Below are positions 1 through 64,000 of a DNA stretch of 64,000 bases, piece after piece. The stretch comes from a virus. Where the stretch lies: IMG/VR virus record IMGVR_UViG_3300044645_001738, positions 19,978-83,977 of that record. One strand, 5' to 3'. The stretch's first letter is position 1. Every line of letters starts with the position of its first letter. The position numbers were made by a program, and so were the translations under genes. The notes beneath the pieces are model-generated. The model was not told the DNA's origin and did not search any database. It was given only the letters and a program-made list of their open reading frames with translations.

Positions 1-2
1 GT

Positions 3-68
3 GGCGGTCTGCCTGAGATTCCTGGTCAATACGGACAAGCCCCCAACCTCGACGAGATTCCTTTCTGA
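3..68 (+). CDS. ssb: C-terminal end of single-stranded DNA-binding protein (partial)
   Basis: Only the last 21 codons of this gene lie in the window; its start is to the left. The visible peptide is rich in Gly, Pro and Gln and ends in LDEIPF. SSB proteins typically end in an acidic tip of the form D-D-x-I-P-F, which docks replication and repair partners. The stop codon overlaps the ATG of the next gene (TGATG), so the two are probably co-transcribed. The call rests only on the tail, because the OB fold is outside the window. Confidence 0.6.
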   Translation, partial: GGLPEIPGQYGQAPNLDEIPF

Positions 69-292
69 TGACGATTCGGTTTTCCCACTCGGATGAAGAT
101 TTAAGTATTTCATTTGAGTCCCAAGCTGTTACTACGGATGAGGTGATGGCGCACTTCATTCAGTTTCTTTTGGCAATGGGGTATGCCCGTGAAAGTATTC
201 ATGAGGCCATGCAAGAAATCGTTGATGAACACGACGATTACTTGAAGAATCTTGACAAAGAAAAAGCTCGGCTGCCTTTTGACGTAGACTGA
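68..292 (+). CDS. Small acidic protein of unknown function
   Basis: This is a 74-residue protein with no recognised domain. It is acidic and probably largely helical in its second half (MGYARESIHEAMQEIVDEHD). Its ATG overlaps the stop codon of the ssb gene, which supports real coding and co-expression with ssb. Its position suggests a role in early or replication functions, but nothing in the sequence shows one. Confidence 0.7.
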   Translation: MTIRFSHSDEDLSISFESQAVTTDEVMAHFIQFLLAMGYARESIHEAMQEIVDEHDDYLKNLDKEKARLPFDVD

Positions 293-380
293 GTCACGCC
301 TTGGGATGGCGTTAAAAGCATCCATCGTTTACTACGAACTGACCATGACCCAACTTCCGTCTTTGAAGGACATCAACACA

Positions 381-1385
381 ATGGCTACGAAGAAAACTTC
401 TGCTCTTGCTACACGCGGTCTGGAATCTTTTAAGATGTTCCAGTCCAAAGAATTTGTATCGGGTTACCAGAACCTGGTCACTATCCAACCACTGAACAAG
501 TCCAAGACTCGTGGTTGGTTTGTGCGTAAGTCTGACCTTGACACCTGCGGTTGGACCGCAACTGAAGATCAGTTTGCCAAAGGTTCAGTCATCTGGAACT
601 ACAAGCAAACCTTTGGCATGGCTCCCAACACTTCAATTGAAGAAGGGTTGAACTTCATTGAGCCTCGCCTTCAAGTGCTGTTGCGTTCTCCCCTGATGGT
701 TGAAGAAACTTCTGGGATGCGCCAGGTGATTGGTTCGTTTGACAATCCGAATGTCAAAGAACTGTTTGAGGCTGACAAGATTGCATCTGATCTTGCCAAC
801 AGCAAAGGTGAAATGTACAAGCGCAGGTACAGCGTGCGTACCAAATACCTGGTGTATGTGCTGACCCAGGACAACAAGCGTGCCCATAAGATCCCTATGA
901 TGCTGACGCTGAAAGGCTTGAATGGTACTGACGTTTCTGAGAAGATCCGTCTGTATGAAAAGGAAATGTCTAAGTGCTTGAGCAAAGCACTGGACTCTGA
1001 GGTGCCTCTGGCATTCAATGAAAAGTTCTATGCCACTACGGTGTTCTGCCCTGTGCTGGCAAATGAAATGCGCGGTGCCAACAACGTTGAGATCTGCGCC
1101 ATTGAATCCTTTGACATTCCTGATTACAGCTCCCAGGAAGATGCAGTCGAATCTTTGAATCGTCTGTCAATTCCTGATGAAGATCGGGAATCAACCTGGA
1201 AGTATCAAGAGATGTTCCAGGACTACATCAACGTCCATGCCAAACAGGACTCAGACAAACTCGGTGGTGCCTATGGCATTAAGGAAGGTGTTGAGATTCT
1301 GCCTGTGTCCCGCACCATGGATCCAGTAGATGTCAAAGCCCTGCCTTCTCGCGATGAGTTGACAGGGGAAGACTCTTCACTTTGA
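381..1385 (+). CDS. Hypothetical protein, possibly DUF5895-like
   Basis: A 334-residue protein when started at ATG 381, which has GAAGGA ten bases upstream. In-frame ATGs at 306 and 345 lack a comparable ribosome binding site. The N-terminus is basic (MATKKTSALATRG). A tract near SKTRGWFVRKSDLDTCGW and the general pattern recall DUF5895 proteins of cyanobacteria and their mobile elements, but this is a weak recollection. The C-terminus is acidic. The function is unknown; its place after ssb suggests DNA metabolism. The last nine bases overlap the 3' end of the convergent minus-strand gene. Confidence 0.75.
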   Translation: MATKKTSALATRGLESFKMFQSKEFVSGYQNLVTIQPLNKSKTRGWFVRKSDLDTCGWTATEDQFAKGSVIWNYKQTFGMAPNTSIEEGLNFIEPRLQVLLRSPLMVEETSGMRQVIGSFDNPNVKELFEADKIASDLANSKGEMYKRRYSVRTKYLVYVLTQDNKRAHKIPMMLTLKGLNGTDVSEKIRLYEKEMSKCLSKALDSEVPLAFNEKFYATTVFCPVLANEMRGANNVEICAIESFDIPDYSSQEDAVESLNRLSIPDEDRESTWKYQEMFQDYINVHAKQDSDKLGGAYGIKEGVEILPVSRTMDPVDVKALPSRDELTGEDSSL

Positions 1386-1643
1386 TGTAGGTTCAACCTT
1401 AGGGTTAGCCAGGTCATCTTGATTAATGGAAACATTATTGAAGATGAACATATCCTGGACTAACCCTCGGATACAACCTTGACGATTAGTGGCGATCTGC
1501 GCAAGCAAGGTCGCCATTTCTTTTAACTCACTTACGGAGTTACAGTCTTGAATTGAACGTTTGATTTTTTCTAGCCAGAACTTATCGTCAAGCGATGGTT
1601 CAATCTGAAACTTGTTCAGGGGTACGTACTGAATTTCTTCCAT
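1377..1643 (-). CDS. Small hypothetical protein, minus strand
   Basis: An 88-residue protein of unknown function that stands alone on the minus strand within a plus-strand gene chain. Its middle, NSVSELKEMATLLAQIATNR, looks like an amphipathic helix of the kind found in small phage-encoded binding or coiled-coil proteins. A candidate minus-strand promoter lies just upstream at 1667-1697. Its tail overlaps the convergent gene ending at 1385. The opposite orientation and own promoter suggest separate regulation. Confidence 0.65.
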   Translation of the reverse strand: MEEIQYVPLNKFQIEPSLDDKFWLEKIKRSIQDCNSVSELKEMATLLAQIATNRQGCIRGLVQDMFIFNNVSINQDDLANPKVEPTSK

Positions 1644-1666
1644 AGGTATTCAGTTGTTACAAATCA

Positions 1667-1697
1667 ATTGTACTTCCATAGTTAAATGCAACGTCAA
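1667..1697 (-). promoter_or_regulatory. Candidate sigma70-type promoter for the 1643 minus gene
   Basis: Read on the minus strand, TTGACG is followed after 19 bases by TACAAT. The expected start point would be close to 1660, leaving a short leader before the ATG at 1643. The spacer is two bases longer than optimal, so this is only a candidate. Confidence 0.33.
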
Positions 1698-1724
1698 CCT
1701 TCACAATGTATTAAGGAGCACACA

Positions 1725-1925
1725 ATGCACAAGGCTGATGCGGCTGCTATCATTGCGGGTAGCACCACGGCATTGGTTGGTGCTGCTATCATTGCGGTCG
1801 GCAGCACTCCCGTTGCCTGGGCTGCACTAGCATACGGGACCTACCGCATGAGCAAACAAGCTCACCGCCTAGTCCAGAGCCGCACTGACTCCAACATCCA
1901 AGAAGAAGATTCTTGGCATGTCTAA
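1725..1925 (+). CDS. Small predicted membrane protein
   Basis: A 66-residue protein. The start at ATG 1725 is chosen because AAGGAG lies six bases upstream. An alanine- and isoleucine-rich stretch (AAAIIAGSTTALVGAAIIAV, followed by a second Ala/Trp stretch) would form one long or two short membrane helices, with a basic and acidic tail. It may be a small inner-membrane modulator, but no family is recognised. Its end overlaps the next gene by eight bases. Confidence 0.65.
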   Translation: MHKADAAAIIAGSTTALVGAAIIAVGSTPVAWAALAYGTYRMSKQAHRLVQSRTDSNIQEEDSWHV

Positions 1926-2889
1926 CTCAACCCTCAACTCAACCATGACTACTCGAACTGTTCTTGAACTCAACGCTGCACAAGCCAGCATTTACACTCG
2001 TACTAACATCCGTCGTGCTTACCAGGATTTTGATGACTCCGAGATTGCTGGCATTGGTGTGCGAGGCGACAATTGTATTGTTGTGCGTCGCGATGGTAGT
2101 GAGCAGACTTATGACAGGCAGTTGATTAAGACTGCGTTTAGCTCCTATACTCACCGTCTAAAAGATTTCTTCTCGTACCTTGGCCCTCATTACCGTGGCC
2201 CTAGTGTATGGCGTAACAATGCTTACGTATTGTTTAAAGGATGGACCTACACTCACGCCCTTGGACACACAACATCCCATGCAAAACTCCAAGCCCACTG
2301 GGCAGACAAGTTTATACACTTATCAGATGCCGTTAAACTCACCACGTTGCTTCAGTCTGACCAAACGGACCTGGGCCATTTGGTGGCGCCAGACGGATTT
2401 CGGTTTTCGAATCGGCCGTTTGATATGGACTCTGAGTTGGACAACGACAAAGAACAACAGCAGGTGCTTAATGAACCTAGTTGCTCGTGTGGGTCGTTTC
2501 AACGTCAGCTCAACAACCTATCTGCTTTCCAAGAAGAGATCCAGGGATTTAAACCGTGGTGTATTCACCTGACTTGGTTTCAGAAATACAGGGAACTGCT
2601 TTGCAAACGTACTGAGATTCGCAATGCTGCACATAGTGGTGTGTCTGACAAGTGCGTGGCTTGGTGGTACGCACCTCCTGTTGACTCCAACAATGATGGA
2701 CGTTTCGTATTGCTTCACACCAAGTCAGGTGCGCAAGCACCGCTTAGCCACTGGCGTACCTACAAACCACAAGAGGTCCTGACACAGAACGATGCATGGG
2801 ACCTGTTCTTCAATATGATGGAGGCGGGTTACATTCCATTCCCTGGAATTTCACTCCCACAACTCAAGGAGGCCGTCAAGAAATCATGA
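1918..2889 (+). CDS. SWIM-type zinc finger protein
   Basis: A 323-residue protein. Residues 189-217 hold the pattern C-x-C ... C-x-H (CSC and, 24 residues later, CIH), the signature of SWIM zinc fingers, which bind DNA or proteins. The rest has no recognised domain. The N-terminal part resembles small phage regulators only in composition. The gene overlaps both neighbours by a few bases and sits in the early plus-strand chain. A DNA-binding or protein-interaction role in replication or host takeover is inferred. Confidence 0.7.
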   Translation: MSNSTLNSTMTTRTVLELNAAQASIYTRTNIRRAYQDFDDSEIAGIGVRGDNCIVVRRDGSEQTYDRQLIKTAFSSYTHRLKDFFSYLGPHYRGPSVWRNNAYVLFKGWTYTHALGHTTSHAKLQAHWADKFIHLSDAVKLTTLLQSDQTDLGHLVAPDGFRFSNRPFDMDSELDNDKEQQQVLNEPSCSCGSFQRQLNNLSAFQEEIQGFKPWCIHLTWFQKYRELLCKRTEIRNAAHSGVSDKCVAWWYAPPVDSNNDGRFVLLHTKSGAQAPLSHWRTYKPQEVLTQNDAWDLFFNMMEAGYIPFPGISLPQLKEAVKKS

Positions 2890-3053
2890 TCTTGTCTAAT
2901 GGTAAACACAGTTATCATCTTGAGTTTGACGATGATACACATTGGGCACTTGTAAAAATTGGTGCCGAGATAAAGATGGATTCTGAAACCTATGCTGAAC
3001 ATGTATTAACCAGTCATGTCGAACAATTCTTGGGTCAACAACCTACAAATTGA
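2886..3053 (+). CDS. Small hypothetical protein
   Basis: A 55-residue protein starting at ATG 2886, which overlaps the previous stop codon as ATGA. The composition is acidic with several His and Trp residues. No domain is recognised. The ATGA overlap upstream and the overlap with the next gene are the main support for real coding. Confidence 0.6.
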   Translation: MILSNGKHSYHLEFDDDTHWALVKIGAEIKMDSETYAEHVLTSHVEQFLGQQPTN

Positions 3054-3219
3054 ATACAAAGAAGAGCCTGATGGTTCCGGTACAATTGTCATTGAGTGGG
3101 ATGAAAACGACTGCTCACTAGAACAATGGATGTCATGGGGTGAAGAAAAACAAAAACAATTTATTTTTGATGCGCTTACTCTTGCTGTATCTGACGCACT
3201 AAACGACAATGAAACTTGA
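3016..3219 (+). CDS. Small acidic hypothetical protein
   Basis: A 67-residue, strongly acidic protein containing WDENDCSLEQWMSWGEEK and ending in DNET. No family is recognised. It overlaps the genes on both sides in different frames (38 nt upstream, 11 nt downstream), typical of translational coupling in compact phage early regions. Confidence 0.6.
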   Translation: MSNNSWVNNLQIEYKEEPDGSGTIVIEWDENDCSLEQWMSWGEEKQKQFIFDALTLAVSDALNDNET

Positions 3220-3538
3220 TTCATGTGGGTTACCTGAAGATCAATTCATTGAGATCTTCCAGAAGAAGGCCCAGTTCTTAGGCAAACTATTAACAACATT
3301 TCATCCAGGGACGCAGACCATCATGGATGAGAAGATTGCCTGGGAGATGTTCCAGGAATGTGTCTATGCTGCTGAAGCAGAAGCACGGGACATTGTTGAT
3401 CCTGAAGGCAAGGATGATCCCTATGGTCCCAAGATGTTTATCTCCCGTGAGGATATGATGCTTGAGATTAAAACTGTTAAAGAGAAAGTGCAAGCGCTTA
3501 CCGATAGCATCTCTGTGTTAATTCATACAGAGAAGTGA
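3209..3538 (+). CDS. Hypothetical protein with C-terminal helix
   Basis: A 109-residue protein of unknown function. The C-terminal 30 residues (IKTVKEKVQALTDSISVL) look like an amphipathic or coiled-coil helix. Similar small proteins with a PYGPKMF-like middle occur in cyanophages, from memory. It is packed between overlapping or abutting genes. Confidence 0.62.
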   Translation: MKLDSCGLPEDQFIEIFQKKAQFLGKLLTTFHPGTQTIMDEKIAWEMFQECVYAAEAEARDIVDPEGKDDPYGPKMFISREDMMLEIKTVKEKVQALTDSISVLIHTEK

Positions 3539-3540
3539 CG

Positions 3541-3708
3541 ATGCGTCCTGGTCATGACGTTAAACTGACCTTAACCAAATCCACTAATCAACTCATGTTT
3601 GAATCCATCCTTGGCATTGTTCTTCCCGTTGTTAAAGATTTGTTGTGGGCAGCGGCAGGCATGGCGCTGACCTATTTGATTAACAAGGTTCAACATAGTT
3701 GGGCATGA
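3541..3708 (+). CDS. Tiny single-membrane-helix protein
   Basis: A 55-residue gene. It begins two bases after the previous stop and its own stop overlaps the next start as ATGA, which is good evidence that it is translated. Residues 20-48 are hydrophobic (ESILGIVLPVVKDLLWAAAG and on), consistent with one transmembrane helix or an amphipathic helix, with a short basic N-terminus. It could modulate the membrane or a host complex; no family is recognised. Confidence 0.55.
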   Translation: MRPGHDVKLTLTKSTNQLMFESILGIVLPVVKDLLWAAAGMALTYLINKVQHSWA

Positions 3709-3917
3709 CTAAACACGATGCAACAAAACAAATCATTGCACTAGCTAAAACCTACGACTTTATTCTGATCAGGAAAAAGAAACATCTGATTTTCAAGCAT
3801 CCGTCTGGTGCCACGCTTGTAACATCAGGTACCACTGGTGACTGGCGTGCGCTTAAAAATGTTGAAGCCAACATCAAACACATTCTTTTGAAGCATGACT
3901 CAAATCACATCAACTAA
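3705..3917 (+). CDS. HicA-like small protein
   Basis: A 70-residue protein started at ATG 3705, overlapping the upstream stop. The order of elements (an Ala-rich helix, then YDFILIRKKKHLIFKHPSG, then a strand and the helix NVEANIKHILLKH) matches the double-stranded-RNA-binding-like fold of HicA mRNA interferases, where G-[ST]-H-x-[IV]-[FY] carries the catalytic His. Here KKKHLIFKHP keeps the His. No HicB antitoxin gene follows, so it may be a solitary phage RNA-binding protein or nuclease. The family call is tentative. Confidence 0.45.
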   Translation: MTKHDATKQIIALAKTYDFILIRKKKHLIFKHPSGATLVTSGTTGDWRALKNVEANIKHILLKHDSNHIN

Positions 3918-4596
3918 ACTCAACGAGCTTAGTGTCATCAAACTCTACGAGCACTACAATGCTCTTGAAAAATCACTGCCTCTACTTACTCCTGAGTCCC
4001 AGGACTTGGCAAAAGCAGAGCTTGAAAGTTGCGCCAACCTACGGTCTGAAAAGGTTGATCGTATCTATTACGCCATGGCGGCGCACGACGACGCCTTGGA
4101 ACGTATCAAGAAAGAAACTGAACTCATTACGCAAGCTAAGCGTCACCACGAATCTCAGCTGCGGTCCCTCAAGGGGTTGTTAAACTGGTTGAAGCGGTCA
4201 TTGCCATTTGATACCAACAAAATCACTGGCCGCAACTATCAGTTCACACTTGTAAAGAAGAGGGAGTTAACGGTTGAAGTCTCGTCGGATCCAGACGTTT
4301 GGAGTCCTGAACACAGGCAACTCTATTGCATCGAAGAACAAGTCACCACAACTAAAGAAATTGTGCTACGTTCAATGTCAGGAGAAGTTCTTTCTACAAG
4401 AACAGAACCTGCCACCAAAACTAAAGTACTCCCAAACCTCGATGCCATCCGCGACGCCTACCAAGCCGGACAACTTCTACCAAGTGGGGTCAAGGTCTGC
4501 CAAGAGTACAGCATCCGTTCTAAGCGAATCTATGTCGAACCACGTGTGGAACTACAAGCATCCGAGTATCCAGGACAATTTCTACCTGAAGATTGA
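3895..4596 (+). CDS. Gp157-like protein
   Basis: A 233-residue protein resembling the Siphovirus Gp157 family. It has an N-terminal acidic helix with LYEHYNALEKSL, a long helical Lys/Glu-rich coiled coil (about residues 40-110), a positively charged turn (LKGLLNWLKRSLPF), then a beta stretch (NYQFTLVKKRELTVEVSSDP) and a C-terminal extension. Gp157 proteins are usually near 160-180 residues and lie beside phage recombination and ssb genes, so a DNA-recombination accessory role fits this context. It overlaps the HicA-like gene by 23 bases. Confidence 0.6.
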   Translation: MTQITSTKLNELSVIKLYEHYNALEKSLPLLTPESQDLAKAELESCANLRSEKVDRIYYAMAAHDDALERIKKETELITQAKRHHESQLRSLKGLLNWLKRSLPFDTNKITGRNYQFTLVKKRELTVEVSSDPDVWSPEHRQLYCIEEQVTTTKEIVLRSMSGEVLSTRTEPATKTKVLPNLDAIRDAYQAGQLLPSGVKVCQEYSIRSKRIYVEPRVELQASEYPGQFLPED

Positions 4597-4849
4597 AGCG
4601 CCATCCAATGTAGATGATGCCAAGATCAAAATGAACTGCCATCAACACGCAGTGAAAGACTTTGATCTTCAGCTGGAAATGAATGATCTTGAGATTGATA
4701 TGCTCAAAGATCAGGACCAGGTACTGCCGTACAACGAAACACGTGCGGATGAATTAGACCAAAAGAAACTTAAGTTGCTCCTTGGTAAGAGGTTCCATCA
4801 AAATGCTATGAATGCTTATTGGTATTACTTGGCTAAATGTGGTAAATAA
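4532..4849 (+). CDS. Small hypothetical helical protein
   Basis: A 105-residue protein if ATG 4532 is used, which overlaps the end of the Gp157-like gene by 65 bases. A later in-frame ATG at 4631 would give 72 residues with no overlap, and neither has a clear ribosome binding site. The shared part is charged and helical (FDLQLEMNDLEIDMLKDQDQ). The same frame stays open further upstream, but that part is probably just a shadow of the Gp157-like gene. Function unknown. Confidence 0.5.
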   Translation: MSNHVWNYKHPSIQDNFYLKIEAPSNVDDAKIKMNCHQHAVKDFDLQLEMNDLEIDMLKDQDQVLPYNETRADELDQKKLKLLLGKRFHQNAMNAYWYYLAKCGK

Positions 4850-4855
4850 ACAACA

Positions 4856-5332
4856 ATGAAAAAGTACCCGTCAACAGAAAAATTGCGTCAAGTATTTGAT
4901 TATGTTGACGGGTGCCTTTATTGGAAAATAAAACCATGTATGGCTGTTTCTATTGGAGATAAAGCTGGAACAGATAAAGGAGCAAATGGTTACGCGCGTG
5001 TTAAGTATAATAAATCTATTTATTTAATTCACCGTATTGTTTGGGTTTGGCATGGAAATAGTCTTGATGAAAATCAAGAGATTGATCACATCAACCGCAA
5101 TAGAGCAGATAATCGAATTGAAAATTTACGTCAAGTAAGCAGAGATAAAAATTTAGAAAATCAAAAAGGCAATATGGTTTGTTATTGCCCTAGCGTTAAA
5201 AGCAAAAACAAATGGAAGGCCTATACAAAACAAACAAGCACAAACCGACAAGTTCATTTGGGTTATTATGAAACTAAAGAAGACGCTTTGCAAGCATTAA
5301 AAAACAATGAACGGAGATGCTGCTTTAAATAA
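4856..5332 (+). CDS. HNH homing endonuclease with AP2-type DNA-binding domain
   Basis: A 158-residue free-standing endonuclease. Residues 58-100 carry the HNH motif (HRIVWVWHG, EIDHINRNRADNRIENLR). Residues about 115-150 (KWKAYTKQTSTNRQVHLGYY) look like an AP2-type DNA-binding module, a usual partner of this nuclease type. Such genes cleave a specific site in related phages and spread by repair. The DNA is visibly richer in A and T than its neighbours, as expected of a recent mobile arrival. It ends overlapping the next gene by 26 bases. Confidence 0.85.
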   Translation: MKKYPSTEKLRQVFDYVDGCLYWKIKPCMAVSIGDKAGTDKGANGYARVKYNKSIYLIHRIVWVWHGNSLDENQEIDHINRNRADNRIENLRQVSRDKNLENQKGNMVCYCPSVKSKNKWKAYTKQTSTNRQVHLGYYETKEDALQALKNNERRCCFK

Positions 5333-5570
5333 ATTAATCGCTGGTTTTACTCAAGATGGAACTCCATTGTCAGCCACCATCGGTTCAAAGCTTGAGCATG
5401 GTGTTCTTGTTTTAACCGCTGCAATGTTATCAAATGAAAACCTAGCTGCTTCTATGAATGCCGAAGAAATGGTAGACGCTTCTATCAATTACTACAACGT
5501 AATCCAAGAACGTCTTGGTTACTACCAGCAACATCAAGCCCATTCACTGGAACGACTTCTAAATAACTGA
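5307..5570 (+). CDS. Small hypothetical protein
   Basis: An 87-residue protein of unknown function. It is rich in Ala, Leu and Asn with two probable helices (VLVLTAAMLSNENLAASMNA and a C-terminal YYQQHQAHSLERL). The start overlaps the homing endonuclease gene, so part of its original upstream context may have been altered by that insertion. Confidence 0.6.
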   Translation: MNGDAALNKLIAGFTQDGTPLSATIGSKLEHGVLVLTAAMLSNENLAASMNAEEMVDASINYYNVIQERLGYYQQHQAHSLERLLNN

Positions 5571-5598
5571 TATAGTGACTGGGTCCTTCCAGTTATTG

Positions 5599-5796
5599 AT
5601 GGAACCAGTTACTGTGCCAAAACTAACGGTGTCATTTGCAATTGACATTGAAGTGGAGTATGACTCCTTCGGTGGTAAAACGCCGCAGGATATTGCGATT
5701 GCGCTCCAGGATGAGATTGATGATCTCCTCTACGAAGCAAGCCCCACTGTGTCTTCTGTATTCACTTCCATTACCGCACTGGATTCCAATGACTGA
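5599..5796 (+). CDS. Small acidic hypothetical protein
   Basis: A 65-residue protein if ATG 5599 is used; an in-frame GTG lies at 5575. It has beta-like alternating residues followed by an acidic helix (ALQDEIDDLLYEASP). No family is recognised. The stop region overlaps the next start. Confidence 0.55.
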   Translation: MEPVTVPKLTVSFAIDIEVEYDSFGGKTPQDIAIALQDEIDDLLYEASPTVSSVFTSITALDSND

Positions 5797-6115
5797 CGAC
5801 CTCGCAATCAAACTTAAAACTGCTGGGGCTTTTGATACGCCTTGGCTCAAGGAACAACTCCGCAACTGGAATGTTATTGCTGAGCAAAAGAAAGCGGACT
5901 TTACTGAGCACATGTATGAGTGCTCTGGACGCCAGCACCCACAGCATCCTATGCACGGCCTCTACACCGGCCTGTGGGAAGCCTTCTGCCTGAATGAGGC
6001 AGGTCCGTACTGCCGGGAGAAGTACTTCCAGATGGTGGAAGCAGTGCGTCAATACGAAGCTGGTTTGCTGCCAGCGGTTGCGCTTGACACAGAACCCATG
6101 GTAGTTATATCTTAA
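5789..6115 (+). CDS. Small hypothetical protein
   Basis: A 108-residue protein started at ATG 5789, overlapping the previous gene by eight bases. It is helical with several aromatic residues (HGLYTGLWEAFCLNEAGPYC). Similar short proteins are found in cyanophage genomes from memory, without known function. A terminator-like hairpin follows it. Confidence 0.62.
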   Translation: MTDDLAIKLKTAGAFDTPWLKEQLRNWNVIAEQKKADFTEHMYECSGRQHPQHPMHGLYTGLWEAFCLNEAGPYCREKYFQMVEAVRQYEAGLLPAVALDTEPMVVIS

Positions 6116-6140
6116 GCTTTATATTGAACACAGCTGCTTC

Positions 6141-6170
6141 AAAGCACATCACAATGCGGGTGTGCTTTTT
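6141..6170 (+). terminator. Rho-independent terminator directly ahead of the next start
   Basis: AAAGCACA and TGTGCTTT pair as an 8-bp stem around a 12-base loop, followed by a T-rich run. The next ATG at 6176 lies immediately after the T run, so the hairpin also sits where a ribosome binding site would be expected. It may work as a terminator, an attenuator or both. Confidence 0.6.
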
Positions 6171-6175
6171 CTTTT

Positions 6176-6643
6176 ATGGACCATCCCCACGAACCCATCA
6201 ATGCCATCAAGGAATGGCAAAAGTGGTACCGCACTCACGCCGTTGTTGCTTCCATGGATGAACCGTTAATGTCTAAGGACTCACGCGAAAATTTGCACGA
6301 CACCTCCAAGGCTACGCATGAGATGCCCGACTGGCGTTCGTTTTACAAAGAACTTGCCGAGGTTGATATTGAACCTACCGAGGTAGATGACAACATCTAT
6401 CTACAGAAAGCAATCGAACACTTTAGTGACACGCTTTGTGAATTTGCACATGAACTAAGTGCTGAACAGTTCTACAAAGCATTCTTGATTGCAGCTACAA
6501 ATGTAGCCAAGAGTGCACAAGATGATTACCTTAAGTGCAAAACATTAGTTGATCTTATTGAAGGCAATGAAGAAACAAAAGCGAGTCAATTATCCGAATT
6601 GGATATGCCACAAGTGCGGCGTAAAGCACGGTGCCTGGTATAA
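6176..6643 (+). CDS. Hypothetical protein
   Basis: A 155-residue acidic protein with a probable all-helical C-terminal half (FSDTLCEFAHELSAEQFYKA). The start lies directly behind a terminator-like hairpin and lacks a normal ribosome binding site. Proteins with this C-terminal arrangement occur beside the small zinc-ribbon gene in cyanophages, from memory. Function unknown. The end overlaps the next gene by 77 bases in another frame. Confidence 0.65.
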   Translation: MDHPHEPINAIKEWQKWYRTHAVVASMDEPLMSKDSRENLHDTSKATHEMPDWRSFYKELAEVDIEPTEVDDNIYLQKAIEHFSDTLCEFAHELSAEQFYKAFLIAATNVAKSAQDDYLKCKTLVDLIEGNEETKASQLSELDMPQVRRKARCLV

Positions 6644-6788
6644 GAACGGGACTTATATTGGACCTGACAATTACTCTACAAATCACATGGGAACTTGTGG
6701 TGTGTGTGGTGCAACTGATGTAAGCGTTACTGAGCCACGGGACTACGGCCACTTGCGTGCTGAGTGGAGGCAAGAAGAACTACAATAA
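6567..6788 (+). CDS. Small zinc-ribbon protein
   Basis: A 73-residue protein with two CxxC knuckles: CHKC near residue 13 and CGVC near 43, separated by about 30 residues. This is the layout of a single zinc ribbon, and the sequence NWICHKCGVKHG followed by CGVCGATDV is a common phage small-protein pattern. It probably binds nucleic acid or a protein partner. The start at ATG 6567 gives an overlap with the gene before it. Confidence 0.7.
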   Translation: MKKQKRVNYPNWICHKCGVKHGAWYKNGTYIGPDNYSTNHMGTCGVCGATDVSVTEPRDYGHLRAEWRQEELQ

Positions 6789-6807
6789 GAAAAAGTCTTA
6801 TGGCAAA

Positions 6808-8142
6808 ATGATTATCCGTTATATCAATGATTATGGTGATGGAACTTCGGGATATGCAGATTACGGTTCTGGAATTGTCGTAACCACTGCAAGTGGTCAG
6901 CCAATTGAAGTAACCAGTACGTCCAGTGGGGTGGTTAACATCCAGCCTGCAGGCGTTGCTTCTGATGCCTTTGGTCGATTGCGTTCTTCCACACCCTTAA
7001 CACTGTTTGATTCCAGCCATCGTTATAAAGATAATGGTCTGTGGACTACAACCAGTGGTGTCGGTGGCACTACAGCATTTAACGCTAATGCTGGACTTGT
7101 AGACCTCAACGTCACAACAACATCTGGCTCTGAAATCATCAGGGAAACAACAAAGGTGTTTGCGTATCAACCAGGCAAGTCCTTGTTGGTGATGTCAACC
7201 TTTGTGATGAACGCATTCAAGACTGGGTTGCGTCAACGGGTTGGCTACTACGGCGCCGACAATGGCATCTATATAGAAAAAGATGGGACCAGTGCGGCAA
7301 CATTTGTTGAGCGCAGTCTTGTAACTGGTTCTGTAACTGAAACCAGAGTTGCTCAATCGAATTGGAATATTGACAAGCTTGATGGTACAGGCGTATCTGG
7401 TATTACGCTTGACCTAACTAAAGCTCAAATCCTGTTCATGGATATTGAGTGGCTGGGTCTTGGTACTGTACGGGTAGGTTTTGTTATTGACGGTAAGTTA
7501 ATTCATTGTCATTCATTCCATCATGCCAACTTAATTACATCTACTTACATCACAACCGCATCGTTACCTTTACGTTATGAAATTAGAAATACTGCTGCTA
7601 CTGCAAGTAGCAGTACACTGAAACAAATTTGTTCAAGTGTTATTTCAGAAGGTGGCTATGAGTTACGTGGCCTCCAGCAAGCCATTGGCACTACAATTAC
7701 TGCACCTTATAGTCTGACTACGGCTGGCACATTTTATCCAGTGATTTCGCTGCGGTTAAAAACAACGGCGCTTGATGCAATTGTCATCTTGACCGCCATC
7801 TCAATTATGTCGGCAGCAGGTACTGCAAACTATGTGTGGCGCGTGGTAGCCAGTGCAACCACTACTGCTGGTACTTGGGTAAGTGCAGGTGCTGACTCTG
7901 CCGTGGAATACAACTTAACTGGTACTGCAACTACGGGCGGACGCGTTCTTGCTCAAGGATATTTTGCTGGCAGCAACCAATCCAGTACTACAATCGACAT
8001 CTTGAAAGAAGCATTGTTTAAATTTCAGTTAGAGCGTAATGGTTTAACTGGTACTCCTTATGAGTTGTCACTTGTTTTGGCTGCTAGTGCAAACACATCA
8101 ACTGTGCATGCTGCATTGGATTGGGAAGAAATCTCAAGATAA
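6808..8142 (+). CDS. Putative virion structural protein
   Basis: A 444-residue protein when started at ATG 6808; the frame is open from 6757. It is rich in Thr, Ser, Ala and Gly with beta-strand character and few Cys or charged clusters. The stretches SDAFGRLRSSTPLTLFDSSH and ETTKVFAYQPGKSLLVMSTF recall a structural protein seen repeatedly in uncultured marine and freshwater phages, often called a head or fibre protein. It lies far from the other structural genes, on the opposite strand. The exact role is unknown. Confidence 0.65.
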   Translation: MIIRYINDYGDGTSGYADYGSGIVVTTASGQPIEVTSTSSGVVNIQPAGVASDAFGRLRSSTPLTLFDSSHRYKDNGLWTTTSGVGGTTAFNANAGLVDLNVTTTSGSEIIRETTKVFAYQPGKSLLVMSTFVMNAFKTGLRQRVGYYGADNGIYIEKDGTSAATFVERSLVTGSVTETRVAQSNWNIDKLDGTGVSGITLDLTKAQILFMDIEWLGLGTVRVGFVIDGKLIHCHSFHHANLITSTYITTASLPLRYEIRNTAATASSSTLKQICSSVISEGGYELRGLQQAIGTTITAPYSLTTAGTFYPVISLRLKTTALDAIVILTAISIMSAAGTANYVWRVVASATTTAGTWVSAGADSAVEYNLTGTATTGGRVLAQGYFAGSNQSSTTIDILKEALFKFQLERNGLTGTPYELSLVLAASANTSTVHAALDWEEISR

Positions 8143-8163
8143 GCCGTTGAGGTATTGACGGCT
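8142..8163 (+). other. Intergenic hairpin
   Basis: AGCCGT and ACGGCT form a 6-bp inverted repeat around a 10-base loop directly after the stop codon of the upstream gene. There is no T run, so a simple intrinsic terminator is unlikely. It may mark an RNA-processing or stabilising hairpin before the Dps-like gene. Confidence 0.3.
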
Positions 8164-8191
8164 GATAAACTAGAACTATTGATAAGTAACC

Positions 8192-8746
8192 ATGTATACT
8201 CCTGCCCCTCAACAGTACCAGGCTGCGGAAACTCCTCAGGCACAACCTGTTCCTCGGCCCCAGGACAAGCCTAAGGCTCCCGCTAAATCCAAGGCTGGTG
8301 GTGATGTGGGTGCATTCATCCAGCAGTGCATTTCACTTTGCGCTTACCTCAAGGAACTTGAGACTCAATCACATTTGATTCATCTCAACTACGAGGGATC
8401 AAACTTCCTTGGGGTCCACGCATTCCTGAAGGATCAATACGAGGCTCACCTAGAACAGTTTGATACCCTTGCTGAGTTTGTTCGCAGCATGGACTACCTG
8501 ATGCCAATGTGTGGCTGTGGTCTTAAAGATGCTGCTCCTCCCATGCAGGCAGTGACTTCCTACAAGGGCGCTGACATGCTTGGCGTGTACTACAAGAACC
8601 TTGAGGAGCTGGGCATGAAAGCCAAGAAGCTTGAGCCTGTAGCACAAAAGGTTGGGGCAATTGACATCCAGAACTACATGGCTGATCTTGTTGGCCAGGC
8701 ATTTAAAGCTGCTTGGTTTGTTAAAGCGGTACTTAGGTCTTCTTGA
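8192..8746 (+). CDS. Dps-like ferritin-fold protein
   Basis: A 184-residue protein with a Pro/Lys-rich tail (residues 1-38) and a four-helix ferritin-like domain. Residues 64-95 follow the Dps pattern: H64, then H76 twelve residues later, then D91 and E95 in DTLAE, all at the spacing of the Dps dinuclear iron site. The fifth usual ligand (Asp four residues after the second His) is K80, with D81 next to it. Dps proteins oxidise and store iron and shield DNA from peroxide. A Cys pair (MCGCG) follows. It would protect phage DNA or iron balance in the host, or be packaged in the particle; these roles are inferred. Confidence 0.65.
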   Translation: MYTPAPQQYQAAETPQAQPVPRPQDKPKAPAKSKAGGDVGAFIQQCISLCAYLKELETQSHLIHLNYEGSNFLGVHAFLKDQYEAHLEQFDTLAEFVRSMDYLMPMCGCGLKDAAPPMQAVTSYKGADMLGVYYKNLEELGMKAKKLEPVAQKVGAIDIQNYMADLVGQAFKAAWFVKAVLRSS

Positions 8747-8969
8747 ATTTTTGCCCTGGGATAACTGGTTGCATTACAGCATCGTAATGTGACCAGCCAA
8801 GCTTTAAGCGTCGTTCAATAGTTTGGCGTTTAAGTCCTGTTTCTAATGCCCATTCTTTAACTGTTTGGCATTTGCCGTCAATCGTAATAGAAATACACAT
8901 TGAACGATTTCTATTTTGTAGCGAGAAAACGTGGCGGTAAATGGAAATTCCCAACTCCATTTGGCACAT
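8733..8969 (-). pseudogene. Remnant of an HNH homing endonuclease (C-terminal DNA-binding part)
   Basis: The minus strand encodes a peptide with QNRNRS followed by ITIDGKCQTVKEWALETGL, then RRLKLGW. This is the DNA-binding tail that follows the HNH core in many phage homing endonucleases, and the plus-strand endonuclease at 43547 has the same layout (TRNRGG, FNGKTQCIADWAKEVGI, KRLNNDW). The catalytic HNH part is missing: sequence upstream does not match an HNH core. A 78-codon reading from ATG 8969 or 55 codons from 8900 remain open, so it may also be a small independent DNA-binding protein. Confidence 0.5.
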
Positions 8970-9018
8970 TACGCATTCCTGAACTAGGTATTTCAGAAGC
9001 AGGTGGATTGTTTTTCCG

Positions 9019-9267
9019 TTAATCACTCCAGTGTTCAAGCCTGTGGCAATTGCAGCACAGCGGAATGCATTTATTGATTTCTTCTTGGATACGGCGCCAG
9101 GCGTATCCGTGATTGACCATACTTGACACATTTAAATCCTTGTCACCTACATGGTGAAACTCAAGGACTCTATAGTCTTCCAGGGCGCAGTGCTCGCACT
9201 TAAGAGTCTTCTTGTATTCCAAGAATCTCTGCCGGTTTTCTTGTAACCTGCGTGTACTTGTTGGCAC
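9019..9267 (-). CDS. Small HNH endonuclease
   Basis: An 82-residue compact HNH protein. It has a zinc knuckle (CEHC, then CCNC), an HH motif (VLEFHHVGDK) and a closing NCHRLEH, the usual catalytic set. A GTG start at 9267 is used, since an in-frame stop lies just upstream. It sits between the tRNA-like element and the endonuclease remnant, a typical homing-endonuclease neighbourhood. The enzyme probably makes a nick or break in related phage DNA. Confidence 0.75.
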   Translation of the reverse strand: MPTSTRRLQENRQRFLEYKKTLKCEHCALEDYRVLEFHHVGDKDLNVSSMVNHGYAWRRIQEEINKCIPLCCNCHRLEHWSD

Positions 9268-9297
9268 TAATGCCTACGCATTCTTTTTCAGTATAAA

Positions 9298-9368
9298 GGG
9301 TCGTGCCGGAATCGAACCGACTTTCAATGTGTGTTGTCCACCTGTCCTTACCAATAGACTAACGACCC
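9298..9368 (-). tRNA. Degenerate tRNA or tRNA-like element
   Basis: On the minus strand GGGTCGT and ACGACCC form a perfect 7-bp acceptor stem. A D-arm (GTCT, loop ATTGGTAA, GGAC) and a T-arm (GTCGG, TTCGATT, CCGGC, one G-U pair) are present. The anticodon arm is weak: AGGTG against CACAT pairs four of five, with loop GACAACA, so U33 is missing and there is no base at position 26. No CCA is encoded. The isotype cannot be assigned. It may be a tRNA pseudogene or a tRNA mimic. Confidence 0.5.
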
Positions 9369-9409
9369 AGCCCGATGCAAAGCAGAGCGGGAACATAAAC
9401 ATCATACAC

Positions 9410-9438
9410 AAAAAATCCCGGCTACTCACACCGGGATT
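9410..9438 (-). terminator. Rho-independent terminator, minus strand
   Basis: AATCCCGG and CCGGGATT form an 8-bp stem around a 9-base loop. On the minus strand the stem is followed by a run of T residues. It would end transcripts of the small genes reading from 11.2 kb to 9.5 kb, upstream of the tRNA-like element. Confidence 0.75.
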
Positions 9439-9445
9439 GTATTCT

Positions 9446-9515
9446 CCTTACCGCTGTTGCAAGCCCTACCGTAAGGTGTCAGGGTTTCGACTATTACCCT
9501 GGAGCTTTAGTGCTC
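9446..9515 (-). ncRNA. Candidate structured RNA or 3' leader with three hairpins
   Basis: Between the stop of the 55-residue gene and the terminator, three inverted repeats follow each other: GAGC/GCTC (9502-9505 with 9512-9515), CAGGGT/ACCCTG (9480-9485 with 9496-9501) and CCTTAC/GTAAGG (9446-9451 with 9471-9476, with a small inner GC stem). No open reading frame with a start fits. This could be a stable 3' untranslated region or a small RNA ending at the terminator. No known RNA family was recognised. Confidence 0.35.
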
Positions 9516-9527
9516 TCCGATACACTA

Positions 9528-9695
9528 TCACTTTTTCTTTTTCTTTGCGGTCTTAGCAGAATCTTTGAATGCCTTGGCAGTTGGTGCGCCTTTCTCACCA
9601 GGTTTCCGCATCTTCTCACCGGAACCCGCAGCAATACGCTCCTTTTTGTCCTGAATGTTTTTGTACAAACCGTCAGGTTTCTTTTTGTCTGCCAT
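9528..9695 (-). CDS. Tiny lysine-rich protein
   Basis: A 55-residue, very basic protein: it begins MADKKKPDGLYKNIQDKKER and ends in a run of five lysines. Short Lys-rich proteins of this form are common in cyanophage genomes next to structural or unknown genes. They may bind nucleic acid. The start overlaps the end of the next upstream gene by 23 bases, which supports coupled translation. Confidence 0.6.
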   Translation of the reverse strand: MADKKKPDGLYKNIQDKKERIAAGSGEKMRKPGEKGAPTAKAFKDSAKTAKKKKK

Positions 9696-9855
9696 TGTTT
9701 TGTTTGCGTTCTTCCAGTATTTTAGCCCACTTACATGGTTTCATACTCAACTCCCACCCAAGGGGTGGCTTGGGAATTTGATGACTCAACCATGCGAAGT
9801 AACGGTATAACCGTTCTTCATCCGAAGGGACTGTCCTCTTTTTGTTTGTGACCAT
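9673..9855 (-). CDS. Small hypothetical protein
   Basis: A 60-residue basic protein started at ATG 9855. It contains LYRYFAWLSHQIPKPPLGWE, a Trp/Pro-rich patch, then a Lys/Arg-rich tail. No family is recognised. It overlaps the genes on both sides, so it is probably part of one minus-strand operon. Confidence 0.5.
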   Translation of the reverse strand: MVTNKKRTVPSDEERLYRYFAWLSHQIPKPPLGWELSMKPCKWAKILEERKQNNGRQKET

Positions 9856-10030
9856 GACCAAACTTTTCTAAGATCTGATCCATGGATTCAACTGATTCTA
9901 AACGTACGAGAAGATCAGAGATAGTTGCAATGGTCATTGGATGTTCAGATCTGGCGGCAAACGCAAGCGCATCACGAAGGTGCTCGGCGGCTTGATTGAC
10001 TGCTTCTTTGACCTGACTGGATAAAGACAT
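9818..10030 (-). CDS. Small helical hypothetical protein
   Basis: A 70-residue protein if ATG 10030 is used (MSLSSQV); an in-frame start at 10075 would add 15 residues. It is helical with SSQVKEAVNQAAEHLRDALA and a second amphipathic helix (TISDLLVRLESVESMDQILE). Similar small proteins occur in cyanophages from memory. It overlaps the downstream gene. Confidence 0.58.
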   Translation of the reverse strand: MSLSSQVKEAVNQAAEHLRDALAFAARSEHPMTIATISDLLVRLESVESMDQILEKFGHGHKQKEDSPFG

Positions 10031-10108
10031 TTCAGAAGTACGGGGTCCTCTAAGTATAAACGTGTTGGTGTACATACGTCTTTTGGACTAACCCAAACAG
10101 TATGAAAT

Positions 10109-10133
10109 GCCGTATCAACTTTTGCAATACGGC
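10109..10133. repeat. Inverted repeat between two minus-strand genes
   Basis: GCCGTAT and ATACGGC form a perfect 7-bp inverted repeat with an 11-base spacer, located between the methyltransferase gene and the next gene downstream. There is no T run on either strand. It could be an operator or an RNA-processing hairpin. Confidence 0.4.
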
Positions 10134-10155
10134 GTTCACTGCTATGAGGTAGGGG

Positions 10156-10737
10156 TTACAGCTCCTGCCACACCCAGCCAACCTGGTAGTCGTCAAGGAA
10201 TGGCTCGATGCCCAGGGACTCCATCAGTTCGTAGACCAGGCGTCCTTTACCTAGGCGCTTACCCTCGTGCTTGATGTTGTCATCAATGACAATAAGGGTG
10301 TCATGCTGAATGATGTCCTTAGCTGCAAACAATTCCTTGAGATGATGTGCAGCCGGGGCCCAGTCGTCTTGCCAATTTTGGATGTTGTAGGAATCCAGGT
10401 AGAGGAGTGCAACGTTTCCTTGTAACGTGCCAAGGAATTCAACTGAGTCGGACTCGACAACTTCGGTGAGATTACTGGTGTTTGCCGAAGCCAAAGCGCA
10501 GGCTTTGGGGTCAATGTCAATAGAGATTACGCTGCCACCACGATCGTTGACGTAGTTGTCAAAGAGGAGGGTCGAACAACCATCTCCGGTGAAGTTGTTC
10601 TCCTCGCGGTATGTGCCAGTTTCAATAATGGTTGGATTGGTGGTTTCATCCAGGTAGGCAAAGATCTTTTCGAAGCCTCGTGCCCTAGCGCCAAGCTTTG
10701 GTTTTACTTCGGTAAAGTAGTCGTCCCAGCTAGTCAT
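10156..10737 (-). CDS. SAM-dependent methyltransferase-like protein
   Basis: A 193-residue protein with a Rossmann-like methyltransferase core. IIETGTYREENNFTGDG matches the glycine-containing SAM loop, VISIDIDPKACALA is the acidic strand-2 motif, and ALLYLDSYN and LIVIDDN are the later acidic strands. The pattern is like the class I methyltransferases related to CmcI and sugar or protein methylases. The substrate is unknown. It is next to small genes and hli in a minus-strand operon. Confidence 0.65.
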   Translation of the reverse strand: MTSWDDYFTEVKPKLGARARGFEKIFAYLDETTNPTIIETGTYREENNFTGDGCSTLLFDNYVNDRGGSVISIDIDPKACALASANTSNLTEVVESDSVEFLGTLQGNVALLYLDSYNIQNWQDDWAPAAHHLKELFAAKDIIQHDTLIVIDDNIKHEGKRLGKGRLVYELMESLGIEPFLDDYQVGWVWQEL

Positions 10738-10743
10738 GGCGTT

Positions 10744-10881
10744 TTACAAATCAACCCGAGTATAAGAGATATCTTCGTTCTGTAAGCTTTGTTCAAATGC
10801 GTCGGCTTCAATGGTTTCAATGTCTTCCACTACGGGCCAGCCGTCAAGGTCGTAGTAGAAACGGGTGAGATTACAGGACAT
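10744..10881 (-). CDS. Tiny acidic protein
   Basis: A 45-residue acidic protein starting MSCNLTRFYYDLDGWPVVED. It overlaps the end of the hli gene by 11 bases and ends six bases before the methyltransferase start. No known family. The tight packing is the main support that it is real. Confidence 0.5.
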   Translation of the reverse strand: MSCNLTRFYYDLDGWPVVEDIETIEADAFEQSLQNEDISYTRVDL

Positions 10882-11119
10882 GGACAAGATTCCAAATGGA
10901 AGATTTGGTGGTTAACTCGGTGACTAAGATGATGGTTACTGCTAGCATGGCAAGCCTTCCGTTGACACGCTCTGCATACCAGGTGAAATCATCTGGGTGA
11001 GTGGGTGGCTTCCAGAAGACTAGGTCTGGGAGATACTCCTTGACAATTTCAATGATGATCCAGGAGGCGCAGCTGTACCATCCACGGATTGAGTACCAGA
11101 ACTTAGCGAGTCCTGTCAT
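10871..11119 (-). CDS. hli: High-light-inducible (Hli) protein
   Basis: An 82-residue member of the chlorophyll a/b-binding-like family. Residues 50-58 spell AERVNGRLAM, matching ExxNGRxAM; Glu50 with Asn53 and Arg55 form the chlorophyll-binding and helix-locking set, and the rest of the helix runs to TELTT. Hli proteins sit in the thylakoid membrane and protect photosystems; cyanophages carry them to keep photosynthesis going. The N-terminal 40 residues, with a hydrophobic patch (WYSCASWIIIEIVKEYL), are unusual, since most phage Hli proteins have a short hydrophilic start. It overlaps the upstream gene by four bases. Confidence 0.8.
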   Translation of the reverse strand: MTGLAKFWYSIRGWYSCASWIIIEIVKEYLPDLVFWKPPTHPDDFTWYAERVNGRLAMLAVTIILVTELTTKSSIWNLVHVL

Positions 11120-11220
11120 TGTCCTGGAGTAGAGGCAATAAAGATCAGATAAGCATCAATGGCCACAACTGTCAATAGAGCCAGGAGGATGCTGGAGATT
11201 GCGTACACAAAACCGTTCAT
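11116..11220 (-). CDS. 34-residue single-membrane-helix protein upstream of hli
   Basis: Starting at ATG 11220, this small protein is nearly all one hydrophobic helix (AISSILLALLTVVAIDAYLI) with a short polar tail ending STPGQ. Its stop overlaps the hli start (ATGA), so the two are probably translated together. Its size resembles small photosystem subunits such as PsbM, but no specific match was seen and the ribosome binding site is weak. A membrane partner of Hli is an inference. Confidence 0.45.
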   Translation of the reverse strand: MNGFVYAISSILLALLTVVAIDAYLIFIASTPGQ

Positions 11221-11227
11221 TCGCACT

Positions 11228-11258
11228 TTGATAATTAGTGTGGTAACTTGAGGATAAT
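11228..11258 (+). promoter_or_regulatory. Candidate promoter in the divergent region before the nuclease gene
   Basis: TTGATA at 11228 and GATAAT at 11253 are separated by 19 bases, a weak sigma70-like pair. They lie 15 bases before ATG 11273 and in the gap between divergent gene sets, where a promoter must exist for at least one strand. The spacer length is not ideal. Confidence 0.35.
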
Positions 11259-11272
11259 ATACAAAAGCTTCA

Positions 11273-12127
11273 ATGGTTGCTAAGATAGATTTATCGGATC
11301 CTTGGATTAAGGTCCAGGATAGGCAACCGGATCTCATGCGGAACCTAAACAGGGCCGCAACCAGAATTACGCTTAACGGCAAAAGGCATTACACCACGCC
11401 GTTACCCACTGGCCCAGCCCCGTCTGTAACTACAATCATATCTGAGACTGCTTCCGAAGCAAACAAACGGAAGCTTGAAATGTGGTCAAAAAATAATCCA
11501 GGTGTTAAGGAGGCCGCTGCCGAAAGGGGGACCGCCATTCACTATGGTATGGAGCAGTACCTAAAAGGGAACAAAACTCCGGAGATCGCTGATGAGTACC
11601 AAGACTTTTGGCAAGGCATGCCGTCAATTTTGGATCAGTTTGACGAAGTCTTATGGGCAGAGACGCCTGTGGTTGATCGGTTTAAATTCACTATTGGCGC
11701 TGATGACGTTGCTCGCGTTTGGGGTTGCGATCCTGACGGGCGAGCTTGGGCTGGTGCTCCCGACATTATCGGTGTGGTTAATAACAAGCTTACTCTCGCT
11801 GATTTGAAGACCAGCGTCAAACCCTACAGTCGCAAGTGGCCTAAAGACCTGGAGAAGGGGTCGCCTGAATGGCGTGATCTCTTGGGTGGTCACATGAAAT
11901 TTAAAAAAACTTTGAAGCAGCTCGCAGCTTACGACTTGGCTATTACCCAGACGCTTGGCATCAAGGTCCAGCAGGCTGCCATCTTGGTATCAACACCGGT
12001 GCGTACACAAGTCTTTAAGATCTCCAGGAATTTTCTTAATGCTTTGCATGCGGATTGGCACAAACTGGTTGAAGAGTATTACACGCAAATGGAAGAGTAT
12101 GGTCAGCAGGACCAGGATCTTGTCTGA
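11273..12127 (+). CDS. PD-(D/E)XK nuclease, RecB/Cas4-like
   Basis: A 284-residue protein. PSVTTIIS and AAERGTAIHYGMEQYL form the N-terminal helix and Glu/His-bearing motif; GAPDIIG near residue 161 gives the Asp; LADLKTS near 175 gives the D-x-K; and KQLAAYDLAI is the QxxxY motif. Together they make a RecB-type PD-(D/E)XK exonuclease site. Phage versions recombine or degrade DNA and often travel with primase and helicase genes, as here. The start at ATG 11273 is the first in the frame. Confidence 0.75.
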   Translation: MVAKIDLSDPWIKVQDRQPDLMRNLNRAATRITLNGKRHYTTPLPTGPAPSVTTIISETASEANKRKLEMWSKNNPGVKEAAAERGTAIHYGMEQYLKGNKTPEIADEYQDFWQGMPSILDQFDEVLWAETPVVDRFKFTIGADDVARVWGCDPDGRAWAGAPDIIGVVNNKLTLADLKTSVKPYSRKWPKDLEKGSPEWRDLLGGHMKFKKTLKQLAAYDLAITQTLGIKVQQAAILVSTPVRTQVFKISRNFLNALHADWHKLVEEYYTQMEEYGQQDQDLV

Positions 12128-12226
12128 GATATAAGTGGGTCTAATGAGTCTCAAAACTCTGGGAAGTCGTAAGGTTGTCCTTGGATTGGTGGCCCTAGGA
12201 TAAGTAAACAGCCAGACAACCCTCCG

Positions 12227-12412
12227 ATGGAAATCTACGTTTCCGTTGGTGAGTGGATGAATAGTCTTCAGAATCGCATGAATAGTGCGATGGATGGGGA
12301 CTGTTTTTATCTGCCCACCCCTATGCATCTTCATGCTTTTTTCTTGGTGAAGGACCAGGCATTTGCCAATAAAGACTTTAAAGTAGAACTCATGCCATCA
12401 GTTAACGAATGA
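12227..12412 (+). CDS. Small hypothetical protein
   Basis: A 61-residue protein with no recognised family, containing Met- and Phe-rich stretches (DGDCFYLPTPMHLHAFFLVK). It precedes the primase-helicase gene and its stop overlaps that start as ATGA. It may be co-translated with the primase-helicase. Confidence 0.55.
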   Translation: MEIYVSVGEWMNSLQNRMNSAMDGDCFYLPTPMHLHAFFLVKDQAFANKDFKVELMPSVNE

Positions 12413-15039
12413 CTAATACTTCTCAGCTCTCGCTCAGGCCCGGCGAAATTCGTTTTGATTACATCCCAGCGGATTGGCCTCTTACTCCGCTTGGTGCCAA
12501 CAAGGATCCGTATGTCGCTGGATGGCAGAACAAACCGTTTAGTGTCAAGGAAATTGAAGATGAATTGACAAGCGGTAAGTGTAAGGCTATTGGTCTGCTC
12601 GGTGGTCCTGTTTACAACCATCCGTACGGTTTCATCTGGATTGACATTGATGGCCCATCGGTGTACCAGCTGGTGGAGGAGTTGGCCGATGCACCTTTCA
12701 TTAAGGTGATGCCGCCCACACTGACAATCTTCAGTGGGAAGGAAGGTAGGGAGCGTAGGTTATACCGGGTTAGCCGTGAGAAACATAAGCACATCGTTCG
12801 GAATAAGTACACGTGGCACGCAGCAGTAGACAAAGAAAAGCTTGAGATTCTTTGGAAGCGGCACCAGGGTGTGTTAATGGGGTTACATCCGGAAACGGAT
12901 GGGTACTACACGGCTCCAGACCTTGGGTTTGAGTGGGCAAAGGCTGTGCCTGAAATGCCGGACTTCTTGTTGAATGCCATCATCAACAAGAATGTCAAGC
13001 AAGGTATTCCGGCAAAGGAAACAACGCGTGTTATCGGCCCAGGCTTTGCGATCAATAGTGTTGTGGACCTTGACCGGGATATGAAGCTTGCCGCAGAGGC
13101 AATGTGGGGCATGCCTCCAGAAGCGGCGGATGACTATGACATCTGGATTACGGTCGGTCAATCACTCCATAATCTCGATGAATCACTCCTTGATCAGTGG
13201 GAAGAATGGTCCAAGCAGTCGGACAAGTATAGGGAGGGGGAGTGTCACCGGCGGTGGCTGTCGTTTACTCGTGGCTCTGGTCGCAGCATTGGCTCACTGA
13301 TTCACGTTGCTCGTGAGCAGGGGTGGCAGCCGTCCCAGGAGTATAGGGGGCTGAGTGTTGATGATGCGACATTAGAGCATGCTTCAAAATTATTGGCTGA
13401 AATTGATCTGGAAGAATCTCAAATGACTCCCGTAACCGCTCCATGTGCTGCATCCGATGCCACTCAGACAAATCAATGGCAGTCGCAGGAGCTGGACACA
13501 AAAAACATGAAGTCAAAAGAAGAGAAGAAAACGTCAAAGAACCCGTCATCCAGCAAAATCGTAGATCATTTGCGCTCAACATATAACGGAGATCTGCGCT
13601 TTAGTCAAGCCCACGGTCAATTCTTTATTTATGCTAAAGAAAGTGATGGGCTTTGGTCGCCTCTCACGAAGATCGAAATGATGGGTGACATTCGGGAAAA
13701 GCTGCAAGTACTGCACCTTCCCGGTGGATTCACTTCTAATCTGATGAATGACATCTACCTGCAGCTCCAGGCGGTGTTGGTGTTTGATGATTGGTATGAC
13801 GGTTCCAACTACCTGTTGTTTACCAATGGGGTGCTGGATATCGAGAAGAAGGAGTTGCTTCCATTCAATCGGGGGATGCACCTGACCCAGCAAATGCCTT
13901 ATCGGTATGATCCAGCGGCTGGGTGTGAAGACATCATTAAGTGGCTGAAGCATGTGCAGCACGGTAGCTGGGAACGTGTTCAGGTGTTACGTGCATGGTT
14001 GCGTGCCACGCTACTGGGGCGCTATGAGATCCAGAAGTTTGTGGAGATTGTTGGCCCTGGTAAGTCCGGTAAGTCGACCTATGCAAACCTGGCTGTGGCA
14101 TTGGTTGGTAAGCAAAACACCTACTCAACAGACTTTGAGAATCTGGAGAAGAACAGGTTTGAAGCTGCAAGCTACATGGGCAAGAAGCTTCTGCTGTTCC
14201 AGGATGCTGATAGGTGGGGTGGATCGGTATCAAAGCTGAAGGCAATTACCGGTAATGATTGGATCCGTAGTGAACGCAAGTATCAAAGCGAAGGTCAAGA
14301 TCCGTTTCAGTATCATGGAGTTGTGATGATTACAGCTAATGAAGCTATTCAATCAACTGATTACACTTCTGGCCTTGCGCGTCGCCGCCTTACTATTCCG
14401 TTCGACCGTCCGTTTGAGGGCGGTCAGGCAGAACAAAAGGAACTGATTAAGTTCGATTCCAAGGGTGTCCCCCAGGGTGTGTTCGCTCCCTTGTTGCCAG
14501 GGTTGGTAAACTGGTTGTTGGATATGACTGAGGATGACATGCGTGCTTGTCTCATGGAAACCGGTAAGAAGATTGATTTCTTTCGTAAGTATGAGAAGCA
14601 GCAAAGCCTGCGTTCTAATCCACTGTTGGATTGGATGGATCACAAGTTGGTGTTCCAGCCGAATGTGATGACGCACGTTGGCTTCTGTCAGCAGAATCCA
14701 AATGGAACTGGCGGCTATTACAAGGACAATACGCGTTGGTTGTATGCCAGCTATGCGGAGTTCTGTCGCAACTGCAACGTGGGCATCATGTCACGCGGCA
14801 GGTTTGAGCCCTTGTTCTTGGACATTTGCAGGCACCAGCTCAAACTGAACGTCTACTCCAAGAAGGCGGCGTCTGGTATGCAGGTCTTTAACATTGCCAT
14901 CAAGGAGTCGAATATTGACAGGTACTTACAGCTGCCTTCGGTTGTGGAATTTGCAGCAAACCCTGACCGTTATAAGGATCAATACCCTGAGCTTTTTGTA
15001 CCTACTGGTGAGACAATAGAGAATGATGCAACAATGTAG
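12409..15039 (+). CDS. Primase-polymerase and SF3 helicase fusion
   Basis: An 876-residue replication protein. The N-terminal part has the bifunctional primase-polymerase signature (WIDIDG near residue 77, giving a D-x-D metal site, and a His/Arg set in GKEGRERRLYR). A PriCT-2-like region follows (WGMPPEAADDYDIWITVGQS and later GSGRSIGSLIHVAREQGW, about 225-305). The C-terminal half is a D5-like SF3 helicase with Walker A GPGKSGKST near 549, Walker B-like KLLLFQDAD, and MITANE sensor. It would prime and unwind DNA at the phage fork. The start overlaps the upstream gene as ATGA. Confidence 0.85.
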   Translation: MTNTSQLSLRPGEIRFDYIPADWPLTPLGANKDPYVAGWQNKPFSVKEIEDELTSGKCKAIGLLGGPVYNHPYGFIWIDIDGPSVYQLVEELADAPFIKVMPPTLTIFSGKEGRERRLYRVSREKHKHIVRNKYTWHAAVDKEKLEILWKRHQGVLMGLHPETDGYYTAPDLGFEWAKAVPEMPDFLLNAIINKNVKQGIPAKETTRVIGPGFAINSVVDLDRDMKLAAEAMWGMPPEAADDYDIWITVGQSLHNLDESLLDQWEEWSKQSDKYREGECHRRWLSFTRGSGRSIGSLIHVAREQGWQPSQEYRGLSVDDATLEHASKLLAEIDLEESQMTPVTAPCAASDATQTNQWQSQELDTKNMKSKEEKKTSKNPSSSKIVDHLRSTYNGDLRFSQAHGQFFIYAKESDGLWSPLTKIEMMGDIREKLQVLHLPGGFTSNLMNDIYLQLQAVLVFDDWYDGSNYLLFTNGVLDIEKKELLPFNRGMHLTQQMPYRYDPAAGCEDIIKWLKHVQHGSWERVQVLRAWLRATLLGRYEIQKFVEIVGPGKSGKSTYANLAVALVGKQNTYSTDFENLEKNRFEAASYMGKKLLLFQDADRWGGSVSKLKAITGNDWIRSERKYQSEGQDPFQYHGVVMITANEAIQSTDYTSGLARRRLTIPFDRPFEGGQAEQKELIKFDSKGVPQGVFAPLLPGLVNWLLDMTEDDMRACLMETGKKIDFFRKYEKQQSLRSNPLLDWMDHKLVFQPNVMTHVGFCQQNPNGTGGYYKDNTRWLYASYAEFCRNCNVGIMSRGRFEPLFLDICRHQLKLNVYSKKAASGMQVFNIAIKESNIDRYLQLPSVVEFAANPDRYKDQYPELFVPTGETIENDATM

Positions 15040-15392
15040 TGGGAAATGGCCGGCATCTGATACTGGATCTATACGATTGTGATCCAGAGATTTTGGATGA
15101 TTACCAGGAGCTTCAACGATTGCTTGAGGCTTCTTTGGTAATGGCCAAAGCAACTATCCTGCGCATTATTGGCGAGAAGTTTAAGCCGCAAGGTGTCACA
15201 CTATTGGCACTGCTGGCTGAATCCCACGCATCAATTCATTCGTGGCCCGAGATTGGGTATTGTGCAATCGATCTTTATACTTGTGGCGATACCACGCAGA
15301 CGCATCGGGCGGCAGAATTTCTCAAGAAGAAGTTGAAAGCTAAAACTGTAGAGCAAAAAGAGTTGGTACGGTCGACTACTCCGTCGAATTGA
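15039..15392 (+). CDS. speD: S-adenosylmethionine decarboxylase (SpeD)
   Basis: A 117-residue prokaryotic-type AdoMetDC, close to the family length of about 120-130. ESHASIHSWPE includes Glu61-Ser62, the self-cleavage pair that produces the pyruvoyl cofactor at Ser62; His67 and Cys82 (in TCG) are the partner catalytic residues. The enzyme makes decarboxylated SAM for spermidine synthesis, which stabilises DNA and membranes. It is a recognised auxiliary gene of cyanophages. The start is GTG at 15039, overlapping the previous stop by one base. Confidence 0.85.
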   Translation: MGNGRHLILDLYDCDPEILDDYQELQRLLEASLVMAKATILRIIGEKFKPQGVTLLALLAESHASIHSWPEIGYCAIDLYTCGDTTQTHRAAEFLKKKLKAKTVEQKELVRSTTPSN

Positions 15393-15421
15393 GTATAGTA
15401 AAACGAGATAATCCGTCTTAA

Positions 15422-16684
15422 ATGGCTAAAAAAACTAAGATTCTTTGGGTTGCTGACTTTGCAGCAATGACCGGTTTCGGCCGTGTCAGTGGTGCGGTAC
15501 TGCCGCGACTGAAGGATGACTTTGAAATTGTGGTGCTCGCATGTAATTGGCATGGAGATCCAACGGATGAGCAGAAAGATTTCAAGATGTATCCTGCGTC
15601 CAACCGATTCCAGCAGGCGCCCTTTGGTGAGGATCGCATTCGGGAGATTGTTGAGAAAGAACAGCCGGATATTGTGTTCAGCTTGAATGATCCTTGGATC
15701 GTTAGTGAACAGTACAGGCGTATTCAAGATCTGCACCAGCAGAAGAAGTTTAAGTTCTGTGGCTACCTCACGATGGATAGCTACAACTGGATTGGTGGCA
15801 TCGATGCACACATCAATGAATGGGATGCGTTGATTGCATTTACGGAATTTGGTGCATACGAATTCTTTAAGGCGGGTATCACCAAGCCGGTCACTGTAAT
15901 TCCACATGGTTTGGATACGGATCTCTTTTATCCCATGGATAAGAAGGAGGCACGCAAGAAGCTGGGGCTGTCGGAGGACATCTTCATCTGTTTGAATGCC
16001 AACAGGAATCAGTTCCGCAAACGGATGGACATTACGATTGCAGCCTTTGCCAAGTTCGCAGTCGGTCGCCCGGATACGCAACTTTATATGCACTGCGGTA
16101 CCAAGGATCAAGGGTGGGATATCATGCCGCTCTTCGGGCGGGAGATGAGTAAGAACGGACTTGATCCAAACGGTCGCATCATCATGACCAATAACAACCA
16201 GGGGCCGCCGAACGTTTCGGTGGAGTTCCTGAATTGCATTTACAACGCGGCTGATATTGGGATCAATACCACCAAGGGGGGTGGCTGGGAGCTAGTCAAC
16301 TTTGAGAATGCTGCCTGCCGTGTGGCACAGGTGGTGCCGGATCACACCAGTACCAAAGAGATTTTTGAGGGCTATGCCCCACTGATTCGTTGCGACCACG
16401 TGGATGTGGACACCAACATGGCACGGGAGATGCCCTGCCCCTCCGACCAACACCTGGCGCAGATCCTTGCCAACCTCTACGACGATCGGGAGTACCTGAA
16501 CAGTGTGGCCGATGCCTGCTACAAGCGGGTGACGGATCCTCAATTTAGTTGGGACTCAGTTGCGTCTCAGTTTGGAGGGGTGTTCCAGGAGGTGATGGAG
16601 GGTGGTGAGCCGGAAGTGGAAGAGAAGCCAAAGAAGAAAAAGAAGGAGAAGAAGGAAAAACGCACGGTTGGGGCTGCGGCGTGA
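15422..16684 (+). CDS. Glycosyltransferase, GT4-like
   Basis: A 420-residue protein with a two-domain GT-B layout. VADFAAMTGFGRVSG begins the N-terminal Rossmann domain; VTVIPHGLDTDLFYP near residue 160 is the linker typical of GT4; the C-terminal domain keeps GGGWELVNFE near 286, the nucleotide-sugar binding Glu region. A low-complexity Lys-rich tail (about 398-413) and a short Ala-rich end follow. It might glycosylate DNA, virion proteins or host surface sugars; the acceptor cannot be told. A clear terminator lies after the stop. Confidence 0.8.
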   Translation: MAKKTKILWVADFAAMTGFGRVSGAVLPRLKDDFEIVVLACNWHGDPTDEQKDFKMYPASNRFQQAPFGEDRIREIVEKEQPDIVFSLNDPWIVSEQYRRIQDLHQQKKFKFCGYLTMDSYNWIGGIDAHINEWDALIAFTEFGAYEFFKAGITKPVTVIPHGLDTDLFYPMDKKEARKKLGLSEDIFICLNANRNQFRKRMDITIAAFAKFAVGRPDTQLYMHCGTKDQGWDIMPLFGREMSKNGLDPNGRIIMTNNNQGPPNVSVEFLNCIYNAADIGINTTKGGGWELVNFENAACRVAQVVPDHTSTKEIFEGYAPLIRCDHVDVDTNMAREMPCPSDQHLAQILANLYDDREYLNSVADACYKRVTDPQFSWDSVASQFGGVFQEVMEGGEPEVEEKPKKKKKEKKEKRTVGAAA

Positions 16685-16734
16685 GACTGGTCTCATGTGA
16701 GACGACTGAGGCTTGATTGGTGCCAAGGTGATGG

Positions 16735-16759
16735 ATCCCCTGGAAACAGGGGATTTTTT
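16735..16759 (+). terminator. Rho-independent terminator
   Basis: ATCCCCTG, loop GAAA, CAGGGGAT, then a run of T residues. The stem has eight base pairs with a GNRA tetraloop, a very stable form. It ends the plus-strand operon that runs from the nuclease to the glycosyltransferase. A very similar stem and loop occurs as the minus-strand terminator at 47614-47637. Confidence 0.8.
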
Positions 16760-16802
16760 GTAGCAAGGTGTACGCATTGAGGAGGTGGGGTACGGGTGAA
16801 AT

Positions 16803-17019
16803 CCGATAAAACCCCCTTCCTATCTTTACGTGACGCACATGACACTTTACTGAAAGTGTCATTATTTGAGTCAGGGTGAGACAGGAATGAGACGGTGGGA
16901 TTGGTGGGTTGTGCTTATTGTCTCAAGTACAATCTCACTTGAGAATCCTTGACAAATAATGACACTTTCGGCAAAGTGTCATTTGGATCTAATAAAGATA
17001 AACAGGGGGTTTTATCGGG
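16803..17019. repeat. Intergenic element with 60-bp imperfect terminal inverted repeats
   Basis: The 339-base gap at 16685-17023 holds no gene. Positions 16803-16862 match the reverse complement of 16960-17019 at 49 of 60 bases, with the outermost 15 bases (CCGATAAAACCCCCT) and the inner 10 bases identical. Each arm carries its own palindrome: ATGACACTTT-ACTG-AAAGTGTCAT at 16839-16862 and AATGACACTTT-CGGC-AAAGTGTCATT at 16958-16983. A third palindrome, TCTCAAGT with ACTTGAGA, is at 16921-16944. The element may be a duplicated promoter or operator, an origin-like site or a small inverted-repeat mobile element. No target-site duplication was seen. Confidence 0.7.
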
Positions 17020-17023
17020 TTCT

Positions 17024-17359
17024 ATGGCTAGACCAGGCGCACCACTGCCACCTCTCTGGTACTTGGAGTCCCAGCTTCGGTTGTCGACTCAGTACCCATC
17101 TGGCCTGGAATGGGCTTGTACCACGGGCTGGCACGCTGAAGGAGACATGGCCGGGAAATACGTCCCAGCCACCCGCTACTACGTGGTGAGGCTGGGGGGA
17201 GGGCAGTACCAGGCCCACAGGCTTGTCTACTTCCTACGCACCGGCCAGGACCCCCTGGAGGCCTCTGTCATTCACGTCGCATCTGACCGTGACAATCGCA
17301 AGGAACTGATCCTTCGTTCCAGATCCCCTACCACCAATCTCATATTGGACTCAAATTGA
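17024..17359 (+). CDS. Degenerate HNH-type protein
   Basis: A 111-residue protein started at ATG 17024, with AGGGGGT in the right arm of the inverted-repeat element as its likely ribosome binding site. YQAHRLVYFLRTGQ and a following SDRDNRKELILR mimic the HR...D...NR layout of HNH homing nucleases, but the central Asp-His is lost (VIHVASD). It may be an inactive HNH relative or a DNA-binding protein. The next gene, an HNH-like protein, begins one base after its stop. Confidence 0.5.
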   Translation: MARPGAPLPPLWYLESQLRLSTQYPSGLEWACTTGWHAEGDMAGKYVPATRYYVVRLGGGQYQAHRLVYFLRTGQDPLEASVIHVASDRDNRKELILRSRSPTTNLILDSN

Positions 17360-17360
17360 C

Positions 17361-18032
17361 ATGGCAAATTTGATTGCTCAGGTTTCCGAACTCAACGCTC
17401 GGCTCAACATTCGCTATTTGCGAAATGCAAATCAATGTGACGACAAGACCCTCGATGAGTACGGCTACTACCGGGGCTACGTGTGTCCGCACAACCACGA
17501 CATACGTGACCAGGAAAACCATTGGTGTTACTACTGTGTCCAGAAAATCTGGAAGAACGTCTGTGGTTTTGACATCAACTATCTGGATCCCAACTACAAA
17601 CACAAATACGCCGCGATCTGGAACCGAATCAATGTCACAACCATGGATGAGTGCTGGCACATACGTGGCAATTCCAAACGTGCGTGCCTTCCTTCTTACC
17701 GTTCTCACTACGCCAAGCAATCATCTGAATACGTCTCGCTCCATAAAGCGGTCTACCAGTGCGCGTGGGGAGATGTTGGTAAGTTTTTTGTGACTCGCGT
17801 GTGTGGCAATCCGGAATGTTTTAATCCTGTACACATGCTTTCCAGCTGGAACAGGGACTATCCCCCTGGCCGCATTCACCCACTCGTCTTGGAATTTGAG
17901 CCAAGTAAATTGATGTGCTATGCCAGGGCGCGGAAGAAAGTACAGGCTGACTCTCTGGCTGCCACGCAGTACAAACAAACGATTACCAATCCACGGGAAG
18001 CAGCACCACCACCTGAATACGATGAGGGTTGA
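17361..18032 (+). CDS. HNH-like zinc-binding endonuclease
   Basis: A 223-residue protein with several Cys pairs. CPHNHDIR...HWCYYC forms a zinc knuckle near residue 40-60, and CGNPECFNPVHM near 153 matches the zinc-binding loop and final His of phage HNH homing endonucleases. ECWHI supplies another His/Cys pair. The protein likely cuts or binds DNA. It lies directly behind a related degenerate gene, and both follow the inverted-repeat element. Confidence 0.6.
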   Translation: MANLIAQVSELNARLNIRYLRNANQCDDKTLDEYGYYRGYVCPHNHDIRDQENHWCYYCVQKIWKNVCGFDINYLDPNYKHKYAAIWNRINVTTMDECWHIRGNSKRACLPSYRSHYAKQSSEYVSLHKAVYQCAWGDVGKFFVTRVCGNPECFNPVHMLSSWNRDYPPGRIHPLVLEFEPSKLMCYARARKKVQADSLAATQYKQTITNPREAAPPPEYDEG

Positions 18033-18074
18033 ATTGAGCGCACTTACAATAAGGAAAAGGAATTATATCAAATA

Positions 18075-19019
18075 ATGTCGCGCAACCCGGCTATTGCCCA
18101 AGCCAATCGCAGTAAATCAAATCCATTGGTACTTGGTACCTTTAGTACAACTTCACTGCGCTATCTAAAGGGTAAGCTGGGCCCGCAAAATAAAGTCATT
18201 GGCTACAAGGATACCAACCAAACGTCAAACGGTGGCTTCGGCGGTGGCACCTACAACCATTGGTTTCAAATTAACCTTGTAATCCCTGGTTGGATTGTTG
18301 TTACCAAAGGGCCACCGCGTCCAAGCTACATTCAAATTTCTGCGTATGACTTGGATTCAATTCCTATCCAGGGACGTGGAGTTTTTGATGAAGACTCTGT
18401 GTCAATCATCAGTGACAACGAAATTTCACATCCGTACCTTGGTACGGTTATGGGCGCACAATCGAATGTATACAACTTCTTCTCAAGGTTTCGCGTCGAC
18501 CGTGGCGACGATCGCTACTACGCGCTGGAAGCGGGTGCATACTTGATTTGTGTTTCGACTACTCGCAATGAACCGCTTGATTACGAGCTTGGTCTTGTTG
18601 TTGAGTTTCCTCCAACCGAAATGTTTATCGCCCTGGAGGATGAGGGTGATATTGCTTACCTGCTCCAGGAGACCTCAATTGATTTCAGCCGTACAATCAA
18701 TGTAATTTCTCCTGTTTCTGTTAACACTGTCATTTCTAGCAGCGTAGAACAACCGAATGGATTCACCGAACTGCTTTGCGCTATTAACTCAGGCATTACC
18801 GTTACCGTGCTCGATGGTTCCACTTGGTTCATTGGTGACCAAATTCCATCTGAACAAGGTGATCAATATTGGGTAAACGTTGACACTGCAGATGATCAAG
18901 AATATTTTCTTGCCATTCACGATCACTCTCTGTCAGAATGGCAGCAAGCATGGGAGTCTGAGCACCAGGACACGGACAAGTTCCCTGATATCTTTATCCC
19001 TCTCACCAACAGACCATGA
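18075..19019 (+). CDS. Putative virion protein, cyanophage type
   Basis: A 314-residue protein with beta-rich sequence and many aromatic and Asn residues (GGFGGGTYNHWFQINLVIPG). AAGGAAAAGGA upstream is the ribosome binding site. The overall pattern suggests a structural or accessory virion protein seen in uncultured cyanophages, from memory only. It is placed in the early plus-strand region, so a non-structural role cannot be excluded. Confidence 0.55.
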   Translation: MSRNPAIAQANRSKSNPLVLGTFSTTSLRYLKGKLGPQNKVIGYKDTNQTSNGGFGGGTYNHWFQINLVIPGWIVVTKGPPRPSYIQISAYDLDSIPIQGRGVFDEDSVSIISDNEISHPYLGTVMGAQSNVYNFFSRFRVDRGDDRYYALEAGAYLICVSTTRNEPLDYELGLVVEFPPTEMFIALEDEGDIAYLLQETSIDFSRTINVISPVSVNTVISSSVEQPNGFTELLCAINSGITVTVLDGSTWFIGDQIPSEQGDQYWVNVDTADDQEYFLAIHDHSLSEWQQAWESEHQDTDKFPDIFIPLTNRP

Positions 19020-19153
19020 TTTACCGATTGCTTTCGTTTTGGTCTCGTCTTACAAAACAAAGGCCAACCAAAACAAAAACTCAGGCACATCGTTGGTATC
19101 AGTACTGCCAGGAAAATCCACACGCTAGTTGCTGCAAGATGTATGACGTATGA
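19016..19153 (+). CDS. Tiny basic hypothetical protein
   Basis: A 45-residue, basic, Lys-rich protein starting MIYRLLSFWSRLTKQRPTKT. The start overlaps the previous stop (ATGA) and the end overlaps the next gene. It carries several His and Cys residues near its C-terminus. No family is recognised. Confidence 0.5.
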   Translation: MIYRLLSFWSRLTKQRPTKTKTQAHRWYQYCQENPHASCCKMYDV

Positions 19154-19589
19154 AGCTAAACGCTTTAGACGCTGCAAAAAGACAACAACGTATCAACTGA
19201 AAAACGGGTACATCTTTAAGATGCGCCTGATGCCGTGGCTAAGGACGGATGCTGGTTGTATTTGGCTGGCCAGCTTGGCAGTCGGCAAATCAAAACGTCA
19301 ACTTAATGACTGGCTCAATAAACGCAACAAAAAGTCGGTGCGTTCTTTAGCGGCGTCTTTGACAGGGCAAGAAGGAAACAAAATACAAGCTTTGGCTATC
19401 CGTCAAGTTCGTCATTGGGTAGCTGATTTACCGCCTGGTGATTCTTTGTGTTTAAGGTGTGAGTCTGCAGTACCAGACAAACAATTCAAGGTGTGGCGAC
19501 GTTGGTTTGAAACGCATGAAGATCCAAGGTGGAGAATAAATCCAGATCTTAAATCTTTCTATATTTATAAGCCTAGCAATTTAGAATAA
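19143..19589 (+). CDS. Basic hypothetical protein
   Basis: A 148-residue, strongly basic protein (SKRQLNDWLNKRNKKSVRSL in the middle) with a single CLRC motif near residue 100. It could bind nucleic acid. No family match is apparent. The start overlaps the previous gene by 11 bases. Confidence 0.55.
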   Translation: MTYEAKRFRRCKKTTTYQLKNGYIFKMRLMPWLRTDAGCIWLASLAVGKSKRQLNDWLNKRNKKSVRSLAASLTGQEGNKIQALAIRQVRHWVADLPPGDSLCLRCESAVPDKQFKVWRRWFETHEDPRWRINPDLKSFYIYKPSNLE

Positions 19590-19606
19590 GGAAAAAGGTA
19601 TTGATC

Positions 19607-19771
19607 ATGTCCCAATTTCAACGTTACCTGGAAATCTTGTTTGCTTTCCACGCTTTTTGTTCGTTAGTTTGTGCACTGACTCCGACGCGCAAAGACGACA
19701 CATTTATTGGTTATCTCTATCGTTTCCTTGAAGCAGGTGCTCTGTTGGTTGGCCGCGCCAAAGATCGCTGA
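19607..19771 (+). CDS. Small membrane-associated protein
   Basis: A 54-residue protein with ribosome binding site AAGGAAAAAGG. It has a helix-like N-terminus (YLEILFAFHAFCSLVCALTP) and a second helix (YLYRFLEAGALLVG) ending in Lys/Arg. Short proteins of this type with ALTPTRKDD are common in cyanophages; a holin-like role is possible but not shown. Confidence 0.55.
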   Translation: MSQFQRYLEILFAFHAFCSLVCALTPTRKDDTFIGYLYRFLEAGALLVGRAKDR

Positions 19772-19939
19772 TCAATCGGGCAACGCTTGAAACCACCAAG
19801 TGCATCCGCCTTGTTGCTCTACCCAATCTCGTGTTGCATACGCCGCCTCTTTCGAGAGTGTGGCGCATTTTTTTTCATCACCAACTTGCCAACACATATT
19901 GACACGTATGTGTAGATCTTTGTTTTTTGCTTTAGCCAT
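19772..19939 (-). CDS. Small hypothetical protein downstream of the endolysin
   Basis: A 55-residue protein starting MAKAKNKDLHIRVNMCWQVG. It is immediately downstream of the endolysin gene with a one-base stop/start overlap (TGATG), and its stop abuts the convergent plus-strand gene. Three Cys and four Trp are spread through it. No family is recognised. Translational coupling with the lysin gene suggests a lysis-related role, which is inference. Confidence 0.55.
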   Translation of the reverse strand: MAKAKNKDLHIRVNMCWQVGDEKKCATLSKEAAYATRDWVEQQGGCTWWFQALPD

Positions 19940-20946
19940 CAGTAGTCCCAGCGAATTCGCGCTTTACTTTCCCTCATTCCAAGATGGACAAATCCCTTTT
20001 TAGCACCGTAACCAACTGAGTACGGCCAATTTTTGTCACACCAGTCTTGCAGTGTGTAGACACTGACGCCATCAATGTAAAAGTCAACGGCACCTTTGGA
20101 GGGTGCGTCGTAGGTGTGCTCACTGTTTCTTGCACCACCAACTTGTGAATTAATTGGTTCCGGCCGTGAACCACTGGTAATTACCAACGGTTTGTTCCCA
20201 AATGCAGCACGTGCTTTTTCCAAGAACTTACACAGTTCCAAGGCTGTTTCACATTGATACTGTTTGGTAAAACGACGCGCCTCTTGATTCAAAGTCAATT
20301 CACCGTAGGTGATGTGTTCCGTGACTTTGGTTGTGAATGGGCTCCAGGGTTGAAATTTAGATGGCGTTTCAGGTTTTACTGCTGGCGTTGAGGGCTTGTC
20401 TTGTTTGGATAAGATGCCAATCAGTTTTGTTGCGTAGTTTGGATCAGTGGCATACCCTTCGGCAACTAAAAGCTTGGCGCATTCTTCAGCACTTTTGGCA
20501 CGATTAACACCTTGGTAGCGACCAAAGTCTTTGTACCAGCGCTCGACTAGGTAGCAAACACAGGTGTAAAGGTCGGGGAAATCAATGAATCCGGCTTTGA
20601 TCGTGACCCATTTACCGTTGAGAAATTCTTGGGTGTTGACGTTGGACCCACTTCCCTTTAATCCAAAGTAGTTGTGAGTACCTGATGTGTGTTTGCCCCA
20701 GCCTGATTCCAGTGCCCACTGCGCCGCAACAACTTCCGGATATTTACTGCCCGCTGCTTTTGCTGCGGCAAATACACCGTCCCAGGTGTTGTCAAAACTT
20801 TGGGGCGGTGTTGGTTTTTTTCGGTACATAGACGCAAAAGTCTCCAGAACCGAGGAGGAAACCTGATCCTGGAGCCAGTTAAATGCGTCAACTTGATGTG
20901 GCAGTCCTTTGAAAAACTCGGCTGCCTCGACAAATTTTATTGACAT
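19939..20946 (-). CDS. Two-domain endolysin: glucosaminidase plus M15 peptidase
   Basis: A 335-residue peptidoglycan hydrolase. Residues about 50-175 match the FlgJ-type glucosaminidase fold, with catalytic Glu80 in ALESGWG and HNYFGLKG after it. Residues about 255-335 match an M15A D-Ala-D-Ala carboxypeptidase, with His277, Asp288 and His321 as zinc ligands (NSEH, GAVDF, FVHLG). The joining region is Pro-rich. Such proteins break both glycan and peptide bonds of the cell wall at lysis. No signal peptide is visible, so a holin or other export route would be needed. Confidence 0.85.
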   Translation of the reverse strand: MSIKFVEAAEFFKGLPHQVDAFNWLQDQVSSSVLETFASMYRKKPTPPQSFDNTWDGVFAAAKAAGSKYPEVVAAQWALESGWGKHTSGTHNYFGLKGSGSNVNTQEFLNGKWVTIKAGFIDFPDLYTCVCYLVERWYKDFGRYQGVNRAKSAEECAKLLVAEGYATDPNYATKLIGILSKQDKPSTPAVKPETPSKFQPWSPFTTKVTEHITYGELTLNQEARRFTKQYQCETALELCKFLEKARAAFGNKPLVITSGSRPEPINSQVGGARNSEHTYDAPSKGAVDFYIDGVSVYTLQDWCDKNWPYSVGYGAKKGFVHLGMRESKARIRWDY

Positions 20947-20987
20947 CGACCTAAAGCTTTTTACTAACTTTAGATCAGGTGTGTCAA

Positions 20988-21179
20988 TTACTCAGCAGTT
21001 TCTTCTGCCACAACTTCGGGAGTAATGGCTTCTTCTTCGGATTCCGGTTCAAACTCCAGGGTATCAACCAGTTTGCCAATGAGTTCAGCGGCAAACGCAA
21101 TAAGGTTGCCGTCACCTGTGGCACGTGCAGAACCAAAGGAGTTGATGGCGGAAACCAGTTGAGACTTTTTGCAGGCCAT
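20988..21179 (-). CDS. Small acidic-tailed hypothetical protein
   Basis: A 63-residue protein with a helical N-terminal half (KKSQLVSAINSFGSARATGD, FAAELIGKLVDTLEF) and a Glu-rich tail. Similar short proteins occur in cyanophages, from memory. Function unknown. It lies between the endolysin and the next gene upstream in the minus-strand operon. Confidence 0.55.
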   Translation of the reverse strand: MACKKSQLVSAINSFGSARATGDGNLIAFAAELIGKLVDTLEFEPESEEEAITPEVVAEETAE

Positions 21180-21215
21180 GTCAGTCAGTTAGCTTACGTA
21201 AAATATAGCAAATAA

Positions 21216-21539
21216 TTACCAGGGAATGCCAGACGCTGATGTTGGGTTGAGTTTTTGTTGAATCTGGTCGTTCAAACTTTTTTCAATAGAAACAACTTGA
21301 TCAACGCCAAGTGCTGCCAGTAACCAACCAACAACTTGCGATTTGGTCAGTTGATTGTACGGCGTAAAGGAACCGGAGGCTGGCTCACCTAACCCAATGC
21401 TGCCGTAAACACTGGCTACTTCACCGCTTTCTTCCAGGGATGCAGTCCAGTGGATCGTGGAAACAGCACCGTCTGGGCATGTGTCTCCATCAGGAAGATG
21501 ACGCTCAAGCTGTGCAATATCCCAGGTAACAGTAGACAT
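21216..21539 (-). CDS. Phage DUF7936-like protein
   Basis: A 107-residue protein that opens with STVTWDIAQLERHLPDG, has a beta-rich core around VSTIHWTASLEESGEVASVY and closes with GWLLAALGVDQV and SASGIPW. This set matches a small phage family (DUF7936) of unknown role often found near tail or virion genes. The order of elements and the closing GxPW fit well from memory. Confidence 0.6.
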   Translation of the reverse strand: MSTVTWDIAQLERHLPDGDTCPDGAVSTIHWTASLEESGEVASVYGSIGLGEPASGSFTPYNQLTKSQVVGWLLAALGVDQVVSIEKSLNDQIQQKLNPTSASGIPW

Positions 21540-21591
21540 GTTGATAAATGTTTTTCTTATTTTAACAGTTTGTTCGTTTAAGTGACCTTAG

Positions 21592-22098
21592 TTAAAACCC
21601 AATCTCCAAAAATGAATGCCTTTCTGTTGACACAAACCCACTTCGTGCTTGCCTTACAGAAATCCAGTACGGCAAAATACCAAGTCTACGCCACATCCAG
21701 GCTCTCCATGTGTCGATTTTGATGTGTGTGGCGTCGGATGTTTTGTAGCCATCACCATCTTGGTAACTGTGACCTTCAATGGGAACACGCCCACCCCATA
21801 CTTGTTCTGCGATAGCAAGCGCTCGTGGCATGTGGGAGGAATCAGTGACCACAAACAAACGTGTGATGCCAAGTCGACGCAACAACTTATAGGTATGAGT
21901 GAAGTTGGTAACGGTGTCCCAGGCCTGCATGTCGATTGTAATTCGACTACGATCAATGCCAGCGGTATCGTAATAATTGAGGCCATGGTCACCCCCTTCC
22001 GAGGAGATGACCACAGCTGCGTTTGGATACTGCAAGGCAAGTTCAGCGGCCTTGGTTGCCCTAACCGGATTGCCTCCCAAGTGGAGAATAATATCCAC
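21592..22098 (-). CDS. YdcF/ElyC-like protein (DUF218)
   Basis: A 168-residue protein of the DUF218 superfamily. HLGGNPVRATKAAELALQYP is the Gly loop and helix, VVISSEGGD follows, and VTDSSHMPRALAIAE contains the family's Ser/His/Arg set. The bacterial relatives act on envelope metabolism or bind nucleotides, but their activity is not firmly known. The genes are known from cyanobacteria and cyanophages. It lies next to tail-fibre and lysis genes; a host-envelope role is inferred. Confidence 0.7.
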   Translation of the reverse strand: MDIILHLGGNPVRATKAAELALQYPNAAVVISSEGGDHGLNYYDTAGIDRSRITIDMQAWDTVTNFTHTYKLLRRLGITRLFVVTDSSHMPRALAIAEQVWGGRVPIEGHSYQDGDGYKTSDATHIKIDTWRAWMWRRLGILPYWISVRQARSGFVSTERHSFLEIGF

Positions 22099-22100
22099 GT

Positions 22101-24572
22101 TTAGTTTCCCTCCAGTGCGGCGACTTTGGCTTCCAAGGTTTCGATGCGGGACTGTGCTTCTTGGAGAGCCTTAATAGCCATCCACATCATCTGCTGATCT
22201 TTGACGCCAAGTTGCTGCTCTCGGGCAGGCTGATCTTCAGTCGCCTCTTTGGCTTCTTGAAAAACGGTAATTACTTCTGGGCAGCTCTCGGCAACCTGCT
22301 GGGCAATGACGCCCATGTTCAGGTCAGCGTCGTCTGGCTGGTCCTTGTAGCGGAAGTTGACGATCTCCCATTCCTTCAAGTAATTCCAAGTGCCGGCAGC
22401 TGGGACAATATCTTTTTTGGCGTTGCGATCAGACAAGTTGACGTTGTTGGCGCTGAAGTTGGCTAAACCACCGTTAGAACGTATTTCTGCTCTTATGGCA
22501 GCAGTGTCGCCGCATTTAATGAAAACAGCTGTTGTATTATTTGGCGCATAGCCACTAAAATCAGTCTCAAGCAGTGCGGTAGTAAATCCACTGGTTGCAC
22601 TTCCATTTACATATAAGTTGTATTCGTTATTTGCGTGACCAAGTCTAGTTTGACCAGTACTACTAATCCTCATCCGCTCCGTGGGGCTGCTCGCACCATC
22701 GGCGGTGGTGGAGAAGACCAGGCAACCTGGATAATCGCCGCTCCCACCCGCGCCATCTGCTTCTGCAAGTATACGCGCATAATCTCCTCCACTTCCATCG
22801 GCAAACCAAATGCTGCCTAGATCGTTTCCTGCGACAATAGACGCTGAAGCCGTGGTGTTCCCTAAGGTTAATCTTCCTTCTGAGCCTCCTCCAGCAGTAT
22901 TGCCTCTAATTTGAATCAAAGAATAGTTGCTGTCGTTGACGCCACTTCCAAAAGCAGTACTCGTCCCCACCAGCAGCCTGCCGTCGCTCGTGAATCTAGC
23001 TATTTCTGAAGGGCCACCACCACCACTGGTGCCGGATTTCAAAATAATAGATTGCGTGGTGCCGAGATTAGCCGGAAATGCGTTGGCAATTATTTCTAAT
23101 CCAGACGAAGTAGGAAGTAATCGAGAATAAATATTAGTTGATGAAACAACGTTAATCGCACCAGCAACCTGTAGTAAATCGCTTCCTCCAAGTCCAACTT
23201 CAGTAGCGCTTCTGCCAACTAAGAGCCTGCCGGAGCTGTCGATGCGGAGGCGTTCGGTGCCGCCAGGGGCAAAAAAGATGTCCTTAAGTGCTCCGGTTCC
23301 GCGGAAAGAAGTACCAAATCCAAAAGCAGAACCGTTGTAACCAATACCTAGAACAGACTGGTCCGCGTTTGCTTCAATGTGAATTGCAGAAGCAAATGTG
23401 GTGTCATTTTGCTGCTTTAAGCTAATAACAGGGCGTGCAAATGTCCCAGTGGTTGGGTTGGTTGTCGTATTTGCAAGAATTGAGCCGGAGCTGTCGATGC
23501 GGAGGCGTTCGGTGTTGTTTGTGGCAAAGCGCAGGTAACCATTGCGGGGATTCCATATCTCACTATCAACGTTATTAACGGCAGTTACATTTCCAATTGT
23601 CAGCGTTTCAGTACCGTTATTTTGTAAACTTAATCCGCCAACAATGGATGAACCATCTCCGTTAATTGTTGTACGGTAAACAATACTTGGACTACTCGTC
23701 CCAATCCCCACGTTGCCGGAGCTGTCGATGCGGAGGCGTTCGGTGTTGTTTGTGCTCCAAATATGAGAACCGCCAGCGCCTCCAGTGTATAGATATGCAG
23801 ATTGATTGTTAGTTCGATCATAAATCAATAAGTTGTTTCCAACTGCCCCGCCCATGCCAATTGACATTGAGCCGCTTGTGTTCACAAAACGAATGTAACC
23901 TCCACTAGAGGCTGATGTTTCTACGCGTAGTCCTTCTCCACTACCAAACACGTGAAGCGGCGCCGCAGGACTACTCGTCCCAATCCCCACGTTGCCAACG
24001 CTGTCGATGCGGAGGCGTTCAGCGCCAACAGTTTGAAATGCAATACTCTGAGAGCTTTGGTTGGCTGCAATAGTGGCAACACCAGAAGAATCAATCCACA
24101 ACTCAAGGCGTTTTGTGCTTGCGCTTGATTCTTCTAAACGTATTTGAGCAGTGGCCGCATTGATTTGCAGCGGATACTGTGGGCTACTTGTCCCAACCCC
24201 AAGTCTGCCCGTTGAATCAATAAAAATTCTTCCTGCACCACCAGTGCTAATACCTAAAAGGTCAGTGCCAGCACCATATAAACCAGGTGCCACACTTGCG
24301 CCAACACCTACTTGAATACTTGGAGCACCAGCGCTTCCTGCTGGAACTTTAACAATTGCACCAGAAATTTGCGTGGTGTAAACACCTGATGCAAAGTTGG
24401 CAGTCGTACCAGTTACCGTTGGGGCCTGAACAATTAAACCAGAGATGGTACCTGTTGCCGTGACGTTACCAGTGAAGGTAGGGTTTTGAACTAAACCTGA
24501 AATTGCGACACTCTTATCTACGCCCGCATCCGTAAACGTAATCGTATCAACTTTGATAGTACCGTACGGCAT
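22101..24572 (-). CDS. Tail-fibre-like protein with C-terminal S74 chaperone domain
   Basis: An 823-residue trimer-type fibre. It starts MPYGTIKVDTITFTDAG, a common cyanophage fibre N-terminus. A long region of repeats, TERLRIDSSG(N/R) alternating with GIGTSSP, forms the shaft. The last 120 residues (SDRNAKKDIVPA, MGVIAQQVAESCPEV) match the intramolecular chaperone/autoprotease of the S74 family, which folds the trimer and is then cut off at the Ser after NL. A coiled-coil tail (ALQEAQSRIETLEAKVAALE) ends it. It probably binds the host surface. Confidence 0.85.
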   Translation of the reverse strand: MPYGTIKVDTITFTDAGVDKSVAISGLVQNPTFTGNVTATGTISGLIVQAPTVTGTTANFASGVYTTQISGAIVKVPAGSAGAPSIQVGVGASVAPGLYGAGTDLLGISTGGAGRIFIDSTGRLGVGTSSPQYPLQINAATAQIRLEESSASTKRLELWIDSSGVATIAANQSSQSIAFQTVGAERLRIDSVGNVGIGTSSPAAPLHVFGSGEGLRVETSASSGGYIRFVNTSGSMSIGMGGAVGNNLLIYDRTNNQSAYLYTGGAGGSHIWSTNNTERLRIDSSGNVGIGTSSPSIVYRTTINGDGSSIVGGLSLQNNGTETLTIGNVTAVNNVDSEIWNPRNGYLRFATNNTERLRIDSSGSILANTTTNPTTGTFARPVISLKQQNDTTFASAIHIEANADQSVLGIGYNGSAFGFGTSFRGTGALKDIFFAPGGTERLRIDSSGRLLVGRSATEVGLGGSDLLQVAGAINVVSSTNIYSRLLPTSSGLEIIANAFPANLGTTQSIILKSGTSGGGGPSEIARFTSDGRLLVGTSTAFGSGVNDSNYSLIQIRGNTAGGGSEGRLTLGNTTASASIVAGNDLGSIWFADGSGGDYARILAEADGAGGSGDYPGCLVFSTTADGASSPTERMRISSTGQTRLGHANNEYNLYVNGSATSGFTTALLETDFSGYAPNNTTAVFIKCGDTAAIRAEIRSNGGLANFSANNVNLSDRNAKKDIVPAAGTWNYLKEWEIVNFRYKDQPDDADLNMGVIAQQVAESCPEVITVFQEAKEATEDQPAREQQLGVKDQQMMWMAIKALQEAQSRIETLEAKVAALEGN
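23229..24024. repeat. Four ~31-bp repeats inside the fibre gene
   Basis: A near-identical 31-base unit begins GCCGGAGCTGTCGATGCGGA and occurs at 23229-23259, 23484-23514, 23715-23745 and, with changes, 23994-24024. Each copy encodes the TERLRIDSSG unit. A second repeat, CTACTCGTCCCAATCCCCAC, is at 23691 and 23972. These are coding repeats and could recombine to change fibre length. Confidence 0.75.
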
Positions 24573-24610
24573 TGTTGCTTACCTGTTTTTACTTATTTTA
24601 AGCCAAAAAA

Positions 24611-26887
24611 TTAAGGAAGGATGATTAATGGTCCTTGAATTACAAAACCAGATGCACTACCAGAAACAACACCGGAGCAAACAATGGCTGGTGTTGCACC
24701 AGAGGGAGTTGTAACCCGAAGAATACTACCGGTGATATTGGTGAATGCACCCGTAGCACCGGTCACTGTGGCGCCAGAAACTTGTGTACTGAAGTTACCG
24801 TTGACAAAGTTGGCGGTAGTACCAGTGGTTGTCGTACCGGTTAGTGATGTGAAGTTACCACTGACAGCATTTGCAGTTGTGAAATTAGCCGTTGTGCCAG
24901 TAACGGTTGTACCTGAAACAACGGTGGTAAATACACCAGATGCAAAGTTAGCCGTAGTGCCGGTAACGGTTACGCCTGTTACAACAGTAAATGCACCGCT
25001 GATACCCGTGACAGTTGTGAATTGACCCGTATTACCGGTTACGGTTGTGCCAGAGACTCGTGTGGTGAATACGCCACTGGCAAAGTTAGCGGTTGTACCC
25101 GTGACAGTTACACCAGTAACAACAGTAAATGCACCGCTTACACCAGTGATTGTTGTGCCTTGGATCGTTGTGCCGGTTACGGTAGCACCAGACAATAACG
25201 TAGTGAATACGCCAGTGACACCTGTGATTGATTGGTAGTTACCAGTGGTTGCGTTAACGGTATTACCAGTAACCGTCGCACCAGAGACTACGGTCGTGAA
25301 TACGCCAGATGCAAAGTTGGCAGTAGTACCTGTCGTGGTTGTACCAGTTAATGACGTGAAGCTACCAGTGACAGCAGTTGCAGTTGTGAATTGACCTGCA
25401 GTGCCGGTAACAGTGATGCCACTAATTGTTCCAGTGACACTAAGACCGGAAACAATAAAGCCGGATCCCAGTGTTGTTGTATTACCAGAGAATGTAAGGT
25501 TGCCGCCAAACGTTTGGTTGGTTGCCGTTAAGTTCTGGAAAATACCACTTGTGAAGTTGGCGGTTGTACCAGTGACGGTCGTACCTGAAAGCTGTGTTGT
25601 GAATACGCCTGACGCAAAGTTTGCCGTTGTGCCGGTTATGGTCACACCAGTAAGAACAGTAAATGCTCCACTGACGCCAGTGACGGTCGTGAATTGAGCC
25701 GTGGTACCGGTTACGGTTGCGCCTGATAACGATGTAGTAAAGACGCCTGTTACTCCGGTCAGCGATGTAAATGCACCACTAACACCTGTGATTGTTTGTC
25801 CTGTTAACGATGTAAATGCGCCGCTGATGCCAGTAACAGTTGTAAATCGAGCCAGGGTACCAGTTGTAGTTACACCAGTAAGTGACGTAAAGTTTCCTGT
25901 TACAGCATTTGCGGTCGTAAATTGTCCCGTGTTGCCTGTAACGGTGGCACCAGAAACAGACGTTGTGAATACACCAGTAACACCAGTAAGAGACGTATAT
26001 TGCCCAACGTTGCCAGTAATCGTGGCACCCGATAACTGTGTTGTATAAACACCGGATACACCTGTTACAGATGTAAAGACGCCTGTTGCACCAGTAATTG
26101 TGTTGCCGCTGAGCGTACCAGTGACATTGACGTTGCCCTGGAAAAGACCTGAGCCAATGAACGTACTAACGCCAGTTACCGTAAGTGTCGACTGGATAAT
26201 TCCAGTGGCGGCCGTGAGTGTCTGAAAGTTTCCTGTGGTGACGTTAGCGGTAACACCGGTGACAGTTGTCGCTTGAATGGTATTGCCCGTGATTGTGGCA
26301 CCGGATAACTGAGTTGTGAATACGCCAGAAACACCGGTGATGTTTGCACCAGAAATTGATTGGCCTGAGACCGTGGTAAATTGACCAACGTTGCCGGTAA
26401 TTGTCGCACCAGAGAGACTGGTTGTAAAAACACCGGTCACACCAGTAAGAGACTGATAGTTACCTGTGGTTGCTTGGATGTTATTGCCGGTGATAGTGGC
26501 GCCAGATACTCTGTCCGTAAATCGTCCGGACACAAAGTTTGCCATGGAGCCAGTGAAGGTTGTTCCACTGGTAGTGCCGCTGACATTTAAATTGTTTTGG
26601 ACGATAACACCGCTAAATGTTCCAAAGCCTGAGCTTGTTACTGTGCTCAGGATTGTTGTACCACTAACGGTTAAACCACCTTGAATTACAACATTGCCAC
26701 TGATTGTTTCGCCAGTGACGTTTGCATAGTATTGATCTAGGTAGGTACGGAACTGACTGAAGGTAATTTTTTTGTTGCGCAGTACCGGGTCCACTTCAAA
26801 AACGTGGACCAGCGTCATGAGGTCTTCATCAACAATCGCGGTGCCGTCAATCGACGGAAACTCGCTGATCCTTCTATTGGTGGCCAC
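24611..26887 (-). CDS. Long repeat-rich tail-fibre-like protein
   Basis: A 758-residue protein composed mostly of short TG-rich units such as SGATVTGNTGQFTTVTGVSG and GVFTTQLSGATITGN, which would fold as a beta-helix or beta-prism shaft. The N-terminal 60 residues (RRISEFPSIDGTAIVDEDL) are a conventional attachment-type region. Start is GTG 26887. No chaperone domain is present, unlike the neighbouring fibre. It probably forms a side fibre or a shaft segment. Confidence 0.8.
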   Translation of the reverse strand: MATNRRISEFPSIDGTAIVDEDLMTLVHVFEVDPVLRNKKITFSQFRTYLDQYYANVTGETISGNVVIQGGLTVSGTTILSTVTSSGFGTFSGVIVQNNLNVSGTTSGTTFTGSMANFVSGRFTDRVSGATITGNNIQATTGNYQSLTGVTGVFTTSLSGATITGNVGQFTTVSGQSISGANITGVSGVFTTQLSGATITGNTIQATTVTGVTANVTTGNFQTLTAATGIIQSTLTVTGVSTFIGSGLFQGNVNVTGTLSGNTITGATGVFTSVTGVSGVYTTQLSGATITGNVGQYTSLTGVTGVFTTSVSGATVTGNTGQFTTANAVTGNFTSLTGVTTTGTLARFTTVTGISGAFTSLTGQTITGVSGAFTSLTGVTGVFTTSLSGATVTGTTAQFTTVTGVSGAFTVLTGVTITGTTANFASGVFTTQLSGTTVTGTTANFTSGIFQNLTATNQTFGGNLTFSGNTTTLGSGFIVSGLSVTGTISGITVTGTAGQFTTATAVTGSFTSLTGTTTTGTTANFASGVFTTVVSGATVTGNTVNATTGNYQSITGVTGVFTTLLSGATVTGTTIQGTTITGVSGAFTVVTGVTVTGTTANFASGVFTTRVSGTTVTGNTGQFTTVTGISGAFTVVTGVTVTGTTANFASGVFTTVVSGTTVTGTTANFTTANAVSGNFTSLTGTTTTGTTANFVNGNFSTQVSGATVTGATGAFTNITGSILRVTTPSGATPAIVCSGVVSGSASGFVIQGPLIILP

Positions 26888-26893
26888 CTACTT

Positions 26894-26921
26894 ATACTGC
26901 GCAGTATTATACCTAATTATA
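26894..26921 (-). promoter_or_regulatory. Candidate regulated promoter upstream of the fibre gene
   Basis: Two TATAAT boxes on the minus strand (26906-26911 and 26916-26921) lie just upstream of a 14-bp palindrome, ATACTGC-GCAGTAT at 26894-26907. The palindrome would cover the transcription start, as an operator often does. No good -35 box was found, so activation by a phage factor or a false positive remain possible. Confidence 0.38.
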
Positions 26922-26932
26922 GTTCTCTTTGC

Positions 26933-27244
26933 TCACTTAACCCTTACCTCAATCCTGGGCAGCAGGTTGGAAACACCGTGCCAAACAAATTGGATTCCTG
27001 TTACAATTCCACAAGAAATGAGGAATACAACCAGTAGTTCTGCAACGGTGAGGTTGCGCCGAACATACATCACCTGCGGCGGTTGCTGTTGAAAGCTTGC
27101 TTGCTGGGCCAAGGCTTGTTGGATGGCTAGTTCTTTTGCCCTTGCTTTCATTGCTGCAAGATTTTCAGGGCTGATCTCATTCATGAAATAGTCCTGACCA
27201 GTGGGTTGACCCGGAAACTGACTAGGGGGAATTTGTTCTTCCAT
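26933..27244 (-). CDS. Small membrane protein with C-terminal membrane helix
   Basis: A 103-residue protein with start at ATG 27244. The N-terminal half is helical and Gln/Ala-rich (ARAKELAIQQALAQQASF); a hydrophobic helix follows (VAELLVVFLISCGIVTGIQF) with a basic end. Cyanophages carry similar proteins, from memory. Location suggests a virion or membrane accessory role, not shown. Confidence 0.62.
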   Translation of the reverse strand: MEEQIPPSQFPGQPTGQDYFMNEISPENLAAMKARAKELAIQQALAQQASFQQQPPQVMYVRRNLTVAELLVVFLISCGIVTGIQFVWHGVSNLLPRIEVRVK

Positions 27245-27295
27245 GATGCAAAACCTTTTCACACACACTAGCATCTATAGAGAGGATTTGTCGCT

Positions 27296-27721
27296 ATGAA
27301 CTACGGCTTACGAAAAGGTTTGGAGGATATTGCCACCGAACTCAAGGGTATTCGCAACATCCTTTCGTCAATGTGGCACAGTCGTTACGGAGAAGATGAA
27401 ACAAATATCTTGAATCCCCAGATTTACGCAGATGAATACGTATCAACTGAGGAGTGTGCCAAGCGGTTGGGCGTATCCGATCAAACGATCAGAAATTGGA
27501 TTTCTATTGGACGTAAGACTCCTGACAAGGGTTGGGTAGAAGGTGTTCACTACGTCAATATTTCGCCAGATCCCAATCGCAAAGCGGTTATTCGTATCCC
27601 ATGGAACCAGATGATTCACGCATTCTGCAAGAATCGCCAAAGTGATCTCTGGGATTTTATTGGCAACACCGGTGCACGGTCGACCAAATATAAAACAACT
27701 AACCCCGATCGTCTCGTATAA
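27296..27721 (+). CDS. Helix-turn-helix DNA-binding protein
   Basis: A 141-residue protein with a winged or excisionase-like helix-turn-helix near residue 45-80 (EYVSTEECAKRLGVSDQTIR). The following region (ISIGRKTPDKGW...VHYV) has the basic wing of MerR/excisionase-like regulators. GAGAGG gives the ribosome binding site. It starts a plus-strand cluster with a divergent minus-strand gene, so it could regulate either. Confidence 0.7.
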   Translation: MNYGLRKGLEDIATELKGIRNILSSMWHSRYGEDETNILNPQIYADEYVSTEECAKRLGVSDQTIRNWISIGRKTPDKGWVEGVHYVNISPDPNRKAVIRIPWNQMIHAFCKNRQSDLWDFIGNTGARSTKYKTTNPDRLV

Positions 27722-28188
27722 TGCCGCACAGATTTCACGGGATTGAAACTGAGGTTGTAACCCTGGTCAATTACAGGGAAGTATTGCCAGCATCACTTGC
27801 GGATCAAGTGGAAATGTTCTTGCCACCCGAAGGATCTTTCGATGACGGGTGCCTGCAAAGATACCTGGAAAACTTAAAAAATTATGAAGAAGAGGATGCG
27901 AACTTTGGTATGACACTTGCCAATCGTTTGCGTCTTGCGTTCCAGGACTTAACACCTGATACAATCTGCGGCAAATTCCCGCAAGCCGAATTGCCACTTA
28001 AACGACGGCTACGTTGTGTGGCAGAATATCTGATCCGTTCAGGAGAATTTGAAAAACTGAAGGACGATACTGGACGCCTCGTAAAAAAACGCGGTATCCT
28101 GGGCAAGATGGTTGTCTTGTACAAACCAACCAATAAACTACTGGAAGCATTAATCAAGCAGGGGTTGATCAAAAATGAGCCGTCGTGA
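27721..28188 (+). CDS. Hypothetical protein
   Basis: A 155-residue protein without a recognised domain. It is acidic in its first half and basic in the second (ELPLKRRLRCVAEYLIRSGE). The start overlaps the previous stop (TAATG), so it is cotranslated with the DNA-binding protein. Function unknown. Confidence 0.6.
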   Translation: MPHRFHGIETEVVTLVNYREVLPASLADQVEMFLPPEGSFDDGCLQRYLENLKNYEEEDANFGMTLANRLRLAFQDLTPDTICGKFPQAELPLKRRLRCVAEYLIRSGEFEKLKDDTGRLVKKRGILGKMVVLYKPTNKLLEALIKQGLIKNEPS

Positions 28189-28561
28189 AAAGTTGATCGC
28201 ATCGGTGATCGGTCCTGAGCTTGATCAAACGAAAGCCAAGATGCTTGATGCCACTATCAAGTTGATCCTTGGTGACATGGGGCAGCATTATTGCAAAATG
28301 TGGGAGCATGAAGGTCCAGGGGTGATGGTGTTTCAACCTGACAATTCCGACCGTTCGATGTTCTTCATGACGCTAAAGGAGATGCACTCAGCGCAAGAGG
28401 AGTGTGAACGCGGTAATGATGGGGATTTAGCTGAGACATTCAGGCGTATCCTCAGTGCTGCACAGAAAATTAATCCAACGGAAAAAGCTGGTTACATCAT
28501 CAATGATGCAGCGGGCATGCGTTACTTGGAAATCGACTACAACAAAGTATCGGAAGACTGA
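28175..28561 (+). CDS. Hypothetical protein
   Basis: A 128-residue protein with no recognised domain. It starts basic (SRREKLIASVIGPELD) and contains a compact mixed helix-strand region. It overlaps neighbours by 14 bases upstream and one base downstream (TGATG), indicating an operon with the Dam-like gene. Confidence 0.58.
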   Translation: MSRREKLIASVIGPELDQTKAKMLDATIKLILGDMGQHYCKMWEHEGPGVMVFQPDNSDRSMFFMTLKEMHSAQEECERGNDGDLAETFRRILSAAQKINPTEKAGYIINDAAGMRYLEIDYNKVSED

Positions 28562-29148
28562 TGGCAATTGAAAACATCAAGGCTCACGCAGAAGATCGTG
28601 AGTTAATCACAAGTTCTGACCTGGTTTCAGCAGCGCACGCCCTGATGGAGGGTATTGATCTTGATGTTGCCAGCTCAGATTTTGCAAATGAATACGTCGA
28701 TGCCAAGAAGTATTTCACTCCATCTGACGATGGATTGAACTGCCAAACGTGGTACGGCAAGGTTTACGTCTTTCCTCCCAGTGGCGCATACTTCTGGGAC
28801 AAGAAGAATGAACGCTGGAAGATGACACGGTCTTCTTCTCCAACTTTGACATCGTCACATGCGGTGTGGTTCCGAAAGCTGTACCGCAGCTGGTTAGCAA
28901 GAGAAGTAAGTCAGGGCTTGTACTTTACCAACTGCCCGGACATGATTCGTTACGAGTTTAAGATCTTTGATTTTCCCATCTGCATCTTGCGGACGCCACC
29001 AACGTTAACAGTTCGCAAGAGCACAGGTGTTGGCGTGCATAAAACGTGCACCTCACTATTGGTGTACCTGCCTCCCATGGAAGATACGGGGAAAGCAATC
29101 GAACGTTTTAAGGATATTTACGAACCAAGGGGGCACATTCTCTGTTAA
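28561..29148 (+). CDS. Dam-like DNA N6-adenine methyltransferase relative
   Basis: A 195-residue protein matching the phage Dam family layout. LVSAAHALMEGIDLDVAS corresponds to the family start, then DDGLNCQTWYGKVYVFPPSG where active enzymes have NPPY. Here the motif reads FPPS near residue 71, losing both the Asn/Asp and Tyr of the catalytic motif. Later strands (ILRTPPTLTV) fit the fold. The protein may bind DNA or use a changed site. It lies just before dCTP deaminase. Confidence 0.6.
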   Translation: MAIENIKAHAEDRELITSSDLVSAAHALMEGIDLDVASSDFANEYVDAKKYFTPSDDGLNCQTWYGKVYVFPPSGAYFWDKKNERWKMTRSSSPTLTSSHAVWFRKLYRSWLAREVSQGLYFTNCPDMIRYEFKIFDFPICILRTPPTLTVRKSTGVGVHKTCTSLLVYLPPMEDTGKAIERFKDIYEPRGHILC

Positions 29149-29180
29149 TTTCTCTAGAGTGAAAAGGATTAAAAGGAATT

Positions 29181-29768
29181 ATGAGCATCCTTGCCGACTG
29201 GGAAATTCGTGAGCAGGCCCTTGAACATGGGATGATTGATCCATTTGTGGATCATTTGGTAAGCAAGGAGAATGGACGGAAACTTCTCAGTTACGGCCTC
29301 AGTTCGTACGGATATGACATTCGCTTATCACCTAGTCAGTGCCTGATTTTTGGCCGTGTACAAGCCGGGGATTGTGACCCCAAGAATTTTGATCCCGATA
29401 TTTTGAAGCCAGCGGATCTGCGGGAAGACGAACGTGGCCAATACTTCTTGCTGCCGCCGTACGGCTATTGCCTTGGCGTAGCGCATGAACGTCTGAGGCT
29501 CCCTAGCAACATTAGTGTTGTAGCTGTTGGTAAATCTACATATGCGCGGTCAGGGATTATGGTAAACATCACGCCTGCCGAAGCAGGATGGGAGGGTTAC
29601 CTTACGCTTGAAATCAGTAACTGCACTGGTTTGTTCAATCGCATTTATGCGAACGAGGGAATTACTCAGCTGTTGTTCCACACTGGTAGCCATTGTGAAG
29701 TTACTTACCAGGACCGGAAAGGTAAGTATCAAGACCAACCAAAGAACGTTGTGTTCTCCCAGGTTTAG
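29181..29768 (+). CDS. dcd: dCTP deaminase
   Basis: A 195-residue protein with the full signature of dCTP deaminase: LSYGLSSYGYDIRL near the start, VGKSTYARSGI, and TPAEAGWEGYLTLEISN, which includes the catalytic Glu. It converts dCTP to dUTP, feeding dTTP synthesis; phages use it to shift nucleotide pools. AAAAGGAATT is a plausible ribosome binding site. Family length is 180-200 residues, so it is complete. Confidence 0.88.
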   Translation: MSILADWEIREQALEHGMIDPFVDHLVSKENGRKLLSYGLSSYGYDIRLSPSQCLIFGRVQAGDCDPKNFDPDILKPADLREDERGQYFLLPPYGYCLGVAHERLRLPSNISVVAVGKSTYARSGIMVNITPAEAGWEGYLTLEISNCTGLFNRIYANEGITQLLFHTGSHCEVTYQDRKGKYQDQPKNVVFSQV

Positions 29769-30136
29769 TATTGCTTACCAAAGCTTGATCCAGGTTTACG
29801 GGCGTAGCCGGTACTTCCGGCTCGTCCGATTGTGTCCCCCATACTTGGCAGTGCAACACCGTCCATTGTTGCTTCTGTTCTTGGGGTTTTACCTCGGATG
29901 GTCGGTTCAGCAATACCTGCTCTTTGTCGGTATGCCCCAGCGGTTTTGGCTGCCCTAAAGAACTTACCAACGCGGTCTTGATTATCGTTTAACGATTCAA
30001 CAGCTTGTCTTTCTTCTGATGGGAAACGACGTAAATCTGTATCGTACGCCTGTTCAGGATTAAGGTCAGTAACCTCAGCCCCTGACGTACCAGCGTCAGC
30101 CGTTGGATCGTAATTGGGGTCAAAGAATTTTGCCAT
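29765..30136 (-). CDS. Hypothetical protein, possible virion-associated
   Basis: A 123-residue protein with start at ATG 30136 (MAKFFDPNYDPTAD). It is rich in Gly, Ala and Arg with an unstructured C-terminus (AGSTGYARKPGSSFGKQY). The composition resembles internal virion proteins of these phages. Convergent with dcd, with stop regions overlapping by four bases. Confidence 0.55.
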   Translation of the reverse strand: MAKFFDPNYDPTADAGTSGAEVTDLNPEQAYDTDLRRFPSEERQAVESLNDNQDRVGKFFRAAKTAGAYRQRAGIAEPTIRGKTPRTEATMDGVALPSMGDTIGRAGSTGYARKPGSSFGKQY

Positions 30137-30177
30137 AGTATCATTGTAGAAGCAATAAATCAACCAGGGTATTCGCC

Positions 30178-30519
30178 ATGCATGGCGTCGCAGGTTTCTT
30201 AGATAGCTTCATTCAAGACGAAGTAAAGTGCCGCTGCCTCAGCGAAGAAGATTTTGGTGCACCGCTCGACAATGAAGCGAATGATGTACCATTAATGGAT
30301 ATGTACAACCGAGGCTTGGTCGCATGTCAACAGGGGCGGGAAAGGAATCCACTGAATCTCGAGGGGCAACGGCCTGGAACGACGGGGTATATTCCGTCAA
30401 TGGAGGAGGGTCTGCAGATGGGGGCATCACCCAAGCCCAGGGCGTTAGTGCTGGACCTGGAGGGGCCCAGCGAGGAGATGCTGGAGCAGTCACGCAAGCG
30501 TCGTGGTTTGAGCCGGTAA
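30178..30519 (+). CDS. Hypothetical protein overlapping the DUF3310 gene
   Basis: A 113-residue protein with an acidic start (FLDSFIQDEVKCRCLSEEDF) and basic Arg-rich end. It overlaps the next gene by 196 bases in a different frame. Which of the two uses the shared region is uncertain; both frames are open and have ATG starts. No family is recognised. Confidence 0.5.
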   Translation: MHGVAGFLDSFIQDEVKCRCLSEEDFGAPLDNEANDVPLMDMYNRGLVACQQGRERNPLNLEGQRPGTTGYIPSMEEGLQMGASPKPRALVLDLEGPSEEMLEQSRKRRGLSR

Positions 30520-30809
30520 CAGACGATTCTGGCTGCAAGGACGGCATTTGTCCTGTGCCCTGGCTAACGAAAGAAAAGGCATCGGTGCTCCAGGAGGATG
30601 TGGTTAATCATCCTTCTCACTACGGCGGCATTGAGTGCATTGAAGCCATTGAGACAGCTTTAACCACCGAAGAATTCCGTGGTTTCTGCAAGGCCAACTG
30701 CATGAAGTATATCTGGCGTGAGAAGCATAAAGGCGGGACAGAATCACTGAAGAAGGCACAGTGGTACCTCAACCGCCTTATTGATTTGGACGAAGCTCAA
30801 AACGGTTGA
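30324..30809 (+). CDS. DUF3310 family protein (SaV-like)
   Basis: A 161-residue protein. Residues from about 93 (VNHPSHYGGIECIEAIETAL, then MKYIWREKHKGGTESLKKAQ) match the DUF3310 family, common in phages and once described as a nucleotide kinase-like protein. The first 80 residues are low-complexity Gly/Ala/Ser and lie in the region shared with the previous gene. A GTG just after AGGAGG is too close for normal spacing, so ATG 30324 is kept. Confidence 0.7.
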   Translation: MSTGAGKESTESRGATAWNDGVYSVNGGGSADGGITQAQGVSAGPGGAQRGDAGAVTQASWFEPVTDDSGCKDGICPVPWLTKEKASVLQEDVVNHPSHYGGIECIEAIETALTTEEFRGFCKANCMKYIWREKHKGGTESLKKAQWYLNRLIDLDEAQNG

Positions 30810-31102
30810 AGCTCATCTTCGTCTTCGTCATCCTCGTCGTCGCCAATACAAGCGGCGGCGAGTTCTGCTAATTCCAAGTCGGTGGGAATGTCGAAGTCAA
30901 TCGAGATGTTTTCTGCTGCGAGGATATCTTTGATGGCATACCACTCCATCAGCCGCTGGTGGTAGAGGTTCAGAAGTGCGTACAGCAATTCATCCCATGT
31001 CATCTCTTGCGCTGCAAGTTCTGCCTTGCGCATGGAGAACTGCAATTCCAACGGGAGTTCAAATTCCCTGGGCTCGACTGATCTCTCCATTCCAGCCTTC
31101 AT
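30797..31102 (-). CDS. NblA-like protein
   Basis: A 101-residue protein. FELPLELQFSMRKAELAAQE and the following EMTWDELLYALLNLYHQRL, then MEWYAIKDIL, align without gaps to the NblA pattern: LxxEQxF, a Ser/Thr before an acidic pair, and a central Leu-rich helix ending KxxL. NblA triggers breakdown of phycobilisomes, the light-harvesting antennae of cyanobacteria, and some freshwater cyanophages carry it. It has an extra acidic tail (GDDEDDEDEDELQPF) absent from host NblA. The homology is judged by pattern only. Confidence 0.55.
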   Translation of the reverse strand: MKAGMERSVEPREFELPLELQFSMRKAELAAQEMTWDELLYALLNLYHQRLMEWYAIKDILAAENISIDFDIPTDLELAELAAACIGDDEDDEDEDELQPF

Positions 31103-31126
31103 TTGCGTGTTGCAATTATTCTAATG

Positions 31127-31786
31127 CTAGCTGGCGGACAGAAGATCTGCTTCTTGGTCGTTAAAATCAAACCAAGGGTTTTCATCAATCCGGAAGTTGT
31201 TTCCAAACTCTGCCAGGATGTATGGACTCATGAGTTCTTCCAAGCGTCGCACTGCTTTCACCTGATGAGGTGCTGCGGTGTAATTGCGGAATGCTGTCAA
31301 CAATACTTCGGTAGAGGCCCAGGGATTTGCATCAACTCCTTGGAGGAACAGGTTGATTTCTTCTCGGCGTCGATCCAGGAGATTACCAACGACTTGATGA
31401 TCAGCATTGAAGATCCACCGGCCCATTTCTCGCGTGGCACCGCAGTAATCTTCGTGTTCAATGCAATCGATAATGGCGCTGTAAAGGAAGGGTTCCCAGC
31501 CGATGGAGTGAATGAAAGAAATCAAGGCTTGACGCATGCCGTCATCAAGGCCCAGGTTTTGCTTTAGCAGCTGGGTGTCAATGATATTTGTTTCGTGGAA
31601 TAACAGCTCCAGTGCTTTTTGTGGACTGCAACGTTGACCACGTTTGACAGGAGAGCCGTCAGGGTAAAACTGTGTGCCGTAACCAATGGTGTACGGATCT
31701 TTCCCTGTGTGAGGATCTGCGAAAGCTTGTTCGTTAAAACCTTCGTATTTCCTGATCAGATTAAGCGCAGCGGAAAGATCCGACAT
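31127..31786 (-). CDS. GH24 lysozyme (T4-type)
   Basis: A 219-residue muramidase. With start at ATG 31786 the catalytic Glu15 (KYEGF), Asp24 and Thr33 (YTIGYGT) are in the T4-lysozyme order, with Glu and Asp at T4 spacing. RRREEINLFLQG is the usual C-terminal helix of the family. The remaining 60 residues are an extension with no recognised domain. It cleaves the peptidoglycan glycan chain, in lysis or during entry. Confidence 0.8.
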   Translation of the reverse strand: MSDLSAALNLIRKYEGFNEQAFADPHTGKDPYTIGYGTQFYPDGSPVKRGQRCSPQKALELLFHETNIIDTQLLKQNLGLDDGMRQALISFIHSIGWEPFLYSAIIDCIEHEDYCGATREMGRWIFNADHQVVGNLLDRRREEINLFLQGVDANPWASTEVLLTAFRNYTAAPHQVKAVRRLEELMSPYILAEFGNNFRIDENPWFDFNDQEADLLSAS

Positions 31787-31821
31787 AGGAGTAACATTAG
31801 TTACTCCCAATCATACACAAT

Positions 31822-31947
31822 TTACTTACCTTGGCCGCGTGTTTGTTTGCGTCCGTGATTAGGAAGTGAGTGTTGCCCTTGTCCTTGACGAGTCTTTTTA
31901 GGGCGGGATTCAATCTTGACGACTGAGCTGGACTTGGGTTTGGCCAT
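31822..31947 (-). CDS. Tiny basic phage protein
   Basis: A 41-residue, very basic protein (VVKIESRPKKTRQGQGQHS, ending RGQGK). Short proteins of this kind with Gln/Gly/Lys-rich tails are frequent in cyanophage structural regions; they may bind DNA or be packaging accessories. Position between lysozyme and another conserved small protein supports it. Confidence 0.55.
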   Translation of the reverse strand: MAKPKSSSVVKIESRPKKTRQGQGQHSLPNHGRKQTRGQGK

Positions 31948-31965
31948 GGGAAACCAATGTGGTGC

Positions 31966-32265
31966 TCACCATTTTACACGGTGGCTCCAGTAGCGTGCTG
32001 ACATTTTGTCGGGACTTGAATCTTGCGCATTGTGACGTGCGTAATAAGACCTGCGACGGGCCTTGTCTTTTTCTGAAGTTGGGTTTTTACCTGCGCCTTC
32101 AACTCCTTGCTGTCCAAACCTGATAATTTTTTCTTCACCGTCTTTACATGCTTTTACAACATGCGATTTTGTGGCATGACCTGGAGTGCGCTGCGGTTTG
32201 TTGCAGGCCATCTTATCTTTTGCCAACTTGGCAGCACCAGCGGCTTTCTTACGTTTGTCAGACAT
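31966..32265 (-). CDS. Basic conserved phage protein
   Basis: A 99-residue, highly basic protein with CNKPQRTPGHATKSHVVKAC and KARRRSYYARHNAQ, closing with YWSHRVKW. I recall the pattern from cyanophage and other phage genomes as a conserved family of unknown role, often near structural genes; a nucleic acid-binding role fits the charge. The start overlaps the end of the next gene by one base. Confidence 0.65.
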   Translation of the reverse strand: MSDKRKKAAGAAKLAKDKMACNKPQRTPGHATKSHVVKACKDGEEKIIRFGQQGVEGAGKNPTSEKDKARRRSYYARHNAQDSSPDKMSARYWSHRVKW

Positions 32266-34982
32266 CAGAATCCTTTAAACATTGATGTAAATTCACCCAA
32301 GATTTGGCTACCTGTCTTTGATTTGTAGCTTGTTTCTTCATCATCCAATCCTAAGTTAAAGATACTTTTTTCTTTGGTGGTTGTCTCATCTGTTGTATCG
32401 GTGTCCTCATCACCAAAGAAACCTTGGATAGTACCAAGGGATGCGAATGGATCACTTAAGTCAAGTCCTTTTAACTGAAGGGCGCTGCCTGCGCCCGCCT
32501 TGGTGAGAAGCTGCTGCTCACTTCGGTCCGTATCGGGGAACAAATCAGTGTAAAACTCATCTTCTGTTCCCTTGTAACCAGCTTGTTGAAAGACTCTGTA
32601 CATTTCTGTTTCTGATTTGATCGAGTCTGTCTTGTAATCTTCGGGCCTTTCAATGTAATCAACACCTAAAACTTTTTGAGTAGGCTTCTCACCTTTTTCA
32701 TTCAGGTATTTGATCTGCTCTCTGATTTGTTGTGCGGAACCCGTGCGTAATGTCTCTGCAACTAAGTCTTTAAATTCACCCAGGTTCCCCTGAAAATCTT
32801 TAAGACCAACGGCGTCTAGCGCTTTTTGCCAAGTAGCTTTATCCGTTGGGTCCAGGCCCTTTAACATTTCGTCGGCAAACTCTTCTGGCGTAATGAATTG
32901 ACCAAAAATTGTTCCTTGTTTTAATGCTTCCTGCTTAAGAGACGGCAAGATTTTGTTGTAAATTTCATCTTGAACTCTTCCTGCCGTTAATATGTCTTCC
33001 GCCGGATCGTAGCCTAAGCCTTTCCCCTTGACCTGGAAGTGCATTCGCGCAAATTGTTCTTTGTTATTTGGATCAATACCAAAGCGATAAGCCTGGCTTG
33101 CCCAGTATTCATCACCGGCTTTTGCCTTTTCCCAATCATCTGCTACTGCCTGAGACTGTTGAGAGTAAGCATCAGTCCTGGCCTTGTCTCCAGTGGGATT
33201 GAAATAAAAGTCGGCATTAAAATAACGGTCGGGAGTATTTTGAACTTGAGCTAAAAACTGATCGGCACGCAAGTTGGCAACCTGACTAACAGCGTTCAGC
33301 ATGTCCTGCGTTTGGAACGGGTTTTGCTCTTGTTGCCGAACATCAAGGTACTCCGTGAATTCACTGATTGAACGAGAGGTGTTAAAACGTGGGATCAAAT
33401 ACTTGTCCATAAAATCTCTCGCAAACTGCGCTTCAACTTTTATGGTGTCTTTTGCCGTCTCGGTGCTGTAACCAAGTTCAACTTCTTGTTCGTACTTCTT
33501 CTTTAGCTCCGTATCAAACCATTGTTGCCAGTTGTAGGTGGTGCTGTTGTTGACACCTGTTATGTTTTGAAGGCTTTTCTCCAGGGAATCCTGGGACGCT
33601 TTGCCTGATGTAAAAGAAAGAATACCACCAACCCCAGAATCACCAAGGATGCTGTTACTGAGTTCTTTGTTGATGTCCATGATTTCTCCAAAGCCGGAGA
33701 AGCCTTGCATAAGGCCAAGCATTTGTTCTTTTCCCTTGGCCTTCTTCATTTGCTCAATGGTGTCCTTTAACACATTTTGAGTTAACGCACCAAATTTTTT
33801 TGCGTCTACTGTTGCCTTTTCACCAACCGCTTGGTTTACTGCATCTTCTAATTCCGTGACGCCATACCCAGCATTCAAGTTGTAAGCAAAACTTACTTGT
33901 TTGTCTTCTGGTCGTTGGGACAAACGGAACAGTGCGGCAAATTCATCAGGTTTCTCTGGGTTTAAGAACTTCTCTTTGCCCAGTGTTTTCCAGTATTGAT
34001 CACCTGCTTTTGCTTTATCCCATTCAGCAGAAACCTCAGGTACTGCCAAGAGGCGTTCAGTTTGTGTGTCAGTATTAAGGCCTAGCTGGAGGCTACGGGC
34101 AGCCTGAATGTCGGCATCGGTTGGCTTGCGTTCCAGGTATTGGTTTGCTGCTGTTGTTTGTTCTGCGGCATTACCTCGCTTCCCAGCTGCTTTCCCTTGG
34201 GATGTGTAGTGTTGAAGGTAATACGAGTTTTCAGAATACCTTTGGGTGATGTCAATATCATCATTAGCAACTGCGGCTTGCCACTTTTGCCCTACATCTG
34301 GATTGATTGATTTGTAGTACTTTGGATCAAAGTCGCCGTACTGCGGTTTTGCTCCCAGGTTTGCATCCCAGGTTTGTAGCTTTTCAGTTGAATAAAAAGC
34401 TTTGAAGTAATCCTCTAATTGTGATTTAGTTACATCACTGATACCCTGAAGCCTTCTGATCTGCTCCCTTTGCGTAACATAGTCTCCTCCTTGCGTTGAA
34501 TTAGCTGTTGCAAGGACGGTGTTATAGGCGTTGTTTTTGCTTGTGTTCTCAGTGTTTAAAGTTGTATTCTCTTGGTTTCTTTGGGTGTTTAAGTTGTTTG
34601 TTTGTTCATTATTTCTGTAAGTCGTTGCTGTACTTGCAGCTTTATCGCGCAATGCTTGAGTTGCTGACAAATAAGTAAGACTGTCTAGTCCTCCAAACCT
34701 TGAGCTAATTGCTTGTCTAACGCTTTCATCACTAACGTTGTCCCTTGGTACCGACCCTACGCTAATCCAGTCTTTTCCGGGTGATGAAGATTGTGCCGCT
34801 GTGTCGGTTACGACGGGATCGAAAAAATTTTGTCCTTTGAAAACACGCACACGCTTTTCAGTTTTTACCCAAAGATTTACCGTGCCTGAGTTCTCTAGAT
34901 TAGTTGGAAAATTAGTTTGGTAGTCTGTTTTCTCCTGTGCCAGATTCCACTTTTTATTTGTTGGATCGTAAGTTAATGCCAT
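32265..34982 (-). CDS. Large protein with internal repeats, probable virion or ejection protein
   Basis: A 905-residue protein without a recognised domain. Two copies of a ~35-residue unit, EWDKAKAGDQYW near residue 320 and DWEKAKAGDEYW near 616, each followed by P..K..(E/Q)FA, mark internal duplication; a third, degenerate copy is near 217-250 (DPKYYKSINPDVGQKW). A Thr/Asn/Gln-rich stretch (about 118-165) suggests a flexible segment. The position among structural genes and large size fit an internal, ejection or tail-associated protein. The role is inferred. Confidence 0.65.
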   Translation of the reverse strand: MALTYDPTNKKWNLAQEKTDYQTNFPTNLENSGTVNLWVKTEKRVRVFKGQNFFDPVVTDTAAQSSSPGKDWISVGSVPRDNVSDESVRQAISSRFGGLDSLTYLSATQALRDKAASTATTYRNNEQTNNLNTQRNQENTTLNTENTSKNNAYNTVLATANSTQGGDYVTQREQIRRLQGISDVTKSQLEDYFKAFYSTEKLQTWDANLGAKPQYGDFDPKYYKSINPDVGQKWQAAVANDDIDITQRYSENSYYLQHYTSQGKAAGKRGNAAEQTTAANQYLERKPTDADIQAARSLQLGLNTDTQTERLLAVPEVSAEWDKAKAGDQYWKTLGKEKFLNPEKPDEFAALFRLSQRPEDKQVSFAYNLNAGYGVTELEDAVNQAVGEKATVDAKKFGALTQNVLKDTIEQMKKAKGKEQMLGLMQGFSGFGEIMDINKELSNSILGDSGVGGILSFTSGKASQDSLEKSLQNITGVNNSTTYNWQQWFDTELKKKYEQEVELGYSTETAKDTIKVEAQFARDFMDKYLIPRFNTSRSISEFTEYLDVRQQEQNPFQTQDMLNAVSQVANLRADQFLAQVQNTPDRYFNADFYFNPTGDKARTDAYSQQSQAVADDWEKAKAGDEYWASQAYRFGIDPNNKEQFARMHFQVKGKGLGYDPAEDILTAGRVQDEIYNKILPSLKQEALKQGTIFGQFITPEEFADEMLKGLDPTDKATWQKALDAVGLKDFQGNLGEFKDLVAETLRTGSAQQIREQIKYLNEKGEKPTQKVLGVDYIERPEDYKTDSIKSETEMYRVFQQAGYKGTEDEFYTDLFPDTDRSEQQLLTKAGAGSALQLKGLDLSDPFASLGTIQGFFGDEDTDTTDETTTKEKSIFNLGLDDEETSYKSKTGSQILGEFTSMFKGF

Positions 34983-35353
34983 TATCCAGCAGCAAATGTA
35001 TCTGGTACCGTCTCAATATTATAAGTAAACAGGTCGATAATTTCTTGGTGTATCCAGGCCTCAATCCTGTTCATCCTTACTTCGGTGTAGTACGTCTGTT
35101 GTGGATACCATTCTTCCATTTTTGAACTAGCCTTGTTTGCATTACATCTTTTGCAGCAAGGCAGAAGGTTGTTCCGATTGCTGGAACCAGAACGAAACCT
35201 TGGGACAATGTGATCCAGGGATGTAGCTTGTTCTTCGCAATAACCACACTTGTGGTCCCACGCATCGTATATGGATTGACGGTAACGTTTCTTGGCCAAT
35301 TTAGGAGTTAATTCAAGGAGAAGGGAAAGGGGTTCCTGCTCACAGTTGAACAT
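34982..35353 (-). CDS. HNH endonuclease
   Basis: A 123-residue protein with CGYC and CCKRC zinc knuckles around SLDHIVPRFRSGSSNRNNLL, the typical compact HNH layout. It may be a free-standing homing nuclease or a packaging accessory, the latter role being known for HNH proteins near terminase genes; here terminase is 18 kb away, so a homing role is more likely. Its end overlaps the next gene by one base. Confidence 0.75.
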   Translation of the reverse strand: MFNCEQEPLSLLLELTPKLAKKRYRQSIYDAWDHKCGYCEEQATSLDHIVPRFRSGSSNRNNLLPCCKRCNANKASSKMEEWYPQQTYYTEVRMNRIEAWIHQEIIDLFTYNIETVPDTFAAG

Positions 35354-35468
35354 GCTCTTCGGTTGCCGTTAACTTATTCTAATTTCAGGACATGTAGACC
35401 AATGTAAACAAAGGGATGAAATCTTGCTTAAATCCATTGACGATCTGCCTGAGACCCATAACGTACAG

Positions 35469-35488
35469 AGGCAAGCACATGCCTTTTT
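35469..35488 (+). terminator. Terminator-like hairpin abutting the next start
   Basis: AGGCA and TGCCT pair around a 6-base loop, followed by a short T run that runs straight into ATG 35489. The same layout, hairpin then T run then start codon, occurs at 6141-6176. It may be an attenuator or a weak terminator. Confidence 0.45.
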
Positions 35489-35707
35489 ATGGCTAAGCAT
35501 CCAGGTTGGGTCACGGTCCAACAAGCCGAAGAACTTCTCGGCATTGATAAAAAGACTCTCTTCAAGTACCGCGATGACGGCACACTGAAGCTTGGCCCTC
35601 ACTACGCTGCCTTTCCTGATACACGTTCACGCGACACCTATCGCTGGAACGTAGCAGCAGTACGTAAGCACCTTCGCAAACTGGAGGCTGCTGCTACGGC
35701 AGCTTAA
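35489..35707 (+). CDS. Small helix-turn-helix protein
   Basis: A 72-residue protein with an excisionase/MerR-type helix-turn-helix (WVTVQQAEELLGIDKKTLFK) and a basic wing (RDDGTLKLGPHY, RDTYRWNVAAV). It stands alone on the plus strand inside the minus-strand virion block, so it may regulate that block. The larger protein at 27296 has the same kind of domain. Confidence 0.72.
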   Translation: MAKHPGWVTVQQAEELLGIDKKTLFKYRDDGTLKLGPHYAAFPDTRSRDTYRWNVAAVRKHLRKLEAAATAA

Positions 35708-35711
35708 GGCA

Positions 35712-35945
35712 TCAGTCTTCGGGCAGTATGCCTTCTGCGTATGCTGCCCAAGCAAGACCAAGTGATTCCATGGAGGATAGTTCATTTGCCTCGTAGGGCA
35801 AGTTGACTACATCTCCAGTTTTGTAAACAGTAGGAGATCCGTCGTAATAAACGGAGCTGAATCCATATTGACGGCGTGTGAGTTGTTCTTCACTTGGAGC
35901 TTTAGTGGAGTCAACAACATCGCCAAAGCCTGGTGTGTTGGTCAT
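35712..35945 (-). CDS. Small hypothetical protein
   Basis: A 77-residue acidic protein (ending ESLGLAWAAYAEGILPED). No family is recognised. It overlaps the preceding glycosyltransferase gene by four bases, so the two are co-translated. Function unknown. Confidence 0.6.
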   Translation of the reverse strand: MTNTPGFGDVVDSTKAPSEEQLTRRQYGFSSVYYDGSPTVYKTGDVVNLPYEANELSSMESLGLAWAAYAEGILPED

Positions 35946-37561
35946 GGCTTACGAAACACCAAAAGGTTTTGAAGGAACCAACCCATATGATAACCCTTCT
36001 CAATAAAGGAAATTAACTGGGCTTCAATTACCCAGTCATGAATCAAACCTGTATCTTCAAGTAGCAGTTTCCAATAGTCTTTGGTTTGACAGTTAATGTG
36101 ACCAACGCCACCTTGGCCTGGTTTAGCGGCGGTCCAAATTAACACGCCGCCAGGTTCCAGTGCTTGATGCATTGTGTCAACAATCCGCTGATTCTCAGAC
36201 CCATCAATGTGCTCTGCCACTTCCATGCATAAGACGACAGGTGCAGAATGCTCAAGATCAAAAAGACTCTTGCAAAGAAGGCGATCTTGATTCTCGACAC
36301 GCAAATCAGTGTCATAACCAATGCAATCAATTCCAAGGTCAGTAAAGCAATCAACATAAGTACCTGGCCCGCAACCAAGATCTAGTACATGTGTGGGATG
36401 AAGATTCTCCCCAATCCAACTTGTGAGTCGCTTTGCGAATGGACGTTCTTCGGCATCGAGGTGATTGTAGTCAATCCTGGACGGCTCTCGTAACTGATAC
36501 CAACCCGCGTGGTGAAGAGCATCGATTGTTTTAAAGATCTTGTCATATTTTGCTCCACAGGCTTCCAGGCTGTAACGAGACCTGGCAGTGGCGGCAACTA
36601 CCTGACGGTCGAGATCTCCTGCTGCGTGGATGGCGTCAATCCAATCTTGGAGAGTATGGCAGCGAAAACCTGTGCAACCTTCGATAATGGTTTCAGTAAA
36701 GGCTCCGTAATCAACTGCAATTAACGGAGTGCCGCACAACATTGCTTCTACGCCACTGCCGCCGAATGGCTCAGTGAAATTAGTTGGCATCAAAGCTGCA
36801 CGTGCTTTACCTAAGAAATCAGACCGCTCACGACCTACCAACGGACCGCCGTACTTAATGTTCGGATGGCTCCAGGGGGTTGGATCACCTTGACCGTGGA
36901 TGACAATTGGCCATGGACTGTGGCTTGCCAATTCCTTAATGGTGTCCATCCCTTTGACTGAACAGATGCGTCCAAGGAATGCAAGATATTCTCCGTCTTC
37001 GTAACAAGGATCCCAATCAGACAATTCAAAGTAATTGGGCACAACCCATTCGTAGTTTTTGCCTTGCCTTTTTTCTTGTCCCTGGTGGTAATGCATCCAG
37101 GCGTACGACTCGAAGATCCGAAAACTGTTCGGCATCAAAGTCGGATACCCAATCCCCGTTTCTACATGGTGATGAGTGGGGAACTTCTCCATGAGAATTT
37201 GATGGGCGTGCCCGAAGGGATGACAAATAATGTCACGTGGCTCCAGGCGTTTACGCATCTCGACAATTAAACGTTCTTCAAATGCTTGATGCCCTTCGCT
37301 GCCAATGGTTGCATCGTTGCCATGGAAGTCGGTTTTCTTCCGATCACCGTAAAACTTCTTGAATTCTTTCTCGGTCAGGATTGGTACGTGCTCTGTTGCG
37401 CCAGCTTCACTTCCTTCGTTGCTGTACTCAATCACGTCATAGCCATACGCCTGCATCATCTTGGGAAAACGCAAAGCCTTACCAGTAAATGCACAGTGAG
37501 AGTATTGACTGGTTGCCTGTGTGTGAAAGATCCCAATCAGATGCAGGCGAGGTTTTGCCAT
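35942..37561 (-). CDS. Glycosyltransferase and methyltransferase fusion
   Basis: A 539-residue protein with start at ATG 37561. The N-terminal part is a GT-B-type glycosyltransferase: DGEYLAFLGRICSVKGMDT and then EPFGGSGVEAMLCGTPLIAV, the nucleotide-sugar motif. The C-terminal part from about residue 380 is a class I SAM methyltransferase: HVLDLGCGPGTYVD, then CIGYDTDL, and VVLCMEVAEHID. It would add and perhaps methylate sugars on a single target. The acceptor is unknown; it may modify tail fibres or the host envelope. Confidence 0.78.
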   Translation of the reverse strand: MAKPRLHLIGIFHTQATSQYSHCAFTGKALRFPKMMQAYGYDVIEYSNEGSEAGATEHVPILTEKEFKKFYGDRKKTDFHGNDATIGSEGHQAFEERLIVEMRKRLEPRDIICHPFGHAHQILMEKFPTHHHVETGIGYPTLMPNSFRIFESYAWMHYHQGQEKRQGKNYEWVVPNYFELSDWDPCYEDGEYLAFLGRICSVKGMDTIKELASHSPWPIVIHGQGDPTPWSHPNIKYGGPLVGRERSDFLGKARAALMPTNFTEPFGGSGVEAMLCGTPLIAVDYGAFTETIIEGCTGFRCHTLQDWIDAIHAAGDLDRQVVAATARSRYSLEACGAKYDKIFKTIDALHHAGWYQLREPSRIDYNHLDAEERPFAKRLTSWIGENLHPTHVLDLGCGPGTYVDCFTDLGIDCIGYDTDLRVENQDRLLCKSLFDLEHSAPVVLCMEVAEHIDGSENQRIVDTMHQALEPGGVLIWTAAKPGQGGVGHINCQTKDYWKLLLEDTGLIHDWVIEAQLISFIEKGYHMGWFLQNLLVFRKP

Positions 37562-37605
37562 TGTCAACAAACACTATGACGGTGAAGGAACCAATTGTAT
37601 CCCGT

Positions 37606-38544
37606 CTACCAAGAATAAATTAGAACCAGGCCTGCGCCACCGTTTCCACCAGCGCCACTTCCACCTGTGGTACCACCAGCACCACCGCCTCCTCCACCGG
37701 AACCGACGCGGCCGTCACCTCCGCGGCCGCCAAGTGCGTTGCCGCTGTTACAGCCACCGCCAGACCCACCGGTAGAAAGTAGCGGAGTGTTGCGTTGGTG
37801 CCCAGGACTGCCAATGCCTGCAGTGGCACCTGCCGCACCACCGTTCAACGTTGGAAACAGGTTCAAGACAGCGGTCTGAGATGCTGGCGCTGTGATGTTG
37901 CCCCCTGCGCCAGTAGAGCCACCTCCACCGCCTGCACCACCGGAGAGGAGCAGTCCGGTCGTTGGGTATGTGATTGCGCCCCCTGCACCGTTAGCGACTG
38001 CACCACCAGCACCACCGGCCTGTCCTGCAAGAAAAAAGCTAGTTCCCAGTCCAGCCAATATAGAGTTGGCTACTGTTGCAACTGCACCAGCACCACCCGC
38101 CGATCCTACAACCGTCGCTGTAGCCGCTGTAGTGCCCGCGCTTCCAGGGTTGGCAAAACATACGGTGTAGATAGCGGCAGTCGCTGGAGCGATTGAAACA
38201 TAAGATCCAATACCATTAGCCCCAAGAGTGCCGACAGTAGTTGAGGAAGCACCACCGTTACCGCCAAGACCTGCTGAAACGTACAACAGATCAGGCAATA
38301 AAGCAGCAGGAATTTCTACTGTTGAGATGCCGCTACTGCCACCGCCACCGCCACCGCCTCGGTTTCCTGTGGCCGCTGGAAAACCACCGCCGCCGCCTCC
38401 GCCGCCGCCAATGCAGACGATGCGAACCATGGCAATACCTGCTGGTTTCTCCCAGGGAACCCACTGTGTGTTGGCGTTTGCAAAACCTGGGAATACGTCG
38501 ACAAAACCGTTTTGCGGCTTTGGAACGCTGAATACGTTAATCAT
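37606..38544 (-). CDS. Glycine-rich virion or fibre protein
   Basis: A 312-residue protein with a short N-terminal beta-rich part (QWVPWEKPAGIAMVRIVCIG) and then long glycine-rich runs (GGGGGGG, GGAGG). Such glycine-rich domains form the poly-Gly sandwich adhesins seen at phage tail tips. It lies in a fibre cluster with collagen-like and other adhesins; receptor binding is inferred. Confidence 0.72.
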   Translation of the reverse strand: MINVFSVPKPQNGFVDVFPGFANANTQWVPWEKPAGIAMVRIVCIGGGGGGGGGFPAATGNRGGGGGGGSSGISTVEIPAALLPDLLYVSAGLGGNGGASSTTVGTLGANGIGSYVSIAPATAAIYTVCFANPGSAGTTAATATVVGSAGGAGAVATVANSILAGLGTSFFLAGQAGGAGGAVANGAGGAITYPTTGLLLSGGAGGGGGSTGAGGNITAPASQTAVLNLFPTLNGGAAGATAGIGSPGHQRNTPLLSTGGSGGGCNSGNALGGRGGDGRVGSGGGGGGAGGTTGGSGAGGNGGAGLVLIYSW

Positions 38545-38996
38545 CAGTAGTCACCTCCAATCGCCAATCCCTGCCAGTTGGAGTTGGTGTTTTGAGCAAC
38601 GGATTGCGCCACGAGTAGGAATCTGTTAGCTGGAATTGCAAAGTTAAACGGAATCTCGATTTGGTAGGGCGCAGTTGTTACTGCCGAGACAGTTTGCGCT
38701 GCAGCCTGAACTATCGCAAGCAAGTCGGTGTTGGCTGCTGTTGTGGCACCAGTATTGACAGTGGATGAGTACACTTGCAGTGTAGTGGCAACAGAGCTAA
38801 TAACACTTGTGGTTGAAACGAATGAGAAGCGGAATTTTTGTATGTAAGAGCCGTTTACGCCAGATGTAAATGCTACGAAACAGTTGGTCCCTACTGTACC
38901 AGGGGCCGTGGTATTAGTGTTTGTGGCTGTAGTCAAGATGTCGGCATGACTGACGTTTGGGGTTAACGTCCAAATGGGCGAAGTGTTAGCGGGCAT
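38544..38996 (-). CDS. Putative virion or fibre-associated protein
   Basis: A 150-residue Thr/Ala/Asn-rich, beta-type protein (VSHADILTTATNTNTTAPGT). It sits between two fibre genes, and its stop overlaps the next start (TGATG). No family is recognised. A tail or fibre role is inferred from location and composition. Confidence 0.62.
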   Translation of the reverse strand: MPANTSPIWTLTPNVSHADILTTATNTNTTAPGTVGTNCFVAFTSGVNGSYIQKFRFSFVSTTSVISSVATTLQVYSSTVNTGATTAANTDLLAIVQAAAQTVSAVTTAPYQIEIPFNFAIPANRFLLVAQSVAQNTNSNWQGLAIGGDY

Positions 38997-39014
38997 GGCG
39001 GGTAAAAGTAAATG

Positions 39015-41015
39015 TTAGGGCATTGCTGCGCCGTAGTGAATAGCAAGAATATCACCGTATTTTGTTGCGCCTGCAGGGCCAGTAGCCCCTGTTGCACCTG
39101 ATACACCTATTACACCAGTAGCTCCTGTAATGCCTATCACTCCTGTGGCACCTGTAACACCAGTGGGGCCAGCAACGCCCGTGGCACCGGTAGTACCTTG
39201 AACACCTGTCGCCCCTGTAATTCCAACAACTCCTGTGGCACCTGTTATTCCTACACCTGTTGCACCTGTTGGTCCGGTGATTCCCACACCAGTGGCACCT
39301 GTTGGTCCCGTGATTCCAGTGGCACCTGTTACGCCCTGAACACCTGTGGCACCGGTGATTCCAATAACACCCGTCGCACCTTGTACGCCAGTTGCGCCGG
39401 TAACACCTGTTACACCTGTAGCACCTGCAACGCCTGTAGCACCTTGAACACCTGTTGCTCCCGTAGTTCCAGCAACTCCTGTAGCGCCGGTTATTCCTAC
39501 ACCTGTGGCACCAGTTGGCCCGGTGGCACCTTGTGGTCCGCTAACCAACGCTAAGAATACAGCTAGGTTATTCGCAAAGTTTGTCGAGCCCGTACCACCG
39601 GATGCAACTAAAGTTGCTGGATATGTCCAGTAGCTGGTTGACGTGCCAGGATTAACGTTCGTTGGGGTGCCGTTAACTTTCCATGTTTGGTAATTAGAAC
39701 TGGAGCCTTGGTCCTGGATTGTAATAATTTCTGTATTGAAAACTTGCGCAAGAAAGATATCGATATCAATCGCATCGCTTGTTAAATGGCTAACGTTGAT
39801 TTGCGTTGCACTTGCTTGTGTTGCGTTGTTCCAAATTACAAAACCTGCGCCTGGATCTCCGCTTGTAATTGTTGTCTTTGCGGAATACTTAAAGAGGCTG
39901 GAAGAAAAACCTTGTGGGCCAGTCGCACCAGTGGGACCTGCAACACCAGTAGCGCCAACACCCGTGGCACCTTGTACGCCTGTAGCGCCAGTGGAACCCT
40001 GCACACCCGTAGCACCAGTGGCTCCTGTAACGCCCTGTATGCCGGTTGCACCTGTGATACCAACAACGCCTGTGGCACCTTGCACGCCAGTGGCACCTGT
40101 GGCTCCTGTAGCGCCTTGCGTACCAGTGGCACCGGTAACTCCTGCGACACCGGTAGCACCCGTGGGACCAGTTATGCCCTGAACTCCGGTAGCACCTGTG
40201 ACACCGGTAGGACCCGCAATGCCTGTTGCGCCCGTTACTCCAGTAACTCCTTGGATACCAGTGGGACCTTGTATGCCAGTGGCACCTGTTGGACCGGTAA
40301 TACCTTGAACACCAGTGGCACCAGTAGGGCCGTCAATACCTGTGGCACCGGTGGGACCAGTGGGTCCATCTACGCCTGTTACACCTTGAATACCCGTGGC
40401 ACCTGTGATACCAATGGGGCCTGTAGCGCCGGTAACTCCAGTGACACCTGTAGGACCAGCTACGCCTGTAGGACCGGTAATACCTTGAATACCAGTTGCG
40501 CCTTGTGGACCAGTGACGCCTTGTATGCCGCTCGCACCTGTAGGGCCACTTGGACCTGTGGGGCCTGTAGTACCAGAGGGACCAGTAGGGCCGGTGGGGC
40601 CGCCACTAGGGCCAGTGGGACCTGTCGGGCCAATCATTGTATAGACCTTCGCCAGACCGGCGGAATCGTATACAACCCAATCTGCGTTCTCATTGAGGAC
40701 CACAGATTCGCCAGCGAGAAGCAAACCGGTCCACACCGTGGTTGTTAGTGCACCATCAGTGTGATTGATGGTAATACTGTTGCTTAAAGTTGGATCATCA
40801 TTCTTGATAAAACAGGTTCTTAAGTTGCGCTGAATAGTAGAGGTTGTGGGACCAGTGACAATTGTAGTTGTTGTGGCAGTTGTGATATTGGTGTCAAGTC
40901 TACCGGCGGACACATTACCGCTGTTGTTATCTGCAAACGCAGCATGAACTTCAACATTCGTTGCCGCCGAAGTAACAATACGAACAGCATCCGACGTGGA
41001 AGTCAGCAGTAACAT
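39015..41015 (-). CDS. Collagen-like tail fibre protein
   Basis: A 666-residue protein with an N-terminal beta-rich attachment domain (about 1-125), a first collagen-like stretch of G-x-y repeats ([13 protein letters not shown] and the like, about 127-375), a globular middle domain of about 120 residues ([18 protein letters not shown] and on), and a second collagen-like stretch. Collagen-like triple helices form long rigid fibres in phages. It would be a trimeric side fibre or spike. Confidence 0.85.
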
Positions 41016-41056
41016 TTCAGCCTACCTACCGTAATAATCTATTTTAATCTATTTGC

Positions 41057-42694
41057 TTAAGTTGCGGGCATGCCGCCTTGAGAAGGAATGTACAGATTTC
41101 CTTCCTTGTCAAACATTGAGAAGCCTTGCATGCGAATAAAGGTCGACGGTACGTTAAACAGTTTCTGCATCATTGGCATCATCATTGGTGCCTGGCAGTT
41201 ATACGGTGGTACGTCCATGTAAGAAACGGCGTGCCTGGCTAGTTCGACACTGATTCTTTCTTGGTTTTTTTCATTTGTATCCACAAGTTGTTGTTCCCAT
41301 TCAACTAAACTGCCGTTGCTTATTGGAACATCTGACGGCTCGGGCGGGAATACTCCCTCCTTAAAGCGCATTGCGTAAACATGTTTGCAATACCGAAATT
41401 CATCTAAGACTGGGGTCCACGTATCCGTCAAGGATACCAACTCATTTCCTACCGTGGAGTAGTCAGCGTAAGTCGGCAAGCCGTCTGATTTTGCACCAGG
41501 TAATGCTGGGTCTGTCCCTCTTAAGTAAACAGAGCCAAAGTCTGTAAACAAACCAGGACTGTCCCTGGTCGTACCTTCTACTACCGATGAGTTTGGTGTG
41601 ATGGTTGGTGGAACATTATATTCTGGTGCAGGGGCAACAATCTGCATTCCACGATTGACATTACCTGGTGTCATTGCATTATTGTTGACGAGACCATTGA
41701 GCGTAATGATTTCCTTGCGACCAGGCTTCACGTTGCCGATGCTATTCCTGGGGAAACATCTACGGTTGGAATCTTTTAGATTCATCATGAATGCATAATC
41801 TCGCCTTGTGAAATCTTGGCAAGAACAGCAGTAACGCGTACCCGTCATGAAGAAACGCCCCACGTTTGGCGGCCTGGTAGCAGGAGTAACCAGTGCTCGA
41901 TCTGGGGTTGCCTCAACGGAACCACGCTTGCGAAGTGTCAATACACCCGTGAATGGGTTGGTGTCTACCAGGATGGCTTGAACGTATCCGTAGCGCTTCT
42001 GTGTTAACGGATCAATCGTATCCCTGGTAATCGGCACACCATTCTGAGTGATAATTCGATCCTCTAAGATCTCACCGTTAATTGCCTTGAGTCCCCCTGG
42101 TACTCCTGGGAGTGCAACGTATAGCGGAGGTGGTAATGGATTTTGTGTACTCCAATCACCAGCCAACTGGACGTACCAATACTCATCATCTTCCGTTACG
42201 GAAGCAATCGAAGCAGTTCTTGTGGTTATGTAAAATTGCGGATCAAACCACTGACCAATGTTTTCATAGTTGTTGAATTGCGCGGCATGCCAATAGAACG
42301 GATTGGTAACGCGAGTGTTGCGTATGTTATCAAACCGAAGACTTCCTGCGACCCGGATCCCGGACCAGTGCATCCCAAACTCTTTGTTGACTGTTGGGAA
42401 ACCTTTGAAGATACCAGGCAATACTGGTGGGTTAGACCCAGGGGTTGATGTTGCTCCTTGTGGGATTGGTACTTGGTATAAGAATGGATATTCGTACGAC
42501 GTATCCGTTACCGATGCTGTGGCCAGCTCGTAACCACGGCGCCAACGTGCCCAAGAGGACTCCCGATCGAGAGCCGCAAAAGAGTTTGGGACGCTGCCCT
42601 GTGAAAACTCTGTTGTAATCGGTTTTACTTTTGGCGGTTCAAAAGCTCGTTGCTTGCTGAAACCGTCAAACGAACCACCAAATTTTTTTGGCAT
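41057..42694 (-). CDS. Putative virion structural protein
   Basis: A 545-residue protein with aromatic- and Pro-rich sequence (GGSFDGFSKQRAFEPPKVKP at the start). CSCQDF and YNCQAP supply Cys residues. It lies just before the collagen-like fibre in the direction of transcription, so a tail or baseplate role is likely. No family is recognised. Confidence 0.62.
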   Translation of the reverse strand: MPKKFGGSFDGFSKQRAFEPPKVKPITTEFSQGSVPNSFAALDRESSWARWRRGYELATASVTDTSYEYPFLYQVPIPQGATSTPGSNPPVLPGIFKGFPTVNKEFGMHWSGIRVAGSLRFDNIRNTRVTNPFYWHAAQFNNYENIGQWFDPQFYITTRTASIASVTEDDEYWYVQLAGDWSTQNPLPPPLYVALPGVPGGLKAINGEILEDRIITQNGVPITRDTIDPLTQKRYGYVQAILVDTNPFTGVLTLRKRGSVEATPDRALVTPATRPPNVGRFFMTGTRYCCSCQDFTRRDYAFMMNLKDSNRRCFPRNSIGNVKPGRKEIITLNGLVNNNAMTPGNVNRGMQIVAPAPEYNVPPTITPNSSVVEGTTRDSPGLFTDFGSVYLRGTDPALPGAKSDGLPTYADYSTVGNELVSLTDTWTPVLDEFRYCKHVYAMRFKEGVFPPEPSDVPISNGSLVEWEQQLVDTNEKNQERISVELARHAVSYMDVPPYNCQAPMMMPMMQKLFNVPSTFIRMQGFSMFDKEGNLYIPSQGGMPAT

Positions 42695-42697
42695 TGA

Positions 42698-43483
42698 TTA
42701 GAAGAAGCCGCCTTGCGCAGCAACGTGCACACCTGGGATGTAACCAGAACTATTGGGACCATCCGGGAACACGCCAACGTAAACACGATCGCCACGCTCA
42801 AGGTAAATTCCTTTGTTACGCAGTGGAGCTGTAGTACCAAGGCCGTTGGTATTACCTGCGCTCACACTGGGAACTGCCAGTTGTGGCATCACATCCGAAC
42901 AGTCAACCACACCGCTGTTTGCGGGGATTGTTTTGGCGAATAACACTTTGTAGTCACCAGAGCCAGGGATTGGTGTGGTTGTGCCACGTGTCTGGTAAAA
43001 GACAAAGGTAGCAGCGGGTTGATCCCCGTATGCAATACCGTTGTACAAGAAACCAGACGTAGTACCGCCCGAATAATTCAATGCACTGTTGACGCCTGTC
43101 AGCGTGCCAGAACCGGTGTATGTGTAATAGCCGTAACCACTGTATGGTGCGCCAGCACCAGTGAGAGAACCTGTGGCGGATACAAAAACAATCTGTCCGC
43201 TAACCAGGGAGACTGGTGTTCCTGACGTTGTGGAATTTACTGTATAGTCGGGGCCGCGATAAAAATCGTTACGTGTGATCGTGATGGAATCAATGACACC
43301 GCCACTGTTATTGTCTTCGCTCAGTGACGCATCCATGTCTACCAAGATGGAAGGCGCTTGGCCACCTTGGACAAACAAAGTATTACTTGCTGCACTACCA
43401 ACGGTTTGCGTTGTAACACGCACCGAATCAAATAAGGGCCTATCAACCAACAGTGGCTGCTTGTTTGTAGATGTCGAGCTCAA
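42698..43483 (-). CDS. Putative virion protein with non-ATG start
   Basis: A 261-residue Ser/Thr/Gly-rich beta protein. No ATG opens the natural N-terminus; the first codon of the frame here is TTG 43483, with an in-frame stop just upstream and the first ATG at 43336. It lies next to the HNH endonuclease inserted on the other strand. The sequence SSTSTNKQPLLVDRPLFDSV looks like a real N-terminus, so TTG is kept. Confidence 0.6.
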   Translation of the reverse strand: MSSTSTNKQPLLVDRPLFDSVRVTTQTVGSAASNTLFVQGGQAPSILVDMDASLSEDNNSGGVIDSITITRNDFYRGPDYTVNSTTSGTPVSLVSGQIVFVSATGSLTGAGAPYSGYGYYTYTGSGTLTGVNSALNYSGGTTSGFLYNGIAYGDQPAATFVFYQTRGTTTPIPGSGDYKVLFAKTIPANSGVVDCSDVMPQLAVPSVSAGNTNGLGTTAPLRNKGIYLERGDRVYVGVFPDGPNSSGYIPGVHVAAQGGFF

Positions 43484-43495
43484 AGTAGACTTAAC

Positions 43496-43522
43496 ACCCT
43501 ATCTCTGTTATATTGATAGGGT
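43496..43522. repeat. Inverted repeat beside the homing endonuclease
   Basis: ACCCTATC and GATAGGGT form a perfect 8-bp inverted repeat with an 11-base loop, between two divergent genes. No T run follows on either strand. It may be an operator or the boundary of the inserted endonuclease cassette. Confidence 0.45.
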
Positions 43523-43546
43523 CCCCGAGAAACTCCCTTTATTCTA

Positions 43547-44146
43547 ATGGTCCAAACTGTTTTTACTTGCAAGAATTGTGGCAAAATTTTTGAACGTTCT
43601 GGCATGGCTGGGGCTACGTGCCGGGCTCGGGTAAGGCAACGTGGTTATGTTTTTTGTTCTAAAGGCTGTGGCAGCTACAAGCACGGTGGGTACAAAAATC
43701 AAGACTCGGAATATTGCTCGTGGAACGCAATGAAGTCTCGTTGCAATAATTTAAACCATGGCTCTTATGCCCGCTATGGAGGCCGTGGTATTACGTATGA
43801 TCCATCATGGGAAATTTATACAAATTTTCTTACTGACATGGGGCCAAAGCCAAGCCCTGAAATGGAGTTAGAAAGAATAGACAATGACAAAAACTATTGT
43901 AAAGAAAATTGCCGCTGGGCCACGCATAAAGAACAGACTCGCAACCGTGGCGGAAAACGTGCAACACGTCTTTACACGTTTAACGGGAAAACTCAATGCA
44001 TTGCCGATTGGGCAAAAGAAGTTGGCATCAGCCCGCAATCAATGCAAAAACGGCTCAACAATGATTGGCCTTTGGAAAAAGCGTTTTCCAAAGAAAGGCA
44101 CGACGCAAAAGGCAAACCACAAGTAAAGCCAAGGCAGAATACCTAA
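43547..44146 (+). CDS. HNH homing endonuclease
   Basis: A 199-residue endonuclease. CKNCGKIF and CSKGCGSY are zinc knuckles, CSWNAMKSRCNNLNHGSY and ELERIDNDKNYCKENCRWAT form the catalytic HNH core, and LYTFNGKTQCIADWAKEVGI plus KRLNNDWPLEKAF is the DNA-binding tail. It is on the plus strand inside a minus-strand operon, as expected of an inserted homing gene. The fragment at 8733-8969 carries the same tail. Confidence 0.88.
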   Translation: MVQTVFTCKNCGKIFERSGMAGATCRARVRQRGYVFCSKGCGSYKHGGYKNQDSEYCSWNAMKSRCNNLNHGSYARYGGRGITYDPSWEIYTNFLTDMGPKPSPEMELERIDNDKNYCKENCRWATHKEQTRNRGGKRATRLYTFNGKTQCIADWAKEVGISPQSMQKRLNNDWPLEKAFSKERHDAKGKPQVKPRQNT

Positions 44147-44148
44147 CG

Positions 44149-44415
44149 TCAACCACCCATGCCTGACATCGCCATAAAAGCTTGGAAATTTGCGGGCAAT
44201 TTCATCTTGGATTCAACCAAGGCATTGGGATTGTTTTGTAATGCAAGGAAACGACCGAACAGATTACCGTCTTCCGCTGGTTGAAATTTAAATTTCTGAG
44301 CGGCTAGGTAATCTGTTTCAGCTTGTGGTTCTGAGAGGAAGCTATCGCCAATCCCAACTTTCAAGGCTTCGCTTGGAAGGTAATCATACTCAGAGTATTT
44401 GTAAAAACGAGACAT
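44149..44415 (-). CDS. Small hypothetical protein
   Basis: An 88-residue protein (MSRFYKYSEYDYLPSEALKV). No family is recognised. It lies between the transglycosylase and the inserted endonuclease in the virion block. A tail or virion role is inferred only from position. Confidence 0.58.
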   Translation of the reverse strand: MSRFYKYSEYDYLPSEALKVGIGDSFLSEPQAETDYLAAQKFKFQPAEDGNLFGRFLALQNNPNALVESKMKLPANFQAFMAMSGMGG

Positions 44416-44420
44416 TGTGA

Positions 44421-45104
44421 TTACCCAAGGAAGCCAAAAGGATTAAGCAAATTAGGAAGCATTGAACCAAGTACTTCTGCTACCAATTGATTGGCAGTAG
44501 CTTTCCTCTGTTCTAATACTGGTTTTTGCATTCCAGAAAATGCAGCCCCTAAGATGCTTTCAACAGACAACTTATTACTTGCTCCGGTGGTTGCCGGGGC
44601 AATCGAAGGAGTAGAAGGAGCTTGCTTCATTCCTTCTTCATAAAACTTCTGAATGTCTGTTTGTTTTTTGACCGGCTGTCCGTAGTAACTAGCGCCTCCC
44701 ATCGTGGGAAAAGACGCCCACTCTGGGGCCAATCTTGCTTGAATTTGCGGACTCATGCCTTGTTTTGAAAGGGCGGCTAAACCGCCAACAGGCATCAGAC
44801 GGTTTCTTGCCAAATAAGCAAGGGCACGATCTTGGTTTTGGGGAGAAAAGTCACTTAGTCCCAAGGCTTTTTGTGCGCCTGCCCAAGTGTCTGGCATGAA
44901 TTGACCAATTCCTGCAGCCGCACTTGAGTATCCACCTGAACGAATGACTTTATCCGGATGTTTACTGTAGTCATTAAAACGCCCACCGCCAAACATGACG
45001 TTATAATCTGAACCCTCTGCTCGTTTGATGGCATTTTTTAAGCCAGCAAACTGCTGAGGATTAGACCGCATCCATTGATCAATTAGTTCACGTGTGGATG
45101 ACAT
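44421..45104 (-). CDS. GH104-like lytic transglycosylase
   Basis: A 227-residue protein with a GH104 (lambda endolysin R-like) core at residues about 20-110: KRAEGSDYNVMFGGGRFNDY with catalytic Glu30, then SKHPDKVIR, AAAGIGQFMPDTW and FSPQNQDRALAYLARNR. The C-terminal half is an extension with no known domain. As a virion-associated enzyme in the structural operon it may open peptidoglycan during DNA entry. Confidence 0.78.
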   Translation of the reverse strand: MSSTRELIDQWMRSNPQQFAGLKNAIKRAEGSDYNVMFGGGRFNDYSKHPDKVIRSGGYSSAAAGIGQFMPDTWAGAQKALGLSDFSPQNQDRALAYLARNRLMPVGGLAALSKQGMSPQIQARLAPEWASFPTMGGASYYGQPVKKQTDIQKFYEEGMKQAPSTPSIAPATTGASNKLSVESILGAAFSGMQKPVLEQRKATANQLVAEVLGSMLPNLLNPFGFLG

Positions 45105-45317
45105 ACTATTAGCTTTCGGCTCCTACCCAATTTGAACTTGCTCTGAGACCAGGGATAAATACTGTTTGAAGAACCAGTGTTGATGCCAGGTAGGTCAGGG
45201 TTCGTTTAACAAATTTTGGGCAGAGAATCATGGGTTTAAAGCAACTACACTGGCCCCCGTGAATCAAAAGATTCGTGTCCAGTCGGCTGGGCTTACATGC
45301 TTTGCAATGCCAGGGTA

Positions 45318-46343
45318 TTACTTTTGTGTAGTGAAAATGGAGTCCTTGAACATTTCCAGGAGCCTTTGGGCCTCTGGCCCCTTAGGGTCAAACTTATCAA
45401 CAGCGGACCCCATTGGTTGGATGCCTGTTGCGCCTGCGTATGAGGCAGTGGGCATTTCTGAGGGGAAGCCTAGGGGGGCGCTCTGAAGTGTGGGGCCCTG
45501 ACTGAAACCAGCATAAGGAGCTGCAGAGGCACCAGCGAAGGCATTCCTCGGCACAGTGGAAAGACCTAATCCTTGGGCCACCTTGCCAGCATCATAAGAA
45601 GCAGGAGAAATAGGGGGCGTAGTTCCAAGGGGGGAGTTGGTGTCAAACGGTAAGTTCAACGGTGAGCCCATCTGACCCGCGCCAAGGGTACGTTGGATGA
45701 CATCGTAACCAGCCTGACCGGGCTTAACGCGTGACGCAAGATCTCCTGGTTTGTTATATTTTTTTGCCCAAATCTGCATCCCAAGATCTTCTGCAGATTG
45801 TTCGGCAGCAGAACCAGGGCCTGCAAGTTTTGCCTTTTGGCGAGCGTCTTCGTAACGCTGGAGCTCAGGGTCTTGAGCGGTTAGCTGGGCAACACGAGAA
45901 ACTTCCTGCTGGTAAGCGAGTTCTGCTGCTGAGCGATCGCCAAGGGGAGGCGGTAAATCTGGGGCGGGCGGCGCAGATGTAGGTCTTCCAACAATAGTAT
46001 TAAATCGTGTGGTTTCGCCACGGGGAATGTATACAGCATTAGCCCCCTGCTGCGCTAAATCCCAGGTGCGTCCTACAACGTTTACATTGCCGGGCATATT
46101 TGAGCGATTATTCCATCCCCCAGGAACGACCAACTGATTCTTGCCTTGCATTTGAGTTGCAAAAGCTGTCGGCGGTTTTGTAATGCCGAAAAAAGAACCA
46201 ATTCCTTGTACAGCCGCTTCTAAGGGATTTGCAGAATACAAGCCAATTCCGCGACCGGCTTGCAGACGTTTCTGTACTTGCGCCTGATCAGCGGCCCGAC
46301 GCTGTTTTGCCTGAGCGCGTTGTTGTTCAGAATAAGACGCCAT
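45318..46343 (-). CDS. Putative virion protein, Ala/Gly/Pro-rich
   Basis: A 341-residue protein with start at ATG 46343, which has GGAGG five bases upstream. The N-terminus is basic and helical (SEQQRAQAKQRRAADQAQVQ); the rest is Pro/Gly-rich and probably disordered. Position between transglycosylase and M23 genes suggests an internal virion protein. The 213-base gap between this gene and the transglycosylase holds no gene that I can see. Confidence 0.62.
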   Translation of the reverse strand: MASYSEQQRAQAKQRRAADQAQVQKRLQAGRGIGLYSANPLEAAVQGIGSFFGITKPPTAFATQMQGKNQLVVPGGWNNRSNMPGNVNVVGRTWDLAQQGANAVYIPRGETTRFNTIVGRPTSAPPAPDLPPPLGDRSAAELAYQQEVSRVAQLTAQDPELQRYEDARQKAKLAGPGSAAEQSAEDLGMQIWAKKYNKPGDLASRVKPGQAGYDVIQRTLGAGQMGSPLNLPFDTNSPLGTTPPISPASYDAGKVAQGLGLSTVPRNAFAGASAAPYAGFSQGPTLQSAPLGFPSEMPTASYAGATGIQPMGSAVDKFDPKGPEAQRLLEMFKDSIFTTQK

Positions 46344-46345
46344 CT

Positions 46346-46807
46346 TTACCTCCAAGCCTCATGTAAATAAATACGGGAACCAACTGCGGTGTCGGCAGGT
46401 CCAGGTAATGCCTGGATGAATTCAGCGCCAGAGCGTTCGTAACGGTATCTGGCCTGGAACGGATCCTTGTAGTTTGGAACGTAAAGGATGCCGGCTAAAC
46501 GGTTTGTTTCGTAGAGATAAATCTCATCCCAAACCTTTAAGGCTTCTTTGGCATTACTGGATCTAATGGTGCGATCAACGTCACCAGCAATGCTTTCAAG
46601 GCGCGTAGAAGGAGAAGTAGCAACTTCAGTTTTCTTTTCAGCTGTGTCACAACGACCCAACTGAATAGCGAGTTTGTCGTAGAAGTACGAATCCGGCACG
46701 GTGTTCATTGCTTCTTCCAGGCGGGCGTAATCGCCAGCCGGAACAGAAACAGTAAAGTAACCGAGGTGGTAACGAACTCTACTTTTGTCGTAGTCGCTTA
46801 ACTGCAC
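46346..46807 (-). CDS. Hypothetical virion-region protein
   Basis: A 153-residue protein (MQLSDYDKSRVRYHLGYFTV). Mixed helix and strand character and no recognised domain. Similar cyanophage proteins may be head-completion proteins, but I cannot confirm. It ends two bases before the next gene start. Confidence 0.6.
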   Translation of the reverse strand: MQLSDYDKSRVRYHLGYFTVSVPAGDYARLEEAMNTVPDSYFYDKLAIQLGRCDTAEKKTEVATSPSTRLESIAGDVDRTIRSSNAKEALKVWDEIYLYETNRLAGILYVPNYKDPFQARYRYERSGAEFIQALPGPADTAVGSRIYLHEAWR

Positions 46808-46846
46808 TTCTACGTGTCGTTGTCTTTCAATTATAAAAGCAAGTAA

Positions 46847-47584
46847 TCAACCAAACAGGCCATTGAGGTAATCTGATGTGGCGCTGGATTGACCCATAAG
46901 TAACGGATCGTTTGTTCTGTAAGAATCCAGGAATCCCATGGGGTTGAGTGCTTGTGAAATTAAACCTCCGACCAACTGTTCTTTGAGTGTGTCTTGTATT
47001 GTTTTCTTGGGTTTTTCTGGTTCTTTACCCTGCAACTGAGCACCGTACATAAATGCTTTAATGATGTCTTCAGCGCGAGAATCGGCGCCCCCTTGTGGTT
47101 GAGTCGGTGCTGCAGTTGGTGCAGTTGATGCAATAGCCCCGGATTTGCCAAGGGATTTCATGTGTCCGAAACCAAGTTCGTATTTGTTATCCCCTGTGGT
47201 AAATGCTGCCAGGTTGCCGTAACCACCTTGATTAGCAAGGGGTTTGTATGTACCAGAGCCTTCAAAATAAACTGGAGTTCCTTCTGGAAGAGCCCAATCT
47301 TCCCCCCGGTGAAACGAACTGGCCCCCTTGGTTGGGGCACTGCGCGGACCATACTTGGAAGTCAGGCTGATCCCAGCTTGTGGATTGAAATCATATTTGC
47401 CTTCTTTGTTTTTAATCAGTGCTGGGACTCTTTGCTCGCCAATGCGAACACCAGCCAAAGCAGAACGAATAGTAGAGGGATCAATATATTGTCCTGTCGA
47501 AAGATCTTTCACATAAACATGCTTATGGGGACCGGTTGATACTCCGGTAGAACCCACCTGTCCTAAGTATGTTATGCCTGCCAT
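46847..47584 (-). CDS. M23-type peptidase with permuted motif order
   Basis: A 245-residue protein. Residues 13-25 read TGVSTGPHKHVYV, the HxH motif that normally ends an M23 domain. The usual first motif comes later: SKYGPR near 76, HRGED at 92-96 and FGHMKSLG with His141. All five family residues (His92, Asp96, His141, His20, His22) are present, but the last strand is at the N-terminus. The remaining C-terminal part is Ala/Thr/Pro-rich then helical. M23 enzymes cleave peptidoglycan peptides, which fits a virion-associated lysin. Confidence 0.75.
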   Translation of the reverse strand: MAGITYLGQVGSTGVSTGPHKHVYVKDLSTGQYIDPSTIRSALAGVRIGEQRVPALIKNKEGKYDFNPQAGISLTSKYGPRSAPTKGASSFHRGEDWALPEGTPVYFEGSGTYKPLANQGGYGNLAAFTTGDNKYELGFGHMKSLGKSGAIASTAPTAAPTQPQGGADSRAEDIIKAFMYGAQLQGKEPEKPKKTIQDTLKEQLVGGLISQALNPMGFLDSYRTNDPLLMGQSSATSDYLNGLFG

Positions 47585-47613
47585 GGTATCGTTTTATTCT
47601 TCATTGTAAGATT

Positions 47614-47637
47614 AAAAAACCCCTGGTTTCCCAGGGG
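47614..47637 (-). terminator. Rho-independent terminator, minus strand
   Basis: CCCCTGG and CCAGGGG pair around GAAA on the minus strand, followed by T residues. It lies between the helix-hairpin-helix gene and the M23 peptidase gene. Stem and loop closely match the plus-strand terminator at 16735-16759. Confidence 0.75.
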
Positions 47638-47651
47638 CTTGGTGGAGATAG

Positions 47652-48062
47652 TTATACGCGAATTAAATCAGCAGCAAGTACGGACTCCCAATCAACACGC
47701 TTGATTTGCTTCAGCTGTTCAAGATTATTAAACCTTTCACCCGACAGAGACATCTGAAGATCTTTAATCTCACGTGCTGTTTTAAGGCCAATTCCCTTAA
47801 TGTGATCCGCAAGCATTTGTGCGGTAGCGGAATTGACATTTAAACGGTGATCGGGGGGAAAATCCCGTGGGTCCTCTTTGGCTGCTTTATCTTTGACTTG
47901 AAGAGTTTTTACCTTTTTGGTAGCCTCTTCATCTGGGATAAGTTCAGAGTTGTAAGCGGTGTAAAGGCGACCGTCCTGATCTTCGACCATGAACCAATCG
48001 CCATTATCAAACTCACTGACAACTTTGACGCGAGCGCCAGTTTTTTTGTGCTGGTAAAGCAT
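47652..48062 (-). CDS. Helix-hairpin-helix protein
   Basis: A 136-residue protein. Residues about 70-136 have a ComEA-like helix-hairpin-helix pair (RLNVNSATAQMLADHIKGIG, then LEQLKQIKRVDWESVLAADL), which binds DNA non-specifically. The N-terminal part is a beta-rich segment (KKTGARVKVVSEFDNGDWFM). It lies downstream of the capsid genes and might bind DNA near the head or portal; that role is inferred. Confidence 0.68.
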   Translation of the reverse strand: MLYQHKKTGARVKVVSEFDNGDWFMVEDQDGRLYTAYNSELIPDEEATKKVKTLQVKDKAAKEDPRDFPPDHRLNVNSATAQMLADHIKGIGLKTAREIKDLQMSLSGERFNNLEQLKQIKRVDWESVLAADLIRV

Positions 48063-48100
48063 AAGGACCAGATGTTAATTCTGGTCCTAGTTTAGCTTAT

Positions 48101-48910
48101 TCAGCTGACAGTGCGGCCAAGCAGGTAAGCTTCGATGTCTTCGTAGCCAGGGGCAATGTCAGGCTGGACGTAGCAGGTTTCCACAACCAGGTAACCAATA
48201 CGACCGGCGGCGGCGTCACCGCTGGAGATGTAGAAACCACCGGAAGTTGTGGTGGAGTTTGCAGTTTCCTTAGCAAACACACGCATCGTGGTCGCGGCAG
48301 TAACCGGGTAGTTCACCACGGAACCAGAGACACCAGCGGCGCCAGTAGCGGTCAGGAAGGCGTTGGTACCATAACCGGCAGTGCCGCCAGCGAAGTAGAT
48401 TTCGCCAGCTTGGAGGCCGGAAACAGTGGAAGTTAGGTTGGCTTGAATCACGCCTTCACCCACGCCAGAAGCGGCGACAGGTGCACCACCGTTGCTGCGA
48501 CCGAACGAAATGACGTTACCGGTAGCGGCATACACACCAGAGGCAACACGACCGTCACCCCAACCAGAGGCAACCGAAATGGCGGTGCGGTACACGTAAG
48601 CAGGCAGTGTGCTGCTGCCAGAGATCACCATGCCCGTGATGTCGGGACGAGTGTCATCCTGACGATAGGGAGAAGGAACGATCACAGCAGCGGAGTTGAC
48701 GCTACCAGCACCAGAGGTGGTTGTCACTGCGACATAGCCACGCTGCTGGAAATAACGGTAACCAGGCAGAGCAAGGACCGAGGTGGGGCCACCAAGGGAG
48801 CTGTCGAGAGCAGTACCGCCTTCGACAACAGAGTCAATGTTCTTGTACCAGCCGTTCAGGGGTTCTGCCCAGTTGCCTGGGAAGATTTTTTTAGCGGACA
48901 AATAGGTCAT
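48101..48910 (-). CDS. Putative head or virion protein
   Basis: A 269-residue beta-type, Ala/Gly/Ser/Thr-rich protein (SSLGGPTSVLALPGYRYFQQ). It directly follows the major capsid gene in the minus-strand operon, where decoration proteins and minor head proteins often lie. No family is recognised. Confidence 0.62.
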   Translation of the reverse strand: MTYLSAKKIFPGNWAEPLNGWYKNIDSVVEGGTALDSSLGGPTSVLALPGYRYFQQRGYVAVTTTSGAGSVNSAAVIVPSPYRQDDTRPDITGMVISGSSTLPAYVYRTAISVASGWGDGRVASGVYAATGNVISFGRSNGGAPVAASGVGEGVIQANLTSTVSGLQAGEIYFAGGTAGYGTNAFLTATGAAGVSGSVVNYPVTAATTMRVFAKETANSTTTSGGFYISSGDAAAGRIGYLVVETCYVQPDIAPGYEDIEAYLLGRTVS

Positions 48911-48945
48911 TTATTTTTCCTTTTGTTAGTTGTTTACGTTATTGA

Positions 48946-50109
48946 TCAGATGTTACCGTCATCTTGCACGAAGCTGAACGCGGTGGTCACAAAGTCCTTG
49001 TTCAGGATTTCAAAACCGGCGTACAGTTGCCAAATAAGAATGATGAAACGGCTGAAATCGTCGTTGTTGTTGATGAGCACCTGGGCGTTCGGGCCACCGA
49101 TACCAACGCCAATCGCTTGAGGACCGAAGAAGTAACCTTGAGCGGCTTCTTTCACGTTATAGGTAGAACCACCGTCAAAGGAAGTGCTGATGCTCTTGAT
49201 CGGGAAGTTGGTGGATTCGAAGAACTTAACGCCTTCAAACTGCACACCAGTAGGCATAACAGGTTCGCCAGCCAGGAAGTAGGCTTGACCGGCCTGGGGG
49301 CCTTGGTAGAAGCTGGCGTTGTTAGGCAGCATGGGGTTGCCCATGTACATGCCTTGACCAGGATTACCAGCGTAACGGGCGATCTCACGGAAGTCAGGGT
49401 CACGACGCAGGTGCATCATGAACGTGGGATCGCAAATACAACGATACAGACCATCGGCATAGGTCGGAACGTTGCGCTTGCGCAGGTCCTTAACAACGGT
49501 CAGCAGGTCAGTACGCACCTGGAACTGCTGCAGGTCAGCGGTGTATTCAGTACCAGTGTAGGAAATACGACCGGAAGAATCCTTAACCTTGTTACCAGCG
49601 AAGTAGTAACCGCCTTGAGTTGTAGAGGCTGCACCGTTGGCTTCAGCTTTGGACAGTTCATCAATGAACACGCGGTCACGCCACCGGCGATAGTCGTCAA
49701 GCAGCGTCAGGCTACCGATCGACTGGTGGAACATATTCAGGTTGCCGGTATCCAGCAGCATGCGCTGAGCGGTAACCAGAGTTTCGCGAGCAATCTTGAA
49801 TGTGCTAGGCTGAGTCGGGTCGCCCGGATCCGCAGGACCCGTGTACTCCTTAAGCACCACCAGAACTTTCTCTTTGGTGATGTTACGGCTGTTAGCGGTA
49901 CCGATCGTTTGGTCAGCAATACGCTCACGGCTGTCCTTAGTACCAGGGGTACCCCAGAACTTGTAGCGGTCCAACTGAACGGTTTGACCAGGCTGACGTG
50001 TGAAGTCGTGGACAACCACGGGCTCCACAGCCATCTCAGCGATGTACGCAGGGTGGGGACGATAAAGTTCCGCACCTAAAATCTTTGGAAAGTCGTTATC
50101 AATAAACAC
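48946..50109 (-). CDS. Major capsid protein (candidate)
   Basis: A 387-residue protein encoded by a gene with strong GGAGG ten bases before the GTG start at 50109. Location after portal and scaffold genes, the length, and a fold-like mix (GTKDSRERIADQTIG, FYQGPQAGQAYFLAGE) are typical of an HK97-type major capsid protein. No direct family match was checked. A short hairpin lies upstream of it. Confidence 0.75.
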   Translation of the reverse strand: MFIDNDFPKILGAELYRPHPAYIAEMAVEPVVVHDFTRQPGQTVQLDRYKFWGTPGTKDSRERIADQTIGTANSRNITKEKVLVVLKEYTGPADPGDPTQPSTFKIARETLVTAQRMLLDTGNLNMFHQSIGSLTLLDDYRRWRDRVFIDELSKAEANGAASTTQGGYYFAGNKVKDSSGRISYTGTEYTADLQQFQVRTDLLTVVKDLRKRNVPTYADGLYRCICDPTFMMHLRRDPDFREIARYAGNPGQGMYMGNPMLPNNASFYQGPQAGQAYFLAGEPVMPTGVQFEGVKFFESTNFPIKSISTSFDGGSTYNVKEAAQGYFFGPQAIGVGIGGPNAQVLINNNDDFSRFIILIWQLYAGFEILNKDFVTTAFSFVQDDGNI

Positions 50110-50160
50110 TTTGTTTTATCCTCCAGTGTCGCAGGAAGTGTGTTGTCAGGTGAAAGATTC

Positions 50161-50176
50161 AGACATGATTATGTCT
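50161..50176. other. Hairpin upstream of the capsid gene
   Basis: AGACAT and ATGTCT form a perfect 6-bp inverted repeat around GATT in the leader of the capsid gene. It may influence mRNA stability or processing; no T run is present. Confidence 0.35.
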
Positions 50177-50228
50177 TATCTAACACAAATTTTAGCAGCC
50201 GATAATTTATTTAATTACCGGCATTAAA

Positions 50229-51215
50229 TCATTCCATTACAAACAGTTTGTTTGCAACGGTTTGAGGCTGAGCTTGGTTCAGGACGCGCCAGGCATTCTG
50301 AGGATCGCGATTCATCATCTCGCCAAAAGTGCCCCAGAAATTCTCAGGTGCTTGCGGAGCAGCAGCTGTCGGGGGAGCAGGGAAGTTGCCAGCTTGGAAC
50401 TGACCAATCGACTGGGTCGGATAACCGCGTGTCTCAAGTTCCTGCTCGTTTTCGTACACAGGGTACGGACCTTCAGGACCAAAGAACTTAAGCGTGTAAT
50501 CGCTCAGAACATCGGGATTGGTAAGGATCTCGTTGTAGGCAAGATTCTCTTGATGCTCGTTAACAGCGAAATTAGCGTAACCCTTGATGGTATCAGCGGC
50601 GCGGTTTCCCCACGCGACGGCGCTGTCCAGCATTTGCTCCAGGTTTAGAGCGTAGTTGTTCAGCACTGCCGGAGCTTCGATCCCGAACGCGTCCATCACG
50701 TACCGACTGTCCTGGCTCATTCCCAGGAGGTCCGCCATTTGGCTTGCCGCCTCCTGCAAGGATTGATTGGAGGAGGTTGGGGAATAGCTGGGCGAGTATG
50801 CCTGGTTGGGAGACCAAGTCTGCGGAGCCGATTGTTGCGTAGCTTGGCTGCTGTACTGTCCGTAATTGGCCGGGGTATACGCCGTCGTCGGCTGCGAGGG
50901 TTGACCCTGGAACGGGGATTGGACTGGTGCGCTCAGCAGATTCACCACCTTGTTGAACGCCGATTCCCAGGGATTCCCCGCCGAGTCCGCCGCCGGTTGG
51001 GATTGGGGGGCGTACTGAGTAGGGCTGGATTGGTAGCTGGGGGCTGCCTGAGGTACCGCTTGGGGGTAACTGGTACCCACCTGATACGCCACCGGAGCCG
51101 GAGCCTGGTAGCTGGCCGGAGCTGCTTGCGGTGCTGCCACCACGTAGCTGCTCGGCGCGACGGCCACTGGTGCTTGGCTCGTCTGTGGGATCGATTGGAC
51201 GGTAGCGTCCTGCAT
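50229..51215 (-). CDS. Scaffold-like protein
   Basis: A 328-residue protein. The first 180 residues are Gln, Pro, Ala and Ser-rich (VAAPQAAPASYQAPAPVAYQ), then a helical part with NPWESAFNKVVNLL and a second helical stretch (LEQMLDSAVAWGNRAADTIK). Pro/Gln-rich proteins with helical ends, encoded between portal and capsid genes, are typical scaffolds. The start at ATG 51215 has AAAAGGAG seven bases upstream. The gene overlaps the end of the portal gene by 623 bases. Confidence 0.75.
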   Translation of the reverse strand: MQDATVQSIPQTSQAPVAVAPSSYVVAAPQAAPASYQAPAPVAYQVGTSYPQAVPQAAPSYQSSPTQYAPQSQPAADSAGNPWESAFNKVVNLLSAPVQSPFQGQPSQPTTAYTPANYGQYSSQATQQSAPQTWSPNQAYSPSYSPTSSNQSLQEAASQMADLLGMSQDSRYVMDAFGIEAPAVLNNYALNLEQMLDSAVAWGNRAADTIKGYANFAVNEHQENLAYNEILTNPDVLSDYTLKFFGPEGPYPVYENEQELETRGYPTQSIGQFQAGNFPAPPTAAAPQAPENFWGTFGEMMNRDPQNAWRVLNQAQPQTVANKLFVME

Positions 51216-52965
51216 AACTCATCTCCTTTTGTAAAGCTTCTAAAGTGCGATATAGATAGGGTGTTAAATCTAATCGCGGGTCCGCAGCCATCGGTAAATC
51301 CGGTGATTGCGGATGGGGAGTTTGCATCATTCCCCCCACAAGGCGAGCAAATTGAGAGTATGCACCCTGCAATTCATTCACCATTCTGAACGGAAACCCA
51401 GATAACATCTCGGCCCGTTCCTCATCCGTCTTGGACGGGAAGAGGTATTTCAGTGCCTCAATGCTATCAACACCTAACTCCTGTAAGTTGCGTACCACGA
51501 TGGAGTTGTTCAGGATGTCTTGAGTGGAATCCTCATAAACAGGTCCAAGCCAACGCCACTGCATGGTCACATCGCCATCTGGAATCAAACCAGAAACACC
51601 GGGCGGAATCTGCTGCGTTTGAAGGCAAGCCATCATCAACTGCTTGACCTGATCATCAAATGCACTCATGGCATCGTTGTACGCTGCCAAGTCTTCCGCA
51701 CTAGATTCCTCTGGGAGATCCAGGGGTTTTTCTAATCCTGCAGCAGCGGCCAGCGTCTCCCTGAACAGACGTTCTTCCTGGTAGATGATCAGTTCAAAAC
51801 AACGGCAAATACCGTAAGTGTAAATAGCGATTGCCTTTTTCTTGGACGTGGCAGAAACACGACCAAACAGTGACTTGTACTCAGTTGCAGTCACGCCTGC
51901 AGAAATTGACAGTTCGTCAACGCCACCCAGGGCAGTGCGAATCTCTTCTCGGTACTGACGTGCGAAAGAATTCTGGTCGCCAGTGATGGCATCAGGAACA
52001 ATGTAACCAACACGGTCGTTTGGTTCCAGGTTTGCAATGACGCGTGGAACTCTGATCTGTCCGTCAATACCACGGTGAATGGGATCAGCCTTGAATCGGG
52101 ATTGACTCAGTCCACTGGGACCACTGAACCCAGAGTTAGCTGCGATAGAAGGACGCTGGACAACGTTCTCGCCACCGGCCTCCATAAGGTCAGTCTTGGG
52201 CCTGGAGGAAAGAAGCGTGGGGTTACCAAAGAACTGCACGTTCTTACGCATGGTACGAACCATTTCATCATGCGTACAGATGTGATTGGCTAACGCTTCA
52301 AATTCACCAACACCTTCAGTAGAGAAACCCTTGACGTTGTGGAAAATTTCTACGCAAGGAATAAAGCCCAGCGTATTTTTGAACGTTTTTGTCCTACCGA
52401 AATTTGCTTGGTAGTTGCTATCAAACGACAGCTCGCCTTCCGAGTGCGTTTCTTCAATCGTTTTGCGTTTGATGGAAAGGCGGATGTAACGCTTTGCACC
52501 GCCCCGCCCCATGGTGGCCGGACCACTTAAACTTGCGGAATCAATGTCCTGCTGGTAACCAAACCCGTTCTTGACCTTGTAGCTGTAAATAATTACAACT
52601 TCATCAAGCTCGCCATCAATGTTGTAATAGCTACGATATTCGTGCTTACGAAAGTAGTAAAGACGATAGTTGTTCTGAGTTGGACGGATGTAAAGAAGAC
52701 CTTGCCCATCACAAAGTGAATAATCCCAGATTGAATCGAAGCGGATGTCGAGAGAGTTGTATTTGATTACACGGTCAATAAAGTCTTTGCGCTGATTACC
52801 AAAGTTATCTTGCACAGGAAAAAACTCGACACCCTGGCGGATGCCGAATAATTTCATCTGCGCCAGGTGTGAAGCTACGACGCCAGTGTCAATCATTGAC
52901 CCGCCGTCTTTTTCAAGATACGAGTCAATAATTTCCTTGAGTCTAGACTTAGCGTCGACGGCCAT
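50593..52965 (-). CDS. Portal protein
   Basis: A 790-residue protein. The N-terminal 580 residues have portal character: alternate helix and strand, AGVTATEYKSLFGRVSATSK in the core and helices rich in Arg and Glu. Portal rings form the dodecameric channel for DNA entry and exit. Location downstream of large terminase and upstream of scaffold fits. The last 207 codons are low-complexity (GGSTASSSGQLPGSGSGG) and share DNA with the scaffold gene in a different frame, so the true C-terminus is uncertain. Confidence 0.8.
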   Translation of the reverse strand: MAVDAKSRLKEIIDSYLEKDGGSMIDTGVVASHLAQMKLFGIRQGVEFFPVQDNFGNQRKDFIDRVIKYNSLDIRFDSIWDYSLCDGQGLLYIRPTQNNYRLYYFRKHEYRSYYNIDGELDEVVIIYSYKVKNGFGYQQDIDSASLSGPATMGRGGAKRYIRLSIKRKTIEETHSEGELSFDSNYQANFGRTKTFKNTLGFIPCVEIFHNVKGFSTEGVGEFEALANHICTHDEMVRTMRKNVQFFGNPTLLSSRPKTDLMEAGGENVVQRPSIAANSGFSGPSGLSQSRFKADPIHRGIDGQIRVPRVIANLEPNDRVGYIVPDAITGDQNSFARQYREEIRTALGGVDELSISAGVTATEYKSLFGRVSATSKKKAIAIYTYGICRCFELIIYQEERLFRETLAAAAGLEKPLDLPEESSAEDLAAYNDAMSAFDDQVKQLMMACLQTQQIPPGVSGLIPDGDVTMQWRWLGPVYEDSTQDILNNSIVVRNLQELGVDSIEALKYLFPSKTDEERAEMLSGFPFRMVNELQGAYSQFARLVGGMMQTPHPQSPDLPMAADPRLDLTPYLYRTLEALQKEMSYAGRYRPIDPTDEPSTSGRRAEQLRGGSTASSSGQLPGSGSGGVSGGYQLPPSGTSGSPQLPIQPYSVRPPIPTGGGLGGESLGIGVQQGGESAERTSPIPVPGSTLAADDGVYPGQLRTVQQPSYATIGSADLVSQPGILAQLFPNLLQSILAGGGKPNGGPPGNEPGQSVRDGRVRDRSSGSAEQLRSKPGANAGQRRRVGKPRR

Positions 52966-53111
52966 TAACTATTTTCCTTTTTCTTTGACTCAATCTTAGC
53001 AGCTTTTGCCTGCTTCTTAAGGTCTAACCATTTGCCAAAATACACCAGTTCGGCAGAGGAATAAAGCTCTGGATGATGCAGCGCTTGCTTTACAAGTTTT
53101 TTAGTTTTCAT
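52965..53111 (-). CDS. Tiny basic helical protein
   Basis: A 48-residue protein (MKTKKLVKQALHHPELYSSA) with Lys-rich ends. The stop codon overlaps the portal ATG (TAATG). Short proteins with this HPELYS pattern are common immediately upstream of portal genes in cyanophages, from memory. Role unknown. Confidence 0.62.
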   Translation of the reverse strand: MKTKKLVKQALHHPELYSSAELVYFGKWLDLKKQAKAAKIESKKKENS

Positions 53112-53120
53112 AGCGTTTCC

Positions 53121-53339
53121 TCACGAAACAAACTTGGATTGGAACCCGGCTGGCAACTGCTCAGCGTCAGCCACTCCCTGAAGATTGCCAACAGCACCGG
53201 GTAAATTGCTGGAACCAAACGCCGAAGGGAATTTTTTAAATTTTGCGCCGGGGGGAGTGTCGAAACTTGGGTTAACAGCAAGTAGGCCACCCTGGTTACC
53301 AGGGGCTCCAGGGACGTTAGATTCTCCGCCGTAATACAT
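53121..53339 (-). CDS. Small Gly/Pro-rich protein
   Basis: A 72-residue protein (MYYGGESNVPGAPGNQGGLL) with no domain, rich in Gly, Pro and Phe, probably extended. It may be a minor structural protein. It is between the large terminase block and the portal gene. Confidence 0.58.
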   Translation of the reverse strand: MYYGGESNVPGAPGNQGGLLAVNPSFDTPPGAKFKKFPSAFGSSNLPGAVGNLQGVADAEQLPAGFQSKFVS

Positions 53340-53363
53340 GTGCTTATCTTGTTTTCCCTTATT

Positions 53364-53546
53364 CTAGTCCTCTAAAACTTCGTAACCAGACGCGTCATTT
53401 ACCTTAGAAATTACGATACCTTCGCCGCGTACATCCCAATTCAAGACATCGCCTTCTTGCCAACCCAACTCTTCGATTACTTCATCAGGCAAAACAATAT
53501 ATTGATCTCCGTTTTCGTCCTCTTGTACTTCAAGGATGTAACTCAT
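53364..53546 (-). CDS. AbrB/SpoVT-type DNA-binding protein
   Basis: A 60-residue swapped-hairpin AbrB-type protein: QYIVLPDEVIEELGWQEGDV followed by VLNWDVRGEGIVISKV. Such domains bind DNA as dimers and act as antitoxins or regulators. No toxin gene lies beside it. It overlaps its neighbour by four bases, so a virion-gene regulator is possible. Confidence 0.72.
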   Translation of the reverse strand: MSYILEVQEDENGDQYIVLPDEVIEELGWQEGDVLNWDVRGEGIVISKVNDASGYEVLED

Positions 53547-53815
53547 TTGGTCAAAAGCTTTTCCATCAGTTTATCAAGCTTATTATTGATCTCGCGAAAA
53601 TTGTTGTGCATTTCTTGAATTTCCCTTAAGAAGTCCACCTTGAGCACGTAGTCTAGTGGCATGCGGTTGACTTGGTCTTCCAAGAGATCCACTCTTCGGT
53701 TTTGTGAATTAAGTCTTTCGCCCAGGCGGCTCATAAGCTTACTCATTGCCCAGGAGCCACCTGTCGCAGCTGAGATCACTGCCGTAAGAGCAATAGCTAA
53801 ATACTCTGGTCCCAC
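53543..53815 (-). CDS. Membrane protein with coiled-coil tail
   Basis: A 90-residue protein with an N-terminal hydrophobic helix (EYLAIALTAVISAATGGSWA) and a helical, coiled-coil-prone tail (LNSQNRRVDLLEDQVNRM, FREINNKLDKLMEKL). It may be a holin or spanin-like protein, given its single N-terminal membrane helix. It lies between AbrB-like and large terminase genes. Confidence 0.6.
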   Translation of the reverse strand: MGPEYLAIALTAVISAATGGSWAMSKLMSRLGERLNSQNRRVDLLEDQVNRMPLDYVLKVDFLREIQEMHNNFREINNKLDKLMEKLLTK

Positions 53816-53844
53816 GAATCCAAGGTTTTTTAATATTCTAAGAG

Positions 53845-55374
53845 TCAGTAATCAAGGTGAAGCTGTCCTTTTCTTGCTAATCCAGTAACAAGCCAGACGA
53901 GAGCGTCAACACAATCGTCGTGACTACTTACGCCAAAGTTGGTAAGCTCTTCAAACATATTGGTGAAATTACGAAAACGATTGAAGATGATCTTGCGGTC
54001 CTCAAACATACCCATAATGCCACGGAAGCGAGCCAACTTATCTGCCCTGAAACCTTTGACGGGATGCCAAATCAAATTGTAAAGACCTTCATTGTTCAAG
54101 CAAACACGTTTGAAGTCTGCCTCCAGGGATGCCTGGTACTGTACGGCCTCACTCCAAATGTCGCACGTTGAATAGCTGGGGTAATACAAACCGCTTTGTT
54201 CGTCTTTGGCAATCACTGACCAATCATTCAACAACTCCTTGAGGGCATCAAGTTTTTCAAGGTTACCCATGACGCGAATACGTCGGTAATCAATGATATG
54301 AATGCGGTCGCCAATGCGACCACCAAGAATCATAACCGTGTAATCGTTTTTCTCTTTAGTGCCAGCGGAGAGGTCAACCCCAACTCCAAGGGCGTCAAAC
54401 TCCGTTGCAATTTCCGCTTTTACAATCAACTCCGGAGCCAACGAAAGTTCGTTCTGCCGGATGACTTGATTCATGTACTGGAACGAGAAAGCAATTGGTG
54501 CCTGCCGTTTTTTCTCCTTCAGGTAATCCAATGACCACATGTCCGGCCAATACGATTCCTCTTCGCCAGTGATGGGATTGTTTTGAATTGCTGAAAGGAT
54601 AATCTGTTGCCAGTTGTTTTGTTCGTTGAATGTTGTGGAGTGAATGTCATCGTGTCTGAAGCGAGTACCAAGACAGATTGCTCGTGCACCTTCAAACATG
54701 GTGGGTGCAATCACAGCATTCCAGTTGTCCTGCATCTGTTTCCTGATGTCAGGGTTGGCAATATCTGCGGCTGACTTAATGGCGTCATCAATCATGACCA
54801 AGTGCGAACGCTTGGAAGTCACCGAACCCTTGAGGCCTGCTGCGCAAAGCGTAAACTGTTCGTCACCTGTTACGTCAATGCCAGCAAACTTGTGATCAAT
54901 TGACCAGTACTCATTACTGGTGGCGTTCTTCAGAAGGCGAACTTTAGGGAAAACCTCTTGGTATCGTTTGCTTTCAATGATGCGTTTGATGGTGGAAGAT
55001 TTGGAACGAGCAATGTCAACCGTATAGGACAGATACAGAATCTGCAGTGGCAGCCCTGCGTGCGTGTGGATGCCAATGGCCCACGCCGTAAGCAGACCCA
55101 ACACTGTGGACTTGGCAGAACCCCTGGGCGCCAGGAGATCCACATTGGGACCAGCGATCTTAATGAGGCAACTGCTATCCTCCTCTGTGACGAAGTGTCG
55201 ATGCCAGTTGAGGTGATGAGCAGCCGGTGGTTTATCTGCTACGTATTCACAGAAGAAGCCAAAATCTTCCTGGGCTTTCTTCAGTGCTTCTGCGTTACGT
55301 GGCTTGCGTATTTGCTGTCTGCGTGCGGCGGCTTGAGCATTGCGGCGGTAAGCAAGATGCGTATAGCTTGGCAC
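53845..55374 (-). CDS. terL: Large terminase subunit
   Basis: A 509-residue protein with the full terminase pattern. The ATPase has Walker A APRGSAKST at 82-90 and Walker B HLVMIDDA at 191-198. The RNase H-like nuclease has GVGVDLSAG at about 331-338, with Asp334, and DDCVDALVW near the end. It cuts the DNA concatemer and pumps it into the head. The portal, scaffold and capsid genes follow in order on the same strand. Confidence 0.92.
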   Translation of the reverse strand: MPSYTHLAYRRNAQAAARRQQIRKPRNAEALKKAQEDFGFFCEYVADKPPAAHHLNWHRHFVTEEDSSCLIKIAGPNVDLLAPRGSAKSTVLGLLTAWAIGIHTHAGLPLQILYLSYTVDIARSKSSTIKRIIESKRYQEVFPKVRLLKNATSNEYWSIDHKFAGIDVTGDEQFTLCAAGLKGSVTSKRSHLVMIDDAIKSAADIANPDIRKQMQDNWNAVIAPTMFEGARAICLGTRFRHDDIHSTTFNEQNNWQQIILSAIQNNPITGEEESYWPDMWSLDYLKEKKRQAPIAFSFQYMNQVIRQNELSLAPELIVKAEIATEFDALGVGVDLSAGTKEKNDYTVMILGGRIGDRIHIIDYRRIRVMGNLEKLDALKELLNDWSVIAKDEQSGLYYPSYSTCDIWSEAVQYQASLEADFKRVCLNNEGLYNLIWHPVKGFRADKLARFRGIMGMFEDRKIIFNRFRNFTNMFEELTNFGVSSHDDCVDALVWLVTGLARKGQLHLDY

Positions 55375-55406
55375 AGCAGTAATTCAGAGTATCACTGAAT
55401 ACTACC

Positions 55407-55571
55407 TTACTTTTTGTCTTCTTGTTTTTTGGCCTTTTGCTTTTGATACTTACGTGCTTTTTCTAAAGCGGCCTTACGCTTTTCCTTGTCCGACATCTCA
55501 GTGCCGTCTTCTTTCTTCGCATCTTTTTTCTTAAGGTGCGCAAGAAACTGCGGAGGAACTTTACCAGCCAT
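55407..55571 (-). CDS. Tiny lysine-rich protein
   Basis: A 54-residue, highly basic protein (MAGKVPPQFLAHLKKKDAKK) with a Lys-rich helix. Located just upstream of the large terminase gene. Similar short proteins are common in related cyanophages, from memory. It may bind DNA during packaging. Confidence 0.6.
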   Translation of the reverse strand: MAGKVPPQFLAHLKKKDAKKEDGTEMSDKEKRKAALEKARKYQKQKAKKQEDKK

Positions 55572-55625
55572 TTAAATCAGTTATCTGTTAACAATGTTGT
55601 ATTGCACCTCAATATTTTAAGGCAG

Positions 55626-56159
55626 TTATTCGTCAAGTTGCATTTTTGCCCACACACTCATGGTCGCTTCTTCCAGGGGGATCTCAATGGGATCATCCTT
55701 GAAGACGGATAGGAGTTCACGAATGGCACGATCGGCACCAGCCATTAACAGGCCTTTGCGATCTTTCATGCCAGTGAATCGGTCAATTTGTTCGATGTGA
55801 CCACGAATTTCTTTTTGCATTGACGCAATGCGAGCAACGCCCGCATCACGTTTAACATTGCCGTTCTCAACATCTTCACGGAGTTTGCGAACATCCTCCT
55901 GCATCTCGTCAATTTCGTACAGAAGTTTTTGACGATGGTCAGCCTTTGGGTAATTGTTTTGCACCCAAAGCTCACACGCAGTAATGCTACCTGTATACCG
56001 CAAGAACCGGGCATACAAGTAGACTTCGACTACAGAATAGTTGTTGCTGGCGAAAGAGCAAAATGTTTCCTGAGTTGACGCATCGAGATTGTCAACCCAT
56101 GAATCAAATAACTCAATATCGATAAGCTCGTTGGGCCTGCCCGTAATCCCGCTCTTCAT
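55626..56159 (-). CDS. terS: Small terminase subunit (candidate)
   Basis: A 177-residue protein when started at ATG 56159; the frame is open from 56285. It is helical, with DLEST-type early helices (ELFDSWVDNLDASTQETFCS) and a coiled-coil-prone middle (LLYEIDEMQEDVRKLREDVE), and lies just upstream of the large terminase, the standard terS position. The DNA-binding part would be the N-terminal helix region. It overlaps the next gene upstream by 47 bases. Confidence 0.6.
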   Translation of the reverse strand: MKSGITGRPNELIDIELFDSWVDNLDASTQETFCSFASNNYSVVEVYLYARFLRYTGSITACELWVQNNYPKADHRQKLLYEIDEMQEDVRKLREDVENGNVKRDAGVARIASMQKEIRGHIEQIDRFTGMKDRKGLLMAGADRAIRELLSVFKDDPIEIPLEEATMSVWAKMQLDE

Positions 56160-56361
56160 CGCGTTGCTTGAACTGCTGGCCTTGTTCGGCAGAGCTACGT
56201 TGTTCTTCTGCGCCCTTACCGATGGTTTCACGTTCTTGTTCACCAGCAGTCTCCATTTTTTTCTTGGAAAATTCGTAAGCCACACCAGCAGCCTGGCGGT
56301 ACTTGTCTAGATCAAACCAGTCATCAACGTCTGTTTGACCAGCGGGTACACTGCTTGTCAT
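56113..56361 (-). CDS. Small charged protein upstream of terS
   Basis: An 82-residue Gln/Glu/Arg-rich protein, helical with repeats of AEQGQQFKQRDEERDYGQAQ. It overlaps the start of terS. No family is recognised; charged helical proteins of this type occur in the same place in related phages, from memory. Confidence 0.55.
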   Translation of the reverse strand: MTSSVPAGQTDVDDWFDLDKYRQAAGVAYEFSKKKMETAGEQERETIGKGAEEQRSSAEQGQQFKQRDEERDYGQAQRAYRY

Positions 56362-56385
56362 GGCTTAGATAGTTTACAAGAAAAA

Positions 56386-56559
56386 TCAGAAGTTGGACAT
56401 CATCGATGCCAGGCCCTGGGAGAAGATGTCGCGGCGACCTTCAACAGACTTTTGACGTTGTTGACGCCCCTTAGAGGCTTCAAGCCGATTCAGTAATTCC
56501 TGAAAACGATCAATGTTAAAATCTGTGGCCGTATCGGTTCCAGATAACTCGGTAGACAT
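56386..56559 (-). CDS. Small hypothetical protein
   Basis: A 57-residue protein (MSTELSGTDTATDFNIDRFQ) with an amphipathic helix (ELLNRLEASKGRQQRQKS) and Met-rich end. No family is recognised. Tightly packed between neighbouring genes in the virion block. Confidence 0.55.
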   Translation of the reverse strand: MSTELSGTDTATDFNIDRFQELLNRLEASKGRQQRQKSVEGRRDIFSQGLASMMSNF

Positions 56560-56600
56560 TTTGCAAAAGTGTTAACTAAATAAATTATAGCAATAACAAG

Positions 56601-57494
56601 CTATGACCAAAAACCAGAAACAAGATTTGAAAACACACTAGTTTCGCGATTTATTCTTGCGACTTCTTTGGAGCCTTCATTTTTCAACTTCTGGGTTTCT
56701 TTGTCGATCTCTCCTTGAAGGTTGGTCAACCCAGCGCTGTAAAGATACTTGCGGGTGTCACGTACGTTTTGTAGGTTCTCTTCAATTTCACTGGGAGTTC
56801 CGGTGAAGCTATCAGCAAAGTTTGGCAGCTGGACCCCAGCCCTTGCTTTAGTTGTGTCTGCGTAGCTGGGGAGAAGATTCTTGTCAAACTTGAAAGTACG
56901 TTGTCCTGTTTTCTTGCCAGCAGCGTCAGTCGCCTGCTTGCCAAACGTTGTGTCGTAGTAATTATCAAGATAGCTATTGTTGAACTTATCTTGATACTCT
57001 TGACCCTTTGCGAGAGAATCGCGAAGATCCTGGACGGTACTGTAGTAGCCCTGATTAAAACGTTCCAGTGCTTCTGTTTTTTCTTCTTCTTTAGCCTCTC
57101 GACCCAATACTTCTTTATACGCAGACGTAATGCCTGTGGCACGCCGACCAGGGAGAAGTTCTTTTGTATAGATATCCGTCAATCCAGCAACGTCTTGCTC
57201 CGGTGGAGAAAGATCATATTTGGATGCATAATCACGTAATTGTGACGCTGCATCATTGTACGAAATTAAACCCTGGCGAAGTTGAGATTCAATTCCGGAA
57301 CGCATTCCGGAGTATGCAGCTGCACCAGATGATTTACGTGCCTCGGCAGCTGCTTTTTGTTCTGCTTTTTCCGTATCAGCACGCTGCTCTGCACGCGCCT
57401 CTCTTTCTTGCTGATACTTTAAATACTCAGCAAAAGTATTGTCCCTTGGAATTTCAGGGGATTTGTATTCAACTCTAGTGCCGCCGCCACCCAT
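56601..57494 (-). CDS. Internal virion protein with DUF4214-like motif
   Basis: A 297-residue protein with Gln/Glu-rich helices near the N-terminus and, at about residues 124-170, AYKEVLGREAKEEEKTEALE followed by an L-x-x-S/G pattern like the DUF4214 motif, which occurs in virion-linked and surface proteins. Its start has a GAGG ribosome binding site. Probably an internal or tail virion component. Confidence 0.6.
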   Translation of the reverse strand: MGGGGTRVEYKSPEIPRDNTFAEYLKYQQEREARAEQRADTEKAEQKAAAEARKSSGAAAYSGMRSGIESQLRQGLISYNDAASQLRDYASKYDLSPPEQDVAGLTDIYTKELLPGRRATGITSAYKEVLGREAKEEEKTEALERFNQGYYSTVQDLRDSLAKGQEYQDKFNNSYLDNYYDTTFGKQATDAAGKKTGQRTFKFDKNLLPSYADTTKARAGVQLPNFADSFTGTPSEIEENLQNVRDTRKYLYSAGLTNLQGEIDKETQKLKNEGSKEVARINRETSVFSNLVSGFWS

Positions 57495-57504
57495 GATTCA
57501 ATCC

Positions 57505-57975
57505 TCAAACGAACGTTGTGCTCAAATTAGGTCTAGCAATGGGACCAAACATGCCAGCCATAGCGGCTTCTTTTTCAGCCAGGGAACGATTTAACGCTGC
57601 CCTGTTTTCTCTTTGACTTTGCTCGCGTGCTTCAAGAGAATTTTCAAGGGCAAAACCACGTCGAGCACGATCAGAAAAAGTGGCTGATTCCATTTCAGCA
57701 AGTGGGCCAAGCTGAAACTTTTTTGCATAAAGCTGCCTGCCAAGTTCCAGGTCTGGCATCCAGGTGCCTTGTGCTGTGCGATTTCCAATTTCCTGGGCAG
57801 CTTGGCCATATCCTTGTTCGCGGCCAAGCATCACCTGCCATTTGAGCTGGTCGGCCCCAAGCCCCAGCTTTGCATTGGCAACTTTTGCTTGCGTATCAGC
57901 TGCTCTATTTGCGCCAAACACAGAAGCTAATGCGCCTGCGCCAGCCAAACCTAATGTAAGCGGATCAAAAGCCAT
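57505..57975 (-). CDS. Putative virion protein
   Basis: A 156-residue protein started at ATG 57975, because AAGGAGG lies five bases before it; an in-frame start at 58092 lacks one. It has an Ala/Gly helix (PLTLGLAGAGALASVFGANR) and helical charged tail (ENSLEAREQSQRENRAALNR). Composition and location suggest an internal virion protein. Confidence 0.62.
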   Translation of the reverse strand: MAFDPLTLGLAGAGALASVFGANRAADTQAKVANAKLGLGADQLKWQVMLGREQGYGQAAQEIGNRTAQGTWMPDLELGRQLYAKKFQLGPLAEMESATFSDRARRGFALENSLEAREQSQRENRAALNRSLAEKEAAMAGMFGPIARPNLSTTFV

Positions 57976-58116
57976 TTTTCCTCCTTTACTTACTCCTTTG
58001 CTTAAACTCCCTGTATTTTCACCAAAAGCAACTGGGGTAAACGAATTAAAATTCGTGTTGCTAAAAGAAGAAGAATAGTTGGGAAATTCCATTTCTACAG
58101 TCTACTGTCATTCACA

Positions 58117-58524
58117 TTAGAAATAACGATTCGGGCTGAAGTTAAACGAACCGCGTTGATAGTTTGTCAGATTAGGAATGTTTGCAGCACCCTGGGACAT
58201 CATTTGCGCAATATCAGCTGCACCTTGGGCTTGAATCCTGGAAGGAACAGAGTATGCGTTAATCAACGCATTTGGTAAATCAAACAGGGCTTTGTATTTA
58301 CCGGCTTCCCTCATGCGATCTTTGTCAAGTTCCTTTTGTAAATTTACAAGCTCGCGAGTTCTTTCAATCGTGTTATTTTTTAAAGCCGCTGCCAGGAAGT
58401 CACTAAAAGGATCAGACTTTTGATACATTTGGTTTAAAGCAAATGCACGATCTTCAGGACTAAGGCCCTTAAGCTGCTCAGTGTCACTTCTAAATTGTGT
58501 CAGATCAAAAGGTGATTGGGTCAT
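58117..58524 (-). CDS. Hypothetical virion-region protein
   Basis: A 135-residue helical protein (TQSPFDLTQFRSDTEQLKGL) with start at ATG 58524. Rich in Gln, Asn and charged residues, with a compact helical middle. It overlaps neither neighbour in an odd way. No family is recognised. Confidence 0.58.
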   Translation of the reverse strand: MTQSPFDLTQFRSDTEQLKGLSPEDRAFALNQMYQKSDPFSDFLAAALKNNTIERTRELVNLQKELDKDRMREAGKYKALFDLPNALINAYSVPSRIQAQGAADIAQMMSQGAANIPNLTNYQRGSFNFSPNRYF

Positions 58525-58526
58525 GA

Positions 58527-59621
58527 TCAACCAGCCCTAAAGACGGAAGCAGCATAAGGATTAGAAGAAGCAAGAATATCGCGCACTGTTTGGCCAGCTT
58601 GTTGCTGTGCACCGCCTGCAAGTTGTGCAGCGTACATCTGACGGTTTAATGCACCAGTGAGTTGACCAAGTTGTTGGTTAAGCTGCATTTGGTTCTGCAT
58701 ATCAACGCCGCGATACTGTTGATAAAGCGGAAGCATTTGTTCAGCAGTTTTGACGTTGCCACTACGAAGTGCTTCAGCAGCCTGAAGATCGCCCGTGGTA
58801 AGACCTGGGATACTGCCGCCAAAAACACCAGATTGTCCTGCTTCACGTTTTGCGCCAGTTACTGCTTCAACAGCTTTGGCAGCACCACCGGCAAGAGCTT
58901 TAGTCGCGCCGCCACCAATTGTGGCACCAATGATGGAACCAACGGGGCCGCCAACAACACCACCAAGTAAACCACCAGCAACAGTACCGGCCGCACCAAG
59001 TACATCACCTTGCGCAAGAGCAAGGCCACCACCAATCAAGGGGCCGTATTTACCAGCGAGTGCTAATCCTGCACCACGTAAAGTTGTTCTACCGGTGTTC
59101 TGTAAAACAGACTGGCCCAACTGACTTGCCCTTGCTTGATCACGCATCCCGGCAAGGTTAATACCGGGTCCGCTATTTCCGCCAGGGGGGGATGCTGAAG
59201 CGCCCGCACCTGTCACAGGAGGGCGTCCACTGCCACCGCCACCGCCACCGCCAGCTGCCCCCATCGGAGGAATAGAAGAGGCACCTCCTCCCGTCCCTGG
59301 GGCTGCATTTGCTCCGGCGGCTGTATTTACTCCTGCATTTGCCGTGGTGGCTCCAGAGCCAGTGACTTGTGTGTTACCACCTGCACCAGCACCTTGTGTA
59401 ATGTTGAAACCTTGACGAGTTGTACCTAAGGTATCACCAGTAACTTGAACGCCTGGTTGGGAGGCGCCACCGCCACCGCCACTAAACCAGCTTAAAAGTT
59501 GCTGGAAAAAACCAGGATCTTGTTGTGCACGACGCTTCAGTTCTTGGGGATCCATGGGAGCACCATTATTTCCCGTGACGTTTGCGTTGGATCCACTTCC
59601 GTATCCTGTAACGTTTGCCAT
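58527..59621 (-). CDS. Gly/Ala-rich internal virion protein
   Basis: A 364-residue protein, starting ANVTGYGSGSNANVTGNN and rich in Gly, Asn and Ala; the middle has glycine-zipper-like stretches (AGGLLGGVVGGPVGSIIGAT) which suggest a membrane-interacting or self-assembling segment. Its tail is helical. Likely a virion protein that contacts membrane during entry, inferred from sequence. Confidence 0.62.
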   Translation of the reverse strand: MANVTGYGSGSNANVTGNNGAPMDPQELKRRAQQDPGFFQQLLSWFSGGGGGASQPGVQVTGDTLGTTRQGFNITQGAGAGGNTQVTGSGATTANAGVNTAAGANAAPGTGGGASSIPPMGAAGGGGGGGSGRPPVTGAGASASPPGGNSGPGINLAGMRDQARASQLGQSVLQNTGRTTLRGAGLALAGKYGPLIGGGLALAQGDVLGAAGTVAGGLLGGVVGGPVGSIIGATIGGGATKALAGGAAKAVEAVTGAKREAGQSGVFGGSIPGLTTGDLQAAEALRSGNVKTAEQMLPLYQQYRGVDMQNQMQLNQQLGQLTGALNRQMYAAQLAGGAQQQAGQTVRDILASSNPYAASVFRAG

Positions 59622-59662
59622 TATTGGAATATTTGTTATTGCTAAATTCTATCACTGCTATT

Positions 59663-60691
59663 TCACTGAGCAGTGTAAGAAGAATACTCAGAAGTTGTTG
59701 GAAGTTGTGGTCGATTGCCTGCAGCAATTGCGGCATTGGTAAGATTGCCTGCTGCAACACCAGCCACTGAACCACCTGCTGCTGCGGCAATGGTTCCTAG
59801 TAATTTTTTAACTGGTGAGGTACCTGGTCGATTCAAAGCAATGGACGCCTGCCGTGCAGCAAGAGTGCCTGCAGTAAAACCGCCAACCATTGGTAAGGTA
59901 ACCGGGAACCCAAGCATGCGAACTTCAGGATTGCCTTGTAGGTTTTCTGTGGTTCCTTTGATAATACCAAGACCAAGCAGGCCCTTATCGTTGTACAAGT
60001 AATTCATGTAGTTACCGTAACGCTGGGGAGTAAGACTTGGAATATCTTGTTTTGCTGTTTCGTATTTTAACGGATCACCAGTACGCCCTAAAAAGAAACG
60101 TTCAAACATTTCTTGAACAGGTTGTCCGGTTTGACGCCTATCCTCTGCACCTTTTGGTGAATAAGATTGAGCGTACCCCTCAGGCCGAAACTGCTCTTCT
60201 GGATTAGTAATGTCAAATGTACCAGCAGCTGAAATGGCTGGAGCGGCAATTGCAAGTGCAGTGGCTGCACGAATTGTGGGGGAGGGAATTACCTTTTCAT
60301 TAATACCTAAACCAACGCCTGCCTGCGATACAGCAAGCGGGTGGTTGTAACGCCACCAGTAGGTACGTGTACCGTCGTTAGCGGCGTCCACAACGAGACG
60401 TGAAGTATAAGCACCCAAAAACTGCGCTGGTGTGCCACGGAGGGTCACGCCCTCTGCTGCTAACGATTGTTTAAAACGTGGATCAAGAATACTTTGGCCG
60501 TAACCAAGTCCCGATCCAACAGAAGAGGCACCGGGTTTATATGCAGCATTTGCACCTCCTGCGCTGGTACCTGGGGCACTTTTTGTGTACACACCTTTTT
60601 GGCCAGCTTGAATTACATCGGCTTTACGTGCACCAAGTTTGATGTCTTCCCAGATACTTCCAAGTTGTTGCACAAGGTTTTCTTTCTTCAT
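59663..60691 (-). CDS. Hydrophobic internal virion protein
   Basis: A 342-residue protein with start at ATG 60691, overlapping the previous stop. Several Ala/Gly/Ile-rich hydrophobic segments (AATALAIAAPAISAAGTFDI, TIAAAAGGSVAGVAAGNL) suggest membrane association. Its N-terminal part is charged (MKKENLVQQLGSIWEDIKLG). Likely an internal virion or ejection protein by position; no family is known to me. Confidence 0.6.
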   Translation of the reverse strand: MKKENLVQQLGSIWEDIKLGARKADVIQAGQKGVYTKSAPGTSAGGANAAYKPGASSVGSGLGYGQSILDPRFKQSLAAEGVTLRGTPAQFLGAYTSRLVVDAANDGTRTYWWRYNHPLAVSQAGVGLGINEKVIPSPTIRAATALAIAAPAISAAGTFDITNPEEQFRPEGYAQSYSPKGAEDRRQTGQPVQEMFERFFLGRTGDPLKYETAKQDIPSLTPQRYGNYMNYLYNDKGLLGLGIIKGTTENLQGNPEVRMLGFPVTLPMVGGFTAGTLAARQASIALNRPGTSPVKKLLGTIAAAAGGSVAGVAAGNLTNAAIAAGNRPQLPTTSEYSSYTAQ

Positions 60692-61302
60692 CACATTGCC
60701 CCCCTGGTCAGTGCATATGGATCAATGGCGCCACGGAAAAGACTTGATTCGACGCCTTGCATTTGGAACATCGTCCCAGGTGATAATGCTTCTTGGCTTC
60801 CAGGATTCATTGCTTGGCGCTGCATTAATTGTTGTTCAGCAGTTGCCGTTTGATCCATTACAACTGGTTCTGCAGATAGCTGTTGAAGTTCCTGTTGAGA
60901 TAAACCTGCAATTTGACTGGAAGCAAAAATAGGTTCCACAAGCATTGGTGCTGCAATCGATGTACCAATCATCAATGCAGACTGAGGACCACTTGGTCGA
61001 TATTCTTGATGGCTAACCTTGCTACCCGGTGGAGTAACGGTGTAGTATTTACCCGCAAGCTTGGGATTGATTTTACCAAGTTGCTTGGCGGCACCCGCAC
61101 TTAACAGGGCATCAGCTGCGCCAACCGCAAGTCCTGCAACCGGATTGCCTGTAAACATTGCAGTGGATGCACCTGACCACAAACCGCCGAGCGCAGAATG
61201 TCCCAACAATTCTTTGCCGCCACCAGCGAGACGTTGCTGGATAACAGGGGCGTTTTTAACACCTTGCAATGCAGCCCCAATTCTTCCAGCTAATCCCAAC
61301 AT
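60691..61302 (-). CDS. Hydrophobic internal virion protein
   Basis: A 203-residue protein with Ala/Gly-rich hydrophobic stretches (GGLWSGASTAMFTGNPVAGL and LMIGTSIAAPMLVEPIFAS) and a Gln-rich C-terminal part (AEQQLMQRQAMNPG). It overlaps the next gene by one base, so both are probably co-expressed. It likely interacts with membrane in DNA entry; inferred. Confidence 0.6.
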   Translation of the reverse strand: MLGLAGRIGAALQGVKNAPVIQQRLAGGGKELLGHSALGGLWSGASTAMFTGNPVAGLAVGAADALLSAGAAKQLGKINPKLAGKYYTVTPPGSKVSHQEYRPSGPQSALMIGTSIAAPMLVEPIFASSQIAGLSQQELQQLSAEPVVMDQTATAEQQLMQRQAMNPGSQEALSPGTMFQMQGVESSLFRGAIDPYALTRGAM

Positions 61303-61336
61303 TTTTATACTTCTTATTTGCTTATTTTACGATCAG

Positions 61337-61990
61337 TTATTTAAGTGTTTTGCCGGGGGAGGTATTTGTTTCCACTGATTTTTCGTCGACAGTGTCCTCG
61401 CCTTCTTTTTCTTCCTCCTTGACCGGCATTGATTTCATGACGCCTTTACGATCAAGAAGTTGAGCAATTGACGGTTTATCCTCAACCTCGTTCTCCGCAC
61501 GTTTTTCTGCCATTGCCATTAAGTATCCATTGGGATCCGGATTACGCATCCGTGGCATTGGATTCTTAGCGACCTTACTTGGATTTAATGTTGGACTAAG
61601 TTTGTATGCTTCAATCCATTGAGGATTAAAATCAGGTTGGTCCTGGGGGCGCTGCGCAGTTCTTGGTCGACCCTCTTCAAAATCGTAAGCAGTAGGACGA
61701 TCAAACGTCCCTAGGCCAAACATGTCATATGCTTCGGTTACTTTACTGTTGTCATCAAAGAATGGTGTATTACCAACAAAATCAAGATCCGGGTTTAAGG
61801 TGATCTTACGCGTCATGGCGCGACGCATTAAATCCTGTTGACCAAACCTTGATGGGTTCCAGGGATACTGACCGGTCTCCGCTTCGGAGCGAAACAAGTC
61901 GTCGAAATTTAATCGTTTGGCGATTTCACCACGGCGATTAAATGGGTTTTGAATGTAACGACCTAGATCAAGCCTGTCATCTTTTGCCAT
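61337..61990 (-). CDS. Hypothetical virion-region protein
   Basis: A 217-residue protein (AKDDRLDLGRYIQNPFNRRG) with a charged, Pro- and Asn-rich middle and an acidic C-terminus (VKEEEKEGEDTVDEKSVE). Probably disordered in part. It overlaps the next gene by one base. Function unknown. Confidence 0.58.
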   Translation of the reverse strand: MAKDDRLDLGRYIQNPFNRRGEIAKRLNFDDLFRSEAETGQYPWNPSRFGQQDLMRRAMTRKITLNPDLDFVGNTPFFDDNSKVTEAYDMFGLGTFDRPTAYDFEEGRPRTAQRPQDQPDFNPQWIEAYKLSPTLNPSKVAKNPMPRMRNPDPNGYLMAMAEKRAENEVEDKPSIAQLLDRKGVMKSMPVKEEEKEGEDTVDEKSVETNTSPGKTLK

Positions 61991-62217
61991 CAGCCCTCAG
62001 ATTTCTTCTGGTCTTTTTTCTTCTTTAATCCTACCAACGTTTGGCGAAGCCGTGCTTGCTTAACTGTTTTCTCATCGTACTTATCCGGATTGGAAAGAAC
62101 ATTTTCCTGGAGCTGAGCAGAAGTAATGCCTTTCTTTTTGGCTTTAGCTGTGAAGACGCCTTCCTTGATGTCAGCGCCTTGGATCCACTTTTTATCTTTC
62201 TTGTTTTTGTTAGTCAT
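61990..62217 (-). CDS. Small basic protein
   Basis: A 75-residue highly basic protein (TNKNKKDKKWIQGADIKEGV) with Lys-rich ends and a central helix. Possibly nucleic-acid binding. It overlaps its neighbours by one and four bases. No family is recognised. Confidence 0.55.
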   Translation of the reverse strand: MTNKNKKDKKWIQGADIKEGVFTAKAKKKGITSAQLQENVLSNPDKYDEKTVKQARLRQTLVGLKKKKDQKKSEG

Positions 62218-64000
62218 GACTTGCCAATATTTAGATATTCTAATAGAAGATCCAATCCTCGACCCTCAATGCCAAGTTGTTGAGGAGTGGCTGGATAAGT
62301 ACGAACAGGGCCGCCACGGCGATACGCAGATCGCATAAGGTCATTCCTCCAATCTTCAGCACCAGGATCGATGCCATACGGTGGAATATTGGTCACTTTA
62401 CCACCACGGAAGCCTTCTGCCGTAATAGGTTTAGCCATCCGTGGGTAAGCAATTTTTTGTCCTTGAGTAGTAGTTTGAATGACCGGCTGTAAACCAGCGC
62501 CCATTACTACTTGTTCTGTCCAACCGCCAATACGAGACAAACCTGGGGATTGAGTCAAGGGCCCAATAGGAGCTGGTTCCATACCCGTTACAAGCGTTTC
62601 TTGGGGAACATCACCAAGAAGGAAATCAGGGAAGAAACGAGCTTTTGCTCCGCGCCGTGTTAAGTCAATCCTGCTTCCAGGGGGAGTTCCAATATCGCGT
62701 CGTTCATTAGAAGCGGCACCTGGTGTTGGTTCGATAACCACGGTGCCGCCGGGCATATCACCAATGAACGGGCTTAAAGGAGTTAACGCACTACGCCCCG
62801 GTTGATATTGCGCATAAAGGGTACGTTTACTGGGCTCTTGGCCAGGGAGACCAAGTGTTGACTTAAGACGTAACGGAGACCTGCGCGATACTTGGGCTGA
62901 TTCACCAGGATCAGGTAAAAGTTCTAATTGCCTTAATGGCGTTCTTGTTGGAGTTACAAACCTTTCCGGAGATGCAATAACTTTTGCTTGAAGACCGCCC
63001 GTCAAAGCGTCTGCCAAGAAAGCCTGGGCATTTGCTTCGACTTGAGTTGAAATTGCACGGTTTGCTCGAGTACCCGCAACGTTGTAAACAGTACCCAAGA
63101 CATCGGGATTGTCTTGAGTTAAATAACGACCTGTTGGCGTTTTAATGGCGCCAGTAATGCGTGGTTGACGAATAACGCTATTTGCTTTGCTTTTGCCTGT
63201 AAAAATTACAGGTCCAGCAGCTTCGGCGGCAGCTCCTGTATAAACATCAGAAGCTCCCAGGATTGGGCCAAGGTCTTCGTCGGTGACATACCCAGTTCTA
63301 AGTTGAGTGACACTTGGAAACACTGGGAGTGGCTCAGAAGGATCAACAATCATTCCGCGCCTTAACGTTTCCATTGAACGAGCTACGTCTTGTGCAGGTC
63401 CAGGGGGAACCGTTGGGCGCAGATTACGAGCTTGCTGCAATACCTCTTGCGAGGCAGCAACAGCAACCCTGGAGCGATCCAAAGCATCTAACTGTAAAGA
63501 CGTAGGTTCTGCTCTTTTGGATGCCCTAGTACGCAAAACTTCAGACGCCATTCTGGCGAGTTCTTCATCAAATGCACTACCAAAAGTTTGTTCAGGATCA
63601 ACAGATTGAACAGGCAAGTTTAATTGTTGAGTTGCGCCATATTTTGTATATTTAGATGCTACAAGATTTTTGAGATATTGATTCATTGAGGCCTGCTGGC
63701 CCATTGTGATCAATTCCGTTAGGTCTTCATCGGAAGCTCTATTAAGTTCATTTGAAAGCTGTGCTTTTATTTTATATTCCGTACCTTGTTTTAACCTGGT
63801 TTTTAACCCTGTATCGGCAGAAACAAACTCACCAGCCGCATCTTGATAAACAACATCGCCAGTAACACCAGGTTTACCGCCACGCAAAGCTTTACCGCGC
63901 ATGGTGGTTTCAATTGGAACAGCGCCACCTGTTAATAAGGAATCAATGTCTTCACCTAAATTTGCAGTTGATTTATCGCGTAATTCAGCACGTTGGCGAG
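62214..64000 (-). CDS. Large virion-region protein (partial, 5' end outside)
   Basis: At least 594 codons are in the window and the frame stays open to its edge, so the gene begins further right; the first visible ATG is at 63902, but codons before it read as real protein. It is Arg-, Pro- and Ala-rich with no recognised domain (TTQGQKIAYPRMAKPITAEG near the end). It probably belongs to the virion group, as an internal or tail protein. Confidence 0.62.
   Translation of the reverse strand, partial: RQRAELRDKSTANLGEDIDSLLTGGAVPIETTMRGKALRGGKPGVTGDVVYQDAAGEFVSADTGLKTRLKQGTEYKIKAQLSNELNRASDEDLTELITMGQQASMNQYLKNLVASKYTKYGATQQLNLPVQSVDPEQTFGSAFDEELARMASEVLRTRASKRAEPTSLQLDALDRSRVAVAASQEVLQQARNLRPTVPPGPAQDVARSMETLRRGMIVDPSEPLPVFPSVTQLRTGYVTDEDLGPILGASDVYTGAAAEAAGPVIFTGKSKANSVIRQPRITGAIKTPTGRYLTQDNPDVLGTVYNVAGTRANRAISTQVEANAQAFLADALTGGLQAKVIASPERFVTPTRTPLRQLELLPDPGESAQVSRRSPLRLKSTLGLPGQEPSKRTLYAQYQPGRSALTPLSPFIGDMPGGTVVIEPTPGAASNERRDIGTPPGSRIDLTRRGAKARFFPDFLLGDVPQETLVTGMEPAPIGPLTQSPGLSRIGGWTEQVVMGAGLQPVIQTTTQGQKIAYPRMAKPITAEGFRGGKVTNIPPYGIDPGAEDWRNDLMRSAYRRGGPVRTYPATPQQLGIEGRGLDLLLEYLNIGKS

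Follow-up and report, generated by a model that had tools for sequence, protein, structure and literature searches.

A conserved inverted repeat in front of the HNH operon of S-EIV1-like cyanophages and its possible role as an operator/promoter platform

The MH1 domain of Smad proteins has been linked to I-PpoI, and the replication origins of P4-type phages lie beside a primase-helicase gene and comprise direct iterons together with separate crr repeats. Among the described systems closest to the locus analyzed here, I-TevI binds an operator at its own late promoter and thereby keeps that promoter repressed (PMC2988022). CapR, the capsid repressor of a phage satellite, evolved from homing-endonuclease DNA-binding domains, and the same study mentions this route for plant AP2, a DNA-binding domain derived from a homing nuclease (PMC10448857). 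Moreover, hairpins that hide the ribosome-binding site are a known design of phage homing endonucleases of the T4 I-TevI/mobE type (PMC2988022, PMC3014915), and inverted repeats are known to undergo loop inversion and arm homogenization when the polymerase switches template from one to the other (PMC8604942).

Here, we describe an inverted repeat in front of two HNH-family genes in a stretch of 64,000 nucleotides (the window) drawn from an 83,977-bp IMG/VR virus record. Its large terminase shares 83% identity with the enzyme of Synechococcus phage S-EIV1 (KJ410740), the sole cultured phage identified as a close relative, and the window is that of an S-EIV1-like freshwater cyanophage. A nucleotide search against cultured phages gave no match, and protein searches returned S-EIV1 alone as a close relative; phages of this type are detected in many environmental samples. 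The literature accessible to us holds no description of gene switching or of the replication start site in S-EIV1-like phages. Likewise, no published description of the repeat was found in the literature searched, although the original S-EIV1 paper may mention it. With a conserved site and the proteins presumed to bind it found in most members, both processes would gain a direct entry point.

Architecture of the repeat and its surroundings

The inverted repeat in the window is real. A preliminary description had reported two 60-bp arms that match at 49 of 60 bases over a 217-bp span (16803-17019), with identical outer 15 bases and nested palindromes. On the axis that pairs 16803 with 17018, both the count of 49/60 and the exact identity of the outer 15 bases are reproduced. 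The left end of the span holds, the right end is set one base too far at 17019, and the repeat in its full extent exceeds the 60 bp given, as the arms measure 69 nt, pair at 57/69 positions (83%), and enclose a spacer of 84 nt (Table 1). The nested palindromes are equally present: a 10-bp dyad with a 4-nt loop, ATGACACTTT-N4-AAAGTGTCAT, is perfect in each arm and has no other copy in the window, with 0 expected by chance. Within the window, this is the sole inverted repeat of at least 30 nt, and its gapped inverted-repeat score is 123, whereas no window that does not overlap it exceeds 41. As single-stranded DNA, the region folds with a z-score of -8.9, and 0/200 shuffles fold equally well. 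The repeat occurs once in the 84-kb record, and no tRNA or known RNA family lies at the site.

Table 1. Features of the repeat locus, with positions in the window.
Feature	Position	Strand	Remark
Primase-helicase (Prim-Pol, PriCT_2, D5_N, DUF5906)	12409..15039	+	divergence tracks the inverted repeat
S-adenosylmethionine (AdoMet) decarboxylase gene	15039-15392	+	between primase and glycosyltransferase; conserved in most relatives
Glycosyltransferase	15422..16684	+	between primase and repeat; divergence does not track the repeat
Intrinsic-terminator-like hairpin	16735..16760	+	after the glycosyltransferase gene; visible in the sequence, folds; not listed by a simple terminator scan
Left arm of inverted repeat	16800..16868	.	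57/69 complementary to right arm
Outer tip, left, CCGATAAAACCCCCT	16803..16817	.	one of three alleles in close relatives; right tip always matches
Inner dyad, left, ATGACACTTT-ACTG-AAAGTGTCAT	16839..16862	.	loop inverted (CAGT) in close relatives
Right arm of inverted repeat	16953..17021	.	stops 2 bases short of the HNH1 start codon
Inner dyad, right, ATGACACTTT-CGGC-AAAGTGTCAT	16959..16982	.	
AT-rich TATA-like block TAATAAAGATAAAC	16990..17003	+	between right dyad and outer tip; unique in the genome
Outer tip, right, AGGGGGTTTTATCGG	17004..17018	.	
HNH1, degenerate I-HmuI-like HNH protein	17024..17359	+	metal Asp lost
HNH2, zinc-finger/His-Cys-box protein	17361..18032	+	single-copy core protein; Arg replaces the catalytic His
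G314	18075..19019	+	conserved downstream gene

The repeat follows the genes for primase-helicase, AdoMet decarboxylase, and glycosyltransferase and precedes HNH1, HNH2, and G314. Its earlier placement after a terminator and before two HNH-type genes is borne out by the hairpin behind the glycosyltransferase gene and by the match of both downstream genes to HNH families. An intrinsic terminator at the repeat itself was considered and rejected, as no T-run follows the right arm, the terminator scan lists none at the repeat, and the terminator-like hairpin is a separate structure. The repeats are therefore not the ordinary terminators that had been considered as a refuting outcome. Two further genes deserve mention in their own right. 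The AdoMet decarboxylase is an unusual metabolic gene for a replication module, and a small protein encoded at 10871-11119 on the minus strand appears, judged by reading its sequence, to resemble a high-light-inducible protein.

Conservation and evolution of the repeat among relatives

Relatives were collected as 80 loci from a glycosyltransferase search and 80 loci from a search with an HNH2 alignment, the two sets overlapping in part. Removal of duplicates left 94 distinct regions upstream of the HNH operon, representing 32 clusters by sequence, and the same gapped inverted-repeat aligner was applied to all of them. A repeat with a score above 45 stands immediately before the HNH1-HNH2 operon in 67/94 loci, two shuffles of each region gave at most 39, and a strong repeat is found in 28/32 clusters. 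None of 315 control upstream regions from the same loci has a repeat (primase 0/66, glycosyltransferase 0/84, AdoMet decarboxylase 0/72, G314 0/93). These controls were restricted to complete upstream regions, a requirement under which twelve high values from genes cut by a contig start disappeared. Two more genomes, reached via the terminase and hence without bias toward HNH2, also carry the repeat. In three loci (L103, L115, L121), the HNH genes precede the glycosyltransferase gene; here, it is the HNH genes that the repeat precedes, and there is none behind the glycosyltransferase. As the repeat stays with the HNH genes in the swapped gene order, it is a feature of the HNH operon.

Several lineages retain the repeat in the absence of HNH1. 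In S-EIV1 itself (L155, record 7700-7990), HNH1 is lost, and a remnant of it may persist in the short frame ATGCCAAGGCTTTTGCTATAA; the arm motif, AATCTTACATATCCACTT, is present in one additional direct copy immediately ahead of HNH2.

The repeat is a conserved part of the S-EIV1-like phage group and not a mobile insertion. The preliminary description had suggested a mobile inverted-repeat element that carries the HNH genes or is moved by them, for which we considered transposon or MITE ends and a homing cassette, and the terminal-looking repeats with their exact outer 15 bp and the adjoining HNH genes do recall such an element. Nevertheless, the repeat has a single copy per genome, and HNH2 is found in 17/17 genomes in the same neighborhood. 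The HNH genes lie outside the arms, and the 84 nt between the arms contain neither cargo nor a transposase. Catalytic residues are lost, the outer tips differ between lineages, and no target-site duplication is visible, since the flanks of the tips, GTGAAAT on the left and GGTTCTA on the right, form no direct repeat. Exact copies of the outer 15-mer were found in 44 stretches of viral contigs, five of which contain two copies 201 bp apart, all from the same close relatives, and no empty site was found. Spacer and arms alike are thus retained in relatives, and nothing there points to mobility. A mobile element is contradicted by the constant location, the single copy, the placement of the genes beyond the arms, and the lack of an empty site, and we consider it extremely unlikely.

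Between clusters, little arm sequence is shared, and the symmetry is kept. Nine distinct close relatives display the three outer-tip alleles, always with the same allele in both arms. Among these relatives, joint tip changes on both sides occur in six pairs, as compared to 0/500 shuffles and 0-1 in slid controls. Furthermore, the loop of the left dyad reads ACTG in some close relatives and the reverse complement CAGT in others. Covariation of the arms does not by itself prove function, because template switching can homogenize arms without selection, and part of the concerted change may be mutational. In its extreme form, this explanation takes the repeat for a neutral quasi-palindrome whose symmetry arises solely from polymerase template switching, of which the loop inversion and the joint tip changes would be products (PMC8604942). 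The fixed place before one operon in 28 clusters, half-sites common to distant lineages, and the absence from all controls make this highly improbable; fixed position and shared half-sites require selection.

Two or more copies of these half-sites, TKACACT/AGTGTMA, are present in 13/32 clusters as compared to 0.5% of 3,196 background windows, and the dyads carry repeated half-sites, often in the form TKACACTTT. Other lineages contain other repeated motifs; in L061, the copy number inside the site reaches seven, and the rest of the locus has no copy. As a separate observation, loci of different lineages (e.g., L060, L063, L068, L112) contain recurring short palindromes, CTCATGAGAC among them, in the spacer and close to the repeat. 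GTCTCA/TGAGAC palindromes are present in many spacers and are not among the over-represented 6-mers of either genome.

The comparison of arms also bears on an RNA-level function, in which read-through RNA would pair the arms and hide the ribosome-binding site of the HNH leader, and transcripts starting inside the right arm would escape. In the window, the right arm indeed ends beside the start codon, and read-through RNA folds into a long stem. However, arm mismatches show no lean toward G-U on the coding strand (81 G-T versus 117 C-A), and the arm ends at most 10 nt from the start codon in 24/67 loci, with a distance above 45 nt in 28/67. In addition, a terminator-like hairpin stands ahead of the repeat. 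Given the missing G-U lean and the variable arm-to-start distance, a T4-type hairpin at the ribosome-binding site is unlikely as a general function, and we rate it as quite improbable for the repeat as a whole; in some members, such a hairpin may add to function.

HNH1, HNH2, and possible functions of the repeat

HNH2 is present once per genome in 17/17 near-complete genomes and HNH1 in 13/17. A second HNH2 match in one near-complete genome covers 19 residues and is merely the zinc box of another protein. HNH2 holds a C-x4-C-x-N-P-x-H zinc box, and its zinc-binding Cys and His residues are invariant. When the HNH2 profile is aligned to I-PpoI, the invariant cysteines and histidine coincide, and an arginine occupies residue 98, which is the residue exchanged in the H98Q structure. 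This arginine is found in 74/77 HNH2 sequences. The match to I-PpoI is weak (sequence E-value 1.2, structure E-value 3.4) and depends on the motif that the two proteins have in common. The predicted fold of HNH1 (pLDDT 87) has I-HmuI as its best structural match (probability 0.89, E 0.18). The aspartate before the HNH histidine is missing in 65/65 HNH1 sequences, and the residue at the position of I-HmuI Asn87 (N87) is not an asparagine. Assuming the residue roles to be those of a catalytic His98 in I-PpoI and of the metal Asp74 and Asn87 in I-HmuI, both HNH1 and HNH2 look nuclease-dead from their sequences. An undegraded member of the family is exemplified by an HNH1 paralogue at 4856-5332 (+) in the window, whose D-H...N motif is intact.

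HNH2 is under purifying selection, with dN 0.07 and dS 1.56 between the window and L051 (dN/dS about 0.05). One phage (L323) fuses HNH1 (from 1135) and HNH2 (to 2148) in one open frame, and this fusion is preceded by a strong inverted repeat (score 104) in which a GGCGAATGA-like motif is repeated several times. The simplest inference is that HNH1 and HNH2 are two partner proteins kept for DNA binding rather than for cutting. Active homing endonuclease genes were rejected on account of the catalytic residues lost in HNH2 (74/77) and HNH1 (65/65) and of a distribution (HNH2 in 17/17 genomes, HNH1 in 13/17) that is not the sporadic one, with empty alleles, of homing genes.

The best explanation, which we hold to be evenly poised between right and wrong, is that the repeat serves as an operator/promoter platform of the HNH1-HNH2 operon that is bound by the domesticated HNH proteins. 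HNH1 and HNH2 would be former homing nucleases that lost cutting and kept DNA binding. HNH2, in many phages together with HNH1, would bind the half-sites of both arms, possibly bridging them, and the bound proteins would control transcription starting at the AT-rich block in the right arm. This block, TAATAAAGATAAAC (16990-17003), is a candidate -10 region or unwinding element. The outcome would be autoregulation similar to that of I-TevI, exerted by nuclease-dead proteins turned core phage genes. This reading draws on where the site lies, on its symmetry and half-sites, on its linkage to the operon, on the lost nuclease residues, and on co-divergence, from which we infer both binding and promoter activity. 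HNH1 cannot be the sole binder, because several lineages keep the repeat without it.

Several observations speak against an operator. No sigma-70 promoter was called in the arms, with no excess over shuffles, beyond the left arm lies no gene that it might obviously control, and the structural matches of HNH2 do not reach significance by E-value. A pair of promoters, suggested at first as facing, may still be present: the right arm occupies the expected place of the HNH-operon promoter, but the arms point outward and are divergent.

Co-divergence was analyzed in 31 genomes with distinct primases by comparing pairwise similarity of the repeat region with protein identities. Repeat similarity correlates with HNH2 (0.48) and primase (0.48), to a lesser degree with HNH1 (0.35) and G314 (0.23), and hardly with the glycosyltransferase (0.11). 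In partial Mantel tests controlled for all other genes, HNH2 (0.29, p=0.0005) and primase (0.21, p=0.007) persist, and the other genes drop out. Correlations of primase sub-domains carried too much noise to point to any one DNA-binding part. These links are correlational; the partial correlation of 0.21 with the primase is not predicted by a pure HNH2 operator; the repeat-primase correlation may partly reflect phage phylogeny.

This tracking of the primase (partial Mantel 0.21-0.30), and not of the intervening glycosyltransferase, favors a phage replication origin, which the preliminary description had also suggested and in which dyads and lineage-specific iterons would be bound by HNH2 and/or the primase-helicase and the AT-rich block would unwind. 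The repeat lies in the replication module near the primase-helicase gene, and the many motif copies in several lineages, including those of L061, would fit such iterons. In line with an origin, GC skew at fourfold sites falls by 0.22 across the repeat (66/84 loci). In three genomes, the glycosyltransferase gene lies behind the repeat and tends toward the downstream skew value, in a sample too small for significance. On the other hand, a switch between transcription units could also produce the skew shift, and the cumulative skew curves of G000 and S-EIV1 reach no clear extremum where the repeat lies. The place right before the HNH start codon and the operon linkage fit a promoter at least equally well. 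We regard an origin, the main rival explanation, as possible but doubtful, and the operator/promoter and origin readings are not exclusive. Extending the latter, repeat, nuclease-dead HNH2 (with HNH1), and primase-helicase may constitute one replication-initiation module, in which the HNH proteins act as an origin-binding initiator that loads the primase-helicase, and the specificities of origin and initiator turn over together between phage lineages; such a module is conceivable on the present sequence evidence and rather unlikely.

Comparison with known systems

If domestication of HNH1 and HNH2 holds true, S-EIV1-like phages would provide a clear case of homing-type nucleases that lost cutting and became fixed as core regulators or initiators of a phage lineage. 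At the level of single proteins, HNH2 shares the C-x4-C-x-N-P-x-H zinc box with I-PpoI and differs from it by the exchange of His98 for arginine, whereas HNH1 shares the HNH fold with I-HmuI and lacks Asp74 and Asn87. Smad MH1 domains are among the weak structural matches of HNH2. The route proposed here for HNH1 and HNH2, namely a dead nuclease kept as a DNA-binding protein, is that of Smad MH1 and plant AP2, which are eukaryotic factors. P4-type origins resemble the locus in having a repeat-containing site near a primase-helicase gene; here, in contrast, the repeat is symmetric and stands before the HNH operon.

The operator/promoter platform proposed above is most readily compared with I-TevI of phage T4 and with CapR. 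As for I-TevI (PMC2988022), a protein of a homing-endonuclease family is expected at a site that overlaps its own promoter, and a palindrome lies upstream of a nuclease gene. However, the I-TevI operator is short and the protein itself an active GIY-YIG intron nuclease, whereas the proteins here are of the HNH/His-Cys box type and have lost their catalytic residues, HNH2 belongs to the core genes, and the site extends over 220 bp as a two-armed repeat. With CapR, the locus would share a nuclease-family protein turned transcription regulator. CapR is a relative of T5orf172 homing endonuclease genes, is encoded by a satellite, and represses the operon of another genome, whereas HNH1 and HNH2 belong to the phage core and are encoded beside their presumed site. 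The HNH system may work like I-TevI or CapR while being a member of neither group.

Follow-up and report, generated by a model that had tools for sequence, protein, structure and literature searches.

A conserved out-of-frame overlap between the portal gene and a scaffold-like gene in phages related to S-EIV1, with substitution evidence of purifying selection in both frames

In a 64,000-nt stretch of viral DNA (the window), part of an 83,977-bp virus record, the gene for a portal protein and the gene for a scaffold-like protein overlap in different reading frames for exactly 623 nt. The start of the scaffold-like gene lies 1750 nt inside the portal gene, which places it in the portal +1 frame. 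Judged from substitution patterns among relatives, both frames of the overlap are shown to be under purifying selection in three clades. We consider it highly probable that these observations jointly reflect an old, genuine dual-coding overlap with an internal start, in which both frames are selected and the portal end forms a putative arm.

Gene order, relatives and the two products

On the minus strand of the window the genes run from terminase large subunit through portal and scaffold-like gene to major head protein. In good agreement with the earlier note, which had described a 623-nt out-of-frame overlap with both frames open, the ORF coordinates are as follows.

53845-55374, minus: terminase large subunit gene, upstream (Pfam Terminase_6C, 5.8e-9; phrog_38, 1.4e-75)
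50593-52965, minus: portal protein gene, 790 aa (ORF; phrog_64; Foldseek)
50229-51215, minus: scaffold-like protein gene, 328 aa (ORF between the portal and major head protein genes)
50593-51215, minus: dual-coding overlap of the portal C-terminal tail and, in the +1 frame, the scaffold N-terminal half (open and under constraint in each frame across three clades)
48946-50109, minus: major head protein gene, next downstream of the scaffold-like gene (phrog_1357, E 1.9e-14)

An antisense ORF of 371 aa (48964-50079, plus strand) lies over the major head gene and is probably a chance one, since only 23% of 151 relatives keep it open.

For comparison, 334 loci were reduced to 209 distinct overlaps belonging to clades A and B. 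The 170 full-length members comprise 108 of clade A, with portals at least 69% identical to that of the window, and 62 of clade B (53-55% identical). Portals of a third clade, C, are 43-48% identical to that of the window.

The assignment of 50593-52965 as a portal gene is backed by phrog_64, which 14 of 29 relatives match (best 6.8e-5), and by a Foldseek search with a structure model of low confidence (mean pLDDT 36), in which the best 28 PDB matches are all phage portals or portal-tail complexes (E down to 2.2e-4). The gene also has a portal-like position between the terminase and capsid genes. The assignment of the second gene is weaker. Its product is presumably a capsid scaffold, given its position, predicted helices, acidity (net charge about -17 to -20) and disordered front, and a scaffold-like gene also lies between the portal and major capsid genes in Synechococcus phage S-EIV1 and in the related locus L155. 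The protein matched no Pfam or PHROG scaffold family, its model found no Foldseek match, and a profile search against the single sequence of T7 gp9 returned nothing; with no scaffold-family homology, we therefore claim only that it is 'scaffold-like'.

The shared DNA would encode a portal C-terminal tail of about 150-200 residues and the N-terminal half of the scaffold-like protein. The following parts can be distinguished.

50926-51195, minus: Gly/Ser/Pro-rich linker, portal residues 591-680 (composition; predicted coil)
50761-50925, minus: conserved motif region ending ADLVSQPGILAQLFPNLL, portal residues 681-735 (portal-led constraint in clades A and B; invariant columns)
50752-50805, minus: predicted short hydrophobic helix, portal residues 721-738 (DSSP on the low-confidence model)
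50596-50748, minus: basic C-terminal end, portal residues 740-790 (net charge; stop position varies by clade)
50934-50972, minus: conserved predicted helix, NPWESAFNKVV region, scaffold residues 82-94, inside the overlap (identity; low-confidence model)
50484-50759, minus: predicted helical core, scaffold residues 153-244, first third inside the overlap (low-confidence model)

The portal tail is predicted to be mostly unstructured. Its linker, read in the other frame, is the scaffold front, with abundant Pro, Gln, Ala and Ser. Most of the motif region ending ADLVSQPGILAQLFPNLL is conserved in clades A and B, and the region is modelled, at low confidence, as a short helix; the hydrophobic helix is likewise conserved in these two clades and is not evident in clade C. 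The portal end carries a net charge of +7 in clade A and +2.6 in clade B (last 45 aa), and +6.2 in clade C (last 30). The portal stops of S-EIV1, L155, L105 and L108 fall about 20 codons earlier than that of the window, and since the stop position shifts by as much as about 20 codons among clade A members, the last portal residues appear dispensable. The low-confidence scaffold model shows disorder at the front, a long helix in the centre and three helices at the C-terminal end; helices lie at residues 181-232 and 293-324. Mean identity over scaffold residues 81-104 is 96% in clade A and 68% in clade B.

Conservation and selection in both frames

The overlap is a stable property of the relatives. 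In all 209 distinct clade A and B overlaps the second gene starts with ATG and is read in the +1 frame; the overlap lengths are 515-677 nt in all but one (L207) and differ by multiples of three throughout. In clade C, both frames are open as far as the contig reaches in 75 of 75 distinct sequences that contain the start site; in the 67 whose contigs suffice to show it, the scaffold frame runs well past the portal stop, and the overlap measures 443-521 nt in the 62 sequences used for rates. Across these 209 and 75 relatives the second gene starts at the same portal codon essentially always, and across the three clades the overlap spans about 440-680 nt. A similarity-based search of viral collections, genome contigs and 14 genomes, of a kind that could miss more distant relatives, found none without the overlap.

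The earlier note had raised the possibility that the portal ends early in relatives. This was not borne out: L207 alone has an early portal-frame stop, a TAG where others have TAC, 11 nt from its contig end, and it is either a sequencing error or a real truncation. Two further apparent exceptions, L162 and L373, are contigs with what look like frameshifts in the portal/scaffold region and were treated as assembly artefacts.

We consider it very unlikely that only the scaffold-like protein is real in the overlap, with the portal functionally ending at about residue 590 and its frame held open by scaffold composition. The low-complexity, predicted disordered portal tail with its variable end would fit such a reading, as would a scaffold front poor in the residues that give portal-frame stops (Lys/Arg/Asp/Glu make up 3-5% of it, versus 16-19% of the back half). 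However, with the scaffold residues held fixed and their synonymous codons drawn anew according to genome usage, none of 2000 trials kept the portal frame open (mean 8.9 stops). The reciprocal redrawing, with portal residues fixed, gave an open scaffold frame in 4.9% of trials. Among the 170 full-length relatives the overlap is free of stops in the portal and scaffold frames, whereas the third frame contains 6.1 on average and is closed in every case.

Substitution rates speak more directly to selection. Each possible change was classified by what it does in either frame, and the pairwise rates found in the overlap were set against those of single-frame neighbours, at a transition weight of 3. 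Changes silent in the scaffold frame that alter the portal are suppressed 2.4-2.8-fold in the overlap relative to scaffold-only sequence (0.306 versus 0.806 in clade A, 0.315 versus 0.885 in clade B, 0.328 versus 0.775 in clade C), again contrary to a scaffold-only overlap. Conversely, portal-silent changes that alter the scaffold are suppressed 3.5-5-fold relative to portal-only sequence (0.152 versus 0.793, 0.217 versus 0.815 and 0.242 versus 0.838 in clades A, B and C, respectively). The pairwise rates are not phylogenetically independent, and the result repeats in all three clades.

Scaffold-silent changes that would create a portal stop are 6-24 times too rare in the overlap (observed versus expected per pair: 0.12 versus 2.84 in clade A, 0.45 versus 2.81 in clade B and 0.19 versus 2.13 in clade C), and the same class in scaffold-only sequence occurs as expected (3.88 observed, 3.86 expected). 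For the +1 frame, the ratio in the overlap is 0.42 at transition weight 3 and 0.30 at weight 1; a pretend +1 frame in portal-only sequence gives 1.07-1.11 and 0.75-0.77, respectively. When the portal frame is judged by the simple ratio of the two classes that change the scaffold, the value in the overlap is only 0.65-0.87, and at weight 3 its interval extends to 1. However, the baseline of this ratio in scaffold-only sequence is about 2 (0.158/0.077), as the middle positions of scaffold codons change less often; for the portal frame we therefore relied on the scaffold-silent comparisons.

The constraint also changes hands along the overlap. In clades A and B it is scaffold-led over scaffold residues ~1-105 and portal-led around residues 119-150, the latter a further point against a scaffold-only reading; in clade A it is scaffold-led again past residue 153. 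The comparison of rates across relatives that the earlier note had proposed finds each frame constrained given the other in three clades. Its suggestion that the portal frame is only fortuitously open is contradicted, because the arrangement is conserved in three clades, stops are avoided and the constraint is frame-specific.

Internal start signals of the scaffold-like gene

The start signals of the scaffold-like gene are embedded in portal codons.

51223-51230, minus: Shine-Dalgarno (SD) sequence AAAAGGAG of the scaffold-like gene, within the codons for portal Gln579-Lys580-Glu581 (best of 18; codons fixed)
51213-51215, minus: scaffold ATG, whose AT comes from portal Tyr584 (TAT) and whose G opens the Ala585 codon (TAT in 170 of 170)

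As the earlier note had pointed out, the gene starts inside the portal gene behind a strong ribosome binding site, AAAAGGAG, seven bases before the ATG. With a predicted pairing of -11.0 kcal/mol, this start is the best among 18 internal out-of-frame ATGs. Portal Tyr584 is encoded by TAT in all 170 relatives, which preserves the internal scaffold ATG; elsewhere TAT accounts for 50% of Tyr codons, equal to TAC. Clade A encodes Lys580 by AAG in 106 of 106 sequences (38% elsewhere) and Glu581 by GAG in 108 of 108 (33% elsewhere). Clade B carries the codons AAA GAG GTA, which offer GAGGT instead of AAGGAG, with the portal residues Met-Ser changed to Val-Thr and a weaker predicted pairing (-7.2 versus -11.0 kcal/mol); we read this as the probable replacement of one ribosome-binding sequence by another. 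Clade C has weaker SD-like sequences, and two of its members (L384 and L562) have lost the ATG and have a GTG one codon downstream. From these conserved signals we infer that the scaffold-like protein is translated from its own SD and ATG buried in the portal codons. A second ATG in the scaffold frame, Met160 (50736-50738, minus strand), has a strong SD-like sequence (-10.5 kcal/mol) and could give rise to a shorter scaffold form; the alignment suggests that it is not conserved.

Synechococcus phage S-EIV1 (KJ410740; portal AHV82224, second CDS AHV82225) is the one isolate found to have a related portal, which is 80% identical to that of the window. It has the same gene order, a +1 overlap of 554 nt, and an identical SD and start. 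In GenBank, however, both proteins are hypothetical and the overlap is unrecorded: the second gene is begun at codon 193, just past the portal stop, so that the scaffold is cut to 133 aa. Were this annotation correct, only the portal would be real in the overlap and the upstream scaffold frame would be fortuitously open, as it is in 4.9% of the redrawn portal sequences. We regard this as even less probable than a scaffold-only overlap, and we rejected the late start on substitution rates and preserved start signals: portal-silent, scaffold-changing changes show the 3.5-5-fold suppression given above, the upstream SD and ATG are preserved in three clades, and the two clade C members without the ATG have a GTG at the neighbouring codon.

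Where the S-EIV1 major head protein has its reading frame (about 385 aa, record 60859-62007; region L001 8248-9474, equal to KJ410740 60784-62010), the annotation gives two hypothetical proteins, of which one is on the opposite strand. S-EIV1 (L001 7733-8209) and L155 (~7938-8408) also contain, between the scaffold and major head protein genes, an ORF of about 160 aa that is rich in Gly and Ala; it is absent from window positions 50110-50228. The L155 terminase (L155 1598-3388) contains an intein-like insert, which that of the window lacks. The S-EIV1 terminase (AHV82220, L001 1544-4084) has 846 aa versus 509 aa in the window and may therefore also carry such an insert.

Just as improbable as the late start is a programmed frameshift in the overlap, with the open frames serving a portal-scaffold fusion. 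A single slip into the long +1 stretch would indeed yield one, but the scaffold has conserved start signals of its own that a fusion does not need, the portal stop region is variable, and by-eye inspection of the overlap start revealed no conserved slippery heptamer. Least probable of all is a DNA or RNA element (promoter, packaging signal or RNA structure) as the source of the constraint, which would account for the overlap-wide slowdown taken alone but not for a stop avoidance confined to two of the three frames, for change classes that differ by their effect on each protein, or for lengths that differ by multiples of three.

Origin, possible function and known systems

As to the relative age of the frames, the portal frame of the overlap matches the codon usage of the lineage more closely than the scaffold frame does in 105 of 108 clade A and 58 of 62 clade B sequences. 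This hints, weakly given the shared ancestry of the sequences and the mutual constraint of the frames, that the scaffold front may have been laid over a pre-existing portal tail. The earlier note had proposed a disordered portal tail created by overprinting; the disorder is supported by the low-confidence model, while codon usage points the opposite way as to the portal tail being the newly created part.

As for what a dual-coding overlap would do, the portal tail may be a flexible arm located on the side of the portal ring that faces the capsid; its basic end (with the hydrophobic helix in two clades) would contact the acidic scaffold or DNA. Portal and scaffold are likely co-translated from one message; being made together, they might meet early in procapsid assembly. 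The stronger proposal, that the overlap is an assembly device in which the portal tail and scaffold front bind, nucleate the procapsid at the portal and co-evolve both as DNA and as interface, we consider rather unlikely. In phage P22, portal-scaffold interactions are reported to drive portal assembly and incorporation, with the wing domain rather than a tail implicated (PMC13386823, PMC9320234, PMC12005531).

In T7, genes 8 (portal) and 9 (scaffold) likewise stand in the order portal, scaffold, capsid, and T7-type portals are among the Foldseek matches of the portal model. However, the T7 genes do not overlap, being separated by a 99-nt gap, and profiles searched against single T7 sequences detected no homology, the portal giving no match to gp8; T7 is too distant to polarise the order of events. 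Phage lambda provides a scaffold gene nested within another head gene, Nu3 within C, with an internal start in the same frame. Here the frames differ, so portal and scaffold share no residues.

Surveys (PMC7017920, PMC8903798) and a review (PMC8227390) of viral dual-coding genes likewise describe two selected proteins, biased composition and predicted disorder. As the earlier note had supposed, the length of the present overlap is unusual for structural genes: 84% of reported viral overlaps are shorter than 50 nt (PMC7017920), and in DNA viruses the per-genome mean overlap has a median of 15.6 nt (PMC8903798), whereas here about 440-680 nt are shared between two head genes and kept through deep divergence. 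A literature search covering few subscription papers found no portal-scaffold out-of-frame overlap. Dual-coding genes are a known phenomenon, of which we regard the overlap as a new case that is unusually long and well supported.

Long out-of-frame overlaps of two head genes are rarely documented in tailed dsDNA phages, and this one persists between portals that are only ~43% identical, with strong selection on each frame. Such preservation of two readings of one DNA stretch is rare among viruses whose DNA genomes are large. Its hundreds of natural variants make it a good test bed for how two proteins can share one sequence. For the widespread S-EIV1-related lineage, the analysis supplies candidates for the portal and scaffold proteins and corrects a truncated scaffold annotation. 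Finally, it raises the testable question of whether disordered portal tails may help to recruit scaffold.
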